Positions 1 through 64,000 of a DNA stretch of 64,000 bases are shown piece after piece; position 1 is the stretch's first letter; each line of letters begins with the position of its first letter. This DNA is from Gammaproteobacteria bacterium. GTDB taxonomy: Bacteria > Pseudomonadota > Gammaproteobacteria > Enterobacterales > Psychrobiaceae. A program made the translations under genes and the position numbers. Location: positions 1-64,000 of the forward strand of contig JABSRU010000027.1 in the NCBI GenBank assembly GCA_013214965.1, in the 5' to 3' direction. The notes beneath the pieces were generated by a model, which was given only the letters and a program-made list of their open reading frames with translations, did not search any database and had not been told where the DNA came from.

Positions 1-139
1 CGAAAGCAGATATTTTATTATCGGGCACGTGAAGGTAAAACCTGCACGAGTGAATATATAACTGAAGAGCCGGATGCAGTAGTTCTGCACGTCCGGAACT
101 GTGTGGGGTCGGCCCAGTAATGGGTCGTACTACCACGAT
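1..139 (+). mobile_element. 3' end of a group II intron (domains V-VI), cut by the window edge
   Basis: Positions 67-100 form a domain V-like hairpin starting GAGCCGG with the catalytic AGC triad. A domain VI-like hairpin follows and ends in CCACGAT at 139, and a 3' end in AY fits group II introns. The same 3' block recurs at about 2206-2306 with only a few changes. The lower stem of domain V has lost base pairs (GGAAC where GGTTC is usual), so this copy may be inactive. The 5' part lies outside the window, so whether it carries a reverse transcriptase cannot be seen. Confidence 0.7.
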
Positions 140-399
140 AGGCTGTAGAATTTATAAAATGAATATCGCAGCTAAATAGTGCGTTATTTAGAGTGATTTT
201 TAGCACTATTTACGCTAAAACAGCGCTAGATTTCACACTGAGACGTGTTTTTATGCGTAAATCAATCAAATTTTAAAGGCTGTCTATCGTTAATGATAAA
301 CTCTACAGCCTCGTTAGCTTTTTGTTACACATTGGAGTTGTTAACAATTATTATTTCCTGTTAATTTAGATAAATATTGAATTCAGAAAGGATTAAGTA

Positions 400-1044
400 G
401 TGAATAATTTACAAAAAATAGGTGGAGTTGCAGCACTTTTTGAGGCTGTTATTTATATATCAGCTTTTGTTTTTTTTGGGGCGTTTTGGGACTTTCCTGC
501 GGGCACAAATGATACACAAAAATTTTCTTTTTTAGCTAATAATCAAACGATTCTATCGATAGTTAATTTAACTATGTATGTCATCTTCGGAATTTTTTTG
601 GCAGTGTTAGTTTTAGCGCTTCACCAGCGCTTGAAAACTAAATCTCCAGCTTTATCACAAATAGCTTCTGCCTTCGGTCTTGTTTGGGTTGGTCTCATTA
701 TTGCGAGTGGAATGATTGCAAATGTAGGGTTAGGGGCAGTAATCGATCTTTCTACCAAAAATGCAGAACAAGCAATGACTGTTTGGATAATTATTAATAC
801 TATAGTCGATGGTTTAGGAGGAGGTAACGAAATTGTAGGAGGTTTATGGGTTCTTTTATTAAGTGTTGCAGCCTTAAAAGTTAATGAGTTTCCTAAATTG
901 TTAAATTACTTGGGTATATTTATTGGCTTTGTTGGTATTTTTACTATTTATCCTGCTGAAATTCTGACAGAAATATTTGGCTTAGGTCAAATCATATGGT
1001 TTTCTTGGTTAGGTGTGACTATGTGCAGGAGTAGTCAAAGCTAA
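400..1044 (+). CDS. DUF4386 family membrane protein
   Basis: The 214-residue product is very hydrophobic, with about six predicted membrane segments, and resembles the DUF4386 family of bacterial inner-membrane proteins of unknown function. It starts with GTG at 400, preceded by an AGAAAGGA ribosome binding site at 384-391. It lies alone between a group II intron relic and a transposase relic, which suggests an acquired gene. AT content is higher than in the core genes further on. Family assignment is from overall sequence resemblance; the biochemical role is unknown. Confidence 0.7.
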   Translation: MNNLQKIGGVAALFEAVIYISAFVFFGAFWDFPAGTNDTQKFSFLANNQTILSIVNLTMYVIFGIFLAVLVLALHQRLKTKSPALSQIASAFGLVWVGLIIASGMIANVGLGAVIDLSTKNAEQAMTVWIIINTIVDGLGGGNEIVGGLWVLLLSVAALKVNEFPKLLNYLGIFIGFVGIFTIYPAEILTEIFGLGQIIWFSWLGVTMCRSSQS

Positions 1045-1226
1045 CACATATGAGCACTAACGCTGTCAATAGGTATAACTAACTTCTTTGGCCGCGTCAG
1101 CGGTCAAATTGTAAAACAATTAATCATTCTGTTTACTTCATCTGTCATGGTAGCTGTTAAAAGTGACTTACAGCAAACACATATAGAGGCTCTCTTACTG
1201 TGATCTCATCACTGCCTGCGAACGGT

Positions 1227-1773
1227 TCATTCCATTGATGGTGACAGGGGCACTAAACATTCATCGGTTAACCTTATGCTAGTAACGTGATGAGGAGACA
1301 AGTTATATTGACTGGTGGTGTTAGCGATGTGTGCTTTTAAATCAGCACCATGGCGCACTATTTTCATTCGTCGACGGAGTAAATCACGGGTAGCACGCAT
1401 TTCTCTTGGGTAAACATAGGCTAGTGGGAAGTTGCCCCCACGCATTAACTTGACGATTTTAAAGGAATCAATTTTATCGTTTTTAGCCTTGCCGGCATGA
1501 ATAGTTTTCATATACAGCGCGTGGCCTAGGATAAAGATCAACACCGATATCTTCACAGAAATCAGCGACCCAGTACCAACAATGCATGCATTCAATGCCA
1601 ACAACAATATTGCCGATATACGGTTCTAAAATCGTTAATAACTTTTGTGGATCGTCAGATATCTCTTTGTGAACAATGACTTTACCGTCTTGATCTAAAA
1701 TACAAACATAAAGAAGTCTGGCATGTAAGTCGATGCCACAATAATAGGGATGTGTGTTATTGTAGAAATTCAT
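1227..1773 (-). pseudogene. IS110-family transposase, truncated and frameshifted
   Basis: The N-terminal half matches the DEDD domain of IS110 transposases: a CGIDLHA motif near the start, GIECMH, then a shift into another frame for GHALYMK and KNDKIDS. The frame breaks at an A-run at 1533-1535 on the plus strand; removing one base restores a continuous reading. The C-terminal transposase_20 domain is missing, because the protein ends near residue 180 where about 340 is usual. So the element cannot code for a full enzyme. No clear IS ends were recognised; IS110 elements normally lack terminal inverted repeats. Confidence 0.8.
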
Positions 1774-1944
1774 TGGGTCTGCTCCTCATTGTGTTTTGTC
1801 GCCCATCCAGTGTACTGAATTATCAGTTTGCTGGGGAGTGGGCTCAATGAGTATCAAGCGACTCAATGCGGATTCCGCATACGATCACATTTTTTGCGGA
1901 GCAAAAAGAAGCGCCCATTTTCTCCACCGATTAGTCGGGCGTTG

Positions 1945-2306
1945 GTGCGTCAAGCTAAGCTTGATGCATCTTGCAGGGTGCAAGTCCCTGTCAGGTAAGG
2001 TTTAACCAACCACCTGTATCGAGTGTTGCGCCATTGGCGGAGTGTGAGATTAGCGATTGCTTTTCAGCAGGAGGACTGCATCACACGAACAATATTGGTG
2101 AAGCGTACTCGGCTTTGGCATCCTGCGTCGCCCTAACGATTACATCCATGTAATCGACAGAGAAACATATAGGCCATAGTGCTGGTCGATTGGTATTAGG
2201 GTCGTGTTTTACACGAGCGAATATATAACTGAAGAGCCGGATGCGGTAGTTCCGCACGTCTGGATCTGTGTGGGGTCGGCTCAGTAATGGGTCGCTCTAC
2301 CACGAT
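1945..2306 (+). mobile_element. ORF-less, internally deleted group II intron
   Basis: The 5' end reads GTGCG at 1945, matching the group II consensus GUGYG, followed by a domain I-like hairpin (GCAGGGTGCAAGTCCCTG, 1973-1990). Domain V starts at 2234 (GAGCCGG) and domain VI ends in CCACGAT at 2306. Only about 360 bp separate the ends, whereas a complete intron with its maturase is about 2 kb. Domain IV and the reverse transcriptase are therefore gone, along with much of domains I-III. The base just before the 5' end follows GGGCGTTG, similar to the 3' end of an integron attC site. Confidence 0.72.
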
Positions 2307-2337
2307 AAAGTTAATCATTCACCTACATGGAGTTCAT

Positions 2338-3348
2338 GTGAACAAATATCTCGTTATTTTTATTTTAGTTCTTTCATCGTTTGGCACCCAAGCATTAAAC
2401 TTGATCAATGATGAGCGTATTCTGGAGCAAAAAAACTGTTTCAGTTGGATTTTTACGGACTATGATTCATGGCGTTATGGCATGGAAAGGAAATATAAAA
2501 AGAAAATAAAGTCTGATGAAAAGCTTAAACAAGCTTTGATTCGATTTGATTCCACTTTTGGTCGAGAAAAATTTGATTTGTATAAGAGTCAATTGTCTTG
2601 CAGTACCTTTAAGTATATTGTCGATGGAAAAATCGTTAAAGGCTATATCATCAAGCCTAAATTAGCTAAAAATAAATTACCAGTATTAATTTATAACCGT
2701 GGTGGTAATGGTAATTTTGGTGGTGTCGTTTTTGGCTCGATGATGCGTAATTTATTTCCTATTGCTAGCGAAGGCTTCATTATTATAGGTAGTCAATATC
2801 GTGGAACTTTCGCTAAAAAATCTACTGTCCATGATGAGTTTGGTGGAGAAGATGTTAAGGATGTAATCGCGTTATTAGATTATATCCCAAGTATTGATGG
2901 TGCTGATCCTAAACGTATTGGTATGTATGGTGCGAGTCGTGGAGGTATGCAAACACATTTAGCTTTAAAACAAATGGAAAATGTAAAAGCTATAGCAACT
3001 ATCGCGGGAAATTCTGATTTATTAAAGGGGCTGACCTACCGCCCTGAAATGGAAAAAGTGTTTAAACATCGAATTCCTTTTTATGAAAAAAACAAAGTCA
3101 AAGAATTAGAAAAACGCTCAGTGCTAAACTGGGTAGCTGATTTATCACCAAATGTACCAATCTTGCTTTTGCATGGCACTAACGATAAACGCGTTTCAGT
3201 TAATCATTCTATTGATCTTGCTACTGCACTATCAAGGAATAATATTCCTCATAAACTTGTTCTATATCCAGATGATAATCACGGTTTGAGAAAAAACAGA
3301 AATAAAGCGAATAAAGAACTAATTAGTTGGTTTCGCAAGTACCTATAA
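2338..3348 (+). CDS. Secreted S9-type alpha/beta hydrolase (prolyl oligopeptidase-like)
   Basis: Predicted exported serine hydrolase. The nucleophile elbow is GASRG (Ser near residue 200), the acid is in LLHGTNDKRVS and the histidine in DDNHG, the order of S9 peptidases and acyl esterases. A signal peptide follows the start (VNKYLVIFILVLSSFGTQA). I chose the GTG at 2338, with GGAG at 2329-2332, because the longer reading from 2287 would run through the 3' end of the intron relic. The resulting 336 residues suit a single catalytic domain without the beta-propeller. It is isolated next to mobile-element remains; substrate unknown. Confidence 0.75.
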   Translation: MNKYLVIFILVLSSFGTQALNLINDERILEQKNCFSWIFTDYDSWRYGMERKYKKKIKSDEKLKQALIRFDSTFGREKFDLYKSQLSCSTFKYIVDGKIVKGYIIKPKLAKNKLPVLIYNRGGNGNFGGVVFGSMMRNLFPIASEGFIIIGSQYRGTFAKKSTVHDEFGGEDVKDVIALLDYIPSIDGADPKRIGMYGASRGGMQTHLALKQMENVKAIATIAGNSDLLKGLTYRPEMEKVFKHRIPFYEKNKVKELEKRSVLNWVADLSPNVPILLLHGTNDKRVSVNHSIDLATALSRNNIPHKLVLYPDDNHGLRKNRNKANKELISWFRKYL

Positions 3349-3351
3349 AAC

Positions 3352-3459
3352 TTCTAACAAACGCCTCAATCCGACAGCTAACACGGTCGTATTTTTTGCA
3401 AAGACCGAATCGATGCTTATGACTCTCGCCGTGATCGGTGTGACAGCATTGTTCTCTAG
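3352..3459 (+). other. attC-like imperfect dyad (possible integron cassette end)
   Basis: The block begins CTTCTAACAAACGCCTC just after the hydrolase stop codon, very like the start of Vibrio-type attC sites. The outer arm (3352-3378) is imperfectly complementary to 3427-3455, both arms sharing GC-GT and TTGTT blocks. An inner stem is CGGTC (3384-3388) with GACCG (3403-3407). A GTTGGGT at 3459-3465 fits the core GTTRRRY. The right half has diverged and no integrase gene is in the window, so this is a candidate only. Confidence 0.4.
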
Positions 3460-3643
3460 TTGGGTGTTACTCGAGGCTTTACTATTGTTTGCCATTTTGT
3501 GTATGGTTAGGAATAACGCCGTTTTGTGGCCATCTTCAGAAAAAACTGAAAATTATGTCTTCTTCAGTTTGTTTTGGGGATTACTACTAGGGATGGTTTT
3601 TATACCTATTTTGGACTACACCCTTTTACCATACAAAACCTAA
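3413..3643 (+). CDS. Small two-helix membrane protein, hypothetical
   Basis: The reading frame holds two hydrophobic segments separated by a short polar stretch, as in small inner-membrane proteins often found in integron cassettes. The first part (3413-3459) overlaps the attC-like dyad, so translation may really begin at the in-frame GTG at 3464, giving 59 residues. No strong ribosome binding site precedes either start. No family was recognised. It could be a decayed or non-coding frame. Confidence 0.35.
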   Translation: MLMTLAVIGVTALFSSWVLLEALLLFAILCMVRNNAVLWPSSEKTENYVFFSLFWGLLLGMVFIPILDYTLLPYKT

Positions 3644-3682
3644 TCCAAAAACCAACAGTGGCACGATAAATCCTATGGCGCT

Positions 3683-3712
3683 ATGTGCCCCATAATGAGT
3701 TATGGGGCACAT
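3683..3712. terminator. Perfect 13-bp hairpin between convergent genes
   Basis: ATGTGCCCCATAA (3683-3695) and its exact complement (3700-3712) flank a TGAG loop. It lies between the rightward small membrane frame and the leftward rlmA. A T-run is lacking on both sides, so it may be a bidirectional stop or another structured element. Confidence 0.5.
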
Positions 3713-3804
3713 CACAAAGTAAACATTAGGTACGAAATCACCATATTTTAAAATTACTTTGTTGCTCCCGTTTTCATCTGACGAATTTTATTGTTTATCA
3801 ACAG

Positions 3805-4623
3805 TTAGATAGCGCGATAAAGATTAATCACAAAATCAAGTTCAATGGCTAAATCGTCAGCCTGCTTAATGTTATTGGTGGCAGCTTCATTAGCATGCCA
3901 TGCAAAAGGAGTCATTTGTAATAAGGCCATTCGATGCGCGGTGTTTGGGGTAATGTTATAGCTAAAGCGCTGTGAATCTTGCAAGCTAAACCCTTCAAAT
4001 TTAGTGTCTTGAGTGTCATGCTCACGTACTTCTTGATATATAAACTGCCGTAATTGCCATAAATGGCGGGGCGCAGGAGTGATGGTTAATAAATATCCTT
4101 GGAGCTTAATGACCCGTTGTAGTTCTTCATCGTTGGCTGGCGCATAGACTTTTAAGGCTAAATCAAAACTGTTATCGGCATAGGGCAACTTATCAGAGCT
4201 AGCAACTGCATAATGAGCGGATTTATCAGCTTTGGCTGCTTTAATAATGGCTGGCTTAGAAATATCGATACCATATTGAAGGATCGCCGGTAACTGCTGC
4301 TTGATCTGGCGGCTATAATAGCCTTCGCCACAACCAAGATCTAACATGGCAAAGCTTGGGTTATCAGCGATTAATGATTCGATTTTATCAGCGACTTTTG
4401 TCGCCAAGGGTAAATAATAGTCACCAGCAAGAAAATCTTGTCGTGCGGTAATCATTATTTTACTATCACCGGGCTCTTTAGACTTTTTTCGCTGAACCGG
4501 TAATAAATTAAAATAACCCTGTTTAGCACGGTCAAATTGATGATTGTTGGCACAACTTAATCCTTGATTGGATTCATTTAGCTGTAGAGGGTTGTCGCAT
4601 AATGGACAAATATAATTGGACAT
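3805..4623 (-). CDS. rlmA: 23S rRNA (guanine-N1)-methyltransferase RlmA
   Basis: Methylates G745 of 23S rRNA using S-adenosylmethionine. The 272 residues show the family layout: an N-terminal zinc finger (CPLC near residue 6, then C and NHQFD at about 24-32), the RAKQGYFNLL segment typical of RlmA, and a Rossmann methyltransferase core with LDLGCGEGYYS near residue 95. Length matches E. coli RlmA. It is monocistronic, followed on the same strand by the small DUF-free gap and preceded by ycaO. Confidence 0.92.
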   Translation of the reverse strand: MSNYICPLCDNPLQLNESNQGLSCANNHQFDRAKQGYFNLLPVQRKKSKEPGDSKIMITARQDFLAGDYYLPLATKVADKIESLIADNPSFAMLDLGCGEGYYSRQIKQQLPAILQYGIDISKPAIIKAAKADKSAHYAVASSDKLPYADNSFDLALKVYAPANDEELQRVIKLQGYLLTITPAPRHLWQLRQFIYQEVREHDTQDTKFEGFSLQDSQRFSYNITPNTAHRMALLQMTPFAWHANEAATNNIKQADDLAIELDFVINLYRAI

Positions 4624-4677
4624 GATAACTCTTCATTGAGCATCGCCACTAACGAGGTTAGTGGCGATGTAATAATT

Positions 4678-6447
4678 TTATGACCAGTTGTAAGCTGCTT
4701 TAGCGCGTTGCAACTTATGGTATGAAGTCAGTAATTTTTGATGAAGCGGGAATTGACTCATCGACTCATCGCCTGCAACTAAGCCATAACACGCTTGTTG
4801 TTGCGTAACGTGGGCAATGGCATCGCTTAATAATTTCTCACCATACATTTTAGTTAAACCGTATTGGTATTGGCTAAGCTCACGACCTTCATCTAGCGTG
4901 ATCTCTAACACATCTTTAACCGCACGGTAAAAATGAGCACGTTCAACGCTAAAGGTGCTGGCATTATAATCGAGGGTCCATTCAACCCAATCAAGTGCAT
5001 CTTCATGCTCTCCTAACGCTAGATGAATTAGCGCACGTAATTCACCAACACGGAGGGTTTTCCAACCATCACCAGCGGGTGCAGCTAAGCCAATCAGTTC
5101 ATAGACTGGTTGGAAATCATCTTGCTGATCCAAACGGGTTAGCAATTCTGTTAGGGTCTCAGGTTGAGTGAGGGCAATAGCTGGTAAGGATAATACCGTT
5201 GGGCGCATTTCACAAAATGAAGTGTTATTACTCCAAATTAAGTCATCAGCTGGATAAATATCCGATAAGCCAGGGGCAATGATCCGGCAGCCATAAACAC
5301 CAAGATGTTCGTAATCGGCGATATAGACTTCTTGACCAATCTCTTTGAATACACTCATTAGCTGGTTACATTCTTGCTTAGTATCGCCTTTAAAGTCCCA
5401 ATGAACAAAATCATAATCGGCTTGATCTTTAAACATGTCCCAAGAAATTAAACCCGAAGAATCAATAAAGTGAGTTTCAAGATTATGATGGTCGGCCACT
5501 TGGTCATTATCGAAAGTTGGTGGGCTAAAGACATCAAGATCTTTTAAACCACGACCTTGTAATAATTCAGTTACGGTGCGTTCTAATGCCACTTCAAAAC
5601 AAGGATGAGCACCAAATGATGCGAAAGAACCGCCATCATTAGGGTTAAATAAAATCACCGCGATAACAGGGTACTTACCGCCTAACGAGGCGTCATAGCA
5701 TGTAATTGGGAAGCCTTCTTGCTCTAATGTGGCAATTGATGCCTTGATCGAAGGATATTGTGCAATGACCTCATCTGGGATTAACGGTAAGCTAATGGCT
5801 TCGCTGATGATCCGGTTTTTGATGCTACGCTCAAATAATTCAGATAATGACTGGGTACGGGCTTCGGTTTTAGTATTACCAGCCGACATGCCATTACTAA
5901 CATATAAGTTACCGATAATATTCATTGGAATATACACAGTGGTTAAGTCAGACTGTCGTTCAAAAGGCAGGGTACAGATCCCACGCGCTTTATTACCTGA
6001 TTGCATATCGACTAAGGCCGATGCTTTAACTTCTTGCTCAGGATCGTAATAATCACGAGTGATCTGATCTAGCATGCCACTTGGCAAAGAATCATCGTCG
6101 GTTAACGAGAACCATTTTTCATTGGGGTAATGAACAAAATCGCCATTAGCGATATCTTGTCCGAGATAAAAATCGGCGAAAAAATAGTTACATGACAAAC
6201 GTTCGAAATATTCACCTAAGGCCGAAGCTAATGCCGCTTTTTTAGTCGCGCCTTTACCGTTGGTGAAACATAATGAACAATCAACATCACGAATGTGAAC
6301 AGACCAAACATTAGGGACAGGGTTAAGCCATGAGGCTTCTTCAATGTTAAAACCAAGATTTTTTAGCTTAGTCTGCATCGTGTCGATTGAAGTTTCTAAT
6401 GCTTCATCTTTACCAATAATATAGGTTTTTGTCGTGTTGTTTGTCAT
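4678..6447 (-). CDS. ycaO: YcaO, accessory factor linked to RimO methylthiolation of ribosomal protein S12
   Basis: YcaO-domain ATP-binding protein; the E. coli homologue enhances RimO-dependent methylthiolation of S12. About 589 residues, as in E. coli YcaO (586). Recognisable are the N-terminal OsmC-like segment (with NGKGATKKAALASALGEYFERLS around residue 65, split here between the domains) and the C-terminal helical repeats. I place the start at the ATG at 6447, with GGTGG just upstream, rather than the GTG at 6462. No azoline-peptide precursor or dehydrogenase gene is adjacent, which argues against a natural-product role. Confidence 0.88.
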   Translation of the reverse strand: MTNNTTKTYIIGKDEALETSIDTMQTKLKNLGFNIEEASWLNPVPNVWSVHIRDVDCSLCFTNGKGATKKAALASALGEYFERLSCNYFFADFYLGQDIANGDFVHYPNEKWFSLTDDDSLPSGMLDQITRDYYDPEQEVKASALVDMQSGNKARGICTLPFERQSDLTTVYIPMNIIGNLYVSNGMSAGNTKTEARTQSLSELFERSIKNRIISEAISLPLIPDEVIAQYPSIKASIATLEQEGFPITCYDASLGGKYPVIAVILFNPNDGGSFASFGAHPCFEVALERTVTELLQGRGLKDLDVFSPPTFDNDQVADHHNLETHFIDSSGLISWDMFKDQADYDFVHWDFKGDTKQECNQLMSVFKEIGQEVYIADYEHLGVYGCRIIAPGLSDIYPADDLIWSNNTSFCEMRPTVLSLPAIALTQPETLTELLTRLDQQDDFQPVYELIGLAAPAGDGWKTLRVGELRALIHLALGEHEDALDWVEWTLDYNASTFSVERAHFYRAVKDVLEITLDEGRELSQYQYGLTKMYGEKLLSDAIAHVTQQQACYGLVAGDESMSQFPLHQKLLTSYHKLQRAKAAYNWS

Positions 6448-6508
6448 GGAGTCTACCACCAATAAAAAAGTGATGGCATTGTATTAGAAAATACAAGATA
6501 ACGCTAAT

Positions 6509-7006
6509 CTATAACGCCAATTCTAACAACGCAACATCATGGAATTGATCAAGTTTGTGACCGACCTCGGTCATTAAACCAACCTGTTTGAAATTGAAGC
6601 GTTGATGTAATTTTATTGAGGCTGGATTTGGGACGGTTATTAACGCATAAGCCCGGTGAAAATTATGTTGTTTGATATGCGTAATTAAGGGCTGATACAG
6701 TGCTCGACCAACCCCTTTTATTTGGTTATCTGGCGCGGTGTACACCGTAACTTCCACGGAACTCTGATAGGCCATTTTCTGCTTATAAGGCGCATTGTAA
6801 GCAAAACCAATGATAACCTCATCGTTACAAGCGACAAAAACCTGATAACGATTGGTTGAAGTTAATTGCTCAAACCATTGTAAACGTTGCTTTGCATCCC
6901 AGCGATCAAGATCAAAGGTAATGGCGGTGTTTTTGACATAATAGTTATAAATATCATTAATCGTATTTAAATCATCTGTTGTTGCAATTCTTACGTTTAA
7001 AGCCAT
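6509..7006 (-). CDS. GNAT N-acetyltransferase, phosphinothricin acetyltransferase-like
   Basis: 165 residues with the GNAT fold. The acetyl-CoA loop is visible as IKGVGRALYQPL near residue 95, and the opening (DDLNTINDIYNYYV) and NPASIKLHQRFNFKQVG segment are typical of the Pat/YncA branch, which acetylates L-amino acid analogues such as methionine sulfoximine. It stands alone between ycaO and an orphan binding protein. Substrate is inferred only at family level. Confidence 0.82.
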   Translation of the reverse strand: MALNVRIATTDDLNTINDIYNYYVKNTAITFDLDRWDAKQRLQWFEQLTSTNRYQVFVACNDEVIIGFAYNAPYKQKMAYQSSVEVTVYTAPDNQIKGVGRALYQPLITHIKQHNFHRAYALITVPNPASIKLHQRFNFKQVGLMTEVGHKLDQFHDVALLELAL

Positions 7007-7039
7007 TACCGCTCATTAATAAATAAAATACTCGGATTA

Positions 7040-8026
7040 TTATTCCACAAATTTGGCCACTTTAACAATATCGTCAGGCACGGTTAAATCATAATTTTTC
7101 AGTCGGTTTCGAGAATAGATATAAGTGCCCTTTTTCGCGGTTTGCGGTCGGATATCACCTGGCGATGTTCCTGATAAAATTTCTTTGATTAACAAGCTTG
7201 CTTGATAGCCTTGGTCATAACTTTGTAATACTAATCCGCCAATAGTACGATGTTTACCGACAGAGAAATCCCATAACCCAAACAGTGGTACTAAACTGCT
7301 TTGCGACGCCCAATTAATGGCGGTTATCGAACTAACATGCTGGTTTTTTTTATCTCGTAAGGCGTGGTAAAGACCAATGATAATCGCATCATATTTATTA
7401 TTCGATGCTGAGGTTATCTCAAACTGCCACAATTGGTAGTCTTCAATGAGTTTAACTTCAACGGTGACCCCATGAATTTTAAGCATGCTACGGTTAGATA
7501 GCTCAATTGATAATGAGGTTAGAGACGTGTTACCGGCATCGAATAAAACTAATACATTTGCTAGCTTAGGGATCAGACGGCGGACTGATAAAATCGAACG
7601 TTTTATCAGTGGTCTTTCTAATACCCCTGTGATGTTGCTTGAATTATATATCCCATAATTTCTAGGGTTATTATTAATCCCTAAGTAAACCACCGGGGTT
7701 GAAGTCTCAGAAAATTTTTTTCCGAGATACTTTAAGGCATTATCATCAGCTAACACCACGATGTCAGGATTGGTTTTTAAATAATATGACCAGGCTTGAT
7801 TGGCTTTCTCTTGAAAGGAACTTTTTGGGATCCGCTTGGTATCCATTTCAAAAAAATTAAATTGATGTCTGGCACCTAGCTGATCGTATAGCGCCGATTT
7901 ATAACCAATATCCCATCTGTATTCTTTGTGATAACTTTCAATAACAAGAATGTGTGCTGCTGATACTGGCATGACCCAACAGATAAAAAATAAACCTAAA
8001 ATATATCCTAATTTGTCAATATTCAT
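7040..8026 (-). CDS. ABC-type periplasmic substrate-binding protein, orphan
   Basis: A signal peptide (ending PVSAA) is followed by about 305 residues with the two-lobed fold of the ABC_sub_bind family: HILVIESYHKEYRWD, IVVLADDNALKYLG, PVVYLGINNNPR and the late GGLVLQSYDQGYQAS motif. No permease or ATPase gene is adjacent. Orphan members of this type often feed periplasmic signals to sensor proteins, which is an inference here. Ligand unknown. Confidence 0.72.
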   Translation of the reverse strand: MNIDKLGYILGLFFICWVMPVSAAHILVIESYHKEYRWDIGYKSALYDQLGARHQFNFFEMDTKRIPKSSFQEKANQAWSYYLKTNPDIVVLADDNALKYLGKKFSETSTPVVYLGINNNPRNYGIYNSSNITGVLERPLIKRSILSVRRLIPKLANVLVLFDAGNTSLTSLSIELSNRSMLKIHGVTVEVKLIEDYQLWQFEITSASNNKYDAIIIGLYHALRDKKNQHVSSITAINWASQSSLVPLFGLWDFSVGKHRTIGGLVLQSYDQGYQASLLIKEILSGTSPGDIRPQTAKKGTYIYSRNRLKNYDLTVPDDIVKVAKFVE

Positions 8027-8089
8027 TGCTATTCCTCATTCGGTATTATGAATTTAAAATAGCATAAAAAGTGTTAACTCGCCGAGTAT

Positions 8090-8899
8090 TTAAAACTCAA
8101 AGCTTGACCAAATTGGGGCGTGGTCAGAGGGCTTCTCGATGCCACGTAGTTCATAGTCAATGTCAGAGTCTAAACAATATTGGCTTAGTGAGGGTGTTGC
8201 CAAAATAACATCGATCCGTAAACCTCGGTTGTCATCAAAGCCACGAGAGCGATAATCGAACCAGCTGTAGCATTCGGTGCGTTCAGGGTGAATCAATCGA
8301 AAGGTATCGTCTAAGCCCCAACCCTGTAAAGTTGCTAACCACTGACGCTCTTCCGGTAAAAAACTACACTTTAAGGTCTGTAACCAGCGTTTGGCATTGA
8401 CTTCACCTATACCAATGTCTTTTTCTGCTGGAGAGATATTAATGTCGCCCATCACGATAACATTGTCATCGTTGGTGTGGTTACTGGTTAAATAATGTTG
8501 TAGATCTTGATAAAATTTTCGCTTAGCAGGGTATTTAGTTTCATGCTTTTGGCTCTCACCCTGAGGGAAATAACCGTTCAGTACCCGGACTTGATTACCT
8601 GCTGCAGTGGTGACTGTTGCCATAATCATCCGGCGTTGCGCGTCATCTTCATCGGACTCAAAACCATATTGGACATCTTCGACAGCCAATTTGGTCATCA
8701 AAGCGACGCCATAATGGCCTTTCTGGCCATGATAAAAGACCTTATAACCCATTGCTTCAACCGCCTCTAGAGGAAATTGTGGGTTATCGACTTTAATTTC
8801 TTGTAAGCCAATAACATCCGGTTGATGTTTATCGATAATTGCTTGCAGTTGGTGAAGGCGGGCTCTAAGGCCATTAATGTTAAAACTGATAATTTTCAT
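8090..8899 (-). CDS. xthA: Exodeoxyribonuclease III
   Basis: AP endonuclease and 3'-5' exonuclease of base excision repair. The 269 residues match E. coli ExoIII in length. Visible active-site motifs are FNINGLRAR at the N-terminus, LQEIKV (metal-binding Glu near 34), GDINISP (catalytic Asp) and the C-terminal SDHAPIW (Asp-His pair). Single gene on the minus strand. Confidence 0.95.
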
Positions 8900-8960
8900 A
8901 AAACTTCTTATTTATCGTCAAATTCATTGGGAAGAATACTCACTTCATCTAGTACTTCGA

Positions 8961-10217
8961 TTAATCTAAATAGAAACTAACTTGAGTACGAGGATTCAAA
9001 TATTCAATGATTTTTGGTGAAAGTGAACTAATGGCGACAGCTCCTTTGATACTGAGCTTTTCTTGCTCGATATCAACAATTGCAGCGTCATTACGAGGAA
9101 TAGTCTCATCATAAATTAAGACATTAGGATAAAGCAATCGATTACTGTCCGTTGTAATGACAATTCCGATACTGTCATTGGATAACTTAACCACGGTCCC
9201 CGGTGGGTAAATTCCCATGGTTTTAATAAAAGTATTTAATTGAAGCGGTTCAAATAACTTTTTTTTATGCTTAAAGATATACGATAAAGCTTGTGAAGGA
9301 CTCAGTGGTTTGATGGCTTTGTATGGGAAGCAAAGCTTCTCATAATAGTTGACTAGTGACACAATTAAAGACAGTGGGTTTAATTGATTTAAGGTTTTTC
9401 CTGCTGGGTAACCACTACCATCAGCAAACTCATGGTGTTCTAACACGATTGTCTTTATTTCAGAGGGTATATTCGGCGATAACGACAGAAAATCAACGGA
9501 ATACTGAGGGTGTTTTTCAATAATAAATTTTCGTTTTTCTGCGCTGATCTCTCGATTAGTAAAAAAATCCTGAGGAATCTTTAACTTGCCAATGTCATGC
9601 ATAAGCCCAGCAATGCCGACATCAATGATTTGTTCTTTGGTGTAGTTTAATTGCTTGGCTATCATCATCGCAAGCATTGACACCGTAACAGCATGTTGCT
9701 GGGGGTCAATGGTTTCTCGCTTAACGTTGACTAGATGTAATACGACATTGTCTTTAGCCAATAATGCTTCACACATCGAATTGATAACATCTTGCGCTTC
9801 GGTCATTGCTTGTAAAGGTCGAGTCTGAATCTTATTAGTTAATGATCTGACTTTACTGATCGCTGTTTGATAGCTTGCTTCACATTTTTTTATTTGGCGA
9901 CGATAGGACTTCATCTGCTCAATTTTATCGAGCTTGTCCTTTTTCATTGCTTTAAGCTCTTGATTTAATTTTACTTCGCCTTCAAGCACTAATGATTCTG
10001 GTGGCGCTTCAGCTAATGGTTTATTGGTGCTTTTTGCTGGGATCCCCCAGACATGAAGAATGTTGGACTTTTTCAATTGCGCAATTTGTTTATCAGAAGT
10101 AATTTTAAACTGGTTAAACATAAATGGATGGTCATTCCAGCTCACTGGCATTTGAATATAAACGCCGATTTGCAAACGGTTGATGGCTAACTTTATCCGT
10201 TGTTTTTTTGTTGACAT
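8961..10217 (-). CDS. HD-GYP domain cyclic-di-GMP phosphodiesterase with DUF3391
   Basis: 418 residues. The first 130 or so fit DUF3391 (RLQIGVYIQMPVSWNDHPF), and a short coiled-coil region follows. The C-terminal half is an HD-GYP domain with HDIGKLKIP near residue 208, HH near 262 and GSGYP near 268, so metal ligands and GYP signature are intact. Members hydrolyse cyclic-di-GMP to lower its level and promote motility. The protein is cytoplasmic and has no receiver domain. Confidence 0.88.
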   Translation of the reverse strand: MSTKKQRIKLAINRLQIGVYIQMPVSWNDHPFMFNQFKITSDKQIAQLKKSNILHVWGIPAKSTNKPLAEAPPESLVLEGEVKLNQELKAMKKDKLDKIEQMKSYRRQIKKCEASYQTAISKVRSLTNKIQTRPLQAMTEAQDVINSMCEALLAKDNVVLHLVNVKRETIDPQQHAVTVSMLAMMIAKQLNYTKEQIIDVGIAGLMHDIGKLKIPQDFFTNREISAEKRKFIIEKHPQYSVDFLSLSPNIPSEIKTIVLEHHEFADGSGYPAGKTLNQLNPLSLIVSLVNYYEKLCFPYKAIKPLSPSQALSYIFKHKKKLFEPLQLNTFIKTMGIYPPGTVVKLSNDSIGIVITTDSNRLLYPNVLIYDETIPRNDAAIVDIEQEKLSIKGAVAISSLSPKIIEYLNPRTQVSFYLD

Positions 10218-10238
10218 GAGTGATAACTACTATAATTT

Positions 10239-10541
10239 TTAGCTAGGGAATACTTTTTTATAGGGTTTAACGGTGACATTATCATAGACACCAGCTTTAA
10301 CGTAGGGATCTTGTTCTGCCCACGCTTGTGCTTCGGATAATTGATTAAATTGTGCGATAACTAACGAGCCAGTAAAACCTGCAGCGCCAGGATCTTCACT
10401 ATCAATGGCCGGGGTTGGGCCAGCAACTAATAAGCGGCCTTGGTTTTGTAATTCGGATAAACGTGCTAAATGGGCTGGGCGTGCAGCTAAGCGATTTTCT
10501 AAGCTGTTAGCGACGTCAATTGCATAAATCATATACCACAT
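10239..10541 (-). CDS. yciI: YciI family protein
   Basis: The 100-residue protein begins MWYMIYAID and contains RPAHLARL and the His/Asp pair of the YCII fold (ferredoxin-like). The molecular function in gammaproteobacteria is not settled. It lies 13 bp downstream of yciB on the same strand, the usual neighbour near trp in Shewanella and Vibrio. Confidence 0.9.
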
Positions 10542-10554
10542 GGTGTTGATGTCC

Positions 10555-11127
10555 TTATTTATTTGATGAGGGTTTTTGGTGATCTGCTTCTTTTATTTCT
10601 TCTTCTTCGGGAATATATTGATACAGATAAGCACCGGTTGCGATAAATAATCCAAAGGTCATCGCAGTAAGACCAAACACTTTAAAGTTAACCCAAACGT
10701 CCATCTCAAAACTGAACGCAATATAGTAATTAAGTAGAGCGGCTGTTAAGCAAGTAATGACCCAAGCGATATTAATATTGCGCCATACTTTTGATGGCGC
10801 TTTAATATCATTACCGAGCATTTTTTGAGCGATTGGCGTCCCTAAATATTGGTACGCGGTTAATACCACGGCAAATAAACAATAAATGATGGTGACTTTC
10901 CATTTGATGAAAGCATCATCATGAAAATAAATGGTGAGGGAGCCAAACACGATGACCATGGCCAGTGTTAGCCAATGCATTCTTTCGACTTTTTTATAGA
11001 ATATTTGCAATACAGCAATTTGAAGAATAGTCGCGATGATTAGAACACCACTGGCAAAATAGATATCCACCACATAATAGCTAATCAAGAAAGCGACTAA
11101 GGGTAAAAAATCGAGCAATTGTCTCAT
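10555..11127 (-). CDS. yciB: Inner-membrane-spanning protein YciB (septation protein A)
   Basis: 190 residues with five to six membrane segments, starting [13 protein letters not shown], and [11 protein letters not shown] in the middle, both characteristic of YciB/IspZ. It is involved in cell-envelope synthesis and septation. It is probably co-transcribed with yciI. A 209-bp MITE-like element separates it from trpA. Confidence 0.92.
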
Positions 11128-11210
11128 GAGATCTCTGAAGGTCAGTTATATAGGAAATTCAAAGCAATCATAAAACATTGAACCGCTAGATGCTATTGAT
11201 TAATAGTATC

Positions 11211-11419
11211 TATACCCATAATCAATGACGTTGCAGGTTTTATGGCGGCTTAAACCCCTATTTACTGCGTTGCATTCAATCCCAATAGCGAGCTATTGCT
11301 TGGCAACCTGTTCCTGTGTTGCTCTATTATTGACATCCATGTCGAAATTAATCACGCGCCTTGTCTATAGAATTTTACTCACCCCATAAATTCCTGCATT
11401 TCCAATGGTCATGGGTATA
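11211..11419. repeat. MITE-like element with terminal inverted repeats
   Basis: A non-coding 209-bp block begins TATACCCATAATCAATG (11211) and ends with CAATGGTCATGGGTATA (11419); the ends are inverted repeats matching at about 14 of 17 positions. The interior is related to 23029-23160 (about 130 bp), and the right end to 46731-46794. It has no coding capacity. It fills the trpA-yciB gap and could influence transcription leaving trp. Confidence 0.7.
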
Positions 11420-11429
11420 ACGGTGATTA

Positions 11430-12245
11430 TTACTCGTGCTTTAACGTCGCTGTTTTCATGCTGGAAATAAATTCGCTCAATTTGGTTAATTGTTGCTGTG
11501 GATCATCAAGGTGTTGTTCAATAATATTGACCACCGCAGAACCACTAATAATCCCATCGGCACCAGCCGCCAGACCTGCTTTGGCATCATCGGGGGTTGA
11601 GATGCCAAAACCTAACAGTAATGGTGCTGCTTGGTGTTTTTTAAGCTGTGTAATTAAATGATTAACCGGCATTTTTACTTTCGTTTCAGTGCCAGTAACA
11701 CCTGCGCGGCTCAATAGGTAAGTATAGCCCTTAGTCTGTTTTGCCACTTGCATTAACGTTGACTCACTGCCATTAGGCGGGGCAATAAATATGGGATCAA
11801 TGCCAAATTTTTCGGCGGCTGCAATAAAGGGTGCTGCCTCGCGCAATGGCACATCGGCCACTAACACTGAATCGACGCCAGCTTGCTGACAGCGTTGATA
11901 AAAATATTCAATGCCATTGGTTACCACGAGGTTAACGTATAACAATAAGCCGATGGGTACTGTCGGATGTTTCTCTCTAATTTTAGTTAATAGCTCAAAA
12001 CAAATCGGTGGAGTAACGCCACTGTCTAGTGCACGTTTTGCCGCGGCTTGGATGGTCGGGCCATCGGCGCTAGGGTCGGAAAATGGAATACCCAGCTCAA
12101 GGGCATCGGCACCAGCGTCAATTAAAGTATCAATAATTGCGAGACTTTGTTGTGGGTTCGGATCGCCAATACACACGAAAGGGACAAAGGCACCTTGCTT
12201 TTTTTGTTGTAATTGCTCGAACATTGTTTGATATCTATTACTCAT
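11430..12245 (-). CDS. trpA: Tryptophan synthase alpha subunit
   Basis: Cleaves indole-3-glycerol phosphate and passes indole to TrpB. 271 residues from the ATG at 12245, one base after the trpB stop, with an AGGGGA site inside trpB; an in-frame extension to 12302 overlaps trpB and is less likely. Family motifs include [18 protein letters not shown] (catalytic Asp) and GFGIS near the phosphate site. Last gene of the trp operon. Confidence 0.96.
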
Positions 12246-12246
12246 A

Positions 12247-13452
12247 TTAAGCGTCCCCTTGTGACTTGGCTGCTGCTTGTTGCTCAAGAATCTGAGTGAC
12301 ATGGGCTAAATCTTTATCGCCTCGACCGGATAGATTTACCAGTAAGGTTGTTGGTTTAGTGGCTTGCTGAGCGAGTTGATAGGCGTAGGCGAGTGCATGT
12401 GATGATTCCAATGCCGGAATAATCCCTTCACAACGAGCCAAACGCTGAAATGCTTCCAGTGCTTGGTCATCGGTGACGGAGACATAACTTGCGCGACCTG
12501 TTTCTGCCAAATAAGCGTGTTGTGGACCAACGCCTGGGTAATCAAGGCCTGCAGACACTGAATATGACTCTTCAATCTGACCATCTTGATCTTGCATTAA
12601 ATAGGTATAAGTACCATGGATAATCCCTTTGCGGCCTTTGCCGATGGTCGCGCCATGGTGTCCGCTATCAACACCTAATCCAGCCGGTTCAACGCCAATC
12701 AATTCAACGTCAGCCTCTTTAATAAAATCATTAAACATCCCAATGGCATTCGATCCGCCGCCAACACAGGCAATGACGGTGTCAGGTAAACAACCTTCGG
12801 CAGCAATAAACTGTTTTTTTGCTTCTTCGCCAATCATTTTCTGGAATTCGCGTACCATGGTTGGGAAAGGGTGAGGACCAGCAGCGGTGCCTAACAAATA
12901 ATGACAATCTTCATAGGTTGCCGACCAATCACGTAATGCTTCGTTAACCGCATCCTTTAAGGTGCCACTACCAGCGGTCACCGGAATGACTTCGGCGCCC
13001 ATCAATTTCATTCGAAAAACATTAGGCTGTTGACGTTCACAATCTTTAGCGCCCATATAAATTCGAGCTTTTAAACCCAATAGCGCACAGGCTAATGCAG
13101 TGGCGACGCCATGTTGGCCAGCGCCAGTCTCAGCAATAATCTCTGTTTTACCCATGCGTTTTGCGAGTAATGCTTGACCCAATACTTGATTGGTTTTGTG
13201 AGCTCCACCGTGTAACAAGTCTTCGCGTTTTAAATAGATTTTAACTAAAGGGTTAGGGCTAAAATTACGGCATAGGGTTAACGCCGTTGGTCGACCCGCA
13301 TAGTTTGTGAGTAAGTCACCGAATTGTTGCTGGAACTCAGGGTCTGTTTGACTGGTGATAAAAGCTTGTTCCAACTGTTCTAGTGCTGGCACTAGAATTT
13401 CAGGGACAAACATCCCACCGAAATCACCGAAATAGGGAGAAAGAGTTGTCAT
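12247..13452 (-). CDS. trpB: Tryptophan synthase beta subunit
   Basis: Pyridoxal-phosphate enzyme joining indole and serine. 401 residues. The PLP lysine is in GGAHKTNQ near residue 86, the catalytic Glu region in [11 protein letters not shown] and the phosphate loop in GGGSNA. It follows trpCF by 10 bp and is nearly contiguous with trpA. Confidence 0.97.
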
Positions 13453-13462
13453 GATACGATTC

Positions 13463-14872
13463 CTAATAATGTCTAATTTGTTGCATTAATTTTTTAATTT
13501 TCACTAAGTCTTTGTTGCCAGGACTTGATTCAACCCCTGAATTAACATCGAGACCATAGTAGCCACAGTTGGCGGCTATTTTTATATTGTCTGGTGCTAA
13601 ACCGCCAGCTAACATCGCTTGGCTGCGAATATCTTGTGGTACCAGTTCCCAATCAAACGTTTGACCTGTGCCACCAAAGTCGGTTGAATGATCGGTGGTT
13701 ACCGCACTATCAATTAAGAGTCTGTCTACATTTCGATTATTAATAATGTCGCTTATTTGATCGCTACGGATTGCGCGCCAAATATCACAATCGCTCGATA
13801 GTTTTTTACGCAAAGTGTTAATATATTCACAATCTTCACCGCCATGGAGTTGTACCGCGCTTAAATTAAGCTCGCTGGCATAATCAACCACCGAGTCGAT
13901 ATCTTGGTTAACAAATACCCCAACAAACTTTAGGTTAACCTTGTCTCTAATGGTCATCGCTTGGTTTAAGTCGACATAACGAGGTGACTTAGGCGCAAAA
14001 ATTAGCCCGCCATATACGGCACCCGCCGCCGCCGCTGCAGTGGCATGTTCCTGGCAGGTTAAACCACAGATTTTAGTGCGGCCATAGAGTAACTCGCGAC
14101 AGGCTAAATCAATATCAGGCTGTGCCATTAACGAACTGCCGACAAGAAAGCCGTCGACAAAAGGCGCAAGTGCTAGTACTTGCTGGTGATTACTAATGCC
14201 TGATTCTGAAATGATCACCCGATCACTTGGGATTTTTGGCGCTAAAATCTTAGTGGTATTCAGATCGATGGATAGATCGCGTAAATCTCGGTTATTAATC
14301 CCAATAATTTTGGCATCGAGGGCAATCGCACGTTCCAGTTCTTCAATATTGCTGACTTCAGTTAATACATCCATCTCATATCGTTTAGCCACGTCGGCCA
14401 ATTGCTGGTATTGCTCGTCATCAAGCACCGACAACATCAACAAAATAGCATCAGCGCCCATGTGTCTTGCTAGTTCAATTTGATAGGAGTCGACAAAGAA
14501 ATCTTTACAAATAATCGGTTGGTCTAATAATGCACGCACTTGTTTGACGTATTCAAAACTACCCTGAAAGAATTGCTGATCCGTTAATACCGATACCGCG
14601 CTAGCGTAATGACGATAGCCCTCAATAATTAACTCTAAATCAAAGGATTCGCGAATAAGGCCTTTCGATGGCGACGCTTTTTTACATTCCAGAATAAAAC
14701 TGGCAGGCTCGCTCCGTAGAGCGTCAAATAAACTCCGGGTCGACGGCACTAATGTCGGTTGGATATCCTGTGGAGGATAAGTCAGTTTTAGGGTTGAAAT
14801 TTGTTGAGCCTTGGTCGCCACAATTTTATCGAGCACGGTTCCTGTGCTCCTTACTTTTACCGATGTATTCAT
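13463..14872 (-). CDS. trpCF: Bifunctional indole-3-glycerol phosphate synthase / phosphoribosylanthranilate isomerase
   Basis: A fused two-domain enzyme of 469 residues. The N-terminal half is TrpC ([26 protein letters not shown]) and the C-terminal half TrpF ([11 protein letters not shown] near residue 267, VQLHGGE, LAGGL). The TrpC-TrpF fusion is normal for enterobacteria, Vibrio and Shewanella. It abuts trpD directly. Confidence 0.96.
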
Positions 14873-15889
14873 TTATGTTCCCTCGTGACTAATTTTTGCT
14901 AACTGTTCGACGATTTCATAGGGTTTACCACTGAGTATGACTTCATTCGCCATCTTAACGCCTGCGGCTAATGTCGTCACCTTGTCTGACAATAATAAAG
15001 TCGCTGCGACATTGACGGCGACAGCTGCTTGATGTGCTGGCTTACCAACCCCTTTTAATAACGCAGTAATTAATGTCGCATTGTGTGTGGCATCGCCACC
15101 CTCTAATTCACTTAATTCAAAGGTCTCGACCCCCATTTGTGCTGGGGTAATTTGATAGCGCGTAATGATGCCATCTTTCAGTTCGCAGACATCGGTTGGT
15201 CCATGAATCGCTATTTCGTCGAGTCCTGAACCATTCACCACCAATGCGCGCTTAACCCCGACTAATTTCAGTGTTTGCGCAATCGGTTCTAATAACGCCG
15301 CATCATAAACGCCCATTAATTGCGTTTTAGGGGCCGCAGGATTAATGATCGGACCTAATACATTAAAAATGGTGCGTGTTTTAAGTGCCTGACGTACAGG
15401 CACCGCAAAACGAACACCTTGATGATATTGCACTGCAAAAAGAAAACATAAACCAATATTATCTAAACATTGGCGACTTTGAGACGGAGACATATCAAGC
15501 TTAATTCCTAAAGCTTCCAATAAATCTGCAGAGCCCGATTTAGATGAAACACTACGATTACCGTGTTTGGCTACTTTGACACCACAGGCCGCAGAAACAA
15601 AGGCGCTGGCGGTTGAAATGTTGATTGAATTAGACCCGTCGCCACCGGTGCCACAACTGTCTAAAAATGGGTAATCTGGACTGGGAAAGGCCAATGCCTG
15701 TGCTTTTAGCGCTAATGCTGCCCCCGCGATTTCATCGGGTGTCTCGCCTTTGATTTTAAGTGCCGTTAACAATGCACTTAATAAAACCGGTTCAACATCG
15801 CCAGTAATGATTTGGCCGAACACCTGCTTCGATTGCGACAAGCTCAGTGATTGTCCTTGATACAATTGTTCTAAAATAGAATGGATCAT
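14873..15889 (-). CDS. trpD: Anthranilate phosphoribosyltransferase
   Basis: Transfers phosphoribose from PRPP to anthranilate. 338 residues, with the PRPP loop CGTGGDG near residue 82, the KHGNRSVSS motif and NVLGPI. It is a separate gene, not fused to TrpG as in E. coli. Start and trpG stop overlap by one base. Confidence 0.96.
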   Translation of the reverse strand: MIHSILEQLYQGQSLSLSQSKQVFGQIITGDVEPVLLSALLTALKIKGETPDEIAGAALALKAQALAFPSPDYPFLDSCGTGGDGSNSINISTASAFVSAACGVKVAKHGNRSVSSKSGSADLLEALGIKLDMSPSQSRQCLDNIGLCFLFAVQYHQGVRFAVPVRQALKTRTIFNVLGPIINPAAPKTQLMGVYDAALLEPIAQTLKLVGVKRALVVNGSGLDEIAIHGPTDVCELKDGIITRYQITPAQMGVETFELSELEGGDATHNATLITALLKGVGKPAHQAAVAVNVAATLLLSDKVTTLAAGVKMANEVILSGKPYEIVEQLAKISHEGT

Positions 15890-16512
15890 TAACTTTCCTT
15901 CGTTGTAAATGCTTGACTGATGCTCAATAAATTAAGTGATTGGCTGAGTAGTTTTTCACCGTCTGGGGTGAGAATCGATTCTGGGTGGAATTGAAACCCA
16001 ATAATACTTTTACTGTGATCCATCACCGCCATCACAATATCATCAACGGTGGCAATAATATCTAATTGTTGTGGGACTTGATGCGCCATCAACGAATGAT
16101 ATCTAGCCACTGGCATCGGGTTAATTAATCCCTCGAATGGGCCGTTATCTTGATGATCAATTAATGATGCTTTGCCATGAACGGTTTGTGGCGCTAAGCC
16201 TATCTCCCCGCCAAATGCTTCGATAATGGCTTGGTGACCTAAACAAATACCCAACATTGGCACTTTACCAATGGATAATTTAACTAACTCGACTAAGCAA
16301 CCGGCTTGCGATGGTGAACCCGGACCTGGTGATAACACCAGTACTGGTGGCAGCTCACTGTTTTCCATTTGTTCAATAATAAAATGGGGATCAATGTCAT
16401 TACGATAAATCGTCACTTGCGCGCCCATCACTCGAAATTGATCAACCAAATTATAAGTAAATGAATCAAAGTTATCGAGTAAAAACACCCGGTATTGGCT
16501 TAGTTTATTCAT
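15889..16512 (-). CDS. trpG: Anthranilate synthase component II (glutamine amidotransferase)
   Basis: Supplies ammonia from glutamine to TrpE. 207 residues with LLDNFDSFTYNLVD at the N-terminus, the oxyanion PGPGSP, the nucleophile in GICLGHQ and the His-Glu pair in FQFHPESIL. Overlaps trpE by 8 bp. Confidence 0.96.
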   Translation of the reverse strand: MNKLSQYRVFLLDNFDSFTYNLVDQFRVMGAQVTIYRNDIDPHFIIEQMENSELPPVLVLSPGPGSPSQAGCLVELVKLSIGKVPMLGICLGHQAIIEAFGGEIGLAPQTVHGKASLIDHQDNGPFEGLINPMPVARYHSLMAHQVPQQLDIIATVDDIVMAVMDHSKSIIGFQFHPESILTPDGEKLLSQSLNLLSISQAFTTKES

Positions 16513-18025
16513 GAACGCCTCCTGCTAATTTTATCGCGGTGATCACGGCTTGCGCTTTACTGCGGGTTTCATCGGTCTCAGCCTGTGGATCAGAGTCGAA
16601 GACGACGCCAGCTCCGGCTTGAATAATTGCTTTGCCGTTTGCAACAAAGGCACTACGAATGATAATACAACTGTCCATGTCACCCTCAGTATTGAGATAA
16701 CCCACCGCACCACCATAAGTGCCACGGCGCTGTTGTTCGACTTGGCGAATTAAATTAGCCGCTTTTATTTTGGGAGCACCCACTAAGGTTCCCATGTTCA
16801 TGCAGGCTTGATAAGCATGTAACGCATCGAGATCGTCACGTAATTTTCCGGTCACTCGTGACACTAAATGCATCACATGGGAATAACGGTCAACTTTTAG
16901 TAATTCAGCCACTTTCCGGGTGCCCGGTTGTGAGATTCGTGCGACATCATTACGGGCTAAATCCACTAACATAATGTGTTCAGCCAGTTCTTTTTTATCG
17001 AGACGTAAGTCCAACTCAATCCGACCATCTAAATCATCATTAATACTACCGTCAGGGTTAAAACCACGGCCCCGTGTTCCCGCTATCGGATAGACTTCCA
17101 CCAGATTAGAGGCTTTATCATACTTTAATGCACTCTCTGGCGAGGCACCAAACAAAATAAAGTCGCTGTCTTTAACATAGAACATATACGGTGAAGGATT
17201 GGTCACTTTTAACTGACTGTAAGCAGCTAACGGATTAGGGCAGGGCAGTGAAAAGGCACGAGAAGGCACCACTTGAAAAATATTGCCTTGGACGATTTGT
17301 TTTTTAAGGGTGACAACCTGATCAGCAAATTGTTGATCGCTAATGTTCACGCTCACCGCTTGCTCGATGGCTTGTCCATTTAATGGGTATTGCGTAAATT
17401 GATTGATTTGTTCAGCGAGTTGTTTATGTTGTTCGTTGATTTCAGCGCTTAGCTGCGGCTCAAAGATCTGGCTGGTTAAGTGAGCCGTTTGGCTTTGATG
17501 ATCGATAACCAGTAATGACTGACATAAATAAAACACATAATCGGGACAATGATTATCGCCATTAGGCACATCAGGTAGTTGTTCAATGGTTGCGACCATA
17601 TCATAGGCAAAGGTCCCAGCCAGCATTTGTTGCTCTGGTAAAATGGCTAGCAGTTCACGTAACGCTGAAAAAGGCGATATTGCTTTGAGCTTTTGATCTT
17701 CATCGAGCAAAGCACTTGGCTGCGGGTAACTTAACACTAATTCGTTGTCACTTTGAGCGCTCAATACCCCAATAAAATGTTTGGTTAATGTTGGTATAAG
17801 CACACGACCATTTTCATTTAACGCTTTAATGGTGACCTGTCGGCCGTGGCAAGTTACTGTTAAGGCGCTTTGTAACACCATTAAACTTTTTAAGTTGTCC
17901 TTGCTGTCTACTTCCGCTGATTCGAGCAAAATGACATGCTGCTTATTCGCGGTTAGTTGCCCAAAAAGCTCGGTCGGGCTGTCGCTATATTGGCAATTGG
18001 ATTCTACTAATTGATTTTTTATCAT
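16505..18025 (-). CDS. trpE: Anthranilate synthase component I
   Basis: Converts chorismate to anthranilate and is the usual site of tryptophan feedback inhibition. 506 residues. The C-terminal chorismate-binding domain shows PSPYMFY, AGTRGRG, the DLARND motif and GAPKIKA. The N-terminal part has LLESAE, which corresponds to the tryptophan-binding LLES segment, so feedback control is expected. First structural gene of the operon, preceded by the attenuator. Confidence 0.96.
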   Translation of the reverse strand: MIKNQLVESNCQYSDSPTELFGQLTANKQHVILLESAEVDSKDNLKSLMVLQSALTVTCHGRQVTIKALNENGRVLIPTLTKHFIGVLSAQSDNELVLSYPQPSALLDEDQKLKAISPFSALRELLAILPEQQMLAGTFAYDMVATIEQLPDVPNGDNHCPDYVFYLCQSLLVIDHQSQTAHLTSQIFEPQLSAEINEQHKQLAEQINQFTQYPLNGQAIEQAVSVNISDQQFADQVVTLKKQIVQGNIFQVVPSRAFSLPCPNPLAAYSQLKVTNPSPYMFYVKDSDFILFGASPESALKYDKASNLVEVYPIAGTRGRGFNPDGSINDDLDGRIELDLRLDKKELAEHIMLVDLARNDVARISQPGTRKVAELLKVDRYSHVMHLVSRVTGKLRDDLDALHAYQACMNMGTLVGAPKIKAANLIRQVEQQRRGTYGGAVGYLNTEGDMDSCIIIRSAFVANGKAIIQAGAGVVFDSDPQAETDETRSKAQAVITAIKLAGGVHE

Positions 18026-18061
18026 CGTTTATTCACCGATTACTTTACTGAATTTATGCCA

Positions 18062-18091
18062 TAAAAAAACCCGCTTAAACTAAGCGGGTTT
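18062..18091 (-). terminator. trp operon attenuator
   Basis: On the minus strand the stem AAACCCGCTTA / TAAGCGGGTTT (18067-18077 and 18081-18091 on the plus strand) is followed by a U-run. A GCGGGT inside the end of trpL can pair with the ACCCGC of this stem as an alternative. Together these are the 2:3 and 3:4 pairings of a transcription attenuator. Confidence 0.9.
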
Positions 18092-18123
18092 CTGTGTATT
18101 AAGTTTGTTTTTTTCACAACAAA

Positions 18124-18195
18124 TCACACTACCCGCATTGCTAGGAAGTGCCACCACCAAAATTTAATAAGACGTGTGCTGTTGTTTTGTTGCAT
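18124..18195 (-). CDS. trpL: trp operon leader peptide
   Basis: A 23-residue frame, MQQNNSTRLIKF then three consecutive tryptophans (codons at 18151-18159) and HFLAMRVV. When charged tRNA-Trp is scarce, ribosomes stall on the WWW run and the antiterminator forms. It ends about 33 bases before the attenuator stem. Promoter candidates lie upstream near 18200-18245 (TTGACC, and GTTAAC resembling the core of a TrpR operator), but I cannot fix them with certainty. Confidence 0.9.
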   Translation of the reverse strand: MQQNNSTRLIKFWWWHFLAMRVV

Positions 18196-18330
18196 AATAC
18201 CTGAATCTATCTCTGTTAACTTAACCAACCAATGGTCAAGTGCTAATATAGCTATAGGAGATAATATTTTGCTTGTTTAGTCAAGTGTTTATTTTTAAGA
18301 GTTATCTATTTTGATTGAGCACAATAAAAA

Positions 18331-19182
18331 ATGATTATTGATTTACATTGCCATACTAATATTTCAGACGGCACATTAAGCCCGAAAGAACTAGCAAACC
18401 GAGCGGTTGAGCGTGGTGTTAAGGTATTAGCGCTAACGGATCATGACGCAACGGGTGGGCTGGCGTTATTACAAAATGAAATAACTCAGAACAATTTGGA
18501 TCTCCAGTTAATTAGTGGCGTTGAGATTTCAACCTGTTGGGAAAATAAAGATATTCATATTGTTGGTCTTAATTTTGATCATAATGCTCCAGCAATGGTC
18601 GAATATTTGCAGCAGCAAGATACTATTCGTGAATTACGCGCCATTGAAATTGGCCGTCGACTGGCCAAAACCAAAAATATTGAAGGGGTTTATGACGGGG
18701 CTAAAGACATTGCGGGTCAAGCGCAGATAACCCGATCTCATATTGCTAAATATTTGATTAAAATTGGCGTGGTTAAAGATAATGCTAGTGCATTTAAAAA
18801 ATTATTAGCCCGTGGTCAAGCCGGCTATGTGCCTAGTCCCTGGCCTAGTATGGCATCTGCTATTGCAGTCATTCAACAGTGTGGTGGCCATGCGGTGCTC
18901 GCTCACCCATTAGGTTATAAACTGACCGGTAAATGGACCAGACGCTTAGTGGTTGCTTTTAAAGCGGCTGGTGGCGATGCGATGGAAGTGGCTGGTTGTC
19001 AATTAGCGCCTGCTCAGCGCAGTTTGTTGGGACAATATTGTTTAGAGTATGATTTAATGGCGTCAATTGGCAGTGATTTTCATTTTCCGGCTAGTTGGAT
19101 TGAACTAGGTCGTAATTTGTATTTACCAAAAGATGTCACTCCGGTGTGGCAATCATGGTCATTGAGCGCGGAGAGTCATTAA
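18331..19182 (+). CDS. rnm: RNase RNM / RNase AM (PHP domain, YciV)
   Basis: PHP-superfamily 5'-3' exoribonuclease that trims the 5' ends of 23S, 16S and 5S rRNA precursors. The metal-binding signature is intact: DLHCHTNISDG at the N-terminus, LTDHD near residue 40, HPLGY near 192 and GSDFHFP near 250. 283 residues, usual length. First of a five-gene run rnm-yciO-scpA-scpB-rluB, divergent from trp. Confidence 0.92.
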   Translation: MIIDLHCHTNISDGTLSPKELANRAVERGVKVLALTDHDATGGLALLQNEITQNNLDLQLISGVEISTCWENKDIHIVGLNFDHNAPAMVEYLQQQDTIRELRAIEIGRRLAKTKNIEGVYDGAKDIAGQAQITRSHIAKYLIKIGVVKDNASAFKKLLARGQAGYVPSPWPSMASAIAVIQQCGGHAVLAHPLGYKLTGKWTRRLVVAFKAAGGDAMEVAGCQLAPAQRSLLGQYCLEYDLMASIGSDFHFPASWIELGRNLYLPKDVTPVWQSWSLSAESH

Positions 19183-19803
19183 ATGAGTCAGTTTTTTTAT
19201 GTTCACCCAGATAACCCACAGGGGCGCTTAATTGATCAAGCGGTGACTATCATTAATAATGGCGGCGTGGTGATTTTTCCGACCGACTCTGGCTATGCTA
19301 TTGGTTGTCAGCTTGATAATAAAACCGCTTTTGATCGAATTTGTCGGATTAGAGATATTAGCAAAGAGCATAACTTCACCTTGATGTGCAGTGATTTATC
19401 ACAGATTTCTAATTATGCTAAATTTGATAATCAGTGTTTTAGAGCCCTAAGAAATAACACCCCGGGTAGTTATACTTTTGTGTTTAAGGCGACTCGTGAA
19501 GTACCAAAACGCGTGCAAAATGTCAAGCGTAAAACAATTGGCATGCGGGTGCCTGATAATAAAATCGCCTTAGCATTATTGGACAAGCTAGGGGCTCCTG
19601 TATTGTCTACTTCGTTGATTTTACCCGGTAATCAGATGACTGAGTCTGATCCTGAAATTATTCGAGACTTACTCGAAAAACAGGTGGATTTAATTATTAA
19701 TGGCGGTCATTTAGCTGAAATGCCAACCACGGTGATTGATATGTCCGATGGTGATTTTAAGGTGATTCGCGTTGGCAGTGGTGATGTAGCACCTTTTGAA
19801 TAA
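19183..19803 (+). CDS. yciO: YciO, Sua5/YrdC/YciO family protein
   Basis: 206 residues of the YrdC-like fold. The family links to threonylcarbamoyl-AMP synthesis for tRNA t6A, though YciO itself is not the essential TsaC. Motifs are FPTDSGYAIGC near residue 33 and KRKTIGMRVPDN. It starts on the base after the rnm stop, so translation is likely coupled. Confidence 0.9.
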   Translation: MSQFFYVHPDNPQGRLIDQAVTIINNGGVVIFPTDSGYAIGCQLDNKTAFDRICRIRDISKEHNFTLMCSDLSQISNYAKFDNQCFRALRNNTPGSYTFVFKATREVPKRVQNVKRKTIGMRVPDNKIALALLDKLGAPVLSTSLILPGNQMTESDPEIIRDLLEKQVDLIINGGHLAEMPTTVIDMSDGDFKVIRVGSGDVAPFE

Positions 19804-19804
19804 T

Positions 19805-20614
19805 ATGACCGTAGCCCTTGAACCAAAAGAGCCGCCATTGGCGCTAGTCGGCGGTAAGCCTTTTACAACACCCCCTAACGATTTATTTATCCCACCGGAT
19901 GCTTTACAAGTATTTTTGCAAGCGTTTGAAGGGCCGTTAGATTTATTACTCTATCTGATTCGTAAACATAAATTTGAAATTGTAGATTTACCAATTTTTG
20001 AAATCACCGAACAATATATGGAATATGTTGAAGTGATGAAAGAATTGGATCTCGACTTGGCGTCTGAATATTTATTGATGGCGGCGATACTTGCTGAAAT
20101 AAAATCACGGATCTTGTTGCCAGTGACATTGGTTGAACAAACCGAAGAAGAAGATCCTCGTGCCGCATTAGTCGAACGCTTAAAAGAGTATGAACGTTAT
20201 AAAAGTGTGGCGATTGAGCTGGATGATTTACCTCGGCTCGAACGAGATTACCAAGTGGCACACGTTGCATTGGCGCCTAACTTAGCACCGGTTGTTTTAC
20301 CGAACGAGGTTAACCTTAATCAAATATTTGATGCCTTTGATCAAGTAATGAAGCGAGTTAATTCATTGACTCATCACAAAATAGAGCGTGAAAGGTTGTC
20401 GACCAGAGAACGAATGACTAAAATTATGGCGCAACTGATTGATGTTGATCAATTGTACTTTTACCAGTTGTTTAATTATCAGGAAGGGCGAGGCGGGATT
20501 GTGGTTTCTTTTATTGCCATTTTAGAACTCGCCAAAGAACAATTGATCCGTTGGACACTGCAGCCCAATGGCCAGTTAATCATTATGAAGGCCTATGATA
20601 GCAATTCAAATTAA
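19805..20614 (+). CDS. scpA: Segregation and condensation protein A
   Basis: Kleisin subunit that with ScpB bridges SMC. 269 residues from the ATG at 19805; a TTG 9 bp earlier overlaps yciO and is less likely. Features include FEGPLDLLLYLIRKHKF near residue 45 and LIDVDQLYFYQLFNYQ in the C-terminal half. Presence of scpAB in Shewanella and Vibrio relatives coexists with MukBEF in many of them. Confidence 0.93.
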   Translation: MTVALEPKEPPLALVGGKPFTTPPNDLFIPPDALQVFLQAFEGPLDLLLYLIRKHKFEIVDLPIFEITEQYMEYVEVMKELDLDLASEYLLMAAILAEIKSRILLPVTLVEQTEEEDPRAALVERLKEYERYKSVAIELDDLPRLERDYQVAHVALAPNLAPVVLPNEVNLNQIFDAFDQVMKRVNSLTHHKIERERLSTRERMTKIMAQLIDVDQLYFYQLFNYQEGRGGIVVSFIAILELAKEQLIRWTLQPNGQLIIMKAYDSNSN

Positions 20615-21161
20615 AGCATTAATTGAAGCGGCAATATTTTCTACTCCAAAGCCAATCACTATTAAACGGATAAAACAGACAATTTTAGCGGATACAGATA
20701 TCAGCCAAGGTCAAATAGCTGATATAATAGTGGAGTTACAGGGCGACTACGAAGCGCGAGGTATTAAGTTACTTGGCACCGCAAGCGGTTATCAATTTGT
20801 TACCGCACCTGAGCTGAGTGAAAAATTAGCTGTTTTATGGCAAGAAAAAGCACCACGTTATTCAAGAGCATTGCTTGAAACGCTCGCTTTGGTTGCCTAT
20901 AAACAACCAATAACTCGCGCCGAAATGGAAGAATTAAGAGGTGTTGCTGTCAGCAGTAATATCATGAAAACCTTACTTGAACGGCAGTGGGTTAAAATTG
21001 TAGGACAAAAAGAAGTACCAGGAAAGCCTTCTTTATATGGTACGACTAACCAATTTTTAGATTATTTTGGTCTCGATAATTTGGCACAGTTACCTGTGTT
21101 ATCGGATCAACAACTCGAGGTCGTTATTGAAGACTTCGAGCAACAACAGGTATCACCATGA
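20595..21161 (+). CDS. scpB: Segregation and condensation protein B
   Basis: Winged-helix partner of ScpA in chromosome condensation. 188 residues with LIEAAIFSTPKPIT at the start, LLETLALVAYKQPITRAEMEELRGV in two adjoining pieces near residue 95, and GKPSLYGTT. It overlaps scpA by 20 bp and rluB by 4 bp. Confidence 0.94.
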   Translation: MIAIQIKALIEAAIFSTPKPITIKRIKQTILADTDISQGQIADIIVELQGDYEARGIKLLGTASGYQFVTAPELSEKLAVLWQEKAPRYSRALLETLALVAYKQPITRAEMEELRGVAVSSNIMKTLLERQWVKIVGQKEVPGKPSLYGTTNQFLDYFGLDNLAQLPVLSDQQLEVVIEDFEQQQVSP

Positions 21162-22099
21162 GTGAAAAGTTACAAAAAGTTTTAGCCCGAGCAGGGCAAG
21201 GCTCACGTCGTGAGTTAGAAAAAGTGATCAGTGATGGTCGAGTGAGTGTTAATGGCACGGTTGTCGGATTAGGTTGTCGCGTTGAACCAACCGATACTGT
21301 TCGTTTTGATGGTCGCACCATTGATACTCAAGGGGCATCTGAGCAAATTTGTCGAGTGATTGCCTATCACAAACAAGAAGGTGAAATGGCTAGTCGTCAT
21401 GATCCTGAAGGGCGCCAGACGGTCTTTGACCGTTTACCAAAAATTAAAGATGGTCGCTGGGTAGCGATAGGGCGTTTAGACATTAATACCTCTGGTTTAC
21501 TATTGTTTACCAATGATGGCGAACTTGCTAATCGTTTGATGCACCCATCGCATAAAATTGAACGTGAATTCGCAGTACGGACCTTTGGCGACGTCAGTGA
21601 TAAAACGATCCAGACATTAAGAACCGGCGTGATGCTGGAAAATGGCCGAGCTCACTTTTCTAAAATTAAAGAGAACGGTGGCGAGGGCGTGAATTCTTGG
21701 TACCATGTGACGTTATCCGAAGGGCGTAACCGCGAAGTTCGTTTGATGTGGGCATCTCAAGATGTGCAAGTCAGTCGTTTAATTCGGGTTAGCTATGGTG
21801 AAATTAATCTTGAGAAAAGCCTACCCCGTGGTGGTTGGCAAGAACTTGAATTAGAACCGGTTAATTATTTACGCAAGCTGGTGGGTTTAGACGCCGCATT
21901 AGAGTCGCATTTATCGGTTCGTGAAGAACATCGTAATAAATCGTCAAGAATCCGTCGTGCTGTCAGAAGACATGCGGTAATTCGTCAAAAAATTGAAAAC
22001 GAAAGTGCCGGTCGTAAAAAAAGTGCCAAAGCGACTGCATCCGGTAAACGGACTTCAACTAAAAAGAAAAACAACCAAAAGCGCCGAATTCGCGACTAA
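21158..22099 (+). CDS. rluB: 23S rRNA pseudouridine(2605) synthase RluB
   Basis: S4 RNA-binding domain at residues 3-50 (KVLARAGQGSRRELEKVI), then the RsuA-type catalytic motif GRLDINTSGLLLFTNDG near residue 105 with the nucleophilic Asp. The long basic C-terminal tail, rich in Lys and Arg, is typical of RluB rather than RsuA. 313 residues. Ends the rnm-rluB operon. Confidence 0.93.
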   Translation: MSEKLQKVLARAGQGSRRELEKVISDGRVSVNGTVVGLGCRVEPTDTVRFDGRTIDTQGASEQICRVIAYHKQEGEMASRHDPEGRQTVFDRLPKIKDGRWVAIGRLDINTSGLLLFTNDGELANRLMHPSHKIEREFAVRTFGDVSDKTIQTLRTGVMLENGRAHFSKIKENGGEGVNSWYHVTLSEGRNREVRLMWASQDVQVSRLIRVSYGEINLEKSLPRGGWQELELEPVNYLRKLVGLDAALESHLSVREEHRNKSSRIRRAVRRHAVIRQKIENESAGRKKSAKATASGKRTSTKKKNNQKRRIRD

Positions 22100-22116
22100 T
22101 GATAGAGAAAATGAGT

Positions 22117-22150
22117 ACTAATGATTAGATTTTAATACCTAATCATTAGT
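22117..22150 (+). terminator. 12-bp hairpin downstream of rluB
   Basis: ACTAATGATTAG and its perfect complement CTAATCATTAGT flank a 10-base AT loop. It lies 17 bp after the rluB stop. It is AT-rich and has no T-run, so termination is uncertain. Confidence 0.45.
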
Positions 22151-22382
22151 GTCAGCTTATTTTACGTATTAAAATATTAGCATCAATAATATCGTTTAGA
22201 TAAAATGTAATTATTTTTTAACTTTTAACGCATTGATTTTAATTGTTATATTTTTGTTGTTAAAATTTTTGTTTTTGTTGGAATAGTTATTGCTTAGTTA
22301 TTGTTTAGTACACATTAGCCGATGGTTATAAACCATTACAAATGATGTTACTCAGGATTTTAAACATAATAATAAGGTATAC

Positions 22383-22898
22383 ATGATGAAAAAGTTAATT
22401 TTAGGGATGTTTGTTGTTGCTGTATCAATGTTTGGTTTGCAAAACTCTGCAAACGCAACATTAATCTCGCAAGATATTTATTTTACTGATGCTACGACTA
22501 GTGACTCTGTGTTATTCGGTAATCTTTCAATTAATGTTGACGGGTTAACTGCTGATAATAATGAAGTTAATGTGTGGGAATCATTTACGTTAGGCGGCCT
22601 AATTATGGATGTTGCTAACATAAATGATTTTTTTGCAGTCGTCGATTTTACTGATTTAGCTGCCGGAATTGAAGCCTTTAGCTTTGATGTTTCCGATGCT
22701 TTTGATAATGCATATCAAGGTTATTATGATCGAGGTTTTGTTAATGAATTATCAATATTCGATGCAGCAACTGACACTCTTACTGTGTTCGGTGGTATCA
22801 CTTTAGGCCAAGCGACTGTTGTTCCTGAGCCAGCGGCATTATTATTAATGTTAACTGCGTTTGGTGCTTTAGCGATGAGACGTCGTAAGTTCAAATAA
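22383..22898 (+). CDS. PEP-CTERM sorting-domain protein
   Basis: 171 residues: a signal peptide ending near NSANA, about 115 residues of polar, Asp-rich extracellular sequence, and a C-terminal VPEPAALLLM segment, membrane helix and basic RRRKFK tail. That tail is the PEP-CTERM signal processed by exosortase (EpsH). The mature region was not recognised. It stands alone with its own terminator and a long AT-rich upstream region (22151-22382) where no other element is evident. No exosortase gene is in the window. Confidence 0.85.
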   Translation: MMKKLILGMFVVAVSMFGLQNSANATLISQDIYFTDATTSDSVLFGNLSINVDGLTADNNEVNVWESFTLGGLIMDVANINDFFAVVDFTDLAAGIEAFSFDVSDAFDNAYQGYYDRGFVNELSIFDAATDTLTVFGGITLGQATVVPEPAALLLMLTAFGALAMRRRKFK

Positions 22899-22913
22899 CT
22901 TCTGATTGATAAT

Positions 22914-22948
22914 AAAAAGGGTTAAGACAATGTCTTAGCCCTTTTTTT
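22914..22948 (+). terminator. Rho-independent terminator of the PEP-CTERM gene
   Basis: A stem pairing AAAAAGGGTTAAGACA with TGTCTTAGCCCTTTTT (one mismatch, very small loop) is followed by a T-run, 15 bp after the stop codon. Confidence 0.9.
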
Positions 22949-23028
22949 ATGCCTAGTATTATATTCTTTGCCTACCTACCATGCTAGCTTCAGCGATAAA
23001 CCAGTCAGTGCCCACTTGTGTCGGTTAA

Positions 23029-23160
23029 AATCAATAAATACTGCGTTGCTTTTAATCCCAATCCCAATAGCTATTGTTCGGCAATAAGCTCCTGTATTGC
23101 TCTACTATCGACATCCATGCCGAAATCAATCAAGCGCCTTGTTCTAGTTGATTTACCCTT
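23029..23160. repeat. Partial copy of the MITE-like element
   Basis: About 130 bp share the interior of the element at 11211-11419 in the same orientation: TACTGCGTTGC, TCCCAATAG, CTATTG, GACATCCATG and GCGCCTTGT occur in order. Terminal inverted repeats are not preserved, so this is an eroded copy. It lies in the 580-bp gap between the PEP-CTERM gene and the subtilase. Confidence 0.65.
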
Positions 23161-23262
23161 CGCACAACAAGATCATCTATTTAATGTAAATAATCCTCTT
23201 GATTGAGCCCCTAGATTAAGTCATTGGGCTTGATAGTAACGCCGTGGTCACTGTATTAGTTA

Positions 23263-23345
23263 ACCTGAACTCGGGATAAAGAGCTTTGTATCAAGATGAT
23301 ATATAAGATGTTTTAATTTTAAAGTTTCTTATCCCGAGCTCAGGT
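23263..23345. repeat. Spaced inverted repeat, 17-bp arms
   Basis: ACCTGAACTCGGGATAA (23263-23279) and TTATCCCGAGCTCAGGT (23329-23345) are complementary except at one position and enclose 49 AT-rich bases. TTAA flanks sit outside both arms. It resembles a small palindromic element or hairpin, not a terminator. Confidence 0.6.
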
Positions 23346-23429
23346 CAGTTAATTTAGAGGGTAATAGTAGTCTTGTTGTGGATTTTAGCCAGCACTAGTG
23401 GTGAGTCTAACTCATCAAACACCAGCCAT

Positions 23430-23461
23430 AAAAAAGGGCTGAGAGTAACTCTCAGCCCTTT
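23430..23461 (-). terminator. Rho-independent terminator of the subtilase gene
   Basis: Perfect 13-bp stem AAAGGGCTGAGAG / CTCTCAGCCCTTT with a TAA loop; on the minus strand it is followed by a T-run. It lies 22 bp downstream of the subtilase stop. Confidence 0.9.
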
Positions 23462-23482
23462 GGCAAACTAACAATGTAGAGA

Positions 23483-26400
23483 TTAGTCAGCTTTTAATTC
23501 TAAGATAGTCGTACCTTGAGCAACACCAGCATCATCCAAGAAAGTCACGCCACCCATGTAAAGTGTATCAGTGGTTAAACCACGAGTTCTAACACTTACA
23601 CGATTGAAACGTTCTTTAATCGCACGACGGCTTGAAGAAATACGTGTACTTCTTTGCGCTGAATCAGCAAACCAAACGGCCATGGTGTAATCAGTAGTCT
23701 CATCACCTTTTAAATCATAACCATGAACAAATGCAAGATAGAAATCACCGTTAGCACCGTTGGCAGCAGCCGCTGGGTTAACTAATGTGATATCTTCATT
23801 TGAACCAGCGTTTAGCGAAGTACCAACTTGATTACAGTTATAAGCTAAACAATGATAAACATAAAGATCCAAATCAGCACCGTCAGTATTAACTAGGCTA
23901 TCTTGCAGTTTAAAGCGTGCTATTTGAGTACCTTCACTAACAAAAAATGCATGGAAACCTAAACCCGCTTCATTAAACTTGAACGTTTTGTCTTCATCTT
24001 GGCTAACTGTTTTTGCTGAACCTTGCGGTGCAACTAAACCAGCAGTTGTGATACTCGTACGTCCAGAGAACTTCATTTGAACAGGGAAGCTATAACGTCC
24101 ACGTCTCAAGTCACCAGAAATAACGGCCGGAACAACAATTTTAATTTCAGGAATAGTCTTAATCACGATAGGTAAACGAACCGAGTGACCTGCAGCATCA
24201 GTCCAAGTAATAGAACCATTCTTCCAAACCTTGTGAACCGAATCTTCATGAACGGTAAATGTTAAGGCGAATGACGCTTTACCTGAAGCATTAACTGATA
24301 AGGTGTCTTCAGCCGTTTCAACACCTGCAGCATCGAAGGTCTGAACGCTAACAGATACGCCTTCAGGTGCTTCAATGGCAGCAGTGTATACCGATGCAAC
24401 GTTAGTCGCATTACTTACAGTACGTGAAATAGTTTCAGTCAGCTGAAGCTCTGCAATGGCAATTGACGGTAAATTTAATTGGCTTGCATCATGACTAAAG
24501 CCAGATTCTGCTAATTCGTTACAGTTTGGACCTCTGGCCGCAACAAAATCGGCTTCGTCTTGACCACACATAAAGGCTAAGTAATCAGCAATGCCAGCGT
24601 CAAACAATAGACCAGGATCCATCGCTGATACAGGAACAACATGACCCGCACCAAAGTTAAATGGACCTGCAGCAGTGATACCATCGGCTTCCGTAATGTT
24701 TTGACGGGCTGTTGTCATCATCGCAGACTTTATTTGAGCCGGTGACCAAGAACTATGAGACTCTTTAAATAACGCAGCAATACCCGCAATATGTGGACTA
24801 GACATCGACGTACCGCTTAGGTATTTATAAAACTCACCGCCATGTTCGCCTAATGGTGCAGGGGTAGTTGCAGCAAGGATCTGAACACCTGGTGCTGTGA
24901 TATCTGGCTTAATAATGTCATAAGTTGACTTATTAGGACCTTGTGATGAGAAGTCAGCCATCTTGTTACCGATAACACGTTTCATCGTGAAATGATTAGC
25001 CGCTAAGCTGATAGAAACAGCCTCGCCTTCAACAATCGCTGTATTTAATGCCACGCCGTCTTCTTGACTGATCATGAAACCAGGGATATTAAATGCACCG
25101 TCACCGCCCATCACTATTGGGCCGCCAGCCTTGTTGCTATAAACCACAACCGCTGCTGCGCCGGCAAGTTGAGCACGTTCAACTTTTTCTGAGAATGCAC
25201 ATGAACCACGGCTAATTAATGCTATTTTACCCGCCAGAGCGGCAGCATTTTCAAGTGCAGTTGCTGCGTCATCTTCAAAACACGCTTCAAGAGGTTGTGC
25301 AATAACAACTTCTTGATTAACGGTGCCAGTTGTTGAAATAGGGGCTGTAATAGCACCTTCAGCAGCAATTAGGAGTTCTTGTGGGTCGCGCGATGAAATC
25401 TGAATCGCTGCTGTTGGGATTTCGCCATCATAGGTTGATGCTCCAACACTAGTGACCCAAGGGGCAGGTGTGCCAACAGTTTCACTTTCTGGGCCATCGT
25501 TACCAGCAGATACCGCAACGAACACACCGGCTTGCGCCGCTGTTAGCATTGACGCTGTTGGTGGGATAGTCAGGTTAGTACGGCTACCGCCAATTGAATA
25601 GTTGATAACATCAACGCCATCGGCCACTGCTTGTTCGATAGCTGCCATGGTATCACCGTAAAAACAACCGGCTTCTTTCTCGCCAGCTTCGTTTTTATAG
25701 TCACTGTTCCAACAGGCTTTATACATTGCAACACGAGCGCGCGGTGCAATACCTGACATCATGCCAGCAGGCATGCCTTTAGGTGTTGCTTCAACGCCAG
25801 CATTACCGCCAGCAGTACTTAATGTATGACTACCATGACCGTCAGCATCGCGGGGTGAAATAAACTCACCTAATTCAGTTTGAATCTCGTAGCGAGAGGC
25901 AAAAGAATCACCGAAATAACGAGCACCGATTAATTTATTGTTACAATCAAAGACTTCATCTTCGCCTTTATCACAAGTACCGGTCCAGCCTAAAGTTGCA
26001 GGATCTGAGTAGCTACCGTCATCGGCAAAACTTGGATGTTCAGGCCATACACCAGTATCAACCACACCAATGATGACATCTTCACCTTTAATATTTAACG
26101 CGTGCTGACCAAGAGGGCCGTTTAAACCCAAAAATTCAGGGGTGTTAGATGTGGTTACTTGCTGTAACACATCTTCCCAAACACCAACAACATCAGGATG
26201 TGCTTCTAGTTGTTCTTTTTGTTTTGCTGTTAACTGGGCAGTAAAACCGTTGTAAGTGTGTTTAAAAGAATAGCCAATGTTAATTGAACCGATATCGCCG
26301 GCAACTTCTTCTTGTTTTTGTAACATATGGGCAATATATGCCTGAAGTCGTGGTGATTTCGAGTTGTATAGATTCCCTTTGTTATGAGCTAGCGGGTTAT

Positions 26401-26617
26401 TTGGAATTAACTCACCAAGTTCCTGTGCTTTTTCAATAGCCGTAGGGGCTTTAAGTTGTACAATATAGTTTGAAGCTTGTTGCTTGCTATATCCTACTGT
26501 TGAACCCTGAATTTGAGTTCTATCGACATTAATTTCATTGTTCGCTGCCCATGATGGTGCAGCAGTAAACAAAACTGCCGATACTAAAGTTACTAATTGA
26601 GACTTTTTAAATTGCAT
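23483..26617 (-). CDS. Secreted subtilisin-like serine protease (S8) with PA and C-terminal beta domains
   Basis: About 1044 residues. In order: signal peptide (cleavage after PSWAA), inhibitor I9 propeptide with YIVQLKAP and HTYNGFTAQLT, catalytic Asp in VVDTGVWP near residue 185, His in DADGHGSHTLS near 260, a PA insert around 450-560, and Ser in SGTSMSSPHIAG near 610. A fibronectin-like domain and a beta-rich tail of about 200 residues follow. I chose the ATG at 26617, with GGAG six bases upstream, over the TTG at 26629. Likely exported for protein degradation; two Cys pairs suggest disulfides. Confidence 0.92.
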   Translation of the reverse strand: MQFKKSQLVTLVSAVLFTAAPSWAANNEINVDRTQIQGSTVGYSKQQASNYIVQLKAPTAIEKAQELGELIPNNPLAHNKGNLYNSKSPRLQAYIAHMLQKQEEVAGDIGSINIGYSFKHTYNGFTAQLTAKQKEQLEAHPDVVGVWEDVLQQVTTSNTPEFLGLNGPLGQHALNIKGEDVIIGVVDTGVWPEHPSFADDGSYSDPATLGWTGTCDKGEDEVFDCNNKLIGARYFGDSFASRYEIQTELGEFISPRDADGHGSHTLSTAGGNAGVEATPKGMPAGMMSGIAPRARVAMYKACWNSDYKNEAGEKEAGCFYGDTMAAIEQAVADGVDVINYSIGGSRTNLTIPPTASMLTAAQAGVFVAVSAGNDGPESETVGTPAPWVTSVGASTYDGEIPTAAIQISSRDPQELLIAAEGAITAPISTTGTVNQEVVIAQPLEACFEDDAATALENAAALAGKIALISRGSCAFSEKVERAQLAGAAAVVVYSNKAGGPIVMGGDGAFNIPGFMISQEDGVALNTAIVEGEAVSISLAANHFTMKRVIGNKMADFSSQGPNKSTYDIIKPDITAPGVQILAATTPAPLGEHGGEFYKYLSGTSMSSPHIAGIAALFKESHSSWSPAQIKSAMMTTARQNITEADGITAAGPFNFGAGHVVPVSAMDPGLLFDAGIADYLAFMCGQDEADFVAARGPNCNELAESGFSHDASQLNLPSIAIAELQLTETISRTVSNATNVASVYTAAIEAPEGVSVSVQTFDAAGVETAEDTLSVNASGKASFALTFTVHEDSVHKVWKNGSITWTDAAGHSVRLPIVIKTIPEIKIVVPAVISGDLRRGRYSFPVQMKFSGRTSITTAGLVAPQGSAKTVSQDEDKTFKFNEAGLGFHAFFVSEGTQIARFKLQDSLVNTDGADLDLYVYHCLAYNCNQVGTSLNAGSNEDITLVNPAAAANGANGDFYLAFVHGYDLKGDETTDYTMAVWFADSAQRSTRISSSRRAIKERFNRVSVRTRGLTTDTLYMGGVTFLDDAGVAQGTTILELKAD

Positions 26618-27031
26618 TTTGTGCTCCAATTCCGTTTTTAATATAATTATTGGATTAAACTCTTCATTATTTGTTCCTATTTGGCAAGGGCAAAAGCAAT
26701 ACTTTTTAACCAGACCAACGGAAGTCAGTGTTATGCAATATCTGTGCCTATTTTTAACTTTATGATTTTATAGTATTTCCATTAGTAATGTAACCGAGTG
26801 ATTACATCTGTTAATTTTCTTGACGCTCAACTTTGAATAAATGTTAAATTATACGTTGCTTAAATAATCATTTTGACCGTTTTAATGACTTACAGAGTTA
26901 ACTGGTTAAATTGCGTTCACTATTTTTTTGTAAAAAAAACTGACAGTGGCGTCTAATTGGCTTACATCGACAGTTATTAGACAAAAGAATGTTTAATAGC
27001 GATTAACATTAGGCGATAGATCTGTTATAAA
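26618..27031. promoter_or_regulatory. Divergent intergenic region of about 410 bp
   Basis: It separates the subtilase from the acyl-CoA dehydrogenase. A possible promoter is TTGACG near 26819 with TTAAAT 18 bases on. The rest is AT-rich and I see no reading frame or hairpin worth naming. Confidence 0.35.
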
Positions 27032-27049
27032 TTAAAACATATGTTTTAA
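27032..27049. promoter_or_regulatory. Perfect 18-bp palindrome, PsrA-like operator
   Basis: TTAAAACATATGTTTTAA is a perfect palindrome 50 bp before the acyl-CoA dehydrogenase start. Its core AAAC-N4-GTTT fits the binding pattern reported for PsrA, the TetR-type fatty-acid-responsive regulator of marine gammaproteobacteria. A TATAAA just upstream could be the -10 box. Regulator assignment is inference. Confidence 0.55.
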
Positions 27050-27099
27050 AAGGGTGTTTACCCTTGGCTACTAATAACAATTTTTAAAGGAACAGCCTA

Positions 27100-28899
27100 A
27101 TGACCGAATTTAAACCACCACTTAATGATATGAGTTTTTTATTAACCAAAGTGTTTGATGTTGCATCGTTATGGGAAAGTATCCCGCAACTAAAAGAAAC
27201 GGTTGATATCGATACCGCCGAAGCAATCCTAGAAGAAGCCGGTAAACTAGCTTCCGGTTTAATCGCTCCTTTAAATCGTAGTGGCGATGAAGAAGGCGCT
27301 CAATGGCACGATGGCGTTGTAACTACACCTGCTGGCTTTAAGGAAGCCTACCAGACTTTTGCCGAAGGCGGCTGGAGTGGTTTGGGCGGTGATCCAGCCT
27401 ATGGTGGTATGGGCATGCCTAAAATGCTGGGTGTGTTATTTGATGAAATGATGTATGCCGCTAATAGTTCTTTTGCGTTATATCCAACGTTAACCTCTGG
27501 CGCCTGTTTGGCATTAAATGCCCATGGCAGTGAAGCCTTAAAACAAAAATACTTACCTTCTTTATATAGTGGACGCTGGGCTTCATCAATGTGTTTGACT
27601 GAGTCTCATAGTGGTACTGACTTAGGGCTAATCCGCACTAAGGCTATTCCTAATGGCGATGATAGTTATTTGATCTCAGGCACCAAAATTTTCATTACCG
27701 GTGGCGATCAAGATTTAAACGAAAATATTATTCACTTAGTGTTAGCTAAATTGCCAGATGCTGCTCCGGGTGCTCGCGGAATTTCATTATTCTTAGTACC
27801 TAAAATTAATGTTGAGAATGATCAATTAACCACCGCTAATAATGTCAGTTGTGGTTCGATCGAACATAAGATGGGTATTAAAGCCTCGGCGACCTGTGTA
27901 ATGAATTTTGATGAGTCAGTAGGCTACTTAGTGGGAGAAGTAGGTAAAGGGCTCGCTTGTATGTTCACCATGATGAATTACGAGCGTCTTTCAATTGGTA
28001 TTCAAGGGATCGGTTGTGGTGAAATGGCCTATCAAGGCGCAGCTGAATATGCTAAAGACCGTTTACAAAGCCGCGGTGTTGGTGCACTTAAAGATCCCTC
28101 TAAACCTGCTGATCCTATCGTAGTACACGGTGATGTTCGTCGAATGTTACTGACAATGCGTGCTAATAATGAAGCCAGTCGTGCATTTGCACTTTATATT
28201 GCCAAGCAACTCGATATTACCAAATTCAGTGAAGATACTCAGGCGGTAGCTAAGGCTAGTGGTTTGGTCGCTTTGTTAACTCCAGTGGCTAAAGCATTCT
28301 TTACTGATTTAGGTTTAGAGTCTACGGTGTTAGGTCAGCAAGTGTATGGTGGTCATGGTTATATCCGCGAGTGGGGCATGGAGCAGTTAGTGCGTGATGT
28401 CCGTATCGCACAGATTTATGAGGGCACTAACGGTATTCAAGCCCTCGATTTGATTGGTCGTAAAGTGGCAATGAATCAAGGTAAAGATTTTGAATTGTTT
28501 AGCCAGGAAATTCGTGAATTTGTTAGTGATTTTAATGGCAGTGAATTAGCCAGTAACACTCGGTTAGCCCCTATGTTTACTCAGCTTACTGCTTCGATAG
28601 AGCAACTTGAGCAATTAACTCAATTGATTTTAAGTCGTGCCGGCGATGGCAATGAGCTTAATGGTAATGCTGTTGATTATTTGAATGCCTTTGGTTACAG
28701 TGCATTTGCCTTTATGTGGTGCATGATGGCTGTGGCTGCTGTTAAAGAGCAGCAACATGATGATAATTGTCTTTATGAAAACAAATTAGTGGTAGCTGAG
28801 TTTTTCTTTGCCCGCATTTTGCCTCGTCAGCAAGCACATATTGGTGCGATTCAATCTGGTGTTTCAAGTCTAATGGCACTGCCAAACGAGATGTTTTAA
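27100..28899 (+). CDS. Acyl-CoA dehydrogenase with C-terminal extension domain
   Basis: FAD enzyme for the first step of beta-oxidation. 599 residues, longer than classical short or medium chain enzymes (about 380) because of the C-terminal acyl-CoA dehydrogenase domain seen in this branch. Visible are CLTESHSGTDLGLIRTKA (FAD/substrate region, near 165), KIFITGGDQ, and the C-terminal VYGGHGYIREWGMEQLVRD with AQIYEGTNGIQALDL containing the catalytic Glu. Single gene with its own terminator; the upstream palindrome suggests fatty-acid control. Confidence 0.92.
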   Translation: MTEFKPPLNDMSFLLTKVFDVASLWESIPQLKETVDIDTAEAILEEAGKLASGLIAPLNRSGDEEGAQWHDGVVTTPAGFKEAYQTFAEGGWSGLGGDPAYGGMGMPKMLGVLFDEMMYAANSSFALYPTLTSGACLALNAHGSEALKQKYLPSLYSGRWASSMCLTESHSGTDLGLIRTKAIPNGDDSYLISGTKIFITGGDQDLNENIIHLVLAKLPDAAPGARGISLFLVPKINVENDQLTTANNVSCGSIEHKMGIKASATCVMNFDESVGYLVGEVGKGLACMFTMMNYERLSIGIQGIGCGEMAYQGAAEYAKDRLQSRGVGALKDPSKPADPIVVHGDVRRMLLTMRANNEASRAFALYIAKQLDITKFSEDTQAVAKASGLVALLTPVAKAFFTDLGLESTVLGQQVYGGHGYIREWGMEQLVRDVRIAQIYEGTNGIQALDLIGRKVAMNQGKDFELFSQEIREFVSDFNGSELASNTRLAPMFTQLTASIEQLEQLTQLILSRAGDGNELNGNAVDYLNAFGYSAFAFMWCMMAVAAVKEQQHDDNCLYENKLVVAEFFFARILPRQQAHIGAIQSGVSSLMALPNEMF

Positions 28900-28925
28900 A
28901 TAACAGGCATTCAGTCGAAAAATAA

Positions 28926-28961
28926 AAGATAAAGCAGCCGCATCAGCGGCTGCTTTATCTT
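28926..28961. terminator. Strong bidirectional terminator
   Basis: A perfect 16-bp stem around AAAGCAGCCGC with an ATCA loop, flanked by A and T residues, sits between convergent acyl-CoA dehydrogenase and dctM; its right arm touches the dctM stop codon. Confidence 0.9.
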
Positions 28962-30345
28962 AGGAGTAAGCAATGGCTGGCAACCACAAGGCTATTTCTG
29001 GCCATAATATTAATAATAAAAGTGCAAACAGCTGCAACATAATAAATGGCACCACCCCTTTGTAGATATCTATTAGCTTGATATCTGGTGGGCATACCCC
29101 TTTTAAATAAAATAGGGCAAAGCCGACGGGGGGAGTTAAGAAGGAGGTTTGTAATGTCATGGCGACTAGCATCACAAACCAGACCATTTTAGGGTCATCC
29201 ACTACACCATAGCCATTAACGGCAATATCCAATGCGCCAATAACCGGGGCTAATAAAGGCAGGATAATTAAGGTGATCTCAATCCAATCTAAAAAGAAGC
29301 CAAGGAAAAACACGATTAATAAAATAAAGGCAACAATCCCGTAGGGTCCAAACGGTAGTCCAGTGAGGAATGATTCAATCACTTCATCACCACCGAGCTC
29401 ACGTAATACCAGTGAAAATAGGCTAGCACCAATAAATATTGCAAAGATGTAAGCGGTCGTATTGGTGGTGCCATGCATCACATCTTTTAATACTTTTAAA
29501 CTGAATTTTTTGTTATATATTGCCAAAAGTGTTGCGCCAAATGCGCCAACGCCAGAAGCTTCGGTGGGGGTCGCTAGACCGGTAAATATTGAACCTAACA
29601 CACTAAAAATCAACGCTAGTGTTGGGATGATTGCTTTAAGCACCTTAATAACAGTGGCTAAGGTGACGGGTTTTGCATCATCAGGAATTGGCGCCGCTTT
29701 AGGGTTAACAAAGCCGACAATTAAAATATATAAGATATAGAGCAGACCCAGCATCAAACCAGGAAATACGGCTGCCATGAATAAGTCACCAACACTTAAA
29801 CCGAGTTGGTCAGCCATAATAACCAGCATAATACTTGGTGGGATTAAAATTCCTAAGGTGCCGGCACTGGCGATAGTACCTAGTGCTAAGCTTTTCGAGT
29901 AGCCTTGTTTTTGCATTGCCGGTAATGACATCACCGCTAGTAATACCACCGAAGCGCCGATAATACCGGTTGATGCCGCTAAGATAATCCCAATGGAGGT
30001 CACGGTAATGGCTAAACCGCCATGTACTCGACCAAACAATTCTTGCATCGAAGACATTAAGCGCTCGGCAACGCCAGATTTATCGAGCATGATCCCCATA
30101 AAAATGAACATCGGCAGGGCGACTAAAATCCAGTTGCCCATAATCTGGTATACCCGATTAACAATCAGCCCGAGGGTTTGAAAATCAAGCCCGGTCATCG
30201 CATCCCAATGTTCATCAGCATAGCCTGCAACAAAGGTAAAAATAACACCAACTCCAGCAAGGACATAAGCCACTGGAATACCTGTAAAGAGCAATAAGAT
30301 GAAAGTACCGAACATCGCCAAGACTAAGATTTCATTGATTTCCAT
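28960..30345 (-). CDS. dctM: TRAP transporter large permease (DctM family)
   Basis: 461 residues, about 12 membrane segments; GIPVAYVLAGVGV at the start and GILIPPSIMLVIMA near residue 170 are DctM signatures. Together with the small permease and binding protein it forms a sodium-driven importer. Its start overlaps the dctQ stop by one base. Confidence 0.93.
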   Translation of the reverse strand: MEINEILVLAMFGTFILLLFTGIPVAYVLAGVGVIFTFVAGYADEHWDAMTGLDFQTLGLIVNRVYQIMGNWILVALPMFIFMGIMLDKSGVAERLMSSMQELFGRVHGGLAITVTSIGIILAASTGIIGASVVLLAVMSLPAMQKQGYSKSLALGTIASAGTLGILIPPSIMLVIMADQLGLSVGDLFMAAVFPGLMLGLLYILYILIVGFVNPKAAPIPDDAKPVTLATVIKVLKAIIPTLALIFSVLGSIFTGLATPTEASGVGAFGATLLAIYNKKFSLKVLKDVMHGTTNTTAYIFAIFIGASLFSLVLRELGGDEVIESFLTGLPFGPYGIVAFILLIVFFLGFFLDWIEITLIILPLLAPVIGALDIAVNGYGVVDDPKMVWFVMLVAMTLQTSFLTPPVGFALFYLKGVCPPDIKLIDIYKGVVPFIMLQLFALLLLILWPEIALWLPAIAYS

Positions 30346-30872
30346 TACTTAGTACCTCGCATTAGTAAGGTAGTGTCTCTAATCAGCCGTGATATACAAG
30401 ATAATGCGAAAAATATCATACTGGTTGGGATTGCCGCTTTGATTAACCAGCGGTAGGGCAGCCCCGATGGTGACTCTGATGTCTCACCGGTGCGCCATGC
30501 ATCCGCGACAAAATCGAGACTGTGAATAAAAATAATATAAATAAAAGGTAGCGCAAAAAACAATACAGCTACGATATCGACAATGTGTTTTGTTTTACGG
30601 CTGAAATTCGAATAGAACAAATCGACCCGAACATGGGCGTTATTCATTTGTGCATAAGCAAGGCCAAACATTACCCCAATGGCATATAAATGCCACTCTA
30701 ATTCTTCTAGCCATATTTGGCCATTGGCAAATCCTTTGCGTAAGAAAACTTGGGTAATAATGACAAGAATAAGTAGTACATATACCCAGGCCATCGAGTG
30801 ACTCACTTTTTTAATAAAGTGGTCAATTGCATCTGCGATGGGCACCGAAGGTTGCATCTTGATATCATTCAC
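30345..30872 (-). CDS. dctQ: TRAP transporter small permease (DctQ family)
   Basis: About 175 residues with four membrane segments; WLEELEWHLYAIGVMFGLAYA is the conserved centre. I place the start at the GTG at 30872, with GGAG at 30880-30883, instead of the longer frame from 30896. Second gene of dctPQM. Confidence 0.88.
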   Translation of the reverse strand: MNDIKMQPSVPIADAIDHFIKKVSHSMAWVYVLLILVIITQVFLRKGFANGQIWLEELEWHLYAIGVMFGLAYAQMNNAHVRVDLFYSNFSRKTKHIVDIVAVLFFALPFIYIIFIHSLDFVADAWRTGETSESPSGLPYRWLIKAAIPTSMIFFALSCISRLIRDTTLLMRGTK

Positions 30873-30937
30873 AATATTTCTCCAAAAACTGCACAATACT
30901 TGATTTTATGGTGCAGCACGGTTTAACTGAATCACAA

Positions 30938-30958
30938 AAGGCCTCACGTTGAGGCCTT
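30938..30958 (-). terminator. Intra-operon hairpin between dctP and dctQ
   Basis: AAGGCCTCA / TGAGGCCTT with a three-base loop and a short T-run on the minus strand, 15 bp after dctP. A partial terminator here would make more binding protein than permease, as is common in TRAP operons. Confidence 0.7.
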
Positions 30959-30972
30959 ATCGTTTTAATAAA

Positions 30973-32034
30973 TTAACGGGTTTTCCTTGGGAGGAAAGCG
31001 TTCTTTTCCCACAGATCGTATTTGGCTCTAAAGGTGGTTAAATCGGAATAAACTTTGTTGAAGAATTTATCATCGGTCATCATTTTAGTCGCAACTTGAT
31101 CCCAGCTTTTCTCGAAATGGCCTAGCATTTCGTCGCTCCAATAGCGAATTTCAACGCCCTTTTCGGCATATTTACTTAAGACATCAAACTGTGATGCTTC
31201 ACCTTCGGCGATTGACTGAGCCATCGATGCTTTACAGGTTGTGCTAACAATAGCGCGTTGGGTTTTGTCCATTTTTTTCCAAGTATCGCCATTAATCAAT
31301 AATTCGAATATCGTGGCTTGTTGATGCCAACCTGGAAAGTAGTTGTATTTGGCAATTTTGTGGAGGCCTAGACGTTGATCAATCGCTGGTTGAGAAAACT
31401 CAGTAGCATCGATTGCACCTTTCTCTAGTGCGCCAAATATTTCGCCGCCCGGTAATTGCACCGTACCGACACCAAGGTTTTCCATCACTTTAGCGCCAAG
31501 GCCAAAGAATCGCATGTTCAGGCCTTTGAGATCTTCAATTTTATCAATTGGTTTTTTAAACCAGCCAGAGGTCTCAGGAGAAATAATCGCACAGGGGATA
31601 ACATGAACATTGTAACCCGCTTGATCGTACATTTCTTGATACAGTTTTAAGCCGTTACCGAAATACATCCATGCCATATATTCGCCAGCTTCAGGGCCAA
31701 ACGGCACCGCTGAAAATAAAGAGGCCGCAGGGATTTTTCCTTGCCAATAGCCAGCTGTTGCATAACCTGAGTTAACTTTACCCGTTGAAACTGCATCTAA
31801 AATTTCTTTGGCGCCAACTAATTTACCTGGCTCGTAAATTTTCATTTTAATCTTGCCACCACTAATTATCTTTAACTCTTCAGAGACCCATTTTATTGGT
31901 GTACCCAGCGCCGGTAGGTTCGAGTTAAAAGCGATGGGGGTTTTTAACAGTAATTTTTTTGCCGCGAGGGTAGGGGCCGAAATGGTCGTTGCTGCAATGA
32001 TTGCAATGACCAAGGATTTCTTATTAAACTTCAT
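30973..32034 (-). CDS. dctP: TRAP transporter periplasmic binding protein (DctP family, TakP-like)
   Basis: 353 residues with a signal peptide ending APTLAA. The DctP fold shows the conserved Arg in GLNMRFFGLG near residue 180 and the QLPGGEIFGALEKGAIDATE motif near 205, which is most like the 2-oxo acid or lactate binding (TakP) branch. First gene of the dctPQM operon. The ligand is inferred from resemblance only. Confidence 0.88.
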   Translation of the reverse strand: MKFNKKSLVIAIIAATTISAPTLAAKKLLLKTPIAFNSNLPALGTPIKWVSEELKIISGGKIKMKIYEPGKLVGAKEILDAVSTGKVNSGYATAGYWQGKIPAASLFSAVPFGPEAGEYMAWMYFGNGLKLYQEMYDQAGYNVHVIPCAIISPETSGWFKKPIDKIEDLKGLNMRFFGLGAKVMENLGVGTVQLPGGEIFGALEKGAIDATEFSQPAIDQRLGLHKIAKYNYFPGWHQQATIFELLINGDTWKKMDKTQRAIVSTTCKASMAQSIAEGEASQFDVLSKYAEKGVEIRYWSDEMLGHFEKSWDQVATKMMTDDKFFNKVYSDLTTFRAKYDLWEKNAFLPRKTR

Positions 32035-32130
32035 GTTAACTCTCCGATTTTTTTAATTTTAGGTTAAAGTTAGATAAATAATTGACTTAAATATGATATA
32101 GAATTGTTACTAATTAGTTTATTGGCAGGA

Positions 32131-32161
32131 CTACGTAAAGTAATTACGTATTTTTACGTAG
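32131..32161. promoter_or_regulatory. Three TACGTA hexamers upstream of dctP
   Basis: TACGTA occurs at 32133, 32145 and 32155; the outer two are part of an inverted repeat CTACGTAAA / TTTACGTAG. It lies in the divergent region between dctP and the small lipoprotein, about 100 bp from dctP. The pattern suits a LuxR/FixJ-type response regulator, which is inference. Confidence 0.45.
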
Positions 32162-32221
32162 TTGGTGGTTAATGAAAGTGTGTTATTTTGATTGCAGATA
32201 AATAAGAATATAGAGGTAAAA

Positions 32222-32515
32222 ATGAAATATAACTTAATCGGCTTAGCTATTTCGATATTGTGGTTAGCTGGCTGTCAAGCCTCCAGCACAGGGTCCGAAA
32301 CTAAAGAACTCGCTGAGATTAAATCAGTAACGGTTAAAAAACCACCTAGTCGTTGTGGGATGTCACCGCCAGTATTAAATCGTGACAAGATTACTGCGAT
32401 GTTAATTAAGTCTGGAAAAATAGCCGTTACAGCAACGCCTCAAGAACAGTCTCAGCAAGTACAGCAGTTCATTAATAATAAAAGAAAAGCATTTAGTAAA
32501 AAATGCCGTGGTTAA
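32222..32515 (+). CDS. Small lipoprotein resembling the M6 protease pro-region
   Basis: 97 residues from the ATG at 32222. Lipobox LAGC gives lipidation of Cys near 17. After a linker, residues of the C-terminal half (from SPPVLNRDKI to SKK) align without gaps to the N-terminal region of the protease encoded 15 bp downstream (DPALINQERI to SRQ): by hand 15 of 47 identical, most others conservative. I infer a membrane-anchored copy of the protease pro-segment, possibly an inhibitor or folding helper. Alternative: a stray fragment after gene duplication, though the lipobox argues for function. Confidence 0.75.
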   Translation: MKYNLIGLAISILWLAGCQASSTGSETKELAEIKSVTVKKPPSRCGMSPPVLNRDKITAMLIKSGKIAVTATPQEQSQQVQQFINNKRKAFSKKCRG

Positions 32516-32530
32516 ATGTTAGGAATCATC

Positions 32531-35248
32531 ATGAATATAAAAACAACAAGAGTAATAACGAGTCTACTGTATCTTTTTACGCTGGGGCAAGCGATTGCTG
32601 CCACCACTGAACCCCTGACCATTGATCCGGCTCTAATTAATCAAGAACGCATTGCTTATTGGCTTAAAAAACGTAATCAACTAACTGTTGCAGCAACTGA
32701 GCAGCAAATAAATGCTCAAGTGACTCGCTATATTGATAATTATCGACATAAGTTGTCACGGCAGCGGTTAATTATGTCACCAAGCGCATCAACTTCAAAA
32801 GCTAGCGCGCAACGGGCCAAACAGCAGCGTTCCACCGTTAATCAATACACCATCACCAACGCTAATGTGCTGGCTATTTTAATTGATTTTCCGGATTTGC
32901 CCTACAATGCCAACCGTTTGAGTCGTGACGATACTGAGATGTACTACGCTGATTATTCTCGGCAGCATTATAGCGATATGCTCTTTAACGTAGACACTTT
33001 TACCGGTCCTAATAACGAATCACTGATTACCAGTCGCTACTATTATCAACAAGAGTCCGGTGGTAGTTTTAATTTTAATGGTCAAGTGGTCGGTTGGTAT
33101 CGCGCCCAACATGATGCTAGCTATTATGGTGGCAATGACAGTGACAATAATAACGCTGACAAAAAAGTCCATGAACTGATAATAGAGGCCGTTAATGCCG
33201 CGGTTAGTCGAGGGGGAATTAACTTAAGTCAATTCGATCAAAACAATGATGGCGTGATTGATCATTTACTTGTTATTCACTCGAGTATTGGTGAAGAGGC
33301 CGGTGGCGGAGTGTTAGGCGAAAGTGCCATATGGTCCCATCGTTTTAGTGTCGGTAACTGGAGTGTTATTGGTAGCCCAATTAAAGTCGATGGTTATACT
33401 ATTCAACCGATTGATTCCGCCGCTGGGGTGGTGGCCCATGAATTTGGTCATGATTTAGGGTTACCCGATGAGTACGATATTAAAAATAATGATATTGGCG
33501 CAACCGTGGCCAATTGGTCCATTATGGCGGCAGGTAGTTGGTTAGGTGCGGTTATAGGCACAGAACCTAACAGTTTTAGTCCCTATGCTCGTGATTATTT
33601 GCAACGTAATTATGGTGGTAAATGGGCGAATCAATTAACGATTAATGCTAAAAATTTAAACCAAGCCGGTCAGCAAATTAATTTAGTGGCAGGGGTTAAT
33701 CATCAAGGGATAACTAATCAGATTAAAGTCGAGTTACCTGCTAATAGCGAACCTTTCATTAAGCCTTATTCCGGTCGCTATCAATATTACTCTGGGCACA
33801 AAAACCAAACAACCGTTAAGCTTTCATTTTCTGCTCAAGTAGCTAATCAGGCTGATGTATCATTGTCGATGAAGGCACAATGGGATACTGAACAAGACTA
33901 TGATTATGTGCAAGTGCGAGCTAATGGTGTGCCGTTAGCTAATCAATACACTAAACTGGGAATAGGCGATTTAGCGGGAGTGAGTAACATTATCACCGGT
34001 CAATCAGCGCCTAATCAATGGCAAACGTTGAACTTCGATTTAAGCGCGTATCGTGATTCATCTGTTAATTTTGAAATTATTTATGTGACCGATGAGCGGG
34101 TGGGCGGTTTTGGCCTAGTGGTTGATGATATTAGTGTCAGTGATTCTTTTACTAATAACGCAGAGAGTGAGTTATTAGCCTTAAATGGCTTCAGCCATAA
34201 CGATGGTAATAAATCTCTTGAACCACAGTTTTATTATATCCAACTGCGCAGTCATTCTGGTTTAGATAAATCCTTAGCCGACATCAGTTATTCACCGGGC
34301 GTATTGATGTGGCTTGCTGATAATAATTATGAAGATAACGATGTCACTAAGCATCCCGGTCATGGTTTTTTAGCCGTAATCGATGCAGATCAACAGATGG
34401 TAAGTCGTGCTAACTCCTTGATCCAAGTGAGTGATGCTGCATTTAGTCTTTATCAACAAATCGGTGCTAAAGGGGATGTTAACACCAATAATATCGCTAA
34501 ATTCGATGATAACAATGACTATAGTTCACCGAGTCAGCCTGAATCTGGGGTTAAGGTCGTGCCTTGGGGGATAACAATGACCGTCACTGCTCAAGCTCAA
34601 AATAGCAGCACTGCGACGATTAATCTTACCCGTGAAATTAGTGAAATTTTGGCAAAATTTAGCGTTCTCACTGATGGCTTAATGGCTAATTTTAGCCAAG
34701 AGAGTAATAGCAACGTTGTGATCACCTCCTATTTATGGAATTTTGGTGACCCGGCATCAACGGCCAATCAATCAACTGAAGCTGCGCCATCGCATGTGTT
34801 CAGTAGCGCCGGTCGTTATGAGGTGACATTAAAAGTGACCGACGCCGACGGTAATGAGGACTCTATAACCAAACAATTGATCGTCAGTCAAGCGTTGGCC
34901 ATCGATATTGTGCGCAGCGCGAGTTACCTTCAGGCGAATTTTTCTGCCAGTGTTGCTGGTGGATTAGCACCTTATCAATATCAATGGGATTTCGGTGATC
35001 AATCGACTTCAAAGGCAGGACCTAGCGTGACTCATACTTACGCGAGTGCCGGAAGCTATCAAGTTAGCTTGAAAATCACTGACAGTTTAGGGCTAGTGAA
35101 GAGTGAGAGTTTTAATTACACGGTCAGTGCTAAAGTGGTGGTTTCACCACCGACAACTGAGACTAAAAAATCAGGAGGTGGTAGTCTGTCATTTATTGGT
35201 TTATTAGGATTAATACTGCTATCAATCAAAAGGAAGAGTAATGGATAA
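32531..35248 (+). CDS. Secreted M6-family (immune inhibitor A-like) metalloprotease with PKD repeats and GlyGly-CTERM
   Basis: 905 residues from the ATG at 32531 (AGGA before it). Signal peptide to about 22, propeptide to about 110, then the M6 catalytic domain with zinc site HEFGHDLGLPDEYD near residue 302. A beta-sandwich region follows, then two PKD-like domains (about 715-795 and 800-880, with YLWNFGDP and YQWDFGDQ). The end is KKSGGGSLSFIGLLGLIL and a basic KRK tail, a GlyGly-CTERM signal for rhombosortase and type II secretion export. Its last bases overlap the next gene. Confidence 0.9.
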   Translation: MNIKTTRVITSLLYLFTLGQAIAATTEPLTIDPALINQERIAYWLKKRNQLTVAATEQQINAQVTRYIDNYRHKLSRQRLIMSPSASTSKASAQRAKQQRSTVNQYTITNANVLAILIDFPDLPYNANRLSRDDTEMYYADYSRQHYSDMLFNVDTFTGPNNESLITSRYYYQQESGGSFNFNGQVVGWYRAQHDASYYGGNDSDNNNADKKVHELIIEAVNAAVSRGGINLSQFDQNNDGVIDHLLVIHSSIGEEAGGGVLGESAIWSHRFSVGNWSVIGSPIKVDGYTIQPIDSAAGVVAHEFGHDLGLPDEYDIKNNDIGATVANWSIMAAGSWLGAVIGTEPNSFSPYARDYLQRNYGGKWANQLTINAKNLNQAGQQINLVAGVNHQGITNQIKVELPANSEPFIKPYSGRYQYYSGHKNQTTVKLSFSAQVANQADVSLSMKAQWDTEQDYDYVQVRANGVPLANQYTKLGIGDLAGVSNIITGQSAPNQWQTLNFDLSAYRDSSVNFEIIYVTDERVGGFGLVVDDISVSDSFTNNAESELLALNGFSHNDGNKSLEPQFYYIQLRSHSGLDKSLADISYSPGVLMWLADNNYEDNDVTKHPGHGFLAVIDADQQMVSRANSLIQVSDAAFSLYQQIGAKGDVNTNNIAKFDDNNDYSSPSQPESGVKVVPWGITMTVTAQAQNSSTATINLTREISEILAKFSVLTDGLMANFSQESNSNVVITSYLWNFGDPASTANQSTEAAPSHVFSSAGRYEVTLKVTDADGNEDSITKQLIVSQALAIDIVRSASYLQANFSASVAGGLAPYQYQWDFGDQSTSKAGPSVTHTYASAGSYQVSLKITDSLGLVKSESFNYTVSAKVVVSPPTTETKKSGGGSLSFIGLLGLILLSIKRKSNG

Positions 35249-35996
35249 AGTTGTTATTGTTACCGGTGGCGCCAGTGGCATCGGTTACGCCGTGGCACAG
35301 TCATTGCGTCAAAATAACTATCGTGTTGTTATTGCCGATTTAAATCAGGCGGTCGGAGAACAAGCCGCTCAGACACTTGGATGTCATTTTGTTGCGGTTG
35401 ATTTATCGCGCCAAGTCGACAATTACCGATTGGTTGAAGAAACGGTAGCTAAATATGGCACGATTGATATTTTGGTCAATAATGCTGGTTTTCAGCATGT
35501 GTGTCCGCTTGACGAATTCCCAGAAGAAATGTGGAATACAATGCTAAGTGTGATGCTGACTTCGCCATTTTTGCTGACTAAATACTGTTGGCCCTACATG
35601 AAGAAAAATGGCTGGGGCAGGATAGTCAATATTGCCTCTGTTCATGGTCAGGTTGCTTCTCCCTTTAAAGCCGCTTATATCAGCGCCAAGCATGGCTTAG
35701 TGGGGTTAACCAAGAGTACAGCATTAGAAGGTGGTGAATTTGGCATTACCGCCAACACGATTTGCCCTGCTTATGTTAAAACCCCGTTGGTTGATCGACA
35801 AATTGCAGATCAAGCGTCAACGCATGGTATTGAACCCGACAAAGTGATTAGCGATATTATGTTGAAAAATGCGGCGATAAAACGCATGATCGAGCCTGAA
35901 GAGATCGGCGAGTTGGTGAATTACATTGTCAGTGACGCCGCCCGTTCATTTACCGGGTCAAATTTGACCATTGATTTAGGCTGGACGGCGCAGTAA
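35241..35996 (+). CDS. 3-hydroxybutyrate dehydrogenase-like short-chain dehydrogenase
   Basis: 251-residue SDR: TGGASGIG cofactor loop, NNAG, Ser in NIASVHGQVASPFK and YISAKHG containing the catalytic YxxxK. The NIASVHG and CPAYVKTPLV segments are specific to D-3-hydroxybutyrate dehydrogenases, which convert 3-hydroxybutyrate to acetoacetate with NAD. It overlaps the protease gene by 8 bp, although the functions seem unrelated. Confidence 0.85.
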   Translation: MDKVVIVTGGASGIGYAVAQSLRQNNYRVVIADLNQAVGEQAAQTLGCHFVAVDLSRQVDNYRLVEETVAKYGTIDILVNNAGFQHVCPLDEFPEEMWNTMLSVMLTSPFLLTKYCWPYMKKNGWGRIVNIASVHGQVASPFKAAYISAKHGLVGLTKSTALEGGEFGITANTICPAYVKTPLVDRQIADQASTHGIEPDKVISDIMLKNAAIKRMIEPEEIGELVNYIVSDAARSFTGSNLTIDLGWTAQ

Positions 35997-36018
35997 TACC
36001 ATTGTCAGATTGGTATAA

Positions 36019-37242
36019 TTAATAACCAAATGGATTATCAATAGAGGTCGCTGGCTGGGTAAACCATTTGGGCCCAGTGGCTGTCATGTAGAAATGATCT
36101 TCATGACGCACGCCAAACTCGCCATAAATACAAATCATTGGTTCGTTAGAAAAACACATTCCCGGCTCAAGAATTGTGGTGTCGCCTTTGACAAGGTAAG
36201 GCCATTCATGGATATCTAAGCCAATACCGTGTCCCGTGCGATGTGGTAAACCAGGGACCTGATAGCCAGGACCATAGCCTTGTTGTTCTAAATAGCTACG
36301 TGCTGCAAAATCAACATTTTGACACTGACTACCCAATTGAGCGGCATTAAAACCGGCGGCTTGGGCATTTTTCTCATCATTCCACACTTGAGTCTGGCGT
36401 TCACTGGCCTGACCAAAAACATATGTCCGAGTGATATCTGAGTTATAACCCAATAATTGACAGCCTGTATCAATCAATACCATATCATTCATTTTTAAGC
36501 TTTGTGGCTCTTTAACACCGTGCGGGTAGGCAGTCGCTTCGCCAAACAACACAATACAAAAATATGAACCAGCCGATGCTCCAACCGCAATATGAGCCTG
36601 ATTGATAAAAGACACCATATCGGTGGTCATCATGCCAGGGGCCAAAATACGAGCGGCTGCCTTATGCACTTCCATCGTCATGTCTTTTGCACGCTGTAAC
36701 AACGCAATTTCGGTACTTGACTTTATCGCACGACAACCGGCAGTAATTGGCTTACTAGTGGTAAATGCTAAGTCTAATCCTGATGTTTTTGCTTGCTTAA
36801 TTAAACCGTCAGCTAGGAAGAATGAACAAGACTCATCTAGCGCAATAGTGCCTTGCGTAATGTTAAGGCTTGTTAAATGCTTAATGGTAAGCTGATATGG
36901 ACATTCGTGTTCTTGCCAACTTAATACAGGGGCATCAATGACCATAAACTCAGTTAGGGTGCTTTGCTCAAACCAAGGTGCGATATAAGCGAGTGAGCCC
37001 GTTGCTGGTAAAATAGCACCCACCATTCGTTCTGATGAACCCCATCGGGTACCAGTGAAGTAACTTAAATTAGTACCAGCATTGATGTATAACGCGGCAA
37101 TATTATGTTGTTGCATTAACTGTTGAGCACGTTCAATACGTTGTTGATATTCATTGATTGTTATCGGTGCAATATCAGCGGTCATATTGACTAATTTTTT
37201 TAATTCTATTTCGGCTGTCGAGCCGCCAATGCCATTGTTCAT
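36019..37242 (-). CDS. M24-family metallopeptidase (Xaa-Pro peptidase-like)
   Basis: 407 residues. The N-terminal creatinase-like domain (YFTGTRWGSSERMVGAIL) precedes a pita-bread catalytic domain: DTGCQLLGYNSDITRTYVF is split across two metal Asp, GHGIGLDIHEWP has the His and GEFGVRHEDHF the last Glu region. Probable cytoplasmic aminopeptidase P or prolidase type. Convergent with the SDR gene; a short ATACCA/TGGTAT hairpin at 35996-36016 lies between them. Confidence 0.87.
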   Translation of the reverse strand: MNNGIGGSTAEIELKKLVNMTADIAPITINEYQQRIERAQQLMQQHNIAALYINAGTNLSYFTGTRWGSSERMVGAILPATGSLAYIAPWFEQSTLTEFMVIDAPVLSWQEHECPYQLTIKHLTSLNITQGTIALDESCSFFLADGLIKQAKTSGLDLAFTTSKPITAGCRAIKSSTEIALLQRAKDMTMEVHKAAARILAPGMMTTDMVSFINQAHIAVGASAGSYFCIVLFGEATAYPHGVKEPQSLKMNDMVLIDTGCQLLGYNSDITRTYVFGQASERQTQVWNDEKNAQAAGFNAAQLGSQCQNVDFAARSYLEQQGYGPGYQVPGLPHRTGHGIGLDIHEWPYLVKGDTTILEPGMCFSNEPMICIYGEFGVRHEDHFYMTATGPKWFTQPATSIDNPFGY

Positions 37243-37317
37243 TATGGTTCTCTTTTATCAGACTAATTTATGGATATTGTATACGATATGTGAGGTGGAT
37301 ACGAATGTTGGACATAA

Positions 37318-37343
37318 AAAAACCGAGCCTAAGCTCGGTTTTT
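37318..37343 (-). terminator. Terminator downstream of the YciU-family gene
   Basis: AAAAACCGAGC and GCTCGGTTTTT with a CTAA loop; T-rich on the minus strand, 15 bp after the stop. Confidence 0.9.
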
Positions 37344-37357
37344 ATCAATAGTATGGA

Positions 37358-37687
37358 TTAACGCTTCCATTTCACAAAGAACGGCTGTTGAGCATTCTTT
37401 TGATCAGCCCGTAATAAAACACGGGCATAAATTAGATCGAAATCGTTGTCTTCGTATAAACCAATTCTCACTTCAACATAATCTTGTTCAAGTTGCTCTT
37501 GAGTTAAATCGTTTTGATCTTGCCAATCATTAAATGCACTAACTAGCTCAACAGCTCCCTGCGTTTCAACTTGTTCAGCGTAATAATCTAAATCTGGCGG
37601 GTCGAGATTATCGATTAAATTTTCTTCAAAAATATCGAGCGCGATATCAACTAATAAATCGGTGTTAATACCTGATGACTTTGCCAT
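37358..37687 (-). CDS. yciU: YciU/HI1450 family protein (DUF440)
   Basis: 109 acidic residues. LDIFEENLIDNLDPPDL, NDWQDQNDL and VRIGLYEDNDF follow the pattern of YciU and HI1450, a fold proposed to mimic double-stranded DNA. The assignment rests on this pattern match; function is unproven. It is 8 bp downstream of sstT on the same strand. Confidence 0.82.
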   Translation of the reverse strand: MAKSSGINTDLLVDIALDIFEENLIDNLDPPDLDYYAEQVETQGAVELVSAFNDWQDQNDLTQEQLEQDYVEVRIGLYEDNDFDLIYARVLLRADQKNAQQPFFVKWKR

Positions 37688-37695
37688 AGTAAACC

Positions 37696-38916
37696 TTAAT
37701 TCTTATTGGTAATGTGATGAGAAGCAGCGGCCGAAAAGACAACATCTGTTGAACTATTAAGCGCTGTTTCTGCTGAATCTTGAATAACGCCAATGATAAA
37801 CCCTATTGCGACAACTTGCATTGCAATTTCGTTATTTATCCCAAACAAACTACAGGCCAAAGGAATTAATAGTAACGATCCGCCAGCGACACCTGAGGCA
37901 CCACAAGCAGAGATTGCCGATACCACACTGAGTAAGATTGCTGTAGCAATATCAATTTCAATGTTTAGGGTATGAGCCGCTGCTAAGGTTAACACCGTAA
38001 TCGTGATAGCCGCGCCAGCCATATTAATGGTGGCTCCCAATGGAATAGAAACAGAGTAAGTGTCTTCATGTAATTGTAGTTTTTTACATAAGGCCATATT
38101 AACCGGAATGTTAGCGGCAGAACTACGGGTAAAAAATGCGGTAATGCCAGATTCTCTAAGACAAGTAAAGACTAAAGGGTAAGGGTTATTTTTGGTGACC
38201 ATGAAAACAATGAACGGATTAACGATAAGTGCAATAATCAGCATTGAACTGACTAATACCATCACTAAATTACTAAATTGTTCTAATGCAGAAAATCCAG
38301 TGGTGGCAATGGTATTGGCAACCAGACCTAAAATACCAAGTGGTGCAAATTTGATCACAATTTTAACCATCGATGAAATGGCATTGGCAAAATCATGCAC
38401 GACGGCTTTCGTTGAACTACTAGCGTGCTTAAGTGCAAAGCCTAAGCCAAGCCCCCACACTAAAATGCCAATAAAATTACCCGTTGCAATAGCATTAATC
38501 GGATTATCAACCATTTTAAAGACTAAGGTATTTAACACCTCACCAAGACCTTGTGGCGGGTTGGCATTGGCACCAGCCAAATCAAGAATTAACGTGGTCG
38601 GAAATGTAAAACTCATGATCACTGCAACAAAAGCTGCACTGAGAGTTCCTAGCAGATACAAACCGATGATTGGTTTTAAATTGGCATCGCTATTGGCTTT
38701 TTGATTAGCAATTGAAGACGCGACTAATACTAGGACTAAGATTGGTGCCACGGCCTTTAATGCATTAACAAATAATTGACCCAATACCGATAACGACTTA
38801 GCAATATCAGGAGTTGCGCTGCCTAAAATGACCCCAATAAGAATGGCTGCAATGATTTGACTAACCAAACCTATGGACTGTAATTTGTTAACGATGGTTT
38901 TTACTGGAGATGTCAT
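37696..38916 (-). CDS. sstT: Serine/threonine:sodium symporter SstT
   Basis: 406-residue DAACS-family carrier with about 8 membrane segments plus two hairpins; the [11 protein letters not shown] and [13 protein letters not shown] motifs are typical of SstT. Imports L-serine and L-threonine with Na+. Divergent from pyrC. Confidence 0.93.
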
Positions 38917-38960
38917 AAAACGCCTTTGTTGTGATTATTATGTGGGTTTATTGTGTTCGA

Positions 38961-39015
38961 AGAGGTTTTTTACACCTCTGGACTCTAGTTGTCCAGCAGT
39001 TATTAACGACTAGAG
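38961..39015. promoter_or_regulatory. Structured leader in the sstT-pyrC divergent region
   Basis: Overlapping inverted repeats: AGAGGT/ACCTCT (38961-38979), GGAC/GTCC (38980-38994) and CTCTAGT/ACTAGAG (38983-39015). The latter two are mutually exclusive, which would suit a leader control for sstT, or a pyrC leader. No riboswitch class was recognised. Confidence 0.35.
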
Positions 39016-39084
39016 CCTTTACTTCCCTAAGAGGGGCGATTAAAATTAGCCAAAAAATTAACCATAAATTAAATTGAGAGCATA

Positions 39085-40116
39085 ATGACAACATTGACAA
39101 TAACTCGCCCCGATGATTGGCACCTTCATTTACGAGACGGTGACGTTTTAGCTGACACGGTTCGTGATAGCGCACGTTATATGGGCCGAGCCATCATTAT
39201 GCCTAATTTGGTTCCACCGATGACCGACACTGATATTTTACTTGCATACCGTGAACGAATTTTAGCGCAAGTGCCAAGTGAGTCAAACTTCAAGCCGTTA
39301 ATGGCATTGTATTTAACCAACAATACCAGTGCTGATGAAATCATTAAGGCCCAACAATCGGGTCATGTTTATGCGGCTAAGTTGTATCCTGCAGGCGCAA
39401 CGACTAACTCAGACTCGGGCGTGACCGACGTTGCTAACATTTACCCGGCACTAGAAGCGATGAGTAAAGTTGGGATGCCACTGTTAGTGCATGGCGAAGT
39501 GACCAGTGATGACATCGATATCTTTGACCGTGAGCAAGTCTTTATCGATCTTATTTTGAAGCCGTTAGTGATTAAATTCCCTAACTTAAAAATTGTAATG
39601 GAACATATCACCACCAAACAAGCGGCAGAATTTGTCGCGAGCTGTGGCGATAATGTTGCAGCAACCATTACGGCTCATCACTTAATGTTTAACCGTAATC
39701 ACATGTTAGTGGGTGGCATTAAGCCGCATTTTTATTGTTTACCGATTTTAAAACGCAATATTCATCAGCAGGCTTTAGTCAGTGCAGCCACTAGCGGCAG
39801 TCATAAATTCTTCCTAGGGACTGATTCAGCGCCCCATGCCAAAGACAAAAAAGAAGCGGCTTGTGGTTGTGCCGGTTTATACACTTCGTTTGCAGCGATT
39901 GAGCTATATGCCGAAACTTTCGATCAAGAAAATGCATTAGACAAGCTCGAAGCCTTTGCATCGCACAACGGACCAGATTTTTATAATCTGCCTCGCAACA
40001 GCGATACTATTACCTTAGTTAAGCAAGCTTGGACCGTGCCTAACACCTTGCCATTAGGTAATGACATCGTGGTACCAATTAAAGCGAATGAACAACTTAG
40101 CTGGATGGTTAAATAA
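39085..40116 (+). CDS. pyrC: Dihydroorotase
   Basis: Cyclises carbamoyl aspartate in pyrimidine synthesis. 343 residues; the class II type. Metal ligands are in DWHLHLRDG at the N-terminus, the carboxylated Lys region AAKLYPAG near residue 100, LVHGE and the late [12 protein letters not shown]. Length and motifs match E. coli PyrC. Confidence 0.96.
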
Positions 40117-40137
40117 GCCGGTTGGTTAGTTAAATAA

Positions 40138-40187
40138 GTATGTAGCCTAGGCAGTCACTATCATTAATGACTGCCTAGGCTACATAC
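40138..40187. repeat. Perfect 20-bp inverted repeat after pyrC
   Basis: GTATGTAGCCTAGGCAGTCA (40138-40157) and its exact complement (40168-40187) flank a 10-base loop. It is 21 bp after the pyrC stop and adjoins the first copy of the mauD-end repeat. It could stop transcription from both sides, but lacks a T-run. Confidence 0.75.
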
Positions 40188-40191
40188 ACCG

Positions 40192-40284
40192 TCAAATCCT
40201 CCTAAACTTGTTGCGCTAAATATTCTTACAATGAACCAACACCACGTTCTTTGGCTTCGAATAGGCTTTCTAAATGTTCACGAC
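40192..40284 (-). repeat. Copy 1 of a 93-bp direct repeat (mauD 3' end)
   Basis: Matches 40915-41007 with about six differences. On the minus strand it encodes REHLESLFEAKERGVGSL and then a stop codon, so it is a detached fragment of the mauD-like gene's last codons. It lies just before the toxin-antitoxin promoter. Confidence 0.85.
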
Positions 40285-40287
40285 AAA

Positions 40288-40335
40288 TTGCTTGTTAAGT
40301 GCTACTACGTTATCATGTACAATATTACGTACATG
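40288..40335 (+). promoter_or_regulatory. YefM/YoeB promoter and operator
   Basis: TTGCTT (40288) and TATCAT (40311) spaced by 17 bases form a promoter. The palindrome CATGTAC / GTACATG (40314-40320 and 40329-40335) overlaps the -10 and contains TGTACA, the core motif of the YefM operator in E. coli. This predicts autorepression. Confidence 0.75.
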
Positions 40336-40353
40336 AACAATTTGGAGAATATC

Positions 40354-40605
40354 ATGGATGCCATTAGCTATACATCTGCTCGTGCCAATTTAGCCTCAAC
40401 GATGGCGCAAGTTTGTAATGATCATGCCCCAATTATTATTACACGGAAAAGTGAGGCTCCTGTTGTAATGATGTCTCTTGAAGATTATCAAGCAATGGAA
40501 GAAACAACATACTTACTGCGTTCGCCTGCCAATGCGAGATATTTGCTTGAATCAATTGCGGAACTTGAAGCTGGTAAAGGTACCGAACGAGAGTTGCTGG
40601 AATGA
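40354..40605 (+). CDS. yefM: YefM-family antitoxin
   Basis: 83 residues from the ATG at 40354, with GGAG at 40344. N-terminal SYTSARANLASTMAQVC DNA-binding region of the Phd/YefM fold, then APVVMMSLEDYQAMEET, and the C-terminal toxin-binding ELEAGKG segment. Overlaps yoeB by 4 bp. Represses its own operon together with the toxin. Confidence 0.93.
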   Translation: MDAISYTSARANLASTMAQVCNDHAPIIITRKSEAPVVMMSLEDYQAMEETTYLLRSPANARYLLESIAELEAGKGTERELLE

Positions 40606-40862
40606 AATTAACGTTTGCAACAAAAGCATGGGAAAACTATCTTTATTGGCAAACTACTGACAAAAAAATGTTAAAGCGAATTAATACGTTAATCAAAGAG
40701 ATTCAAAGATCGCCTTATAGCGGTATTGGTAAACCAGAACCACTGAAACACGGGTTAGCTGGTTACTGGTCTAGACGTATAAATGATGAGCACCGTATTG
40801 TGTATAAATACCAAGATGATACGATTCTCATTGCTCAACTGCGATATCACTACAGCACATAA
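40602..40862 (+). CDS. yoeB: YoeB-family mRNA interferase toxin
   Basis: 86 residues of the RelE/YoeB fold. It cuts mRNA on the ribosome. Key features: WENYLYWQ near residue 10, KRINTLIKEI, the GKPEPLKHGLAGYWSRRI block containing the catalytic Glu and Arg, and the C-terminal RYHYS with catalytic His. All active-site positions look intact. Confidence 0.94.
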   Translation: MKLTFATKAWENYLYWQTTDKKMLKRINTLIKEIQRSPYSGIGKPEPLKHGLAGYWSRRINDEHRIVYKYQDDTILIAQLRYHYST

Positions 40863-40881
40863 AACTTTAGATTTATCATTG

Positions 40882-40914
40882 GGTCAAGCAGGCTTGGACC
40901 GTACCAAATACACC
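40882..40914 (+). pseudogene. Short fragment resembling the pyrC 3' region
   Basis: The bases at 40882-40914 resemble pyrC codons at 40018-40047 (shared AAGCA-GCTTGGACCGT-CC). So the right flank of the toxin-antitoxin unit carries a scrap of pyrC and then the mauD 3' end, in the same order as the left flank. Too short for firm proof. Confidence 0.5.
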
Positions 40915-41007
40915 TCAAATCCCCCTAGACTTGTTGGGCTAAATATTCTTGCAATGAACCAACATCGCGTTCTTTGGCTTCGAATAGGCTTTCTAAATGT
41001 TCACGAC
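40915..41007 (-). repeat. Copy 2 of the 93-bp direct repeat
   Basis: About 93 percent identical to 40192-40284 and still joined to the body of the mauD-like pseudogene. With copy 1 it brackets the 630-bp toxin-antitoxin segment. Confidence 0.85.
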
Positions 41008-41449
41008 TATTAACTAAACCAAGGCTGGCAATTCTTTCGAGAGTACGAAGGGCAACTTTTCTAACTTATGCTGTTTAATCATCGCTCGTTGCTGTGCTTC
41101 ATCACCATCGCTGGCTAAGATAACATCTAACCATTGCTTTTCAACCCGATAACTCGATTTTAAGATCGGGAATAGTGATTTACAGATCGGACAACCCGGT
41201 GCGACAAAGAATAACAGCTGACTTTTAGTCGGGTTAGTTGGCGCGATCGTAATCGCCTGATTATCGATGGTGATTAACTTCATTGATGGAACGAGATCGC
41301 CCACTTTCAACTTTTTATTCATTGCTAATGCGCCTGCCGGTGCAACTCTTTCATACAAAAAACTATTTGCCTAGTTAACGCAAATACGATCAGGCTTAAA
41401 GTAATCACAGTGAGCTACAAAAAATATTAGAGACGATGAGTGAATTCAT
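40925..41449 (-). pseudogene. mauD-like gene (methylamine/aralkylamine dehydrogenase accessory redoxin), degenerate
   Basis: Reading across frames on the minus strand gives MNSLIVSNIF, then after a frame change VITLSLIVFALTRQIVFLYERVAPAGALAMNKK (two adjoining pieces), the redoxin core with FFVAPGCPICKSLFP and its CxxC, then a deletion after LSKEL and the tail ASLGLVNSREHLESLFEAKE. This is the order of MauD proteins, thiol-disulfide factors for amine dehydrogenase maturation. At least two frame breaks and a missing segment of about 30 residues make it non-functional. No other mau or aau gene is present. Confidence 0.82.
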
Positions 41450-42194
41450 ATTAGTTCCTTGTTATCGATGCCACGGGATAGCGCTTGAGCTTGCAGTACT
41501 TGACGAAACAGGTGGTGGTATCTGAACCATTGGCCAGATGCGTCGAGGTTGATAATGAATAGATTTTTTGTTTCAAGCTGATTAATGCGCATCGAAGCAT
41601 TGGTATTATCGATGATTACATTGGCTAAATCGGCATTAAATCGTTCTAAAAAACAGGTTTTAAGTAAAAATCGAGCAAGGGCGGTCCAAGCTGGTTGATT
41701 GCTTGCGCGGTTAAGTAATCAATGGTTTGGTGGTTGATACCCAATGATTGACTATAGGATGAGTTGGTATTGTGCTGTTGGGCTAATAGGGTTAATTGGG
41801 TGCCCGCTGGCCAACCTTCGGTTGTTTGGTATAGTTGTGATAGTTTAAATTCTTGCTCAGCGAACCAAGGGGTTACGGTACGATTAACCGATTCACTCCC
41901 TTCGATTAAGTGGATGTCATCGATGATTAGTGAGGTGGGTTGTTCAATGAGACCTCGCACAAATAGGTGATAAAACGTCTGGGGTTTTGATCTTTCTCAT
42001 TAATCGACAACCAACAATAGGGCTGAGATAGCCATTCTGCCCACTGTGCCAGAATAGTGCTTTTACCAAATTCCGCCGCAGCACTTAATATAATGATCGG
42101 CACGTCGAGTTAATATGTTTAACAGATGAGTGCGCACAATGATAAATCTTCCTAAATTCGGTTTGTGGAATTTAGTACTGATAAGCTTATTCAT
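41446..42194 (-). pseudogene. MalT-like LuxR-family regulator, degenerate remnant
   Basis: From the ATG at 42194: MNKLISTKFHKPNLGRFI and RTHLLNIL, then in another frame ILSAAAEFGKSTILAQWAEWL (Walker A, first half), a Walker B-like SLIIDDIHLIEG, TTEGWPAGTQL, and in a third frame WFRYHHLFRQVLQAQ. These are successive motifs of MalT-type ATP-binding regulators, but intervening segments, the TPR part and the LuxR HTH are missing. Its last codon overlaps the mauD relic start, so a large deletion joined the two. Confidence 0.8.
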
Positions 42195-42398
42195 AATGGT
42201 CCATGGAGGTGACTTTCACATTATCGGTAATATTAAGCATAGTTGTTTCTGAGATAGCTATCCTACTGGATCAAAACTTTAAAACCATATAGTTCGTTCG
42301 TACTAATTAAAGCGAGTGACAGTTGAGCTGGATGATTCCCTAAGTTGATGGTATAAAACGATACTGGATAATCGTGTTATAGGGTTGGGCTAATCAAG

Positions 42399-43190
42399 AT
42401 GAAGTTAAAAATTAATATTGTTGATGCGTTTACTGATGTGTTGTTTAAAGGTAATTCTGCGGCCGTTATTATGTTATCAGATTGGTTATCTGAATCGCTG
42501 ATGCTGTCAATCGCCCAAGAGAATAACTTGTCAGAGACGGCTTTTGTTAAATCTATTACGGATCAAAAATTTGAAATTCGCTGGTTTTCACCAATCACTG
42601 AAATAGACTTTTGCGGCCACGCGACATTAGCCTCCGCCTTTGTTATTTTCTCAGCTCACCCTGAGTTTGAAAAAATAACCTTTTTCACTCAATCTGTTGG
42701 TGAGCTTGAAGTAACAAAAGAGGCTGATGCATTTTTTAGAATGAGTTTTCCAAATCAGATCCCTAAGTTAGTTAGTGACATACCCGCTGAATTACAGAAA
42801 GGGCTATCGATTGCGCCTATTGAGGTGCTGTTGAATCAACAAGCTTACTTTGTGGTGTATGCCGATGAGCAGGACGTGCTGAATGTTGTTCAAGATAAAG
42901 AATATTTGAAACAGTTAGCGCCCTTTGATGTGGTCGTAACCGCTAAGTCTCAGCAGTATGATTTTATATCGCGCTACTTCTGGCCTGCTAATGGCGGAGA
43001 TGAAGATCCGGTAACGGGTTCTATTCACGCAGGCTTAGCGCCTTATTGGGCGAGTAAACTCGGTAATAACCAGCTACGAGCTTTCCAAGCATCTAGTCGC
43101 GGCGGTGTATTGTCTTGCGAAGTAACTGATGATCGAGTCTTTATTTCAGGTCAGGCGGTGCAATATCTTGAAGGGTATATTACGGTTTAA
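42399..43190 (+). CDS. PhzF-family protein (isomerase-like), copy 1
   Basis: 263 residues with the diaminopimelate-epimerase-like fold of PhzF. NNLSETAFV near residue 45 contains the catalytic Glu, and GGDEDPVTGSIHAGLAPYW (near 205) the conserved Asp-Pro motif. No phenazine genes are nearby, so the substrate is unknown. It precedes an epimerase-like SDR and a second PhzF copy on the same strand. The ribosome binding site is weak. Confidence 0.88.
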   Translation: MKLKINIVDAFTDVLFKGNSAAVIMLSDWLSESLMLSIAQENNLSETAFVKSITDQKFEIRWFSPITEIDFCGHATLASAFVIFSAHPEFEKITFFTQSVGELEVTKEADAFFRMSFPNQIPKLVSDIPAELQKGLSIAPIEVLLNQQAYFVVYADEQDVLNVVQDKEYLKQLAPFDVVVTAKSQQYDFISRYFWPANGGDEDPVTGSIHAGLAPYWASKLGNNQLRAFQASSRGGVLSCEVTDDRVFISGQAVQYLEGYITV

Positions 43191-43234
43191 ACAATTAAGT
43201 AGAATGGTTAAGTAGAATGGTTAAGTAAAAGCAT

Positions 43235-44116
43235 ATGAAAATACTAGTGACAGGTACTGCTGGCCGAGTTGGCCGGGCTATTTATATCAATTTAATGCAC
43301 CATCATCAGGTTGTTGGCATTGATAAAACGCCATGTTCAACCGTCGACTATGTTGGCGATATCCGTGATACCGCCTTATTAACGAAGGCATTATCTGGGG
43401 TTGAGGTGGTTGTTCACACGGCGGCATTACATGCCCCGCATGTTGGGTTGGTTTCTGATCAAGAGTTTGAAGCGATCAATATCAAAGCAACAGAAGAACT
43501 CGCTTTATTGGGGCTGAAAATGGGGATTAAACATTTTGTTTTTACCAGTACGACGGCGCTATATGGTTTTGCTTCAACGCCAAGCGATCAAGCTGGTTGG
43601 ATTAATGAGACTGTTACTCCACAACCGAAAACGATTTATCATCACTCTAAAATCCGCGCAGAACAGATCTTGGAAAACATCTCCAATGTATTTAATTTAC
43701 CGGTCACTGTGTTGCAGATGTCGCGTTGTTTTCCTGAGCCCGCTAATTTAATGGCGATGTACCGCTTAACGCGCGGCGTTGACGCACGGGATGTTGCCCA
43801 AGCCCACGCCAGTGCGGTAGACAAACGTCTGGCAGGGTTTAGACGTTATATCATATCTGGTAGTACTCCTTTTTCTCCGGGGTCTTGTGTATCACTGCTA
43901 ACGCATGCCGTTGATGTCATTCGTGAGCGTGCGCCAAATTTAGCGAGCGATTTCGACGCCAGAGGTTGGAAATTACCCTTAAGCCTCGATCGCGTTTATG
44001 ACTCGGCATTAGCACAGCAAGAACTGGAGTGGTCGCCAAAGTATGGTTATGACAGTGTATTAAGTATGCTTGATAACGAATGGTCAGAAGTGCTGCCACC
44101 AACCTGTTCAAGATAG
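43235..44116 (+). CDS. NAD-dependent epimerase/dehydratase family protein
   Basis: 293-residue extended SDR. GTAGRVGRAIY nucleotide loop at the N-terminus, DIRDT, VHTAALHAPHVG, TSTTALYGF, and YHHSKIRAEQ with the YxxxK pair. Substrate not evident. It lies between two PhzF genes with small gaps, which suggests one transcript and one pathway. Confidence 0.85.
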   Translation: MKILVTGTAGRVGRAIYINLMHHHQVVGIDKTPCSTVDYVGDIRDTALLTKALSGVEVVVHTAALHAPHVGLVSDQEFEAINIKATEELALLGLKMGIKHFVFTSTTALYGFASTPSDQAGWINETVTPQPKTIYHHSKIRAEQILENISNVFNLPVTVLQMSRCFPEPANLMAMYRLTRGVDARDVAQAHASAVDKRLAGFRRYIISGSTPFSPGSCVSLLTHAVDVIRERAPNLASDFDARGWKLPLSLDRVYDSALAQQELEWSPKYGYDSVLSMLDNEWSEVLPPTCSR

Positions 44117-44169
44117 GCCACGTTGCTGTTGGCGACTAACTAACGTTTAGTAATATGAAAGAGGTTGTT

Positions 44170-44955
44170 ATGAAATTAAAAATTTATCAAGTTGATGCCT
44201 TTGCATCAAAAGTCTTTGAGGGAAACCCTGCTGCGATTTGCCCTTTAGAGCAATGGTTAGATGATGAGGTTCTTCAAAAAATTGCGGAAGAAAATAATTT
44301 ATCAGAAACGGCTTTTTTCGTACCATCCGATGGTGGTATTCAATTGCGGTGGTTTACTCCATTAGCTGAGGTCGATTTATGTGGTCATGCGACGTTAGCC
44401 GCGGCTCATGTCTTGTATCAGCATTTAGGTTTTGATCAAGCCAGCATTAAATTTGAGACTAAAAGTGGCCAATTAATCGTTGTTAAAACGGACAATGGCT
44501 ATAGCATGAATTTTCCCGCTTCGATGCCTATATTATCGACTGATATCCCAATCAAGCTACTTGAAGGGCTAGGGAATGTTAAGCCCAAAGAAGTATTAGC
44601 GGCTTTTGATTATATTGTTGTGCTTAATAGTGAGGATGAGGTGAAAAACATTTCGCCAGATTTCTCAAAGTGGTTAAATATTGATTTACGAGGTGTGGTC
44701 GTGACCGCTCAAGCTAATGATGTTGATTTTGTGAGCCGGTGTTTCTTTCCGAAACTAAGGGTTAACGAAGATCCGGTGACTGGCTCTGCCCATTGTGAGT
44801 TGATGCCTTATTGGGCGGATAAATTAAATAAAAATCAATTAACCGGGCGACAAATTTCAAGCCGCAGTGGTTATGTGCTTTGTGAGCTAGATAAAGACCG
44901 AGTTATCTTAACTGGCGATGCTGTTGATTATATGGTGGGTGAAATAACTATATAG
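44170..44955 (+). CDS. PhzF-family protein (isomerase-like), copy 2
   Basis: 261 residues from the ATG at 44170 (AGAGG upstream), preferred over 44155. NNLSETAFF carries the catalytic Glu and NEDPVTGSAHCELMPYW the C-terminal motif. Clearly a paralogue of the protein at 42399-43190 but far diverged, so the duplication is old. Function unknown beyond family. Confidence 0.88.
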   Translation: MKLKIYQVDAFASKVFEGNPAAICPLEQWLDDEVLQKIAEENNLSETAFFVPSDGGIQLRWFTPLAEVDLCGHATLAAAHVLYQHLGFDQASIKFETKSGQLIVVKTDNGYSMNFPASMPILSTDIPIKLLEGLGNVKPKEVLAAFDYIVVLNSEDEVKNISPDFSKWLNIDLRGVVVTAQANDVDFVSRCFFPKLRVNEDPVTGSAHCELMPYWADKLNKNQLTGRQISSRSGYVLCELDKDRVILTGDAVDYMVGEITI

Positions 44956-45058
44956 CATAATTATTATGGTGAGGTAGTTTCGCACCAAAGGGCGGAACGT
45001 GAAATGAATGAATTAGAGCGACCGATTAAGCTCGTAGTAGCTCACTTTTGTGCGATAA

Positions 45059-45082
45059 CGAGTTAGAAAAATTACTAACTCG
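45059..45082. terminator. Hairpin between the second PhzF gene and a lipoprotein gene
   Basis: CGAGTTAG / CTAACTCG with an 8-base AT-rich loop, between convergent genes. Confidence 0.5.
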
Positions 45083-45126
45083 GTCTAGGATTATATTAAA
45101 ACACGAAAGATCAGCAAACTTAGTCT

Positions 45127-46140
45127 TTATTGTGAAATTAAGTATTGAGTTAGTTCACTCTGAGTCATCACGTGAACACTTTCGGCAGGAGCTGCATTTA
45201 TAGTAAAGAAATAAAATTTAGGACCTAATTCATTACCAAGCATTTCCCGGAAATAAGTCAATTGAGCACCATGCGCAGGGTCGTCTTTACTTAATGAATC
45301 TGCTGCTTTACCAGCAATGCCATCAAACCACGAATGTACGCCTACCTTGCCACCTGTTTCATATTCTCTTTTAAAGCCAGCAGCAAATAAGTCAACGCCA
45401 CCCGAGTTAACGTCACCAGTAGCAGGAATGAACGTCGTTAATTGCGCCTTGCGAATTAATCTACCGGTATGCATATTAATGTCGTCATTAATTGAGCCAT
45501 CAATTAGTTGTAATTCCAATGTTGTTACTTCTGGATTGTTGTTAATTAATTCATCAATCTGAATATAGGTTTTAGTACCTAAAGTACCATTGACTAACGC
45601 CTTAGTCCCTTCCACTGTAACCGTACTGTTACCAGCATTAAAGAACGATGCATTAATAACTACACGCACATTAAACAGTCCTTGCGTTGCTTCATCTATC
45701 ACAGTACCTGAATAGACGAAATTATCTCCTTGCACTGAAACTTCAATATTGGACGATGCATATTCCTCTTCAACAACACCATTGGCATCAGTCTCATGCA
45801 CACTTAAACTAGCAATGGGTTTAAGATTGTTGAAGTCGTTGATATCAAGGCCGATATTAATGAAACCAGATTCATATGTTGCAATAACGCTCATGTTATC
45901 TGGTCCAGCCTGATAAAATTCTATCTTAGATAGTTCACCATCAAACTCAAACACTACTTGAGCATTGCTTTGTTTAAAGTTGGCAATATATTCAGGCACT
46001 TTATCTGGTTGAAGATTGTGAACTACTGCGGGCTCGGGTGCAATAACCTCAGGTGTAGTGGTCGATTTTGATCCACCACCACAGGCTTGCATAAAGAAGA
46101 TTGCAGTAGTAGCTATAAAAATTGATTTAAAATTTGACAT
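45127..46140 (-). CDS. Lipoprotein of unknown function
   Basis: 337 residues. Lipobox MQAC near residue 20 is followed by GGGSKSTTTPE, a flexible linker typical of surface or outer-membrane lipoproteins. The rest is Asp/Asn-rich beta-type sequence; VHSWFDGIAGKAADSLSKDDPAHG near residue 275 is the most distinctive stretch but no family was recognised. Single gene. Confidence 0.75.
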   Translation of the reverse strand: MSNFKSIFIATTAIFFMQACGGGSKSTTTPEVIAPEPAVVHNLQPDKVPEYIANFKQSNAQVVFEFDGELSKIEFYQAGPDNMSVIATYESGFINIGLDINDFNNLKPIASLSVHETDANGVVEEEYASSNIEVSVQGDNFVYSGTVIDEATQGLFNVRVVINASFFNAGNSTVTVEGTKALVNGTLGTKTYIQIDELINNNPEVTTLELQLIDGSINDDINMHTGRLIRKAQLTTFIPATGDVNSGGVDLFAAGFKREYETGGKVGVHSWFDGIAGKAADSLSKDDPAHGAQLTYFREMLGNELGPKFYFFTINAAPAESVHVMTQSELTQYLISQ

Positions 46141-46278
46141 GGTATCTCCAAATAGTTGTTCGTTAATAACGATATAATTTTAATCAGCCTTTTAACTAAT
46201 TAACTATCGAAAAGTGTTACGAATTGATAGCTAAAGGCTACATAAATAGCCATTAGGTATTACAGTTTGGTGTGCTTG

Positions 46279-46566
46279 TTATTGTTTACAATAAACCCGT
46301 GCCTCTCTCGGTGTGTAAATACCGAGTGTCGCCACATTTGCTAAACCATTTAAGAAAGTCTCTTGAACCTCAACCCTCACTACATTTTCGACCCCACCGC
46401 AAACTTCAGCTGCATTTATTTCCTTTTCCTGAGCCAGCCCATTTAGAAAGAAGTGCTGAGTGTATTTTTCTTTTATCTCACTTTTACTGTCAGATATCAC
46501 CAATGATTGTTGGGCACATCCACTCATAAATAAAGAAAAAGAAACCAAAATAAACATATTTTTCAT
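46279..46566 (-). CDS. Bor-family lipoprotein
   Basis: 95 residues from the ATG at 46566 (AAGGTTGG before it). Lipobox MSGC; then HFFLNGLAQEKEINAAEVCGG and ETFLNGL, ending GIYTPREARVYC, which is the Bor/Iss pattern first known from phage lambda and tied to serum resistance. Here no phage genes are nearby; chromosomal copies are common in marine gammaproteobacteria. Confidence 0.88.
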   Translation of the reverse strand: MKNMFILVSFSLFMSGCAQQSLVISDSKSEIKEKYTQHFFLNGLAQEKEINAAEVCGGVENVVRVEVQETFLNGLANVATLGIYTPREARVYCKQ

Positions 46567-46730
46567 ACTAACCAACCTTATTAAATACAAATTCAAGATA
46601 CGTATTGTAATCTACATGAGTTGCAAAATACGTAAGCGCTCGTAAGCGTGTGTAAGGCAATTATTAGCTGCTCATGAGTCAGTCAAACTCTAAGTGTCAT
46701 GCTATCCCAACCAAGTTAATTGAAGGATTA

Positions 46731-46794
46731 GGCGCTTTGATCATTTAATTTTACTCGGACTATAAATTCTGTATTTCCCATGGTCACGGGTATA
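46731..46794. repeat. Right-end fragment of the MITE-like element
   Basis: GGCGCTTTG, then ATTTTACTC, TATAAATTC, TATTTCCCATGGTCACGGGTATA follow the right end of 11211-11419 with a few changes. The left part is absent. Confidence 0.65.
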
Positions 46795-46796
46795 AA

Positions 46797-46820
46797 AAAA
46801 CCCATCAAAAGATGGGTTTT
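46797..46820 (-). terminator. Terminator of the YebC-like gene
   Basis: AAAACCCATC / GATGGGTTTT with an AAAA loop, T-rich on the minus strand, 24 bp after the stop. Confidence 0.88.
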
Positions 46821-46843
46821 GTGGTGTTGCTTAAATTGAACGA

Positions 46844-47566
46844 TTAATCGATAATTTCAGCGTTATGATAAACTTCTTGAGTGTCGTCACAATCGTTTAA
46901 TGCGTCAATAAACTGATTAAATACGGCAACATCTTCACCGGTTACTTGATGCATCGTTTGTGGCACAAACGTAATTTCTTCAACTTCGAACACGACATCA
47001 GGAATCGCTTTAGTTAAAGCAGTTTTGATTTTGTAGAATTCAGTGGTTGGAGCGAATACACTCAACATCCCATTTTCTTCTTCAATATCGGTAACGTCGA
47101 TATCTTCCATCATTAGCATTTCAAGAATTTCGTCTTCATTGTCGCCTTTAAAAGCAAACACGGCTTGATGATCAAACATGTGTGATACCGCACCTGGGCC
47201 ACCAAGTTTCGCGCCATTTTTAACGAATGCTTGACGAATTTGAGTAAAGGTACGGTTGCTGTTATCGGTTAAACAGTCAACAATGATCATCACGCCTCCA
47301 GGAGCGAAACCTTCGTAACGAGCAGGTGCGTAATCTTCGCCGGCACTGCTGTTGGTTTTTTCAATTGCACGTTCGATAACATGGGTTGGAACCTGATCTT
47401 TTTTAGCTTTTTCAATTAATCGACGTAGCGACAAATTATGATCTGGATCTGTGCCGCCGTCTTTAGCGCACATGTAAATTTCTTTACCGTATTTAGAGTA
47501 AACTTTAGTTTTTTGACCCGCGGTTTTCGCCATCGATTCTTTACGGTTTTGGAATGCTCTTCCCAT
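46844..47566 (-). CDS. YebC/PmpR family protein (YeeN type)
   Basis: 240 residues from [11 protein letters not shown] at 47566; the longer frame to 47620 has no better start. Family motifs: [49 protein letters not shown] in adjoining parts. The MGRAFQNRK start and the missing GHSKW separate it from YebC and fit YeeN. Members act as translation factors easing ribosome stalling or as regulators; which applies here is not known. Confidence 0.88.
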
Positions 47567-47645
47567 CTCAATCTTCTCTTGTTGAATTACGTAAAAATAT
47601 TCTCCCGATCCTAACATCATCGGGAGAGTAGGGCTATGTTTTGGT

Positions 47646-48929
47646 TTACATTTGCAGGGCTTTATCGTTGGCGATTAGCTGCCCTTGTTTAAAAATAACC
47701 GTCGAACTAACATTGCCATCTTTATCGCCTTTTGCGAAACCTTGATTAATAAAATGGTCAAGCATTGGTTTAATTTGATGTAAATGTTCGCGATAACTGT
47801 TGGCGATCGCTAAATTGATATTAAGGCTAAAATTGGCCATAAAATATTTATCGATTTCAGCGATTGCTAATTTCCCCTGGAAAGTCGGTAAAGAAAATTC
47901 GGCATCACTCTTAAATTGAACTTGATTAAGGTTAAAGTTCAATTTTGACAGTTTGGCTTGACCCCCTGTTCTGACTAATTCGATTAATGCCGAGTCAATC
48001 ACGGATTTTTCTGGTTGAATTTGACGCGATAGTTTTTCAAATGCAAAGTAAGCCTTTTTATCGAGTTCGGCAGCGCTAAACACGACTTCTGTGTTTTTAA
48101 TATGATAGGTTTCAACGGCATTTTCAGTAACAATTGATCCTATATCTAACACTAGCCCCATATCGATGTGATTATTATCCATTGATGACATGCTTGATGT
48201 CGTCTCTAAGTCTGTAATTTCCATGGTGATACTTTTAATCGTATCGACAAATTTAGCGTGAGCTAGTGTGGCATCACCGCTGGTGAACATGTACATTTCA
48301 TTGTACTTCTCAAAGGCTGATTCACTATGAAATTTGCTCAGAGAAAATTGAATATCATTGGCCAGCTTAACGTCAATATCATCGATATCAATGGTGATAT
48401 CACCCGTTTTAAATTGCAGATCAGTGTCGGCAATGACCGTCATCCCTTGATGATGAATGATATTACTGTCTTGGTCATAAGTAAACGGGAGCAGCGAAAG
48501 CTCAAACGTGGACTGTTGTAATAACAGATTGGTCGTTGATTTTATGTGATGGGGGACACTTTCAATCTTTAGATTTTGTAACCACTGAACCGGGCTACCT
48601 TTGGTTTGAATAACATTTAAATCACTCATCACATATAACGGGAAGGCAACAAAATGATGTGGAACATACAGAGTTATCATCTCATCGATGACCGTCTTAC
48701 CGGTTTTATCATTAATGAATTGAGGTGATAAGGTAATTTGATAGGTCTGATTACGCGCAAAAAAACCGTTGCTACGGTCGATAATAGAAATATTGACGCC
48801 ATCGATTTTATTTTTTTCACTAACGAATTGCTCTAGCTTATTACTGTATACTGCACTGGTATAGGATGCTAAACCAGTCAATAACGCTGTTGAGGCGATA
48901 ACAACGGATACAATACCTTTAATTGACAT
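47646..48929 (-). CDS. DUF945 (YdgA) family protein
   Basis: 427 residues. A single N-terminal membrane anchor or signal segment ([17 protein letters not shown]) is followed by a long beta-rich region typical of YdgA/DUF945, thought to face the periplasm. YdgA forms oligomers at the inner membrane; function unknown. Divergent from the SSB-like gene. Confidence 0.75.
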
Positions 48930-49054
48930 AAAATTGCCTTCAATTGAATAATGATTTGATTGAGTTATAGGATAGGATCTTTTTTTTCATTTCTCAATCT
49001 TATTAGTCATAAGTTAATGACAATTATTTTATAAGTTTTCACTGGAGATTTCAT

Positions 49055-49690
49055 TTGCAACATTCAGATAATCACATCATTTTACTTGGTAACATCGTTA
49101 GTAAAGACAACCAATTAAAATATTTTGCCAGTGGTACTGCAATTTTGGAATTGGAGATTATTACCAAGCGAAAATGGCGAAATAGTCAGGGGGAATCGCA
49201 AGAAATCTCTCATTACTTTGGCATCACCTTTGTTGGCGACTTAGCGCAGTCGATAGCTAAAGATGCCAAAGCTGGTCAGGGAATTTATATTCGGGCTAAT
49301 TATCGACAACCACATTCATCTTCCGGGGTAGTTAATGACCGTATTGAGGCGCAGTTTGCTAAAATTATCGATCGTTCAACATCACTTCATTGGAACCAAG
49401 CCCATGTTGTCGGGCAGGTAACAGAGTGGTCTTCGTTAGCACAAACGATTGCTGGTCAGGATTTGTTAACCTTAAAAATAGCATTAGCGAACAGTGATAG
49501 TGCAGAGGCCAGTGTCGAAGTTAAATTAAAAGGCTCTGCGGCGAAATATACTTATCAACAACTGAGTGATCACCCAGGCACCAATATTTCGGCCTTTATT
49601 GAAGGTTCTTTAGCCAGTCAATCTAAAAAATCGGTCAGTGGTTTCAACCATCACTATTGGGTTGATGCTAAAACGTGTTTAATTAATTAA
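49055..49690 (+). CDS. SSB-like protein with two OB folds
   Basis: 211 residues, starting at a TTG (49055) with GGAG at 49044. Residues 5-100 follow the SSB OB-fold pattern (HIILLGNIVSKDNQLKY, KRKWRNSQGE, YIRANYRQP). A second OB-like unit begins near 110 (HVVGQVTEW). There is no acidic SSB C-terminal tail, so it is not the replicative SSB. It may bind single-stranded DNA or act as a PriB-like partner; the second-fold claim is inference. Confidence 0.65.
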   Translation: MQHSDNHIILLGNIVSKDNQLKYFASGTAILELEIITKRKWRNSQGESQEISHYFGITFVGDLAQSIAKDAKAGQGIYIRANYRQPHSSSGVVNDRIEAQFAKIIDRSTSLHWNQAHVVGQVTEWSSLAQTIAGQDLLTLKIALANSDSAEASVEVKLKGSAAKYTYQQLSDHPGTNISAFIEGSLASQSKKSVSGFNHHYWVDAKTCLIN

Positions 49691-49738
49691 CCATATTTGG
49701 TTACATCAATAAAAGTAATCAATTATAGTTACTTTCTT

Positions 49739-49764
49739 GTATGTAACTAAATTTAGTTACATAC
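49739..49764. promoter_or_regulatory. 26-bp perfect palindrome over the satD promoter
   Basis: The palindrome centres on AAATTT with arms GTATGTAACTAAA and its complement. TTGTAT (49737) and CATACT (49760), 17 bases apart, could be the promoter, so the palindrome fills the spacer. Extra GTTAC or GTAAT half-sites lie at 49700, 49715 and 49728. SatD has a C-terminal HTH and may be the cognate repressor, which is inference. Confidence 0.7.
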
Positions 49765-49795
49765 TGAGTGTTGGTTAAATACACAGGGGATTAAT

Positions 49796-50428
49796 TTGAG
49801 CTATTTTGGGGTGATCACTGGAGATATTGTTGCTTCCCGTCAGGTGAAGCAAGAGCAATATGATACTTTACTTTATACGTTAAAGCAGACGTTAGCTTTT
49901 TTGTCTGATTATGATGGCGCTCGATACGATGTGTTTCGTGGGGATTCTTTTCAAATCATTTTCCCTCAGCCGCAAGATGCCATTGAGGCGGCGATCTTAA
50001 TCCGCTTAGCATTAAAAACCAAGGGTGGATTTGAGGTTAGGCAAAGTGTTGGGCTTGGGACCATTGACCAGCAACGTAATGATCTGTCCAGCTCAACGGG
50101 GCAGGCATTCAATTTGTCCGGTTTAGGTCTTGATTTACTAAAAAATCAACAGTTAGCGGTTTTTTCTGACAACGAAAAATTTCAACGCCATTTTGAGTTA
50201 CTCACTCGATTCCTAGATTCAACCTTATCAGGGTTGACCTCCACTCAAGCTTTAGTGCTGTATGAATACTTGACCGTCGATGACCGATCACACCAAGCTA
50301 TCGCAAACAATTTAAATAAATCACGGGTCAATACCACCAAAATTTTAAATAGTGCTAACTATCAATTGATTGACAGTTATATTCAACAATATCGAACATT
50401 AACGTTGGAGTGTTTTAACAATGGTTGA
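49796..50428 (+). CDS. SatD-family protein with C-terminal HTH
   Basis: 210 residues from a TTG start, AGGGGA just before. The first part (GVITGDIVASRQV and VFRGDSFQIIF) matches SatD proteins and looks like a nucleotide-cyclase-related fold; the last 50 residues (SHQAIANNLNKSRVNTTKIL) form a winged-helix region. It overlaps the DUF3307 gene by 8 bp. The pairing SatD-DUF3307 recurs in bacteria, role unknown. Confidence 0.75.
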   Translation: MSYFGVITGDIVASRQVKQEQYDTLLYTLKQTLAFLSDYDGARYDVFRGDSFQIIFPQPQDAIEAAILIRLALKTKGGFEVRQSVGLGTIDQQRNDLSSSTGQAFNLSGLGLDLLKNQQLAVFSDNEKFQRHFELLTRFLDSTLSGLTSTQALVLYEYLTVDDRSHQAIANNLNKSRVNTTKILNSANYQLIDSYIQQYRTLTLECFNNG

Positions 50429-51158
50429 GCCAAATTTGTTATTGTTACTGCTGTTAATCGGCCATCTAATGGCTGATTTTTACTGGCAACCTAAGAGCTG
50501 GGTTGAACAACGAAATCGACTGCACCTAAAAGCGCCAGCTTTATATTTTCATTCATTGATTCATGGTGGTGTTCTTTTATTATTAAGCAGCATGGCCGAG
50601 CTCAGTTTTGTGGGTACTTTGATTGCAACCGGGTTAATGATACTCAGTCATTTTCTGATCGACTTAGCTAAGTCTTATTTGGGTAAACAGCTGAAATGGC
50701 TTGTCCTTGATCAGATACTGCATTTGTTGGTGATAATCTTACTGTGGTGTTATCTCACTGAAATATCGGTGAGTGATTTGATCGGTAATCTTAGTCAGCA
50801 GCTAGATCAGCAAGTGCTGATGATTGTGCTTGCTTACGCGCTGTTGGGTAAACCCACCTCAGTTTTTATCACGATGGTATTAAGTCGTTGGACGCCGGAT
50901 GATAGTGACAATGATCGCAGTTTAGCCGCTGCAGGTGAAACTATTGGGATGATTGAGAGGGTCTTGATGCTGACTTTTATTTTGAGTAATCAAGTGGCTG
51001 GGGTTGGCTTTGTCTTGGCCGCGAAATCAATTTTTAGATTTGGCGATCTCAGAGACAGTCACGATCGAAAGCTCACGGAGTATGTAATGCTAGGTACGCT
51101 AACGAGCGTTACAGTGACGATGATGATTGGATTGCTAGCACAGTATGTTAATTCATAG
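50421..51158 (+). CDS. DUF3307 membrane protein
   Basis: 245 residues with about six membrane segments. LIGHLMADFYWQP at the start and HFLIDLAKS near residue 75 are DUF3307 signatures; GETIGMIERVLM and FRFGDLRD near the C-terminus are conserved. Function unknown. Translationally coupled to satD. The last 112 bp recur at 51875-51987. Confidence 0.82.
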   Translation: MVEPNLLLLLLLIGHLMADFYWQPKSWVEQRNRLHLKAPALYFHSLIHGGVLLLLSSMAELSFVGTLIATGLMILSHFLIDLAKSYLGKQLKWLVLDQILHLLVIILLWCYLTEISVSDLIGNLSQQLDQQVLMIVLAYALLGKPTSVFITMVLSRWTPDDSDNDRSLAAAGETIGMIERVLMLTFILSNQVAGVGFVLAAKSIFRFGDLRDSHDRKLTEYVMLGTLTSVTVTMMIGLLAQYVNS

Positions 51159-51301
51159 TATTTTTATTTTATTGAAGGGTTAATCACACGGTTGGCTGAT
51201 GAATATTCATTATTTTACCAAGTTATTTTATAATGTTGTTACTTTAAGGTTTTTATTTTAAAAATTATTCATGAAAAAAGTAGTTGTAAGGTTGTTATTA
51301 C

Positions 51302-51841
51302 ATGAAAAGTTCAAAGGGTAAACTCTCATTATCTTATCAACGTGGATTCACGTTAATTGAGTTAGTTATAGTTATTGTCATTTTAGGTGTTTTAGCGGTA
51401 TCAGCACTGCCTAAATTTGTTAATCTTTCATCGGATGCTAATGAGGCTGTCATTAAAGGAGCCGTAGGCTCCATTGGAACGGCAGTGTCACTATTTAAAA
51501 TTAAAACCTTAACATCAGGTAATAAACTTACAACGGTCGTTGAATTTTCGGGGATCACTGGTAATAATCATCAGCCATGGGCAGCGATGGTAACTAACGC
51601 GGGATTTTCAGCTGGCTATTCATCACCACCAGAAATTTTTGAAGCGGCTGGATTAAATGTTAATGATTGGGCTTATCGTATTTATTCACCTGATACTTAT
51701 GCGGTTGTTGCTGCTCCTAGAAATGTGCTGGATAAAGAGCAACCGAGCGAAGCTGAAGTTAAAGCAACTAACTGCTATTTTAATTATCATTGGCAAGTAT
51801 CAGGAAAACCGATATTAAAAACTGTTACCTCGAATTGCTAG
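51302..51841 (+). CDS. Type IV pilin-like protein (prepilin), orphan
   Basis: 179 residues. A 15-residue basic leader ends QRG and is followed by FTLIELVIVIVILGVLAV, the class III prepilin signature with Glu5 for PilD cleavage and methylation. The mature globular part ends with a two-Cys region (TNCYFNYHW ... SNC) as in MSHA-type minor pilins or pseudopilins. No pilus assembly genes adjoin it. It sits between two copies of the DUF3307 3' end. Confidence 0.87.
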   Translation: MKSSKGKLSLSYQRGFTLIELVIVIVILGVLAVSALPKFVNLSSDANEAVIKGAVGSIGTAVSLFKIKTLTSGNKLTTVVEFSGITGNNHQPWAAMVTNAGFSAGYSSPPEIFEAAGLNVNDWAYRIYSPDTYAVVAAPRNVLDKEQPSEAEVKATNCYFNYHWQVSGKPILKTVTSNC

Positions 51842-51874
51842 TACCAAGCCAATTATCAGCGGATTGGATCAAGC

Positions 51875-51989
51875 GTTTGGCGATCTCAGAAACAGCCGCA
51901 GTCGAAAACTCACGGAGTATATGATCGGAACACTAATGAGCGTAACCGTTATGATGATTGGTTTACTGGCGCAGTATTTGGTTAAGTAA
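51875..51989 (+). pseudogene. Detached second copy of the DUF3307 3' end
   Basis: Encodes FGDLRNSRSRKLTEYMIGT then LMSVTVMMIGLLAQYLVK and a stop. It aligns with the last 35 or so residues of the DUF3307 protein, with two residues missing. It starts abruptly with no start codon or ribosome site, so it is a relic. Upstream 51842-51874 shows no similarity. Confidence 0.85.
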
Positions 51990-52211
51990 CCTGAGTTTCT
52001 ATAGAGAATCGATAAACTGACCGAATATACCCTAAAAATAAACGCCCTCCTTAGCTAAATTGACAATAATTTACTCATTTTCTAGTGTGAAATAAACGGC
52101 GTACTATCCTCGTTGTACAATAGGTATCAATCAGTATGCACAAATGCAACAGGGAGAGTATCTTGGATATAAAGATAAGTCATAAATTATTAGAGATAGG
52201 AAAGGATACAT
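51990..52211 (+). promoter_or_regulatory. Intergenic region upstream of a small exported protein gene
   Basis: About 220 AT-rich bases. TTGTACAATAGG near 52114 may be part of a promoter for the gene at 52212; nothing else is evident. Confidence 0.3.
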
Positions 52212-52382
52212 ATGAAATACATAATTCTGATAACCCTTGTTCTATGCTCATTGATGGCACTTGCTAGTCAAAATAATGAAATTAGTGACATTCAACGCTT
52301 AAAAGATCGTATCGCGCAACTTGAGTATACTATTGATAGTAATGAGATGAAGCGTACCACAAAAAATGCCAATCATTATTGA
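52212..52382 (+). CDS. Small exported coiled-coil protein, 56 residues
   Basis: ATG at 52212 with AAAGGA at 52201. Residues 1-18 (MKYIILITLVLCSLMALA) form a signal peptide; the mature part ISDIQRLKDRIAQLEYTI is a heptad-like amphipathic helix. The stop codon lies inside a perfect terminator hairpin. No family known. Cysteine before SLMALAS does not form a good lipobox. Confidence 0.6.
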   Translation: MKYIILITLVLCSLMALASQNNEISDIQRLKDRIAQLEYTIDSNEMKRTTKNANHY

Positions 52383-52393
52383 TTGGCATTTTT
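52362..52393. terminator. Bidirectional terminator, overlapping the small gene's 3' end
   Basis: AAAAATGCCAATCA / TGATTGGCATTTTT, 14-bp perfect arms with a 4-base loop, between the small protein gene and the convergent metG. Confidence 0.9.
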
Positions 52394-52416
52394 ATTTTGA
52401 GCACTAAAAATAAAAG

Positions 52417-54474
52417 TTACTTAACTTTCATTCCCGGTTGAGCGCCGTCTTCTGGATTGAGGATCCATAACTCTTCGCCGCCAGGTCCTGCCGCTAATAC
52501 CATACCTTCTGATAGTCCAAAGCGCATTTTACGTGGTGCTAAGTTAGCGACCATCACGGTTAGCTTCCCTTCGAGTTGCTCTGGTTGATAAGCTGATTTA
52601 ATTCCAGCAAATACCTGACGTGTTTCACCACCCAAGTCGAGCTCTAGGCGTAATAACTTATCAGCACCTTTCACATGTTCTGCTTTGATGATTTTAACAA
52701 TTCGTAAATCTATTTTCGCAAAGTCTTCAAAGCTAATGGTGTCGCTGATTGGATCTTTAGCCAAAGGTGAATTTGGATCTAGCGTTGGTACAGGCACAGT
52801 GTTAATTGTGGCTTGTAGCGTGTCTTTAGAATCGTCAACCATCGCGCTAACTTTATCCATATCCACTCGCTGCATCATGGCTTTAAACTTATTGATTTTA
52901 TGATCAACTAATGGCTGGTCAATGCTTGCCCAAGTCAGTTCGATATTTAAGAATGCTTCAACTTGTTGCGCTAATTGCGGCACAATAGGCTTAAGGTAAG
53001 TTGTTAATACTTTAAACATGTTGATGCCTAATGAACAAACCTTTTGCACTTCCAATGCGTTAGCCGGATCTTTAGCCAATTGCCACGGTTCTTTATCAGC
53101 AATGTACTGATTGGCTTTATCCGCTAGTGCCATGATTTGACGAACCGCTTTGCTAAAGTCACGGTTTTCAAAATGCTGTGCAATTTCTGGCTCAGCGGCA
53201 CTGAATTCTGCCATTAATGCCGGATCACTTAATTCGCTAGCCATCATACCATCAGATTTTTTAACAATAAACCCAGCACAACGGCTAGCGATGTTAATCA
53301 CTTTTCCGACTAAATCTGAGTTAACACGCTGGGCGAAGTCTTCAAGGTTTAAATCAAGATCATCAATTTTGCTGGTCAGTTTAGCGCCATAGTAATAACG
53401 AAGATATTCAGGATTTAAATGTTCTAAATAAGTACGGGCCTTAATAAAGGTTCCCTTAGATTTAGACATCTTGGCACCATTAACGGTCACAAAACCGTGG
53501 GCGAATACGCTGGTAGGCTTGCGGAAACCAGCACCTTCAAGCATCGCTGGCCAAAATAAACTGTGGAAGTAAATAATGTCTTTACCGATGAAATGGTACA
53601 GTTCAGCAGTCGAGTCTTTAGCCCAAAAACTATCGAAGTCGACTTCAGGATTTTTATTACAAAAATTCTTAAAGCTGCCCATGTAGCCAATAGGAGCATC
53701 AAGCCATACATAGAAAAACTTATCGGTGGTACCAGGAATGTTAAAGCCAAAATAAGGTGCGTCACGGCTAATGTCCCAATCGCGTAAACCGTCTTCAAAC
53801 CATTCGGCTAGCTTATTAGCCATTTCAGTTTGGAGCGAACCACTGCGAGTCCATTCTTTGAGCATTTGTTCAAATTTTGGTAATTGGAAGAAATAATGCT
53901 CTGACTCTTTTAATACTGGAGTAGCGCCAGAAACAACCGAACGAGGATTTTTTAGTTCAACTGGGCTATAAGTAGCACCACAAGCATCACAGTTATCACC
54001 ATTTTGGTCTTCACTGCCACAGCTTGGGCAATCACCTTTGACGAAACGGTCTGGTAAAAACATTTTCTTTTCAGGATCGAATAACTGCTCAATCACTTTA
54101 GTTGAGATAAAGTCTTTGCTTTTTAATTCGTTGTAAATGTGCTCGGCAAACTCACGATTTTCATCACTGTGGGTCGAATGGAAATTATCAAAGGCAACAC
54201 CAAAATCTGCAAAATCCTGTTGATGCTCAATATTGACTTGATTGATCATTTCTTCAGGAGTAATACCAAGCTGTTGAGCTTTAAGCATAATTGGAGTGCC
54301 ATGGGCATCATCGGCACAAACATAGTAACACTCATGACCACGTAATTTTTGGAAACGTGCCCAAATGTCAGTTTGAATATACTCAAGCATATGGCCAAGA
54401 TGGATAGGGCCGTTGGCATAAGGTAGGGCACTAGTTACTAATATTTTTCTAGTGTTATTTGCAATTTTCGTCAC
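52417..54474 (-). CDS. metG: Methionyl-tRNA synthetase
   Basis: 685 residues. ATP-binding HLGH near residue 25 (HIGH type), zinc knuckle CPSC ... CDAC near 145, KMSKS near 335, anticodon-binding domain and a C-terminal EMAP-like tRNA-binding dimerisation domain from about 580 ([15 protein letters not shown]). Charges tRNA-Met. Divergent from mrp, the usual arrangement. Confidence 0.97.
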
Positions 54475-54644
54475 CGTGAAATTCGCCTTTCAATAAATAG
54501 GGGTAATTTGGCTGGCATCTTACCGTAAATAAAGTGTAATTTCACTGGAAACTTAACCGTAAATGTTGCTTTTATTCATTCAAGAATTGCTCGAAGTCAG
54601 TTACAATAGCTGCCAATAAACATCGTAATAAAATTGGAGCGAAT

Positions 54645-55736
54645 ATGGGGCTGTTTGGTGGGCAAGATAAAAAATTGCTAACATTGATTAAGCAAGCATT
54701 GTCAAAGGTTAAATTCCCTAAAACTAATGCACCGTTACTATCGCTGTGTAACCTCAATAGCGTTCACCAAAAGCGCGGCCAATTAACCTTGGAACTTGAG
54801 TTTGCTATCCCATGTAATGATTACTTAACTCTATTAAATGAGCATTTGACGGCGTTGTTGTTGCCCGTGGTTGAATTTGAGCAGTTAGTGCTTAAAATTA
54901 AGGTTCAGATAAAACAACTTAACCACACTGATAAACTTGAAGGCATTAAACAGATTGTGCTGATAGCTTCAGGTAAAGGTGGGGTGGGCAAGTCGACAAC
55001 TTCGGTTAATTTAGCCTTGGCGTTAGCCAGTGGGGGTGCAACCGTCGGATTGCTCGATGCTGATATTTTTGGGCCATCAATACCGATGATGCTCAATGGC
55101 ATCGGTATACGCCCTGAAAGTCATGATGGTAAATTACTTGAACCCGTCGAGCTGGGTGGTTTAAAAACGATGTCTCTTGGCTTTTTAGTCTCACCAGACG
55201 ATGCAACGGTATGGCGAGGCCCGATGGCTTCTCGTGCATTAGCCCAATTAATTTTTGAAACTCACTGGGGTGAGCTTGATTATTTAGTGGTTGATATGCC
55301 ACCGGGCACCGGTGACATTCAATTAACCATGACTCAACAAGTACCTGTATCGGGCGCCGTGGTCGTGACAACCCCGCAAAATATTGCGTTAGCCGATGCC
55401 CAAAAAGGTATTGCGATGTTTAATAAGGTCAATACGCCCGTGTTAGGGGTGATTGAGAATATGAGCTATCACCAATGTGGTGAATGTGGTCATACCGAAC
55501 ATATATTTGGCCGCGATGGTGGTGACAAAATGGCAAACGATAATGATGTCACGATGCTAGGTCATTTACCACTGCAGGGAAGCATTAGGCAGCAAACGGA
55601 CTGTGGCGAGCCAACCGTATTAAGTGCTCCAATATCTGATGCGGCATTAGCTTATAAAGATATTGCACTTAATATGGCTATTGCCTTAAATAAGACAGAT
55701 ATGTCGATTCCCTCCCTTGTAATTAGCCAGGCATAG
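54645..55736 (+). CDS. mrp: Iron-sulfur cluster carrier protein Mrp/ApbC
   Basis: 363 residues. An N-terminal DUF59-like region precedes the P-loop ATPase with GKGGVGKS near residue 110 and the Fe-S binding CGECGH near 280. Delivers Fe-S clusters to apoproteins. Start of the block mrp-udk-dcd-pabC-mltG. Confidence 0.95.
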   Translation: MGLFGGQDKKLLTLIKQALSKVKFPKTNAPLLSLCNLNSVHQKRGQLTLELEFAIPCNDYLTLLNEHLTALLLPVVEFEQLVLKIKVQIKQLNHTDKLEGIKQIVLIASGKGGVGKSTTSVNLALALASGGATVGLLDADIFGPSIPMMLNGIGIRPESHDGKLLEPVELGGLKTMSLGFLVSPDDATVWRGPMASRALAQLIFETHWGELDYLVVDMPPGTGDIQLTMTQQVPVSGAVVVTTPQNIALADAQKGIAMFNKVNTPVLGVIENMSYHQCGECGHTEHIFGRDGGDKMANDNDVTMLGHLPLQGSIRQQTDCGEPTVLSAPISDAALAYKDIALNMAIALNKTDMSIPSLVISQA

Positions 55737-55751
55737 ACCTGTAGGAACACT

Positions 55752-56384
55752 ATGAAAGATTGTATATTTATTGCCATTGTTGGCGCTTCGGCGTCAGGTA
55801 AAAGCCTGTTAGCTCAAACCATCGTGAAAGAGCTAATTGATGAAGTTGGCAGCAATCAAATTGGGGTGATTAACGAGGATTATTATTATCGTTGTCAGGA
55901 TCATTTATCAATGGATGAGCGGGTTAAAACTAACTACGATCATCCATCATCGTTAGAACATGATTTATTACTGGACCATTTACAAAAGTTACAGCGTGGC
56001 GAAACCGTTGAACTACCTCAATATTGTTATAATACCCATACCCGTTTAAATGAAACTGTCACCATGGGTTCGAAGCGAGTTATTGTATTAGAAGGCATTT
56101 TATTACTCACTAATCCTGAATTACGAAGCCTATTTCATGCTTCTATTTACATGGATGCGCCATTAGATATTTGTTTGATCCGTCGTCTATTAAGAGACGT
56201 TGAAGAACGTGGTCGCACCATGGACTCAGTACTTGAACAATATCAAACCACTGTTCGTCCAATGTTTATGCAGTTTATTGAACCGTCAAAACAATATGCT
56301 GATATCATTGTACCTCGTGGTGGTAAAAACCGCATTGCGATCGAAATGTTAAAGTCAGAAATTAATCGCCTATTACAGCGCTAA
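55752..56384 (+). CDS. udk: Uridine kinase
   Basis: 210 residues. Walker A GASASGKS near residue 10, [20 protein letters not shown], and RDVEERGRT. Phosphorylates uridine and cytidine using GTP or ATP. 15 bp after mrp. Confidence 0.96.
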
Positions 56385-56405
56385 CAGAGAAAAGGATCGT
56401 CATAC

Positions 56406-56984
56406 ATGCGTCTTAGTGATGTTGAAATTAGAAGTTATTTACGTGAACAAAAAATAAAAATCACGCCCACGCCAGATCCATTAAGTATTTGTGGCTTGAC
56501 GGTCGATATCCGTCTTGGTGACAAATTTCGAGTATTTGAAGGTCATAACGCACCCTTTATTGATATTAGTGGCCCTAAAGCTGAAGTTCAACTAGCACTC
56601 GACAAAGTCATGAGTGATGAAATTGTGCTGAAAAATAATGAACCATTCATTTTGCACCCTGGTGAATTAGCGTTAGCGATGACCTTAGAGTCGGTTACAT
56701 TACCCGATGATATTGTCGGTTGGCTTGATGGTCGGTCATCATTAGCACGCCTTGGGCTGATGGTGCATGTGACTGCTCACCGCATCGATCCCGGTTGGTC
56801 TGGCAATATTGTGCTGGAATTCATTAATGCTGGTAAATTGCCGTTGGCGTTACGTGCGGGCATGCCGATTGGGGCGTTAAGTTTTGAAACACTGTCGAGT
56901 CCGGCGGAATTCCCTTATAACAAACGGGCCAATGCCAAATACAAAGATCAATCGGGTGCTGATGCCAGCAAGATTGGTCAGTAA
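56406..56984 (+). CDS. dcd: dCTP deaminase
   Basis: 192 residues, matching E. coli Dcd. [41 protein letters not shown] (in adjoining halves) with the catalytic Glu in LEFINAG. Makes dUTP from dCTP for thymidylate synthesis. Confidence 0.96.
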
Positions 56985-57007
56985 TAATCAATGAAGCAAG
57001 GAATAGC

Positions 57008-57826
57008 ATGACCACTTGGGTAAATGGCGAGCGCAGTGATGTGATCGAGACTAGCGATCGTTCACTCAATTACGGTGATGGTATTTTTACCACCTTATTG
57101 GTTACACAGGGACAGTGCCAAGATTTAACTGCGCATTTAATGCGCCTGCAACAGGGCATTAAAGCCCTTAGTATTGCTCAGATTGATTATCCGAAACTCG
57201 CCACTCACCTCGTTCTTATTGCCAAAGATACGACTCGTGGTGTGATTAAGGTGATTGTCTCGCGGGGGAGCGGCTTACGGGGTTACAGTAGCGTCGGTTG
57301 CGATTCACCAAACATCATTGTGACGTTAAATGATTATCCAGCGCATTATCAATCGTTACAACAAACTGGAATTAATCTTGGGGTTAGTACGGTCGCGTTA
57401 GGCCTAAATCCACTACTTGCAGGACTTAAACATCTTAATCGTCTCGAACAAGTGTTAGTGCGACAGCAAATTGATAGCGAACAGTGGCAAGATGCGTTAG
57501 TGCTTGACTGTCAGGGATTTGTGGTTGAAACATCGATGGCTAATATATTTTGGGTTAAAGACCATGTCATTTACACCCCAAGTCTTGAACTCGCTGGAGT
57601 TAAAGGGATTATGCGCGACAAAGTCATGACTTGGTTACAACAAGCGGGTTATGAAGTTAACAGTGGTAGATATCGATTAGGCAGTGTGATCAGTGCTGAT
57701 GAGGTATTTATGACCAATTGTTTAATGACGATTGTAGCGGTTAATCAAATTGAAGATGCTTGTTATACCCAACGCACCATATTTGACCTTGTGACAACTA
57801 AATATTTAAGTGAGTTAGAAGCATGA
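57008..57826 (+). CDS. pabC: Aminodeoxychorismate lyase
   Basis: 272-residue PLP fold-type IV enzyme that forms p-aminobenzoate for folate. RSLNYGDGIFTTLL near residue 22, PLP Lys in LLAGLKHLNRLEQVL near 142, and Glu in VVETSMANIFWV. Overlaps mltG by 4 bp. Confidence 0.94.
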   Translation: MTTWVNGERSDVIETSDRSLNYGDGIFTTLLVTQGQCQDLTAHLMRLQQGIKALSIAQIDYPKLATHLVLIAKDTTRGVIKVIVSRGSGLRGYSSVGCDSPNIIVTLNDYPAHYQSLQQTGINLGVSTVALGLNPLLAGLKHLNRLEQVLVRQQIDSEQWQDALVLDCQGFVVETSMANIFWVKDHVIYTPSLELAGVKGIMRDKVMTWLQQAGYEVNSGRYRLGSVISADEVFMTNCLMTIVAVNQIEDACYTQRTIFDLVTTKYLSELEA

Positions 57827-58860
57827 TGGCCAATATCATTAAAGCCGCAATTTTACTGATTGTTTTACTAATGATTAGTCTTGTTAGTAGTTTTTGGTGG
57901 TTAGAACGCTGGTCAAACACCCCAATTGAGCAGTTAACCTCACAACAATTTAAAGTGGTTAAGGGTGACAGCGCGATAAAAATAGCACGCCGACTGAAAC
58001 TGGCAGGGAATTTCGATACCATTTGGCCAGTACGATTTCTACTGCAGCAACGCCCACAGCTGGCTAACGTTCGCGTTGGTACTTATTATTTATCGACAAA
58101 ACTAACACCGATCCAATTATTTAACCATTTAGTGCACGGTCAAGAGCATCAATACAGCATTACTTTTGTCGAAGGGGCGACCTTTGATCAATGGTTGAAT
58201 CAACTCAGTTCGAATAAGCATGTTGCGCAGCAGTCGCTGGATATTGCGCGTTTTAAACAACAAGATCAGATTGACTCAGCGCGCGATGTCGCCGGTTATC
58301 CAGACAGTTGGATTGAAGGCCAGCTTTATCCTGATACCTATAGTTTTACCGATGGTACACCAGCTAAAGATATTTTGGCCCGAGCGGCAAATAAATTAAA
58401 TTATGAGTTATCAGAAGCATGGAAAAATCGTGCTAAAGATTTACCCCTTAAAACGCCTTATCAAGCATTAATATTGGCCTCGATTATTGAGAAAGAAACC
58501 GGCTCAGGCGCTGAACGAAAAAAAATCGCCTCGGTGTTTATTAATCGCATCAATAAGCGAATGCGCTTACAAACTGATCCGACGGTTATTTATGGAGTAC
58601 GTGATATTTATCGAGGTGACATCACCCGAGCACATTTACGGGCTAAAAACCCTTACAATACCTATGTCATTAAAGGATTACCGCCAACACCAATCGCGAT
58701 GCCAGGGCGAGCATCAATCATAGCCGCAACACAACCAGCCACGACCAACTACTTGTATTTTGTAGCACAGGGCGATGGTAGCCACTATTTCTCCAGTTCA
58801 TTAAAAGAGCATAATAAAGCAGTAAGGCGTTACCTTCGTTTACAAGCTTCTGATCAATAA
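57823..58860 (+). CDS. mltG: Endolytic murein transglycosylase MltG
   Basis: 345 residues. One N-terminal membrane anchor, a LysM-like region and the YceG domain with catalytic Glu in ASIIEKETGSGAERK near residue 218 and LQTDPTVIYG. Cuts nascent glycan strands and sets their length. In many relatives tmk and holB come next; here they do not. Confidence 0.95.
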   Translation: MMANIIKAAILLIVLLMISLVSSFWWLERWSNTPIEQLTSQQFKVVKGDSAIKIARRLKLAGNFDTIWPVRFLLQQRPQLANVRVGTYYLSTKLTPIQLFNHLVHGQEHQYSITFVEGATFDQWLNQLSSNKHVAQQSLDIARFKQQDQIDSARDVAGYPDSWIEGQLYPDTYSFTDGTPAKDILARAANKLNYELSEAWKNRAKDLPLKTPYQALILASIIEKETGSGAERKKIASVFINRINKRMRLQTDPTVIYGVRDIYRGDITRAHLRAKNPYNTYVIKGLPPTPIAMPGRASIIAATQPATTNYLYFVAQGDGSHYFSSSLKEHNKAVRRYLRLQASDQ

Positions 58861-58886
58861 ATTATTTGATATATTGCACCTTTAGC

Positions 58887-58943
58887 ACTATTAAATGTTA
58901 CTTTTTGCGCAAAAAGTAGTACCATTTATTAAGTGGTTCAATT
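58887..58943. repeat. Extended inverted repeat with a 20-bp perfect core
   Basis: The core TACTTTTTGC / GCAAAAAGTA (58899-58918) is perfect; outer sequences (CACTATTAAATG left, CATTTATTAAGTG right) pair with small gaps. It lies between mltG and cheV and could be an operator or a stop hairpin. Confidence 0.55.
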
Positions 58944-58973
58944 AATAGTCATATTGATAAGAGTAATGTACAA

Positions 58974-59834
58974 ATGAAAGATCAAAAAAGCGACCGCCAA
59001 AGTGTATTAAGGTTTACGTTAAGTGGCCGAGGTTGTTTTGGTATAAACGTGTTAAAAATCCGTGAAATTATTCCTTACAAGCCACTGAATAAGTTACCAG
59101 GTGCCAGAGATTGCATTGCTGGGTTGATTGAACTTCGTGGTAAAAACATTCAGGTGATTGACTTATCCCGAGCCGTTGGTCAACCAAGCTTACTCGATCA
59201 ATCAGATTTTGAAGCATCGATTATCATCACTGAATTTAATCGGTCAATGCAGGGCTTATTGGTTCGGCATGTCGATAAAATTGCCGCTATCGAATGGAAT
59301 GAAGTTAAAGAACTACCACGAGCAAGCGGTGGGAATCACTATTTGTCTGGGGTGATTAATATTGATAACCAATTGGTTGGCTTAATTGATGTTGAAAAAG
59401 TACTTTATGAATTAATGCCTGAATTAGTAGAAGAAAAAATTAGTGAGCCATTTGATTACCTAAAAAATAAAAAGATTTTAGCGGTTGATGATTCTAAAAT
59501 TGCCCGTCGAATGATCGCTAAAACCTTAGATCAAATCGGTGCTGAATATATTATGGCATCATCGGGGCACGATGCTTTAGAAATCATTAATGAAGAGAAT
59601 GTTAATATTGATATGGTTATTTCGGATATTGAAATGCCATTAATGGATGGTTATTCATTAACTCGCCAAATTCGCGAACAACAACAGACTAAAGATTGCT
59701 ACGTACTACTTCATAGTTCACTCAGCGGAAATGCTTGTCAGGCTATGTCAAAAGAAGTGGGCGCTAATGCAATGCTAACTAAATTCTCAACCGAGGATTT
59801 AATCGCAAAAATCGATGTGGCTTTAAATGTTTAA
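58974..59834 (+). CDS. cheV: Chemotaxis coupling protein CheV
   Basis: 286 residues: CheW-like domain (about 10-155) followed by a receiver domain with VDDSKIAR near 172 and the phospho-accepting Asp in VISDIEMPLMDG near 220. Couples receptors to CheA with adaptation by phosphorylation. It stands alone. Confidence 0.93.
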   Translation: MKDQKSDRQSVLRFTLSGRGCFGINVLKIREIIPYKPLNKLPGARDCIAGLIELRGKNIQVIDLSRAVGQPSLLDQSDFEASIIITEFNRSMQGLLVRHVDKIAAIEWNEVKELPRASGGNHYLSGVINIDNQLVGLIDVEKVLYELMPELVEEKISEPFDYLKNKKILAVDDSKIARRMIAKTLDQIGAEYIMASSGHDALEIINEENVNIDMVISDIEMPLMDGYSLTRQIREQQQTKDCYVLLHSSLSGNACQAMSKEVGANAMLTKFSTEDLIAKIDVALNV

Positions 59835-59937
59835 GTGATATTGAGCTACATCAAACAAGCACGACATTAGCCCTTTCCCTTGATGTTAAAATTATTATAC
59901 TAATGCTTTAGCTTAAAGTCTTAATGAAGTTTTGATA

Positions 59938-60303
59938 ATGAAATTAAATGTGAAAGTGTTAATGGCGCTAGTCGCGCTTCCTATTCTTGTATCTTGCACC
60001 GGTCATCCAGCGGCCGGTAAATGGCAATTACAATCAACCGAAACCTTTGAGTTTAATCGGCTAGTGATTAATTTTGACGGCCGGGCGGAACTGTATAAAC
60101 CTGACTCTGACACCGCTTGGTTTCATTGCTTTTGGAACGCTCGCGCGGCTGATACCATTGCTATGGAATGTGCTAGCGCCGATGAAACTCAAGACAATGA
60201 GCTGTTTGACTTTAAAGTGTCAGGAAAAAGCTCAGGTCAATTGCTACAGGCTAACAAACTGCTCGCACGCTTTGAAAATAAAATCTTAAGCAAAGCGCAA
60301 TAA
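59938..60303 (+). CDS. Small lipoprotein of unknown function
   Basis: 121 residues from the ATG at 59938 (a TTG six bases earlier is less likely). Lipobox LVSC near residue 19 is followed by TGHPAAGKWQLQ. The mature part looks like a short beta-barrel fold (GKW at start, FNRLVINFDG). Its last 18 bp overlap the convergent trmN6. Confidence 0.7.
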   Translation: MKLNVKVLMALVALPILVSCTGHPAAGKWQLQSTETFEFNRLVINFDGRAELYKPDSDTAWFHCFWNARAADTIAMECASADETQDNELFDFKVSGKSSGQLLQANKLLARFENKILSKAQ

Positions 60304-61005
60304 AAATGGCTTAAGATAGCGTTCGGCTGCACGTGAGTATTGCTGGGGCGCTTGGTAAATGCAATGTTCAATGCTTGTGACGGTTAATGGTTGTTCAGTT
60401 TTGATTAAATGTAATGCGGCTAGTTTAGGCACTGCACCACGTTGAGTGATAAATGTAGTTACTTGTTCTAATTGCAAACCATTGATAATACCTAATTGGC
60501 TAATGTGTTCAATTTTATCAATCGGAATGAGTAAATAGCATTGGCCTAATGGTTTGAGCATTTGCGCACAAATTCGAATTAATTGACTAAAAGCCAGCGT
60601 GTCGGTGTGGCGCGCGATGTTACGCAGCGGATCTTTATTTTTTAATTGATTGTCAAAAAATGGCGGATTAGAAATAACTAAATCAAAGAGTTGAGCCTTA
60701 GATGCATTGGCCGCATAGTCAATAATATCCTGTTCAATCACCGTAATATCTTGTGACCAAGGGCTATTTCTGACATTAGCTCGTGCATCACCCGCCGCCT
60801 GTGGCGTGAGTTCAACTGCCGTGACACTTGCTGCGCCTAGCTGCATGGCCATTAACGATAATAATCCAGTCCCTGCGCCAATATCTAACACGTTATCTTG
60901 CACCTTTACTGGTACCATCGCGCCAAAGGTTAAACTGTCGGTGCACACTTTCATGGCACTGGCAGATTGTTGAATCGAAAATTGTTGGAGTTTAAATACT
61001 GACAT
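60286..61005 (-). CDS. trmN6: tRNA1(Val) (adenine(37)-N6)-methyltransferase TrmN6 (YfiC)
   Basis: 239 residues from the ATG at 61005. AdoMet motif LDIGAGTGLLSLMAMQLG near residue 43, and SNPPFF near 123, the N6-adenine signature. FKLQQFSIQQ and MKVCTDSLTFGA at the start are typical for YfiC. Confidence 0.94.
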   Translation of the reverse strand: MSVFKLQQFSIQQSASAMKVCTDSLTFGAMVPVKVQDNVLDIGAGTGLLSLMAMQLGAASVTAVELTPQAAGDARANVRNSPWSQDITVIEQDIIDYAANASKAQLFDLVISNPPFFDNQLKNKDPLRNIARHTDTLAFSQLIRICAQMLKPLGQCYLLIPIDKIEHISQLGIINGLQLEQVTTFITQRGAVPKLAALHLIKTEQPLTVTSIEHCIYQAPQQYSRAAERYLKPFLLRFA

Positions 61006-61114
61006 CAAGATAGACTGAATAATAAGCTAAAGAAGTCAATTATAACAAATATAGCTTGCCAGTTAATGATAAATCGCGATAATTCCTGTTAAACGATTGA
61101 TGAGATGATAACTA

Positions 61115-62197
61115 GTGCAACTTTTTAAAACCCAATGCTTAGGGCAAGAATTACGATTAGACGGCTCAATGGCCGGTTGGCAAGCCTTATACTGGGGCAG
61201 CCAGTTGGTTTCACAGCTTGATGCATCCAGTGATAATGAAGGTCAATTTCATCACCAGTTTGAGCTTAAAACTGAGCAACAAGTTGTTAAGGTTGAATTG
61301 AAAGTTGAGTTAACTTGGCAACCATTTGATTTGAAATATCAAATACTCATTGATGATCAAATGTTGTCAGAGCAAAATATCGAAGCACAAGATATTGCTA
61401 ACCGCGAAGTAAGCGATCGAGAAAAAACACCCACCAAATTCAGCTTGATTGGCTTAGGCTCAATCGGCTTAAAATTATTTAAAAGTGCCAAAGTTATTAA
61501 GGTGTTGTTTGCCGCAGGTAGTTTGGCGGCTTATTCTTGGTTATTCTCGATTGAATTTGCGATAGCGTTAATATTATGTCTGGTATTCCATGAATATGGC
61601 CACATTCGAGCGATGAAATACTTTGGTTTTAAAACTAAGGGGATTTATTTAATCCCTTTTGTTGGCGGCTTAGCGATGTCCGATGACAAAATAAACACCC
61701 GCTGGCAAGATGTTGTTATCTCAATCATGGGACCGTTATTTGGTTTAGCATTATCAATCGTCAGCTTAATTGGTTATTGGATCACCGACATCGAAATACT
61801 GGCTGGGATTGCCGTGTTTAATGCCTTGTTAAACTTGTTTAATTTATTGCCGGTGCTGCCGCTTGATGGTGGTCATATATTAAAAAGTATCGCCTTTTCG
61901 ATGAATTCAAAAATAGGCTTAGCAGCCTGTACTGCCGGCGCGGCGGTTGGTGTTTTTGTTAGTTACCATTTTGGCTTGGCATTGCTGGGGTTTTTACTGT
62001 TAATCGGTAGTTTAGAGATTTTATTTGAGTGGCGCTCTCGTCATCAAAGCCAGTTATTGCCGCTCGACCGTTATGGTCAGGTTGTCTCATCATTATGGTA
62101 TGTAGCAACGGTAGGAGGCTTGAGCGCGATTATTTGGATCGTGGGTCAGTCTGGCAATGAAGCGTTGGCACTACCGCTTAAAATTTTAGCCAGTTAA
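61115..62197 (+). CDS. Site-2 protease family membrane metalloprotease (M50)
   Basis: 360 residues from a GTG at 61115. A soluble N-terminal region of about 120 residues precedes six hydrophobic segments; zinc site FHEYGH near residue 157 and the third ligand in LPLDGGHIL near 250. There is no PDZ domain, unlike RseP. Cleaves membrane-embedded substrates, identity unknown. Confidence 0.87.
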   Translation: MQLFKTQCLGQELRLDGSMAGWQALYWGSQLVSQLDASSDNEGQFHHQFELKTEQQVVKVELKVELTWQPFDLKYQILIDDQMLSEQNIEAQDIANREVSDREKTPTKFSLIGLGSIGLKLFKSAKVIKVLFAAGSLAAYSWLFSIEFAIALILCLVFHEYGHIRAMKYFGFKTKGIYLIPFVGGLAMSDDKINTRWQDVVISIMGPLFGLALSIVSLIGYWITDIEILAGIAVFNALLNLFNLLPVLPLDGGHILKSIAFSMNSKIGLAACTAGAAVGVFVSYHFGLALLGFLLLIGSLEILFEWRSRHQSQLLPLDRYGQVVSSLWYVATVGGLSAIIWIVGQSGNEALALPLKILAS

Positions 62198-62208
62198 CAC
62201 ATAACCCT

Positions 62209-62916
62209 ATGCGTTTATGCCAATTTATTAGCCGCGCGGGTTATTGCTCGCGTCGTCAAGCGAGTCGCTTGATTGAAGCTGGCGATGTCTTAATAAATGA
62301 CCAGATAGCTGGTCATTTATCCTTTGTTAACGAACATGATGTCATTACCGTATGTCATGAAGTCATTACGTTAACTACCGATTTTCGTTATGTGATTTAT
62401 CACAAGCCGATTGGTGTTGACTGCAACTGTGTGGTGGATAATCCTGCCAGTATTGTTAATCAACTCGATTTTAGGCCACGACTGTTTCCGGTCGGTCGAC
62501 TCGACAAAGACTCCCATGGCCTATTATTACTGACCAATGATGGTGATTTATGCCATCAACTATTATCGCCAGCCTCGAATCACTCAAAAACCTACCGAGT
62601 CACGGTCAAGCCATTTTATGGTGGTGTTGATATTGACGAGCGATTTGTGACGATGATGAGTCAGCCAATTACCTTGAAGCAAGGGATTACCAAAGCGTGT
62701 CAGGTTAAAATTGTTGGTCACAATCAATTTGAAATTATCTTAACCCAAGGGCTTAATCGCCAAATTAGAAAAATGGCTCAGTATTGCGGTTATCAGGTTA
62801 CCGACTTGCAACGGGTTAGTATCATTGATATAACGTTAGGCCCATTACAATCACAGCACTGGCGAGAGCTTAGTCCGCTGGAAGTAGAGCATTTAAAACA
62901 AAAGGAAGTGAAATGA
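62209..62916 (+). CDS. rluF: RNA pseudouridine synthase, RluF-like
   Basis: 235 residues. S4 domain (RAGYCSRRQASRLIEAGDV) near the start; catalytic Asp in GRLDKDSHGLLLLTNDG near 100; ILTQGLNRQIRKM near 185. KDSHG rather than NTSG in the Asp motif fits RluF (U2604 of 23S rRNA). Overlaps the next gene by 4 bp. Confidence 0.85.
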   Translation: MRLCQFISRAGYCSRRQASRLIEAGDVLINDQIAGHLSFVNEHDVITVCHEVITLTTDFRYVIYHKPIGVDCNCVVDNPASIVNQLDFRPRLFPVGRLDKDSHGLLLLTNDGDLCHQLLSPASNHSKTYRVTVKPFYGGVDIDERFVTMMSQPITLKQGITKACQVKIVGHNQFEIILTQGLNRQIRKMAQYCGYQVTDLQRVSIIDITLGPLQSQHWRELSPLEVEHLKQKEVK

Positions 62917-63980
62917 AAAAAATCATGTTGTTATGTGGCGCGGTAATACTTGCGACCCCTGTTGTTGCAACCGCCAACGGTTTGACGACACCAAAGTCTG
63001 AGTTGCTGATTGAAACAGTGATCGATGCGAAACCGATTAAACGAGAGCACCCAAAATATCCACAAGCTGATGCGCGTTCAGGCAATGAAGCTTGGGTGGA
63101 ATTAAGTTTTGTGGTTGAGCCCGATGGCACTGTCGCGTATCCGTTAGTGGAAAACTCATCCGGTGGCAAGCGGTTTGAAAAATCAGCATTAAGAGCAATC
63201 AAAAAATGGCAATATAAGCCTGCATTTAGTAATGGTGAAGCAATTCAGCAATGCAAAACTAGGGTCAGACTCGACTTTACGTTAGCCGGAAAACCTGGGG
63301 CTCGTAAAAAGTTTATTAGAAAGTATAAAGCCATCGTTGGTTATATTAATAATAACGAGTTAGAGGAAGCCAATAAATCACTAATTAAACTCAGAAAATC
63401 AAAACGCTGGAATTTATATGAAGATGCTTGGTATTGGTTAGCTAGCAGTAGTTATTTTGCAGCCAAAGGAAATGATGATAGAGAGTTAAGCTCTTTAGTA
63501 CGAATTATAGGTAACCGCGATGATTATTTACCTAAGCAGACATTTTCATCGGTGCTAACGCGGGTTTTTATTCTTTATATTAAGTCAAATCGCTATGCCT
63601 ATGCATTGGAAACATTTGAGCGAATGAAAAAGTTAGATCCTGATAGTGAGCAGATTGTTAAATATCAAGTTTATGTCGATAAAATTAACGCTTTAGACCA
63701 AAGCCAGCAACTAATTTCTGTGGCGGCAACCTTAGGTGAAGCCGAATTCTGGCAACATAAATTATTACGTTCATCATTTGGTTTTAACGGTATTAAAGGC
63801 CAGTTGAGCAAGATGGATATTCGTTGTCAGAATAAACGCTCAACTTATCGAATCAGCGAACAACAAACCTGGGATATTCCGGCAAGTTGGGGACATTGCA
63901 CAGTGTACGTTTACGGTGAAAAAGACAGTGAATTTAAACTCGTTGAGCTGCCTAAACAAGCAAGGGATAGTTCAACCTAA
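62913..63980 (+). CDS. Periplasmic TonB-C-terminal-domain protein with helical repeats
   Basis: 355 residues. Signal peptide ends VVATA; TonB-like C-terminal domain at about 40-125 (KYPQADARSGNEAWVELSFVV and FEKSALRAIKKWQYKPA), followed by about 220 residues of TPR-like helices. There is no TonB membrane anchor, so it is not a classical energy transducer. Coupled to rluF. Confidence 0.77.
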   Translation: MKKIMLLCGAVILATPVVATANGLTTPKSELLIETVIDAKPIKREHPKYPQADARSGNEAWVELSFVVEPDGTVAYPLVENSSGGKRFEKSALRAIKKWQYKPAFSNGEAIQQCKTRVRLDFTLAGKPGARKKFIRKYKAIVGYINNNELEEANKSLIKLRKSKRWNLYEDAWYWLASSSYFAAKGNDDRELSSLVRIIGNRDDYLPKQTFSSVLTRVFILYIKSNRYAYALETFERMKKLDPDSEQIVKYQVYVDKINALDQSQQLISVAATLGEAEFWQHKLLRSSFGFNGIKGQLSKMDIRCQNKRSTYRISEQQTWDIPASWGHCTVYVYGEKDSEFKLVELPKQARDSST

Positions 63981-64000
63981 TTGGTTGGCTTAGTGACGAC

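What the first reader, a model, noticed from the sequence alone, without database searches (positions are those of the whole stretch)
32222..35248. A lipoprotein that copies the pro-region of the adjacent M6 metalloprotease
The C-terminal half of the small lipoprotein aligns without gaps to the protease's N-terminal region: hand count 15 of 47 identical, with conserved N, I, L, K, V, A-T, Q, Q-V, I-N and R-S positions. The genes are 15 bp apart on one strand. A free-standing, membrane-anchored copy of a pro-segment could inhibit the protease before export or help it fold. I know of no named family with this arrangement in M6 proteases.
Basis: partly seen in the sequence, partly recalled or inferred. 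Interest (0 to 1): 0.75.

Follow-up and report, generated by a model that had tools for sequence, protein, structure and literature searches.

The report
Free-standing copy of protease pro-segment
Next to a secreted bacterial protease sits a small, probably membrane-anchored protein that copies a helical hairpin from the protease's own pro-segment; similar pairs recur in many other bacteria and may let the cell restrain its own protease.

Summary
The 97-aa lipoprotein (32222-32512) shares a ~45-residue helical hairpin with the pro-region of the M6 (InhA/PrtV-type) protease 15 bp downstream: 15 of 48 identities, 0 of 2000 shuffles as good; profile-profile probability 96.4%. It matches no Pfam or NCBIfam family over cut-off.

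It is not a local oddity. Of 86 M6 genes (200 bits or more) in 394 genomes of the order, 50 have such a small gene upstream; in 36 none was found on either side. [quoted passage not shown]

Best reading: a propeptide-derived partner that docks on its M6 protease at the pro-hairpin site, most likely as an envelope inhibitor. Docking and inhibition are inferred, not shown. All 81 copies compared lack an Asp found before the hairpin in 153 of 157 pro-regions, so activator, anchor or chaperone roles stay open. The principle is known for cysteine and serine proteases; for M6 my searches found nothing in print.

The parts
32222..32515 (+). small lipoprotein gene: free-standing copy of the M6 pro-hairpin (97 aa)
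   Evidence: homologues beside M6 genes
32222..32275 (+). signal peptide and lipobox LAGC; lipid Cys18 at 32273-32275, +2 residue Gln
   Evidence: sequence; lipobox in 50 of 51 copies of the same type
32354..32356 (+). Cys45, conserved first Cys of a likely disulfide
   Evidence: a Cys pair in 50 of 51 copies of this type, spacing 47-51
32363..32371 (+). Ser-Pro-Pro where M6 pro-regions carry an Asp-containing segment before the hairpin
   Evidence: alignments; position counts
32381..32506 (+). helical hairpin (helices 54-63 and 73-95), ending with Cys95 at 32504-32506
   Evidence: AlphaFold2 block means 87-94 over residues 51-90 and 78 over 91-97
32531..35248 (+). M6 (immune inhibitor A type) metalloprotease, 905 aa
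   Evidence: Pfam PF05547 E 1.7e-87 plus MAM, VEG and two PKD stretches
32624..32626 (+). Asp32, nearly invariant in M6 pro-regions, absent at this place in all free-standing copies compared
   Evidence: 153 of 157 pro-regions; 0 of 81 copies; 33 of 33
32642..32767 (+). pro-hairpin of the protease (helices 38-47 and 57-79)
   Evidence: model aligned to solved InhA2 zymogen 4yu5_B, Z 31.4, model range 35-384
32843..33628 (+). M6 catalytic domain; HEFGH motif at 33437-33451
35174..35236 (+). C-terminal Gly-Gly plus hydrophobic tail resembling GlyGly-CTERM (below cut-off)
   Evidence: TIGR03501 8.3 bits, cut-off 15.5

Best explanation
The lipoprotein is a propeptide-derived partner of the M6 protease. 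Shown: it shares the helical hairpin of the protease's own pro-region, is encoded 15 bp upstream on the same strand, and related hairpin proteins recur beside M6 genes in Gammaproteobacteria and Bacillales. Inferred: after export and lipid anchoring the hairpin sits on the catalytic domain where the protease's own pro-hairpin sat, with a Cys45-Cys95 bridge and the Pro-Pro segment making it hard to cut. There it holds in check protease that is activated inside, or comes back to, the cell envelope. It would be the M6 counterpart of Spi for SpeB or SUB1-ProM for SUB1. That it is a cognate partner I hold near 0.9; that its main act is inhibition about 0.5.
For: Significant homology and the same predicted hairpin; the three best Foldseek rows for the lipoprotein model among 350,542 PDB chains are all M6 zymogen or pro-domain chains: 4yu5_A (0.8 A over 34 residues), the PrtV N-terminal domain 5abk, and 4yu6_B, though with E above 3. 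The protease model superposes on the solved InhA2 zymogen over a range that includes the hairpin. Pairing: of 36 strong small hits in 394 genomes 35 have an M6 gene next to them on the same strand, the other lies at a contig end; 50 of 86 M6 genes of 200 bits or more are paired. In the order of G394 (Bacillales) 18 of 26 copies adjoin an M6 gene, 10 upstream and 8 downstream. The copies look exported (by eye) and conserved cysteines fit a protease-resistant protein. Median dN/dS 0.25 over 66 close, non-independent pairs. In the relative PrtV the purified 81 and 73 kDa forms start at residue 106 (PMC2613228, passages), so the pro-region leaves and a docking site would be freed (inference).
Against: No binding or inhibition data and no complex model. 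All 81 copies compared lack the Asp that precedes the hairpin in 153 of 157 M6 pro-regions, so the copy keeps the docking part and may lack the part that blocks the active site. In 36 of 86 M6 loci no copy was found and 7 of 26 Bacillales copies have no M6 gene in the stretches read. The lipoprotein-model fold matches are not significant (E 3.4 and above); in the second aligner an unrelated chain ranks first (2gwm, Z 3.1) and the M6 chains tie with others at Z 2.8. Own-pair similarity is barely above that of shuffled pairs in one form (p 0.03) and not above it in the other two. dN/dS reaches 0.90 in a Vibrio-type pair.
Confidence: 0.5

Rival explanations
1. Activator or timer: the anchored hairpin competes with the protease's own pro-hairpin for the docking site, loosens the zymogen and so switches the protease on at the outer membrane or cell surface.
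For: The copy keeps the docking hairpin but in 0 of 81 cases the Asp found in 153 of 157 pro-regions; it adjoins the gene.
Against: The two free-standing propeptide relatives looked up here (SUB1-ProM, abstract; Spi, passages) are described as inhibitors; in 36 of 86 M6 loci no copy was found.
Confidence: 0.17
2. Anchor: the lipoprotein tethers the protease or its zymogen to the membrane through the hairpin-catalytic domain contact, keeping it for secretion or at the cell surface.
For: Lipobox in 50 of 51 copies of the window's type and in 5 of 5 Bacillales copies of the same set.
Against: The Vibrio/Photobacterium form shows no lipobox in 25 of 25, so anchoring is not common to all.
Confidence: 0.15
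3. Folding helper: the copy works in trans like an intramolecular chaperone of the M6 zymogen.
For: Propeptides of secreted proteases often help folding (general knowledge; stated for subtilases in the abstract of PMC6993865); in the window the gene precedes the protease gene.
Against: The protease keeps its own hairpin; in 36 of 86 M6 loci, several of them Shewanella, no copy was found; in Bacillales 8 of 18 adjoining copies lie downstream.
Confidence: 0.12
4. Chance resemblance of two short helical stretches, or a decaying duplicate without function.
For: Short match; the lipoprotein-model fold scores alone are weak.
Against: Profile comparison, recurrent pairing, a Cys pair in 50 of 51 copies of this type, median dN/dS 0.25.
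Confidence: 0.02

Closest known systems
SUB1-ProM, stand-alone subtilisin propeptide-like protein of Plasmodium (PMC6993865, abstract and outline)
   Same: Free-standing relative of a protease propeptide, encoded in a locus beside subtilisin-like genes, found in the compartment where its protease acts; a potent inhibitor in the test tube.
   Different: Serine protease, eukaryote, another fold; here a metalloprotease, bacterial, mostly with a lipobox, inhibition untested.
SpeB-Spi pair of Streptococcus pyogenes (described in PMC2873492 and PMC3462683, passages)
   Same: Propeptide analogue encoded next to and co-transcribed with a protease.
   Different: Cysteine protease; PMC3462683 says Spi is thought to act in the cytoplasm, whereas the present copies seem to carry export signals.
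Bacteroides C10 protease / staphostatin-like inhibitor pairs Bfp-Bfi and Btp-Bti (PMC2873492, PMC3462683, passages)
   Same: [quoted passage not shown] suggested to protect the envelope.
   Different: Not propeptide relatives; cysteine proteases.
PepSY domain, found in M4 propeptides and in stand-alone proteins (recalled, not looked up)
   Same: A pro-region domain of a metalloprotease that also exists alone in exported proteins.
   Different: Different domain; no PepSY match in the Pfam scan.
Pro-domain of Bacillus anthracis InhA2 zymogen (PDB 4yu5, 4yu6) and PrtV N-terminal domain (5abk)
   Same: The hairpin itself (only weakly by sequence).
   Different: There it is part of the protease chain; here it is a separate protein with a lipobox and two further cysteines.

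Membership tests
Peptidase family M6 (protease) | M6 catalytic domain with HExxH zinc motif | tested here: met
   PF05547 293.8 bits, cut-off 22; H303, E304 and H307 invariant in 33 rows
Free-standing propeptide-like protease inhibitors (the Spi / SUB1-ProM kind) | homologous to the propeptide of the cognate protease | tested here: met
Free-standing propeptide-like protease inhibitors (the Spi / SUB1-ProM kind) | encoded beside the cognate protease | tested here: met
Free-standing propeptide-like protease inhibitors (the Spi / SUB1-ProM kind) | lacks the catalytic domain and is made as a separate chain | tested here: met
   97 aa, stop codon before the protease start
Free-standing propeptide-like protease inhibitors (the Spi / SUB1-ProM kind) | binds and inhibits the protease | not testable with these tools
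   needs protein work; the structure tool takes single chains
Bacterial lipoproteins | signal peptide ending in a lipobox with Cys | tested here: met
   LAGC at residues 15-18; 50 of 51 copies of this type (own pattern, no dedicated predictor); lipidation itself not tested
PepSY (M4 propeptide domain) | match to the Pfam PepSY model | tested here: not met
   only DUF5340 at E 0.12 listed up to E 10
Staphostatins | lipocalin-like fold, built of strands | tested here: not met
   predicted two helices and no strand of 3 or more residues
Any named family in Pfam-A or NCBIfam | score over the curated cut-off | tested here: not met
   window protein and 7 relatives, none over cut-off

The most novel reading that the evidence does not exclude
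Free-standing pro-hairpins are a general control layer of InhA/PrtV-type M6 proteases that arose more than once: a dedicated envelope partner in Gammaproteobacteria and, separately, in Bacillales, in which loss of the Asp before the hairpin and gain of disulfides or lipid anchors turned a copied pro-segment into a trans regulator of a secreted protease group that includes virulence-linked enzymes.
Probability: 0.35. Interest if true: 0.8.

Novelty: new variant of a known kind. Interest (0 to 1): 0.64.

Why it matters
M6 proteases such as InhA and PrtV are secreted, cut many proteins and are linked to virulence, yet my searches found nothing on how their producers protect the envelope from them. 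A small, unannotated, recurrent partner gene gives a direct handle: express, bind, inhibit, delete. It also adds a metalloprotease case to the idea that propeptides are copied out as separate regulators, and supplies a natural comparison, since within Shewanella some M6 genes have the partner and others do not.

Tried and rejected
Chance match: rejected by shuffles, profile comparison and the pairing survey. Known family: none over cut-off in Pfam and NCBIfam. A window-specific recent duplication: rejected, since lipoprotein and pro-region share only 15 of 48 residues and copies occur in several families of the order. Unpaired M6 genes hiding a copy nearby: none found in 36 loci with three profiles; reach about 1.8 kb past the gene end and about 2 kb before it, less at contig ends (one, L093, has only about 0.5 kb before the frame). 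The weak small-frame rows (best E 0.013 and 0.058) were taken as chance by eye. Limits: at most 12 candidates per genome were scored in the rows shown, and the first profile gave no strong hit for the Vibrio form, so 50 of 86 is a lower bound. Single or multiple origins: the tree of 37 columns is suggestive (Bacillales copies lie among Bacillales pro-regions) but the AU test does not reject one clade of all copies (p 0.375), so undecided. Pair-wise co-evolution: own pair against shuffled pairs p 0.03 for the window's type, 0.91 and 0.49 for the other two; the distance correlation of lipoprotein and catalytic domain (r 0.45, 0 of 2000 permutations) may be plain common descent. Search of 369 genomes of the class with the lipoprotein profile: only the own genome at E 1e-4; the listing shows few genomes of the order in that sample, and M6 presence in it was not counted. 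The first single-sequence scan of genome contigs found no relative. Promoter-like and terminator-like sites were about as many as in shuffles. A plasmid search listed 20 records with M6 matches and was not followed. Papers on the InhA2 zymogen or a small gene linked to PrtV or other M6 proteases were sought without success; I recall, and did not verify, that the InhA2 zymogen paper puts the N-terminal segment of the propeptide at the catalytic zinc.

Rows dropped before counts:-38 copies with the same last 60 residues were taken once (86 to 81), but pro-regions were not made unique, and a few paired proteases whose copy was dropped as a repeat stand among the 77 'other' pro-regions; rows with more than 6 gaps, rows with more than 5 gaps, rows at least 80% alike and most pro-regions without a partner were left out; and 74 rows with fewer than 8 residues before the hairpin column were left out. 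In one search frames of 245-276 aa with E 1e-8 and weaker, and one broken copy (G631), are not in the 26.
Full report
What is there. The window holds a 97-aa lipoprotein gene at 32222-32515 and, 15 bp on, a 905-aa M6 metalloprotease gene starting at 32531 and ending at 35248; both starts have ribosome-site-like sequences. The protease has a signal peptide (by eye), a pro-region, the M6 catalytic domain, MAM and VEG domains, two PKD stretches and a tail that resembles GlyGly-CTERM but is below the cut-off. A short-chain dehydrogenase-like frame overlaps its end by 8 bp.

Is the resemblance real. Residues 47-94 of the lipoprotein align without gaps to residues 31-78 of the protease with 15 identities in 48; the local score of 77 was reached by 0 of 2000 shuffles (maximum 58). 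In its own genome the search lists only itself and this pro-region. A profile of 20 lipoproteins against a profile of 33 M6 proteins (first 390 residues) gives probability 96.4% and E 1.3e-9 over 46 columns, an E-value for that one comparison. AlphaFold2 predicts a 10-residue helix, a loop and a 23-residue helix in both. Against 350,542 PDB chains the three best rows for the lipoprotein model are the InhA2 zymogen (4yu5_A, 4yu6_B) and the PrtV N-terminal domain (5abk), though with E above 3. The second aligner gives Z 2.8 for 4yu5_A (2.5 A over 45 residues) and for 5abk (3.7 A over 49), behind an unrelated chain at Z 3.1 and level with others. So structure agrees but does not prove; the sequence profiles and the gene pairing carry the case. 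The protease model aligns to the solved zymogen 4yu5_B over the range 35-384, Z 31.4, 307 residues, 3.4 A, so the pro-hairpin falls inside the aligned range; gaps inside that range are not shown.

How widespread. A search of 98 related genomes gave 17 with a match at E 0.1 or better, some of them chance or M6 pro-regions. Of the 12 places then read with more flank, eight are small hairpin genes; seven lie upstream of an M6 frame on the same strand and one at a contig end; three others are pro-regions inside M6 genes and one is unrelated. A nine-row profile over 394 genomes of the order gave 36 strong small hits (E below 1e-10): 35 have an M6 frame next to them on the same strand (29, 6) and one, in G003, lies at a contig end. 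The next 13 rows of that search all lie in long frames that one search lists as M6 genes. From the other side, the same 394 genomes hold 86 M6 matches of 200 bits or more. In the other 36 none was found upstream or downstream; they include 8 of 8 loci of the Aeromonas group and a number of Shewanella loci. Among 80 named loci brought in by an M6 alignment and capped at 80, 36 show a copy beside the M6 gene: 20 of the window's type (Kangiella, Shewanella, Ferrimonas, Colwellia and unnamed relatives), 11 in Vibrio, Photobacterium and Enterovibrio, and 5 in Bacillales.

Bacillales (group name recalled). In Alkalihalobacillus macyae DSM 16346, Pseudalkalibacillus spartinae and Bacillus sp. RAR_GA_16 the copy lies about 290 bp upstream of the M6 gene; in two Fictibacillus nanhaiensis genomes it lies just downstream. 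A five-row profile over 299 genomes of the order of the first of these (G394) gave 26 free-standing copies (25 of about 90 bits or more, one of 68). Of these, 18 adjoin an M6 gene (10 upstream, 8 downstream), one has the M6 gene about 1.2 kb away across an opposite gene, and 7 have none within the stretches read, about 5 kb each side or to the contig end. Profile comparison ties this group to the M6 pro-regions (97.3%) and to the lipoproteins of the window's type (98.4%; part of that alignment is signal peptide).

Three forms. Of 81 distinct copies, 51 are of the window's type: a lipobox by my own pattern in 50 (the exception is a split frame in a Shewanella MAG), a further pair of cysteines in 50, with spacing 49 in 39 of them and 47-51 in all, and Asp at +2 in only 1 of 50, which by the +2 rule (recalled) points to the outer membrane. 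Twenty-five (Vibrio, Photobacterium, Enterovibrio, family f2) show no lipobox and look like soluble exported proteins (by eye); 24 have a differently placed cysteine pair. Five Bacillales copies have a lipobox and no such pair. The gap to the mechanically called protease frame is within 30 bp in 47 of 51 of the first form and 6-230 bp in the second. One conservation difference stands out: an Asp three columns before the hairpin core is present in 79 of 80 pro-regions whose partner was kept and in 74 of 77 others, and in 0 of 51, 0 of 25 and 0 of 5 copies of the three forms. In the window's type a Cys and one or two Pro stand in this stretch in most rows.

Origin. Bacillales copies are on average 54.9% identical to the pro-regions of the M6 genes beside them but 29.4% to the lipoproteins of the window's type, and in a 126-row, 37-column tree they lie among Bacillales pro-regions, while the window's type forms one side of a branch with support 78. 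But holding all copies together is not rejected (p 0.375). Repeated origin is therefore plausible but not shown. Selection: dN/dS has a median of 0.25 over 66 close, non-independent pairs and reaches 0.90 in a Vibrio-type pair.

How it most likely works. Shown: shared hairpin, adjacency, conserved cysteines. Read from sequence by eye: export signals. From the literature: two purified forms of secreted PrtV start at residue 106, so its pro-region is lost (PMC2613228, passages); a stand-alone subtilisin propeptide relative inhibits its protease (PMC6993865, abstract); Spi is a propeptide analogue next to SpeB, and Bacteroides C10 proteases have adjacent putative inhibitors, lipoproteins or soluble, suggested to protect the cell (PMC2873492, PMC3462683, passages). 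Inferred: the free hairpin docks on the catalytic domain at the pro-hairpin site and restrains the enzyme in the envelope. The missing Asp is the main reason for doubt and keeps an activator role open; the form without lipobox speaks against a pure anchor; the 36 unpaired M6 loci and the downstream position in part of the Bacillales speak against an obligate folding helper.

Known or new. Neither Pfam nor NCBIfam has a model that matches over its cut-off, and literature searches on M6, InhA, PrtV, propeptide, lipoprotein and inhibitor terms (listings only, except passages of PMC2613228) showed no description of such a partner; subscription papers are mostly not in that library. The principle, a propeptide copied out as a separate regulator, is known for other protease classes. 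I therefore file it as a new variant of a known kind.

Noticed in passing
own genome G000 C56, about 70697-71781 (L128 2198-3282): A second M6 protease gene, broken into several frames, behind Pal- and YbgF-like frames (named by eye); no free-standing hairpin was found beside it.
   Followed up: partly
window 35241-35996: A short-chain dehydrogenase-like frame overlaps the end of the protease gene by 8 bp on the same strand, which may place it in the same transcript.
   Followed up: no
L115 1515-1892: A different small lipoprotein with Sel1-like sequence (by eye) ends next to the frame of an M6 gene that lacks the hairpin copy; perhaps another kind of partner.
   Followed up: no
L140 1238-3334 and 3665-6496: Parashewanella hymeniacidonis has two M6-like frames in tandem, and no free-standing copy was found in the locus.
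   Followed up: no
L247, L249-L253: In some Bacillales the free-standing copy is away from any M6 gene and sits beside a short-chain dehydrogenase-like frame; in L248 the M6 gene is still on the far side of such a frame.
   Followed up: partly
G631:C1:42159-42431: A copy-like stretch with three stops in frame upstream of what looks like an M6 pro-region, apparently a decaying copy.
   Followed up: no
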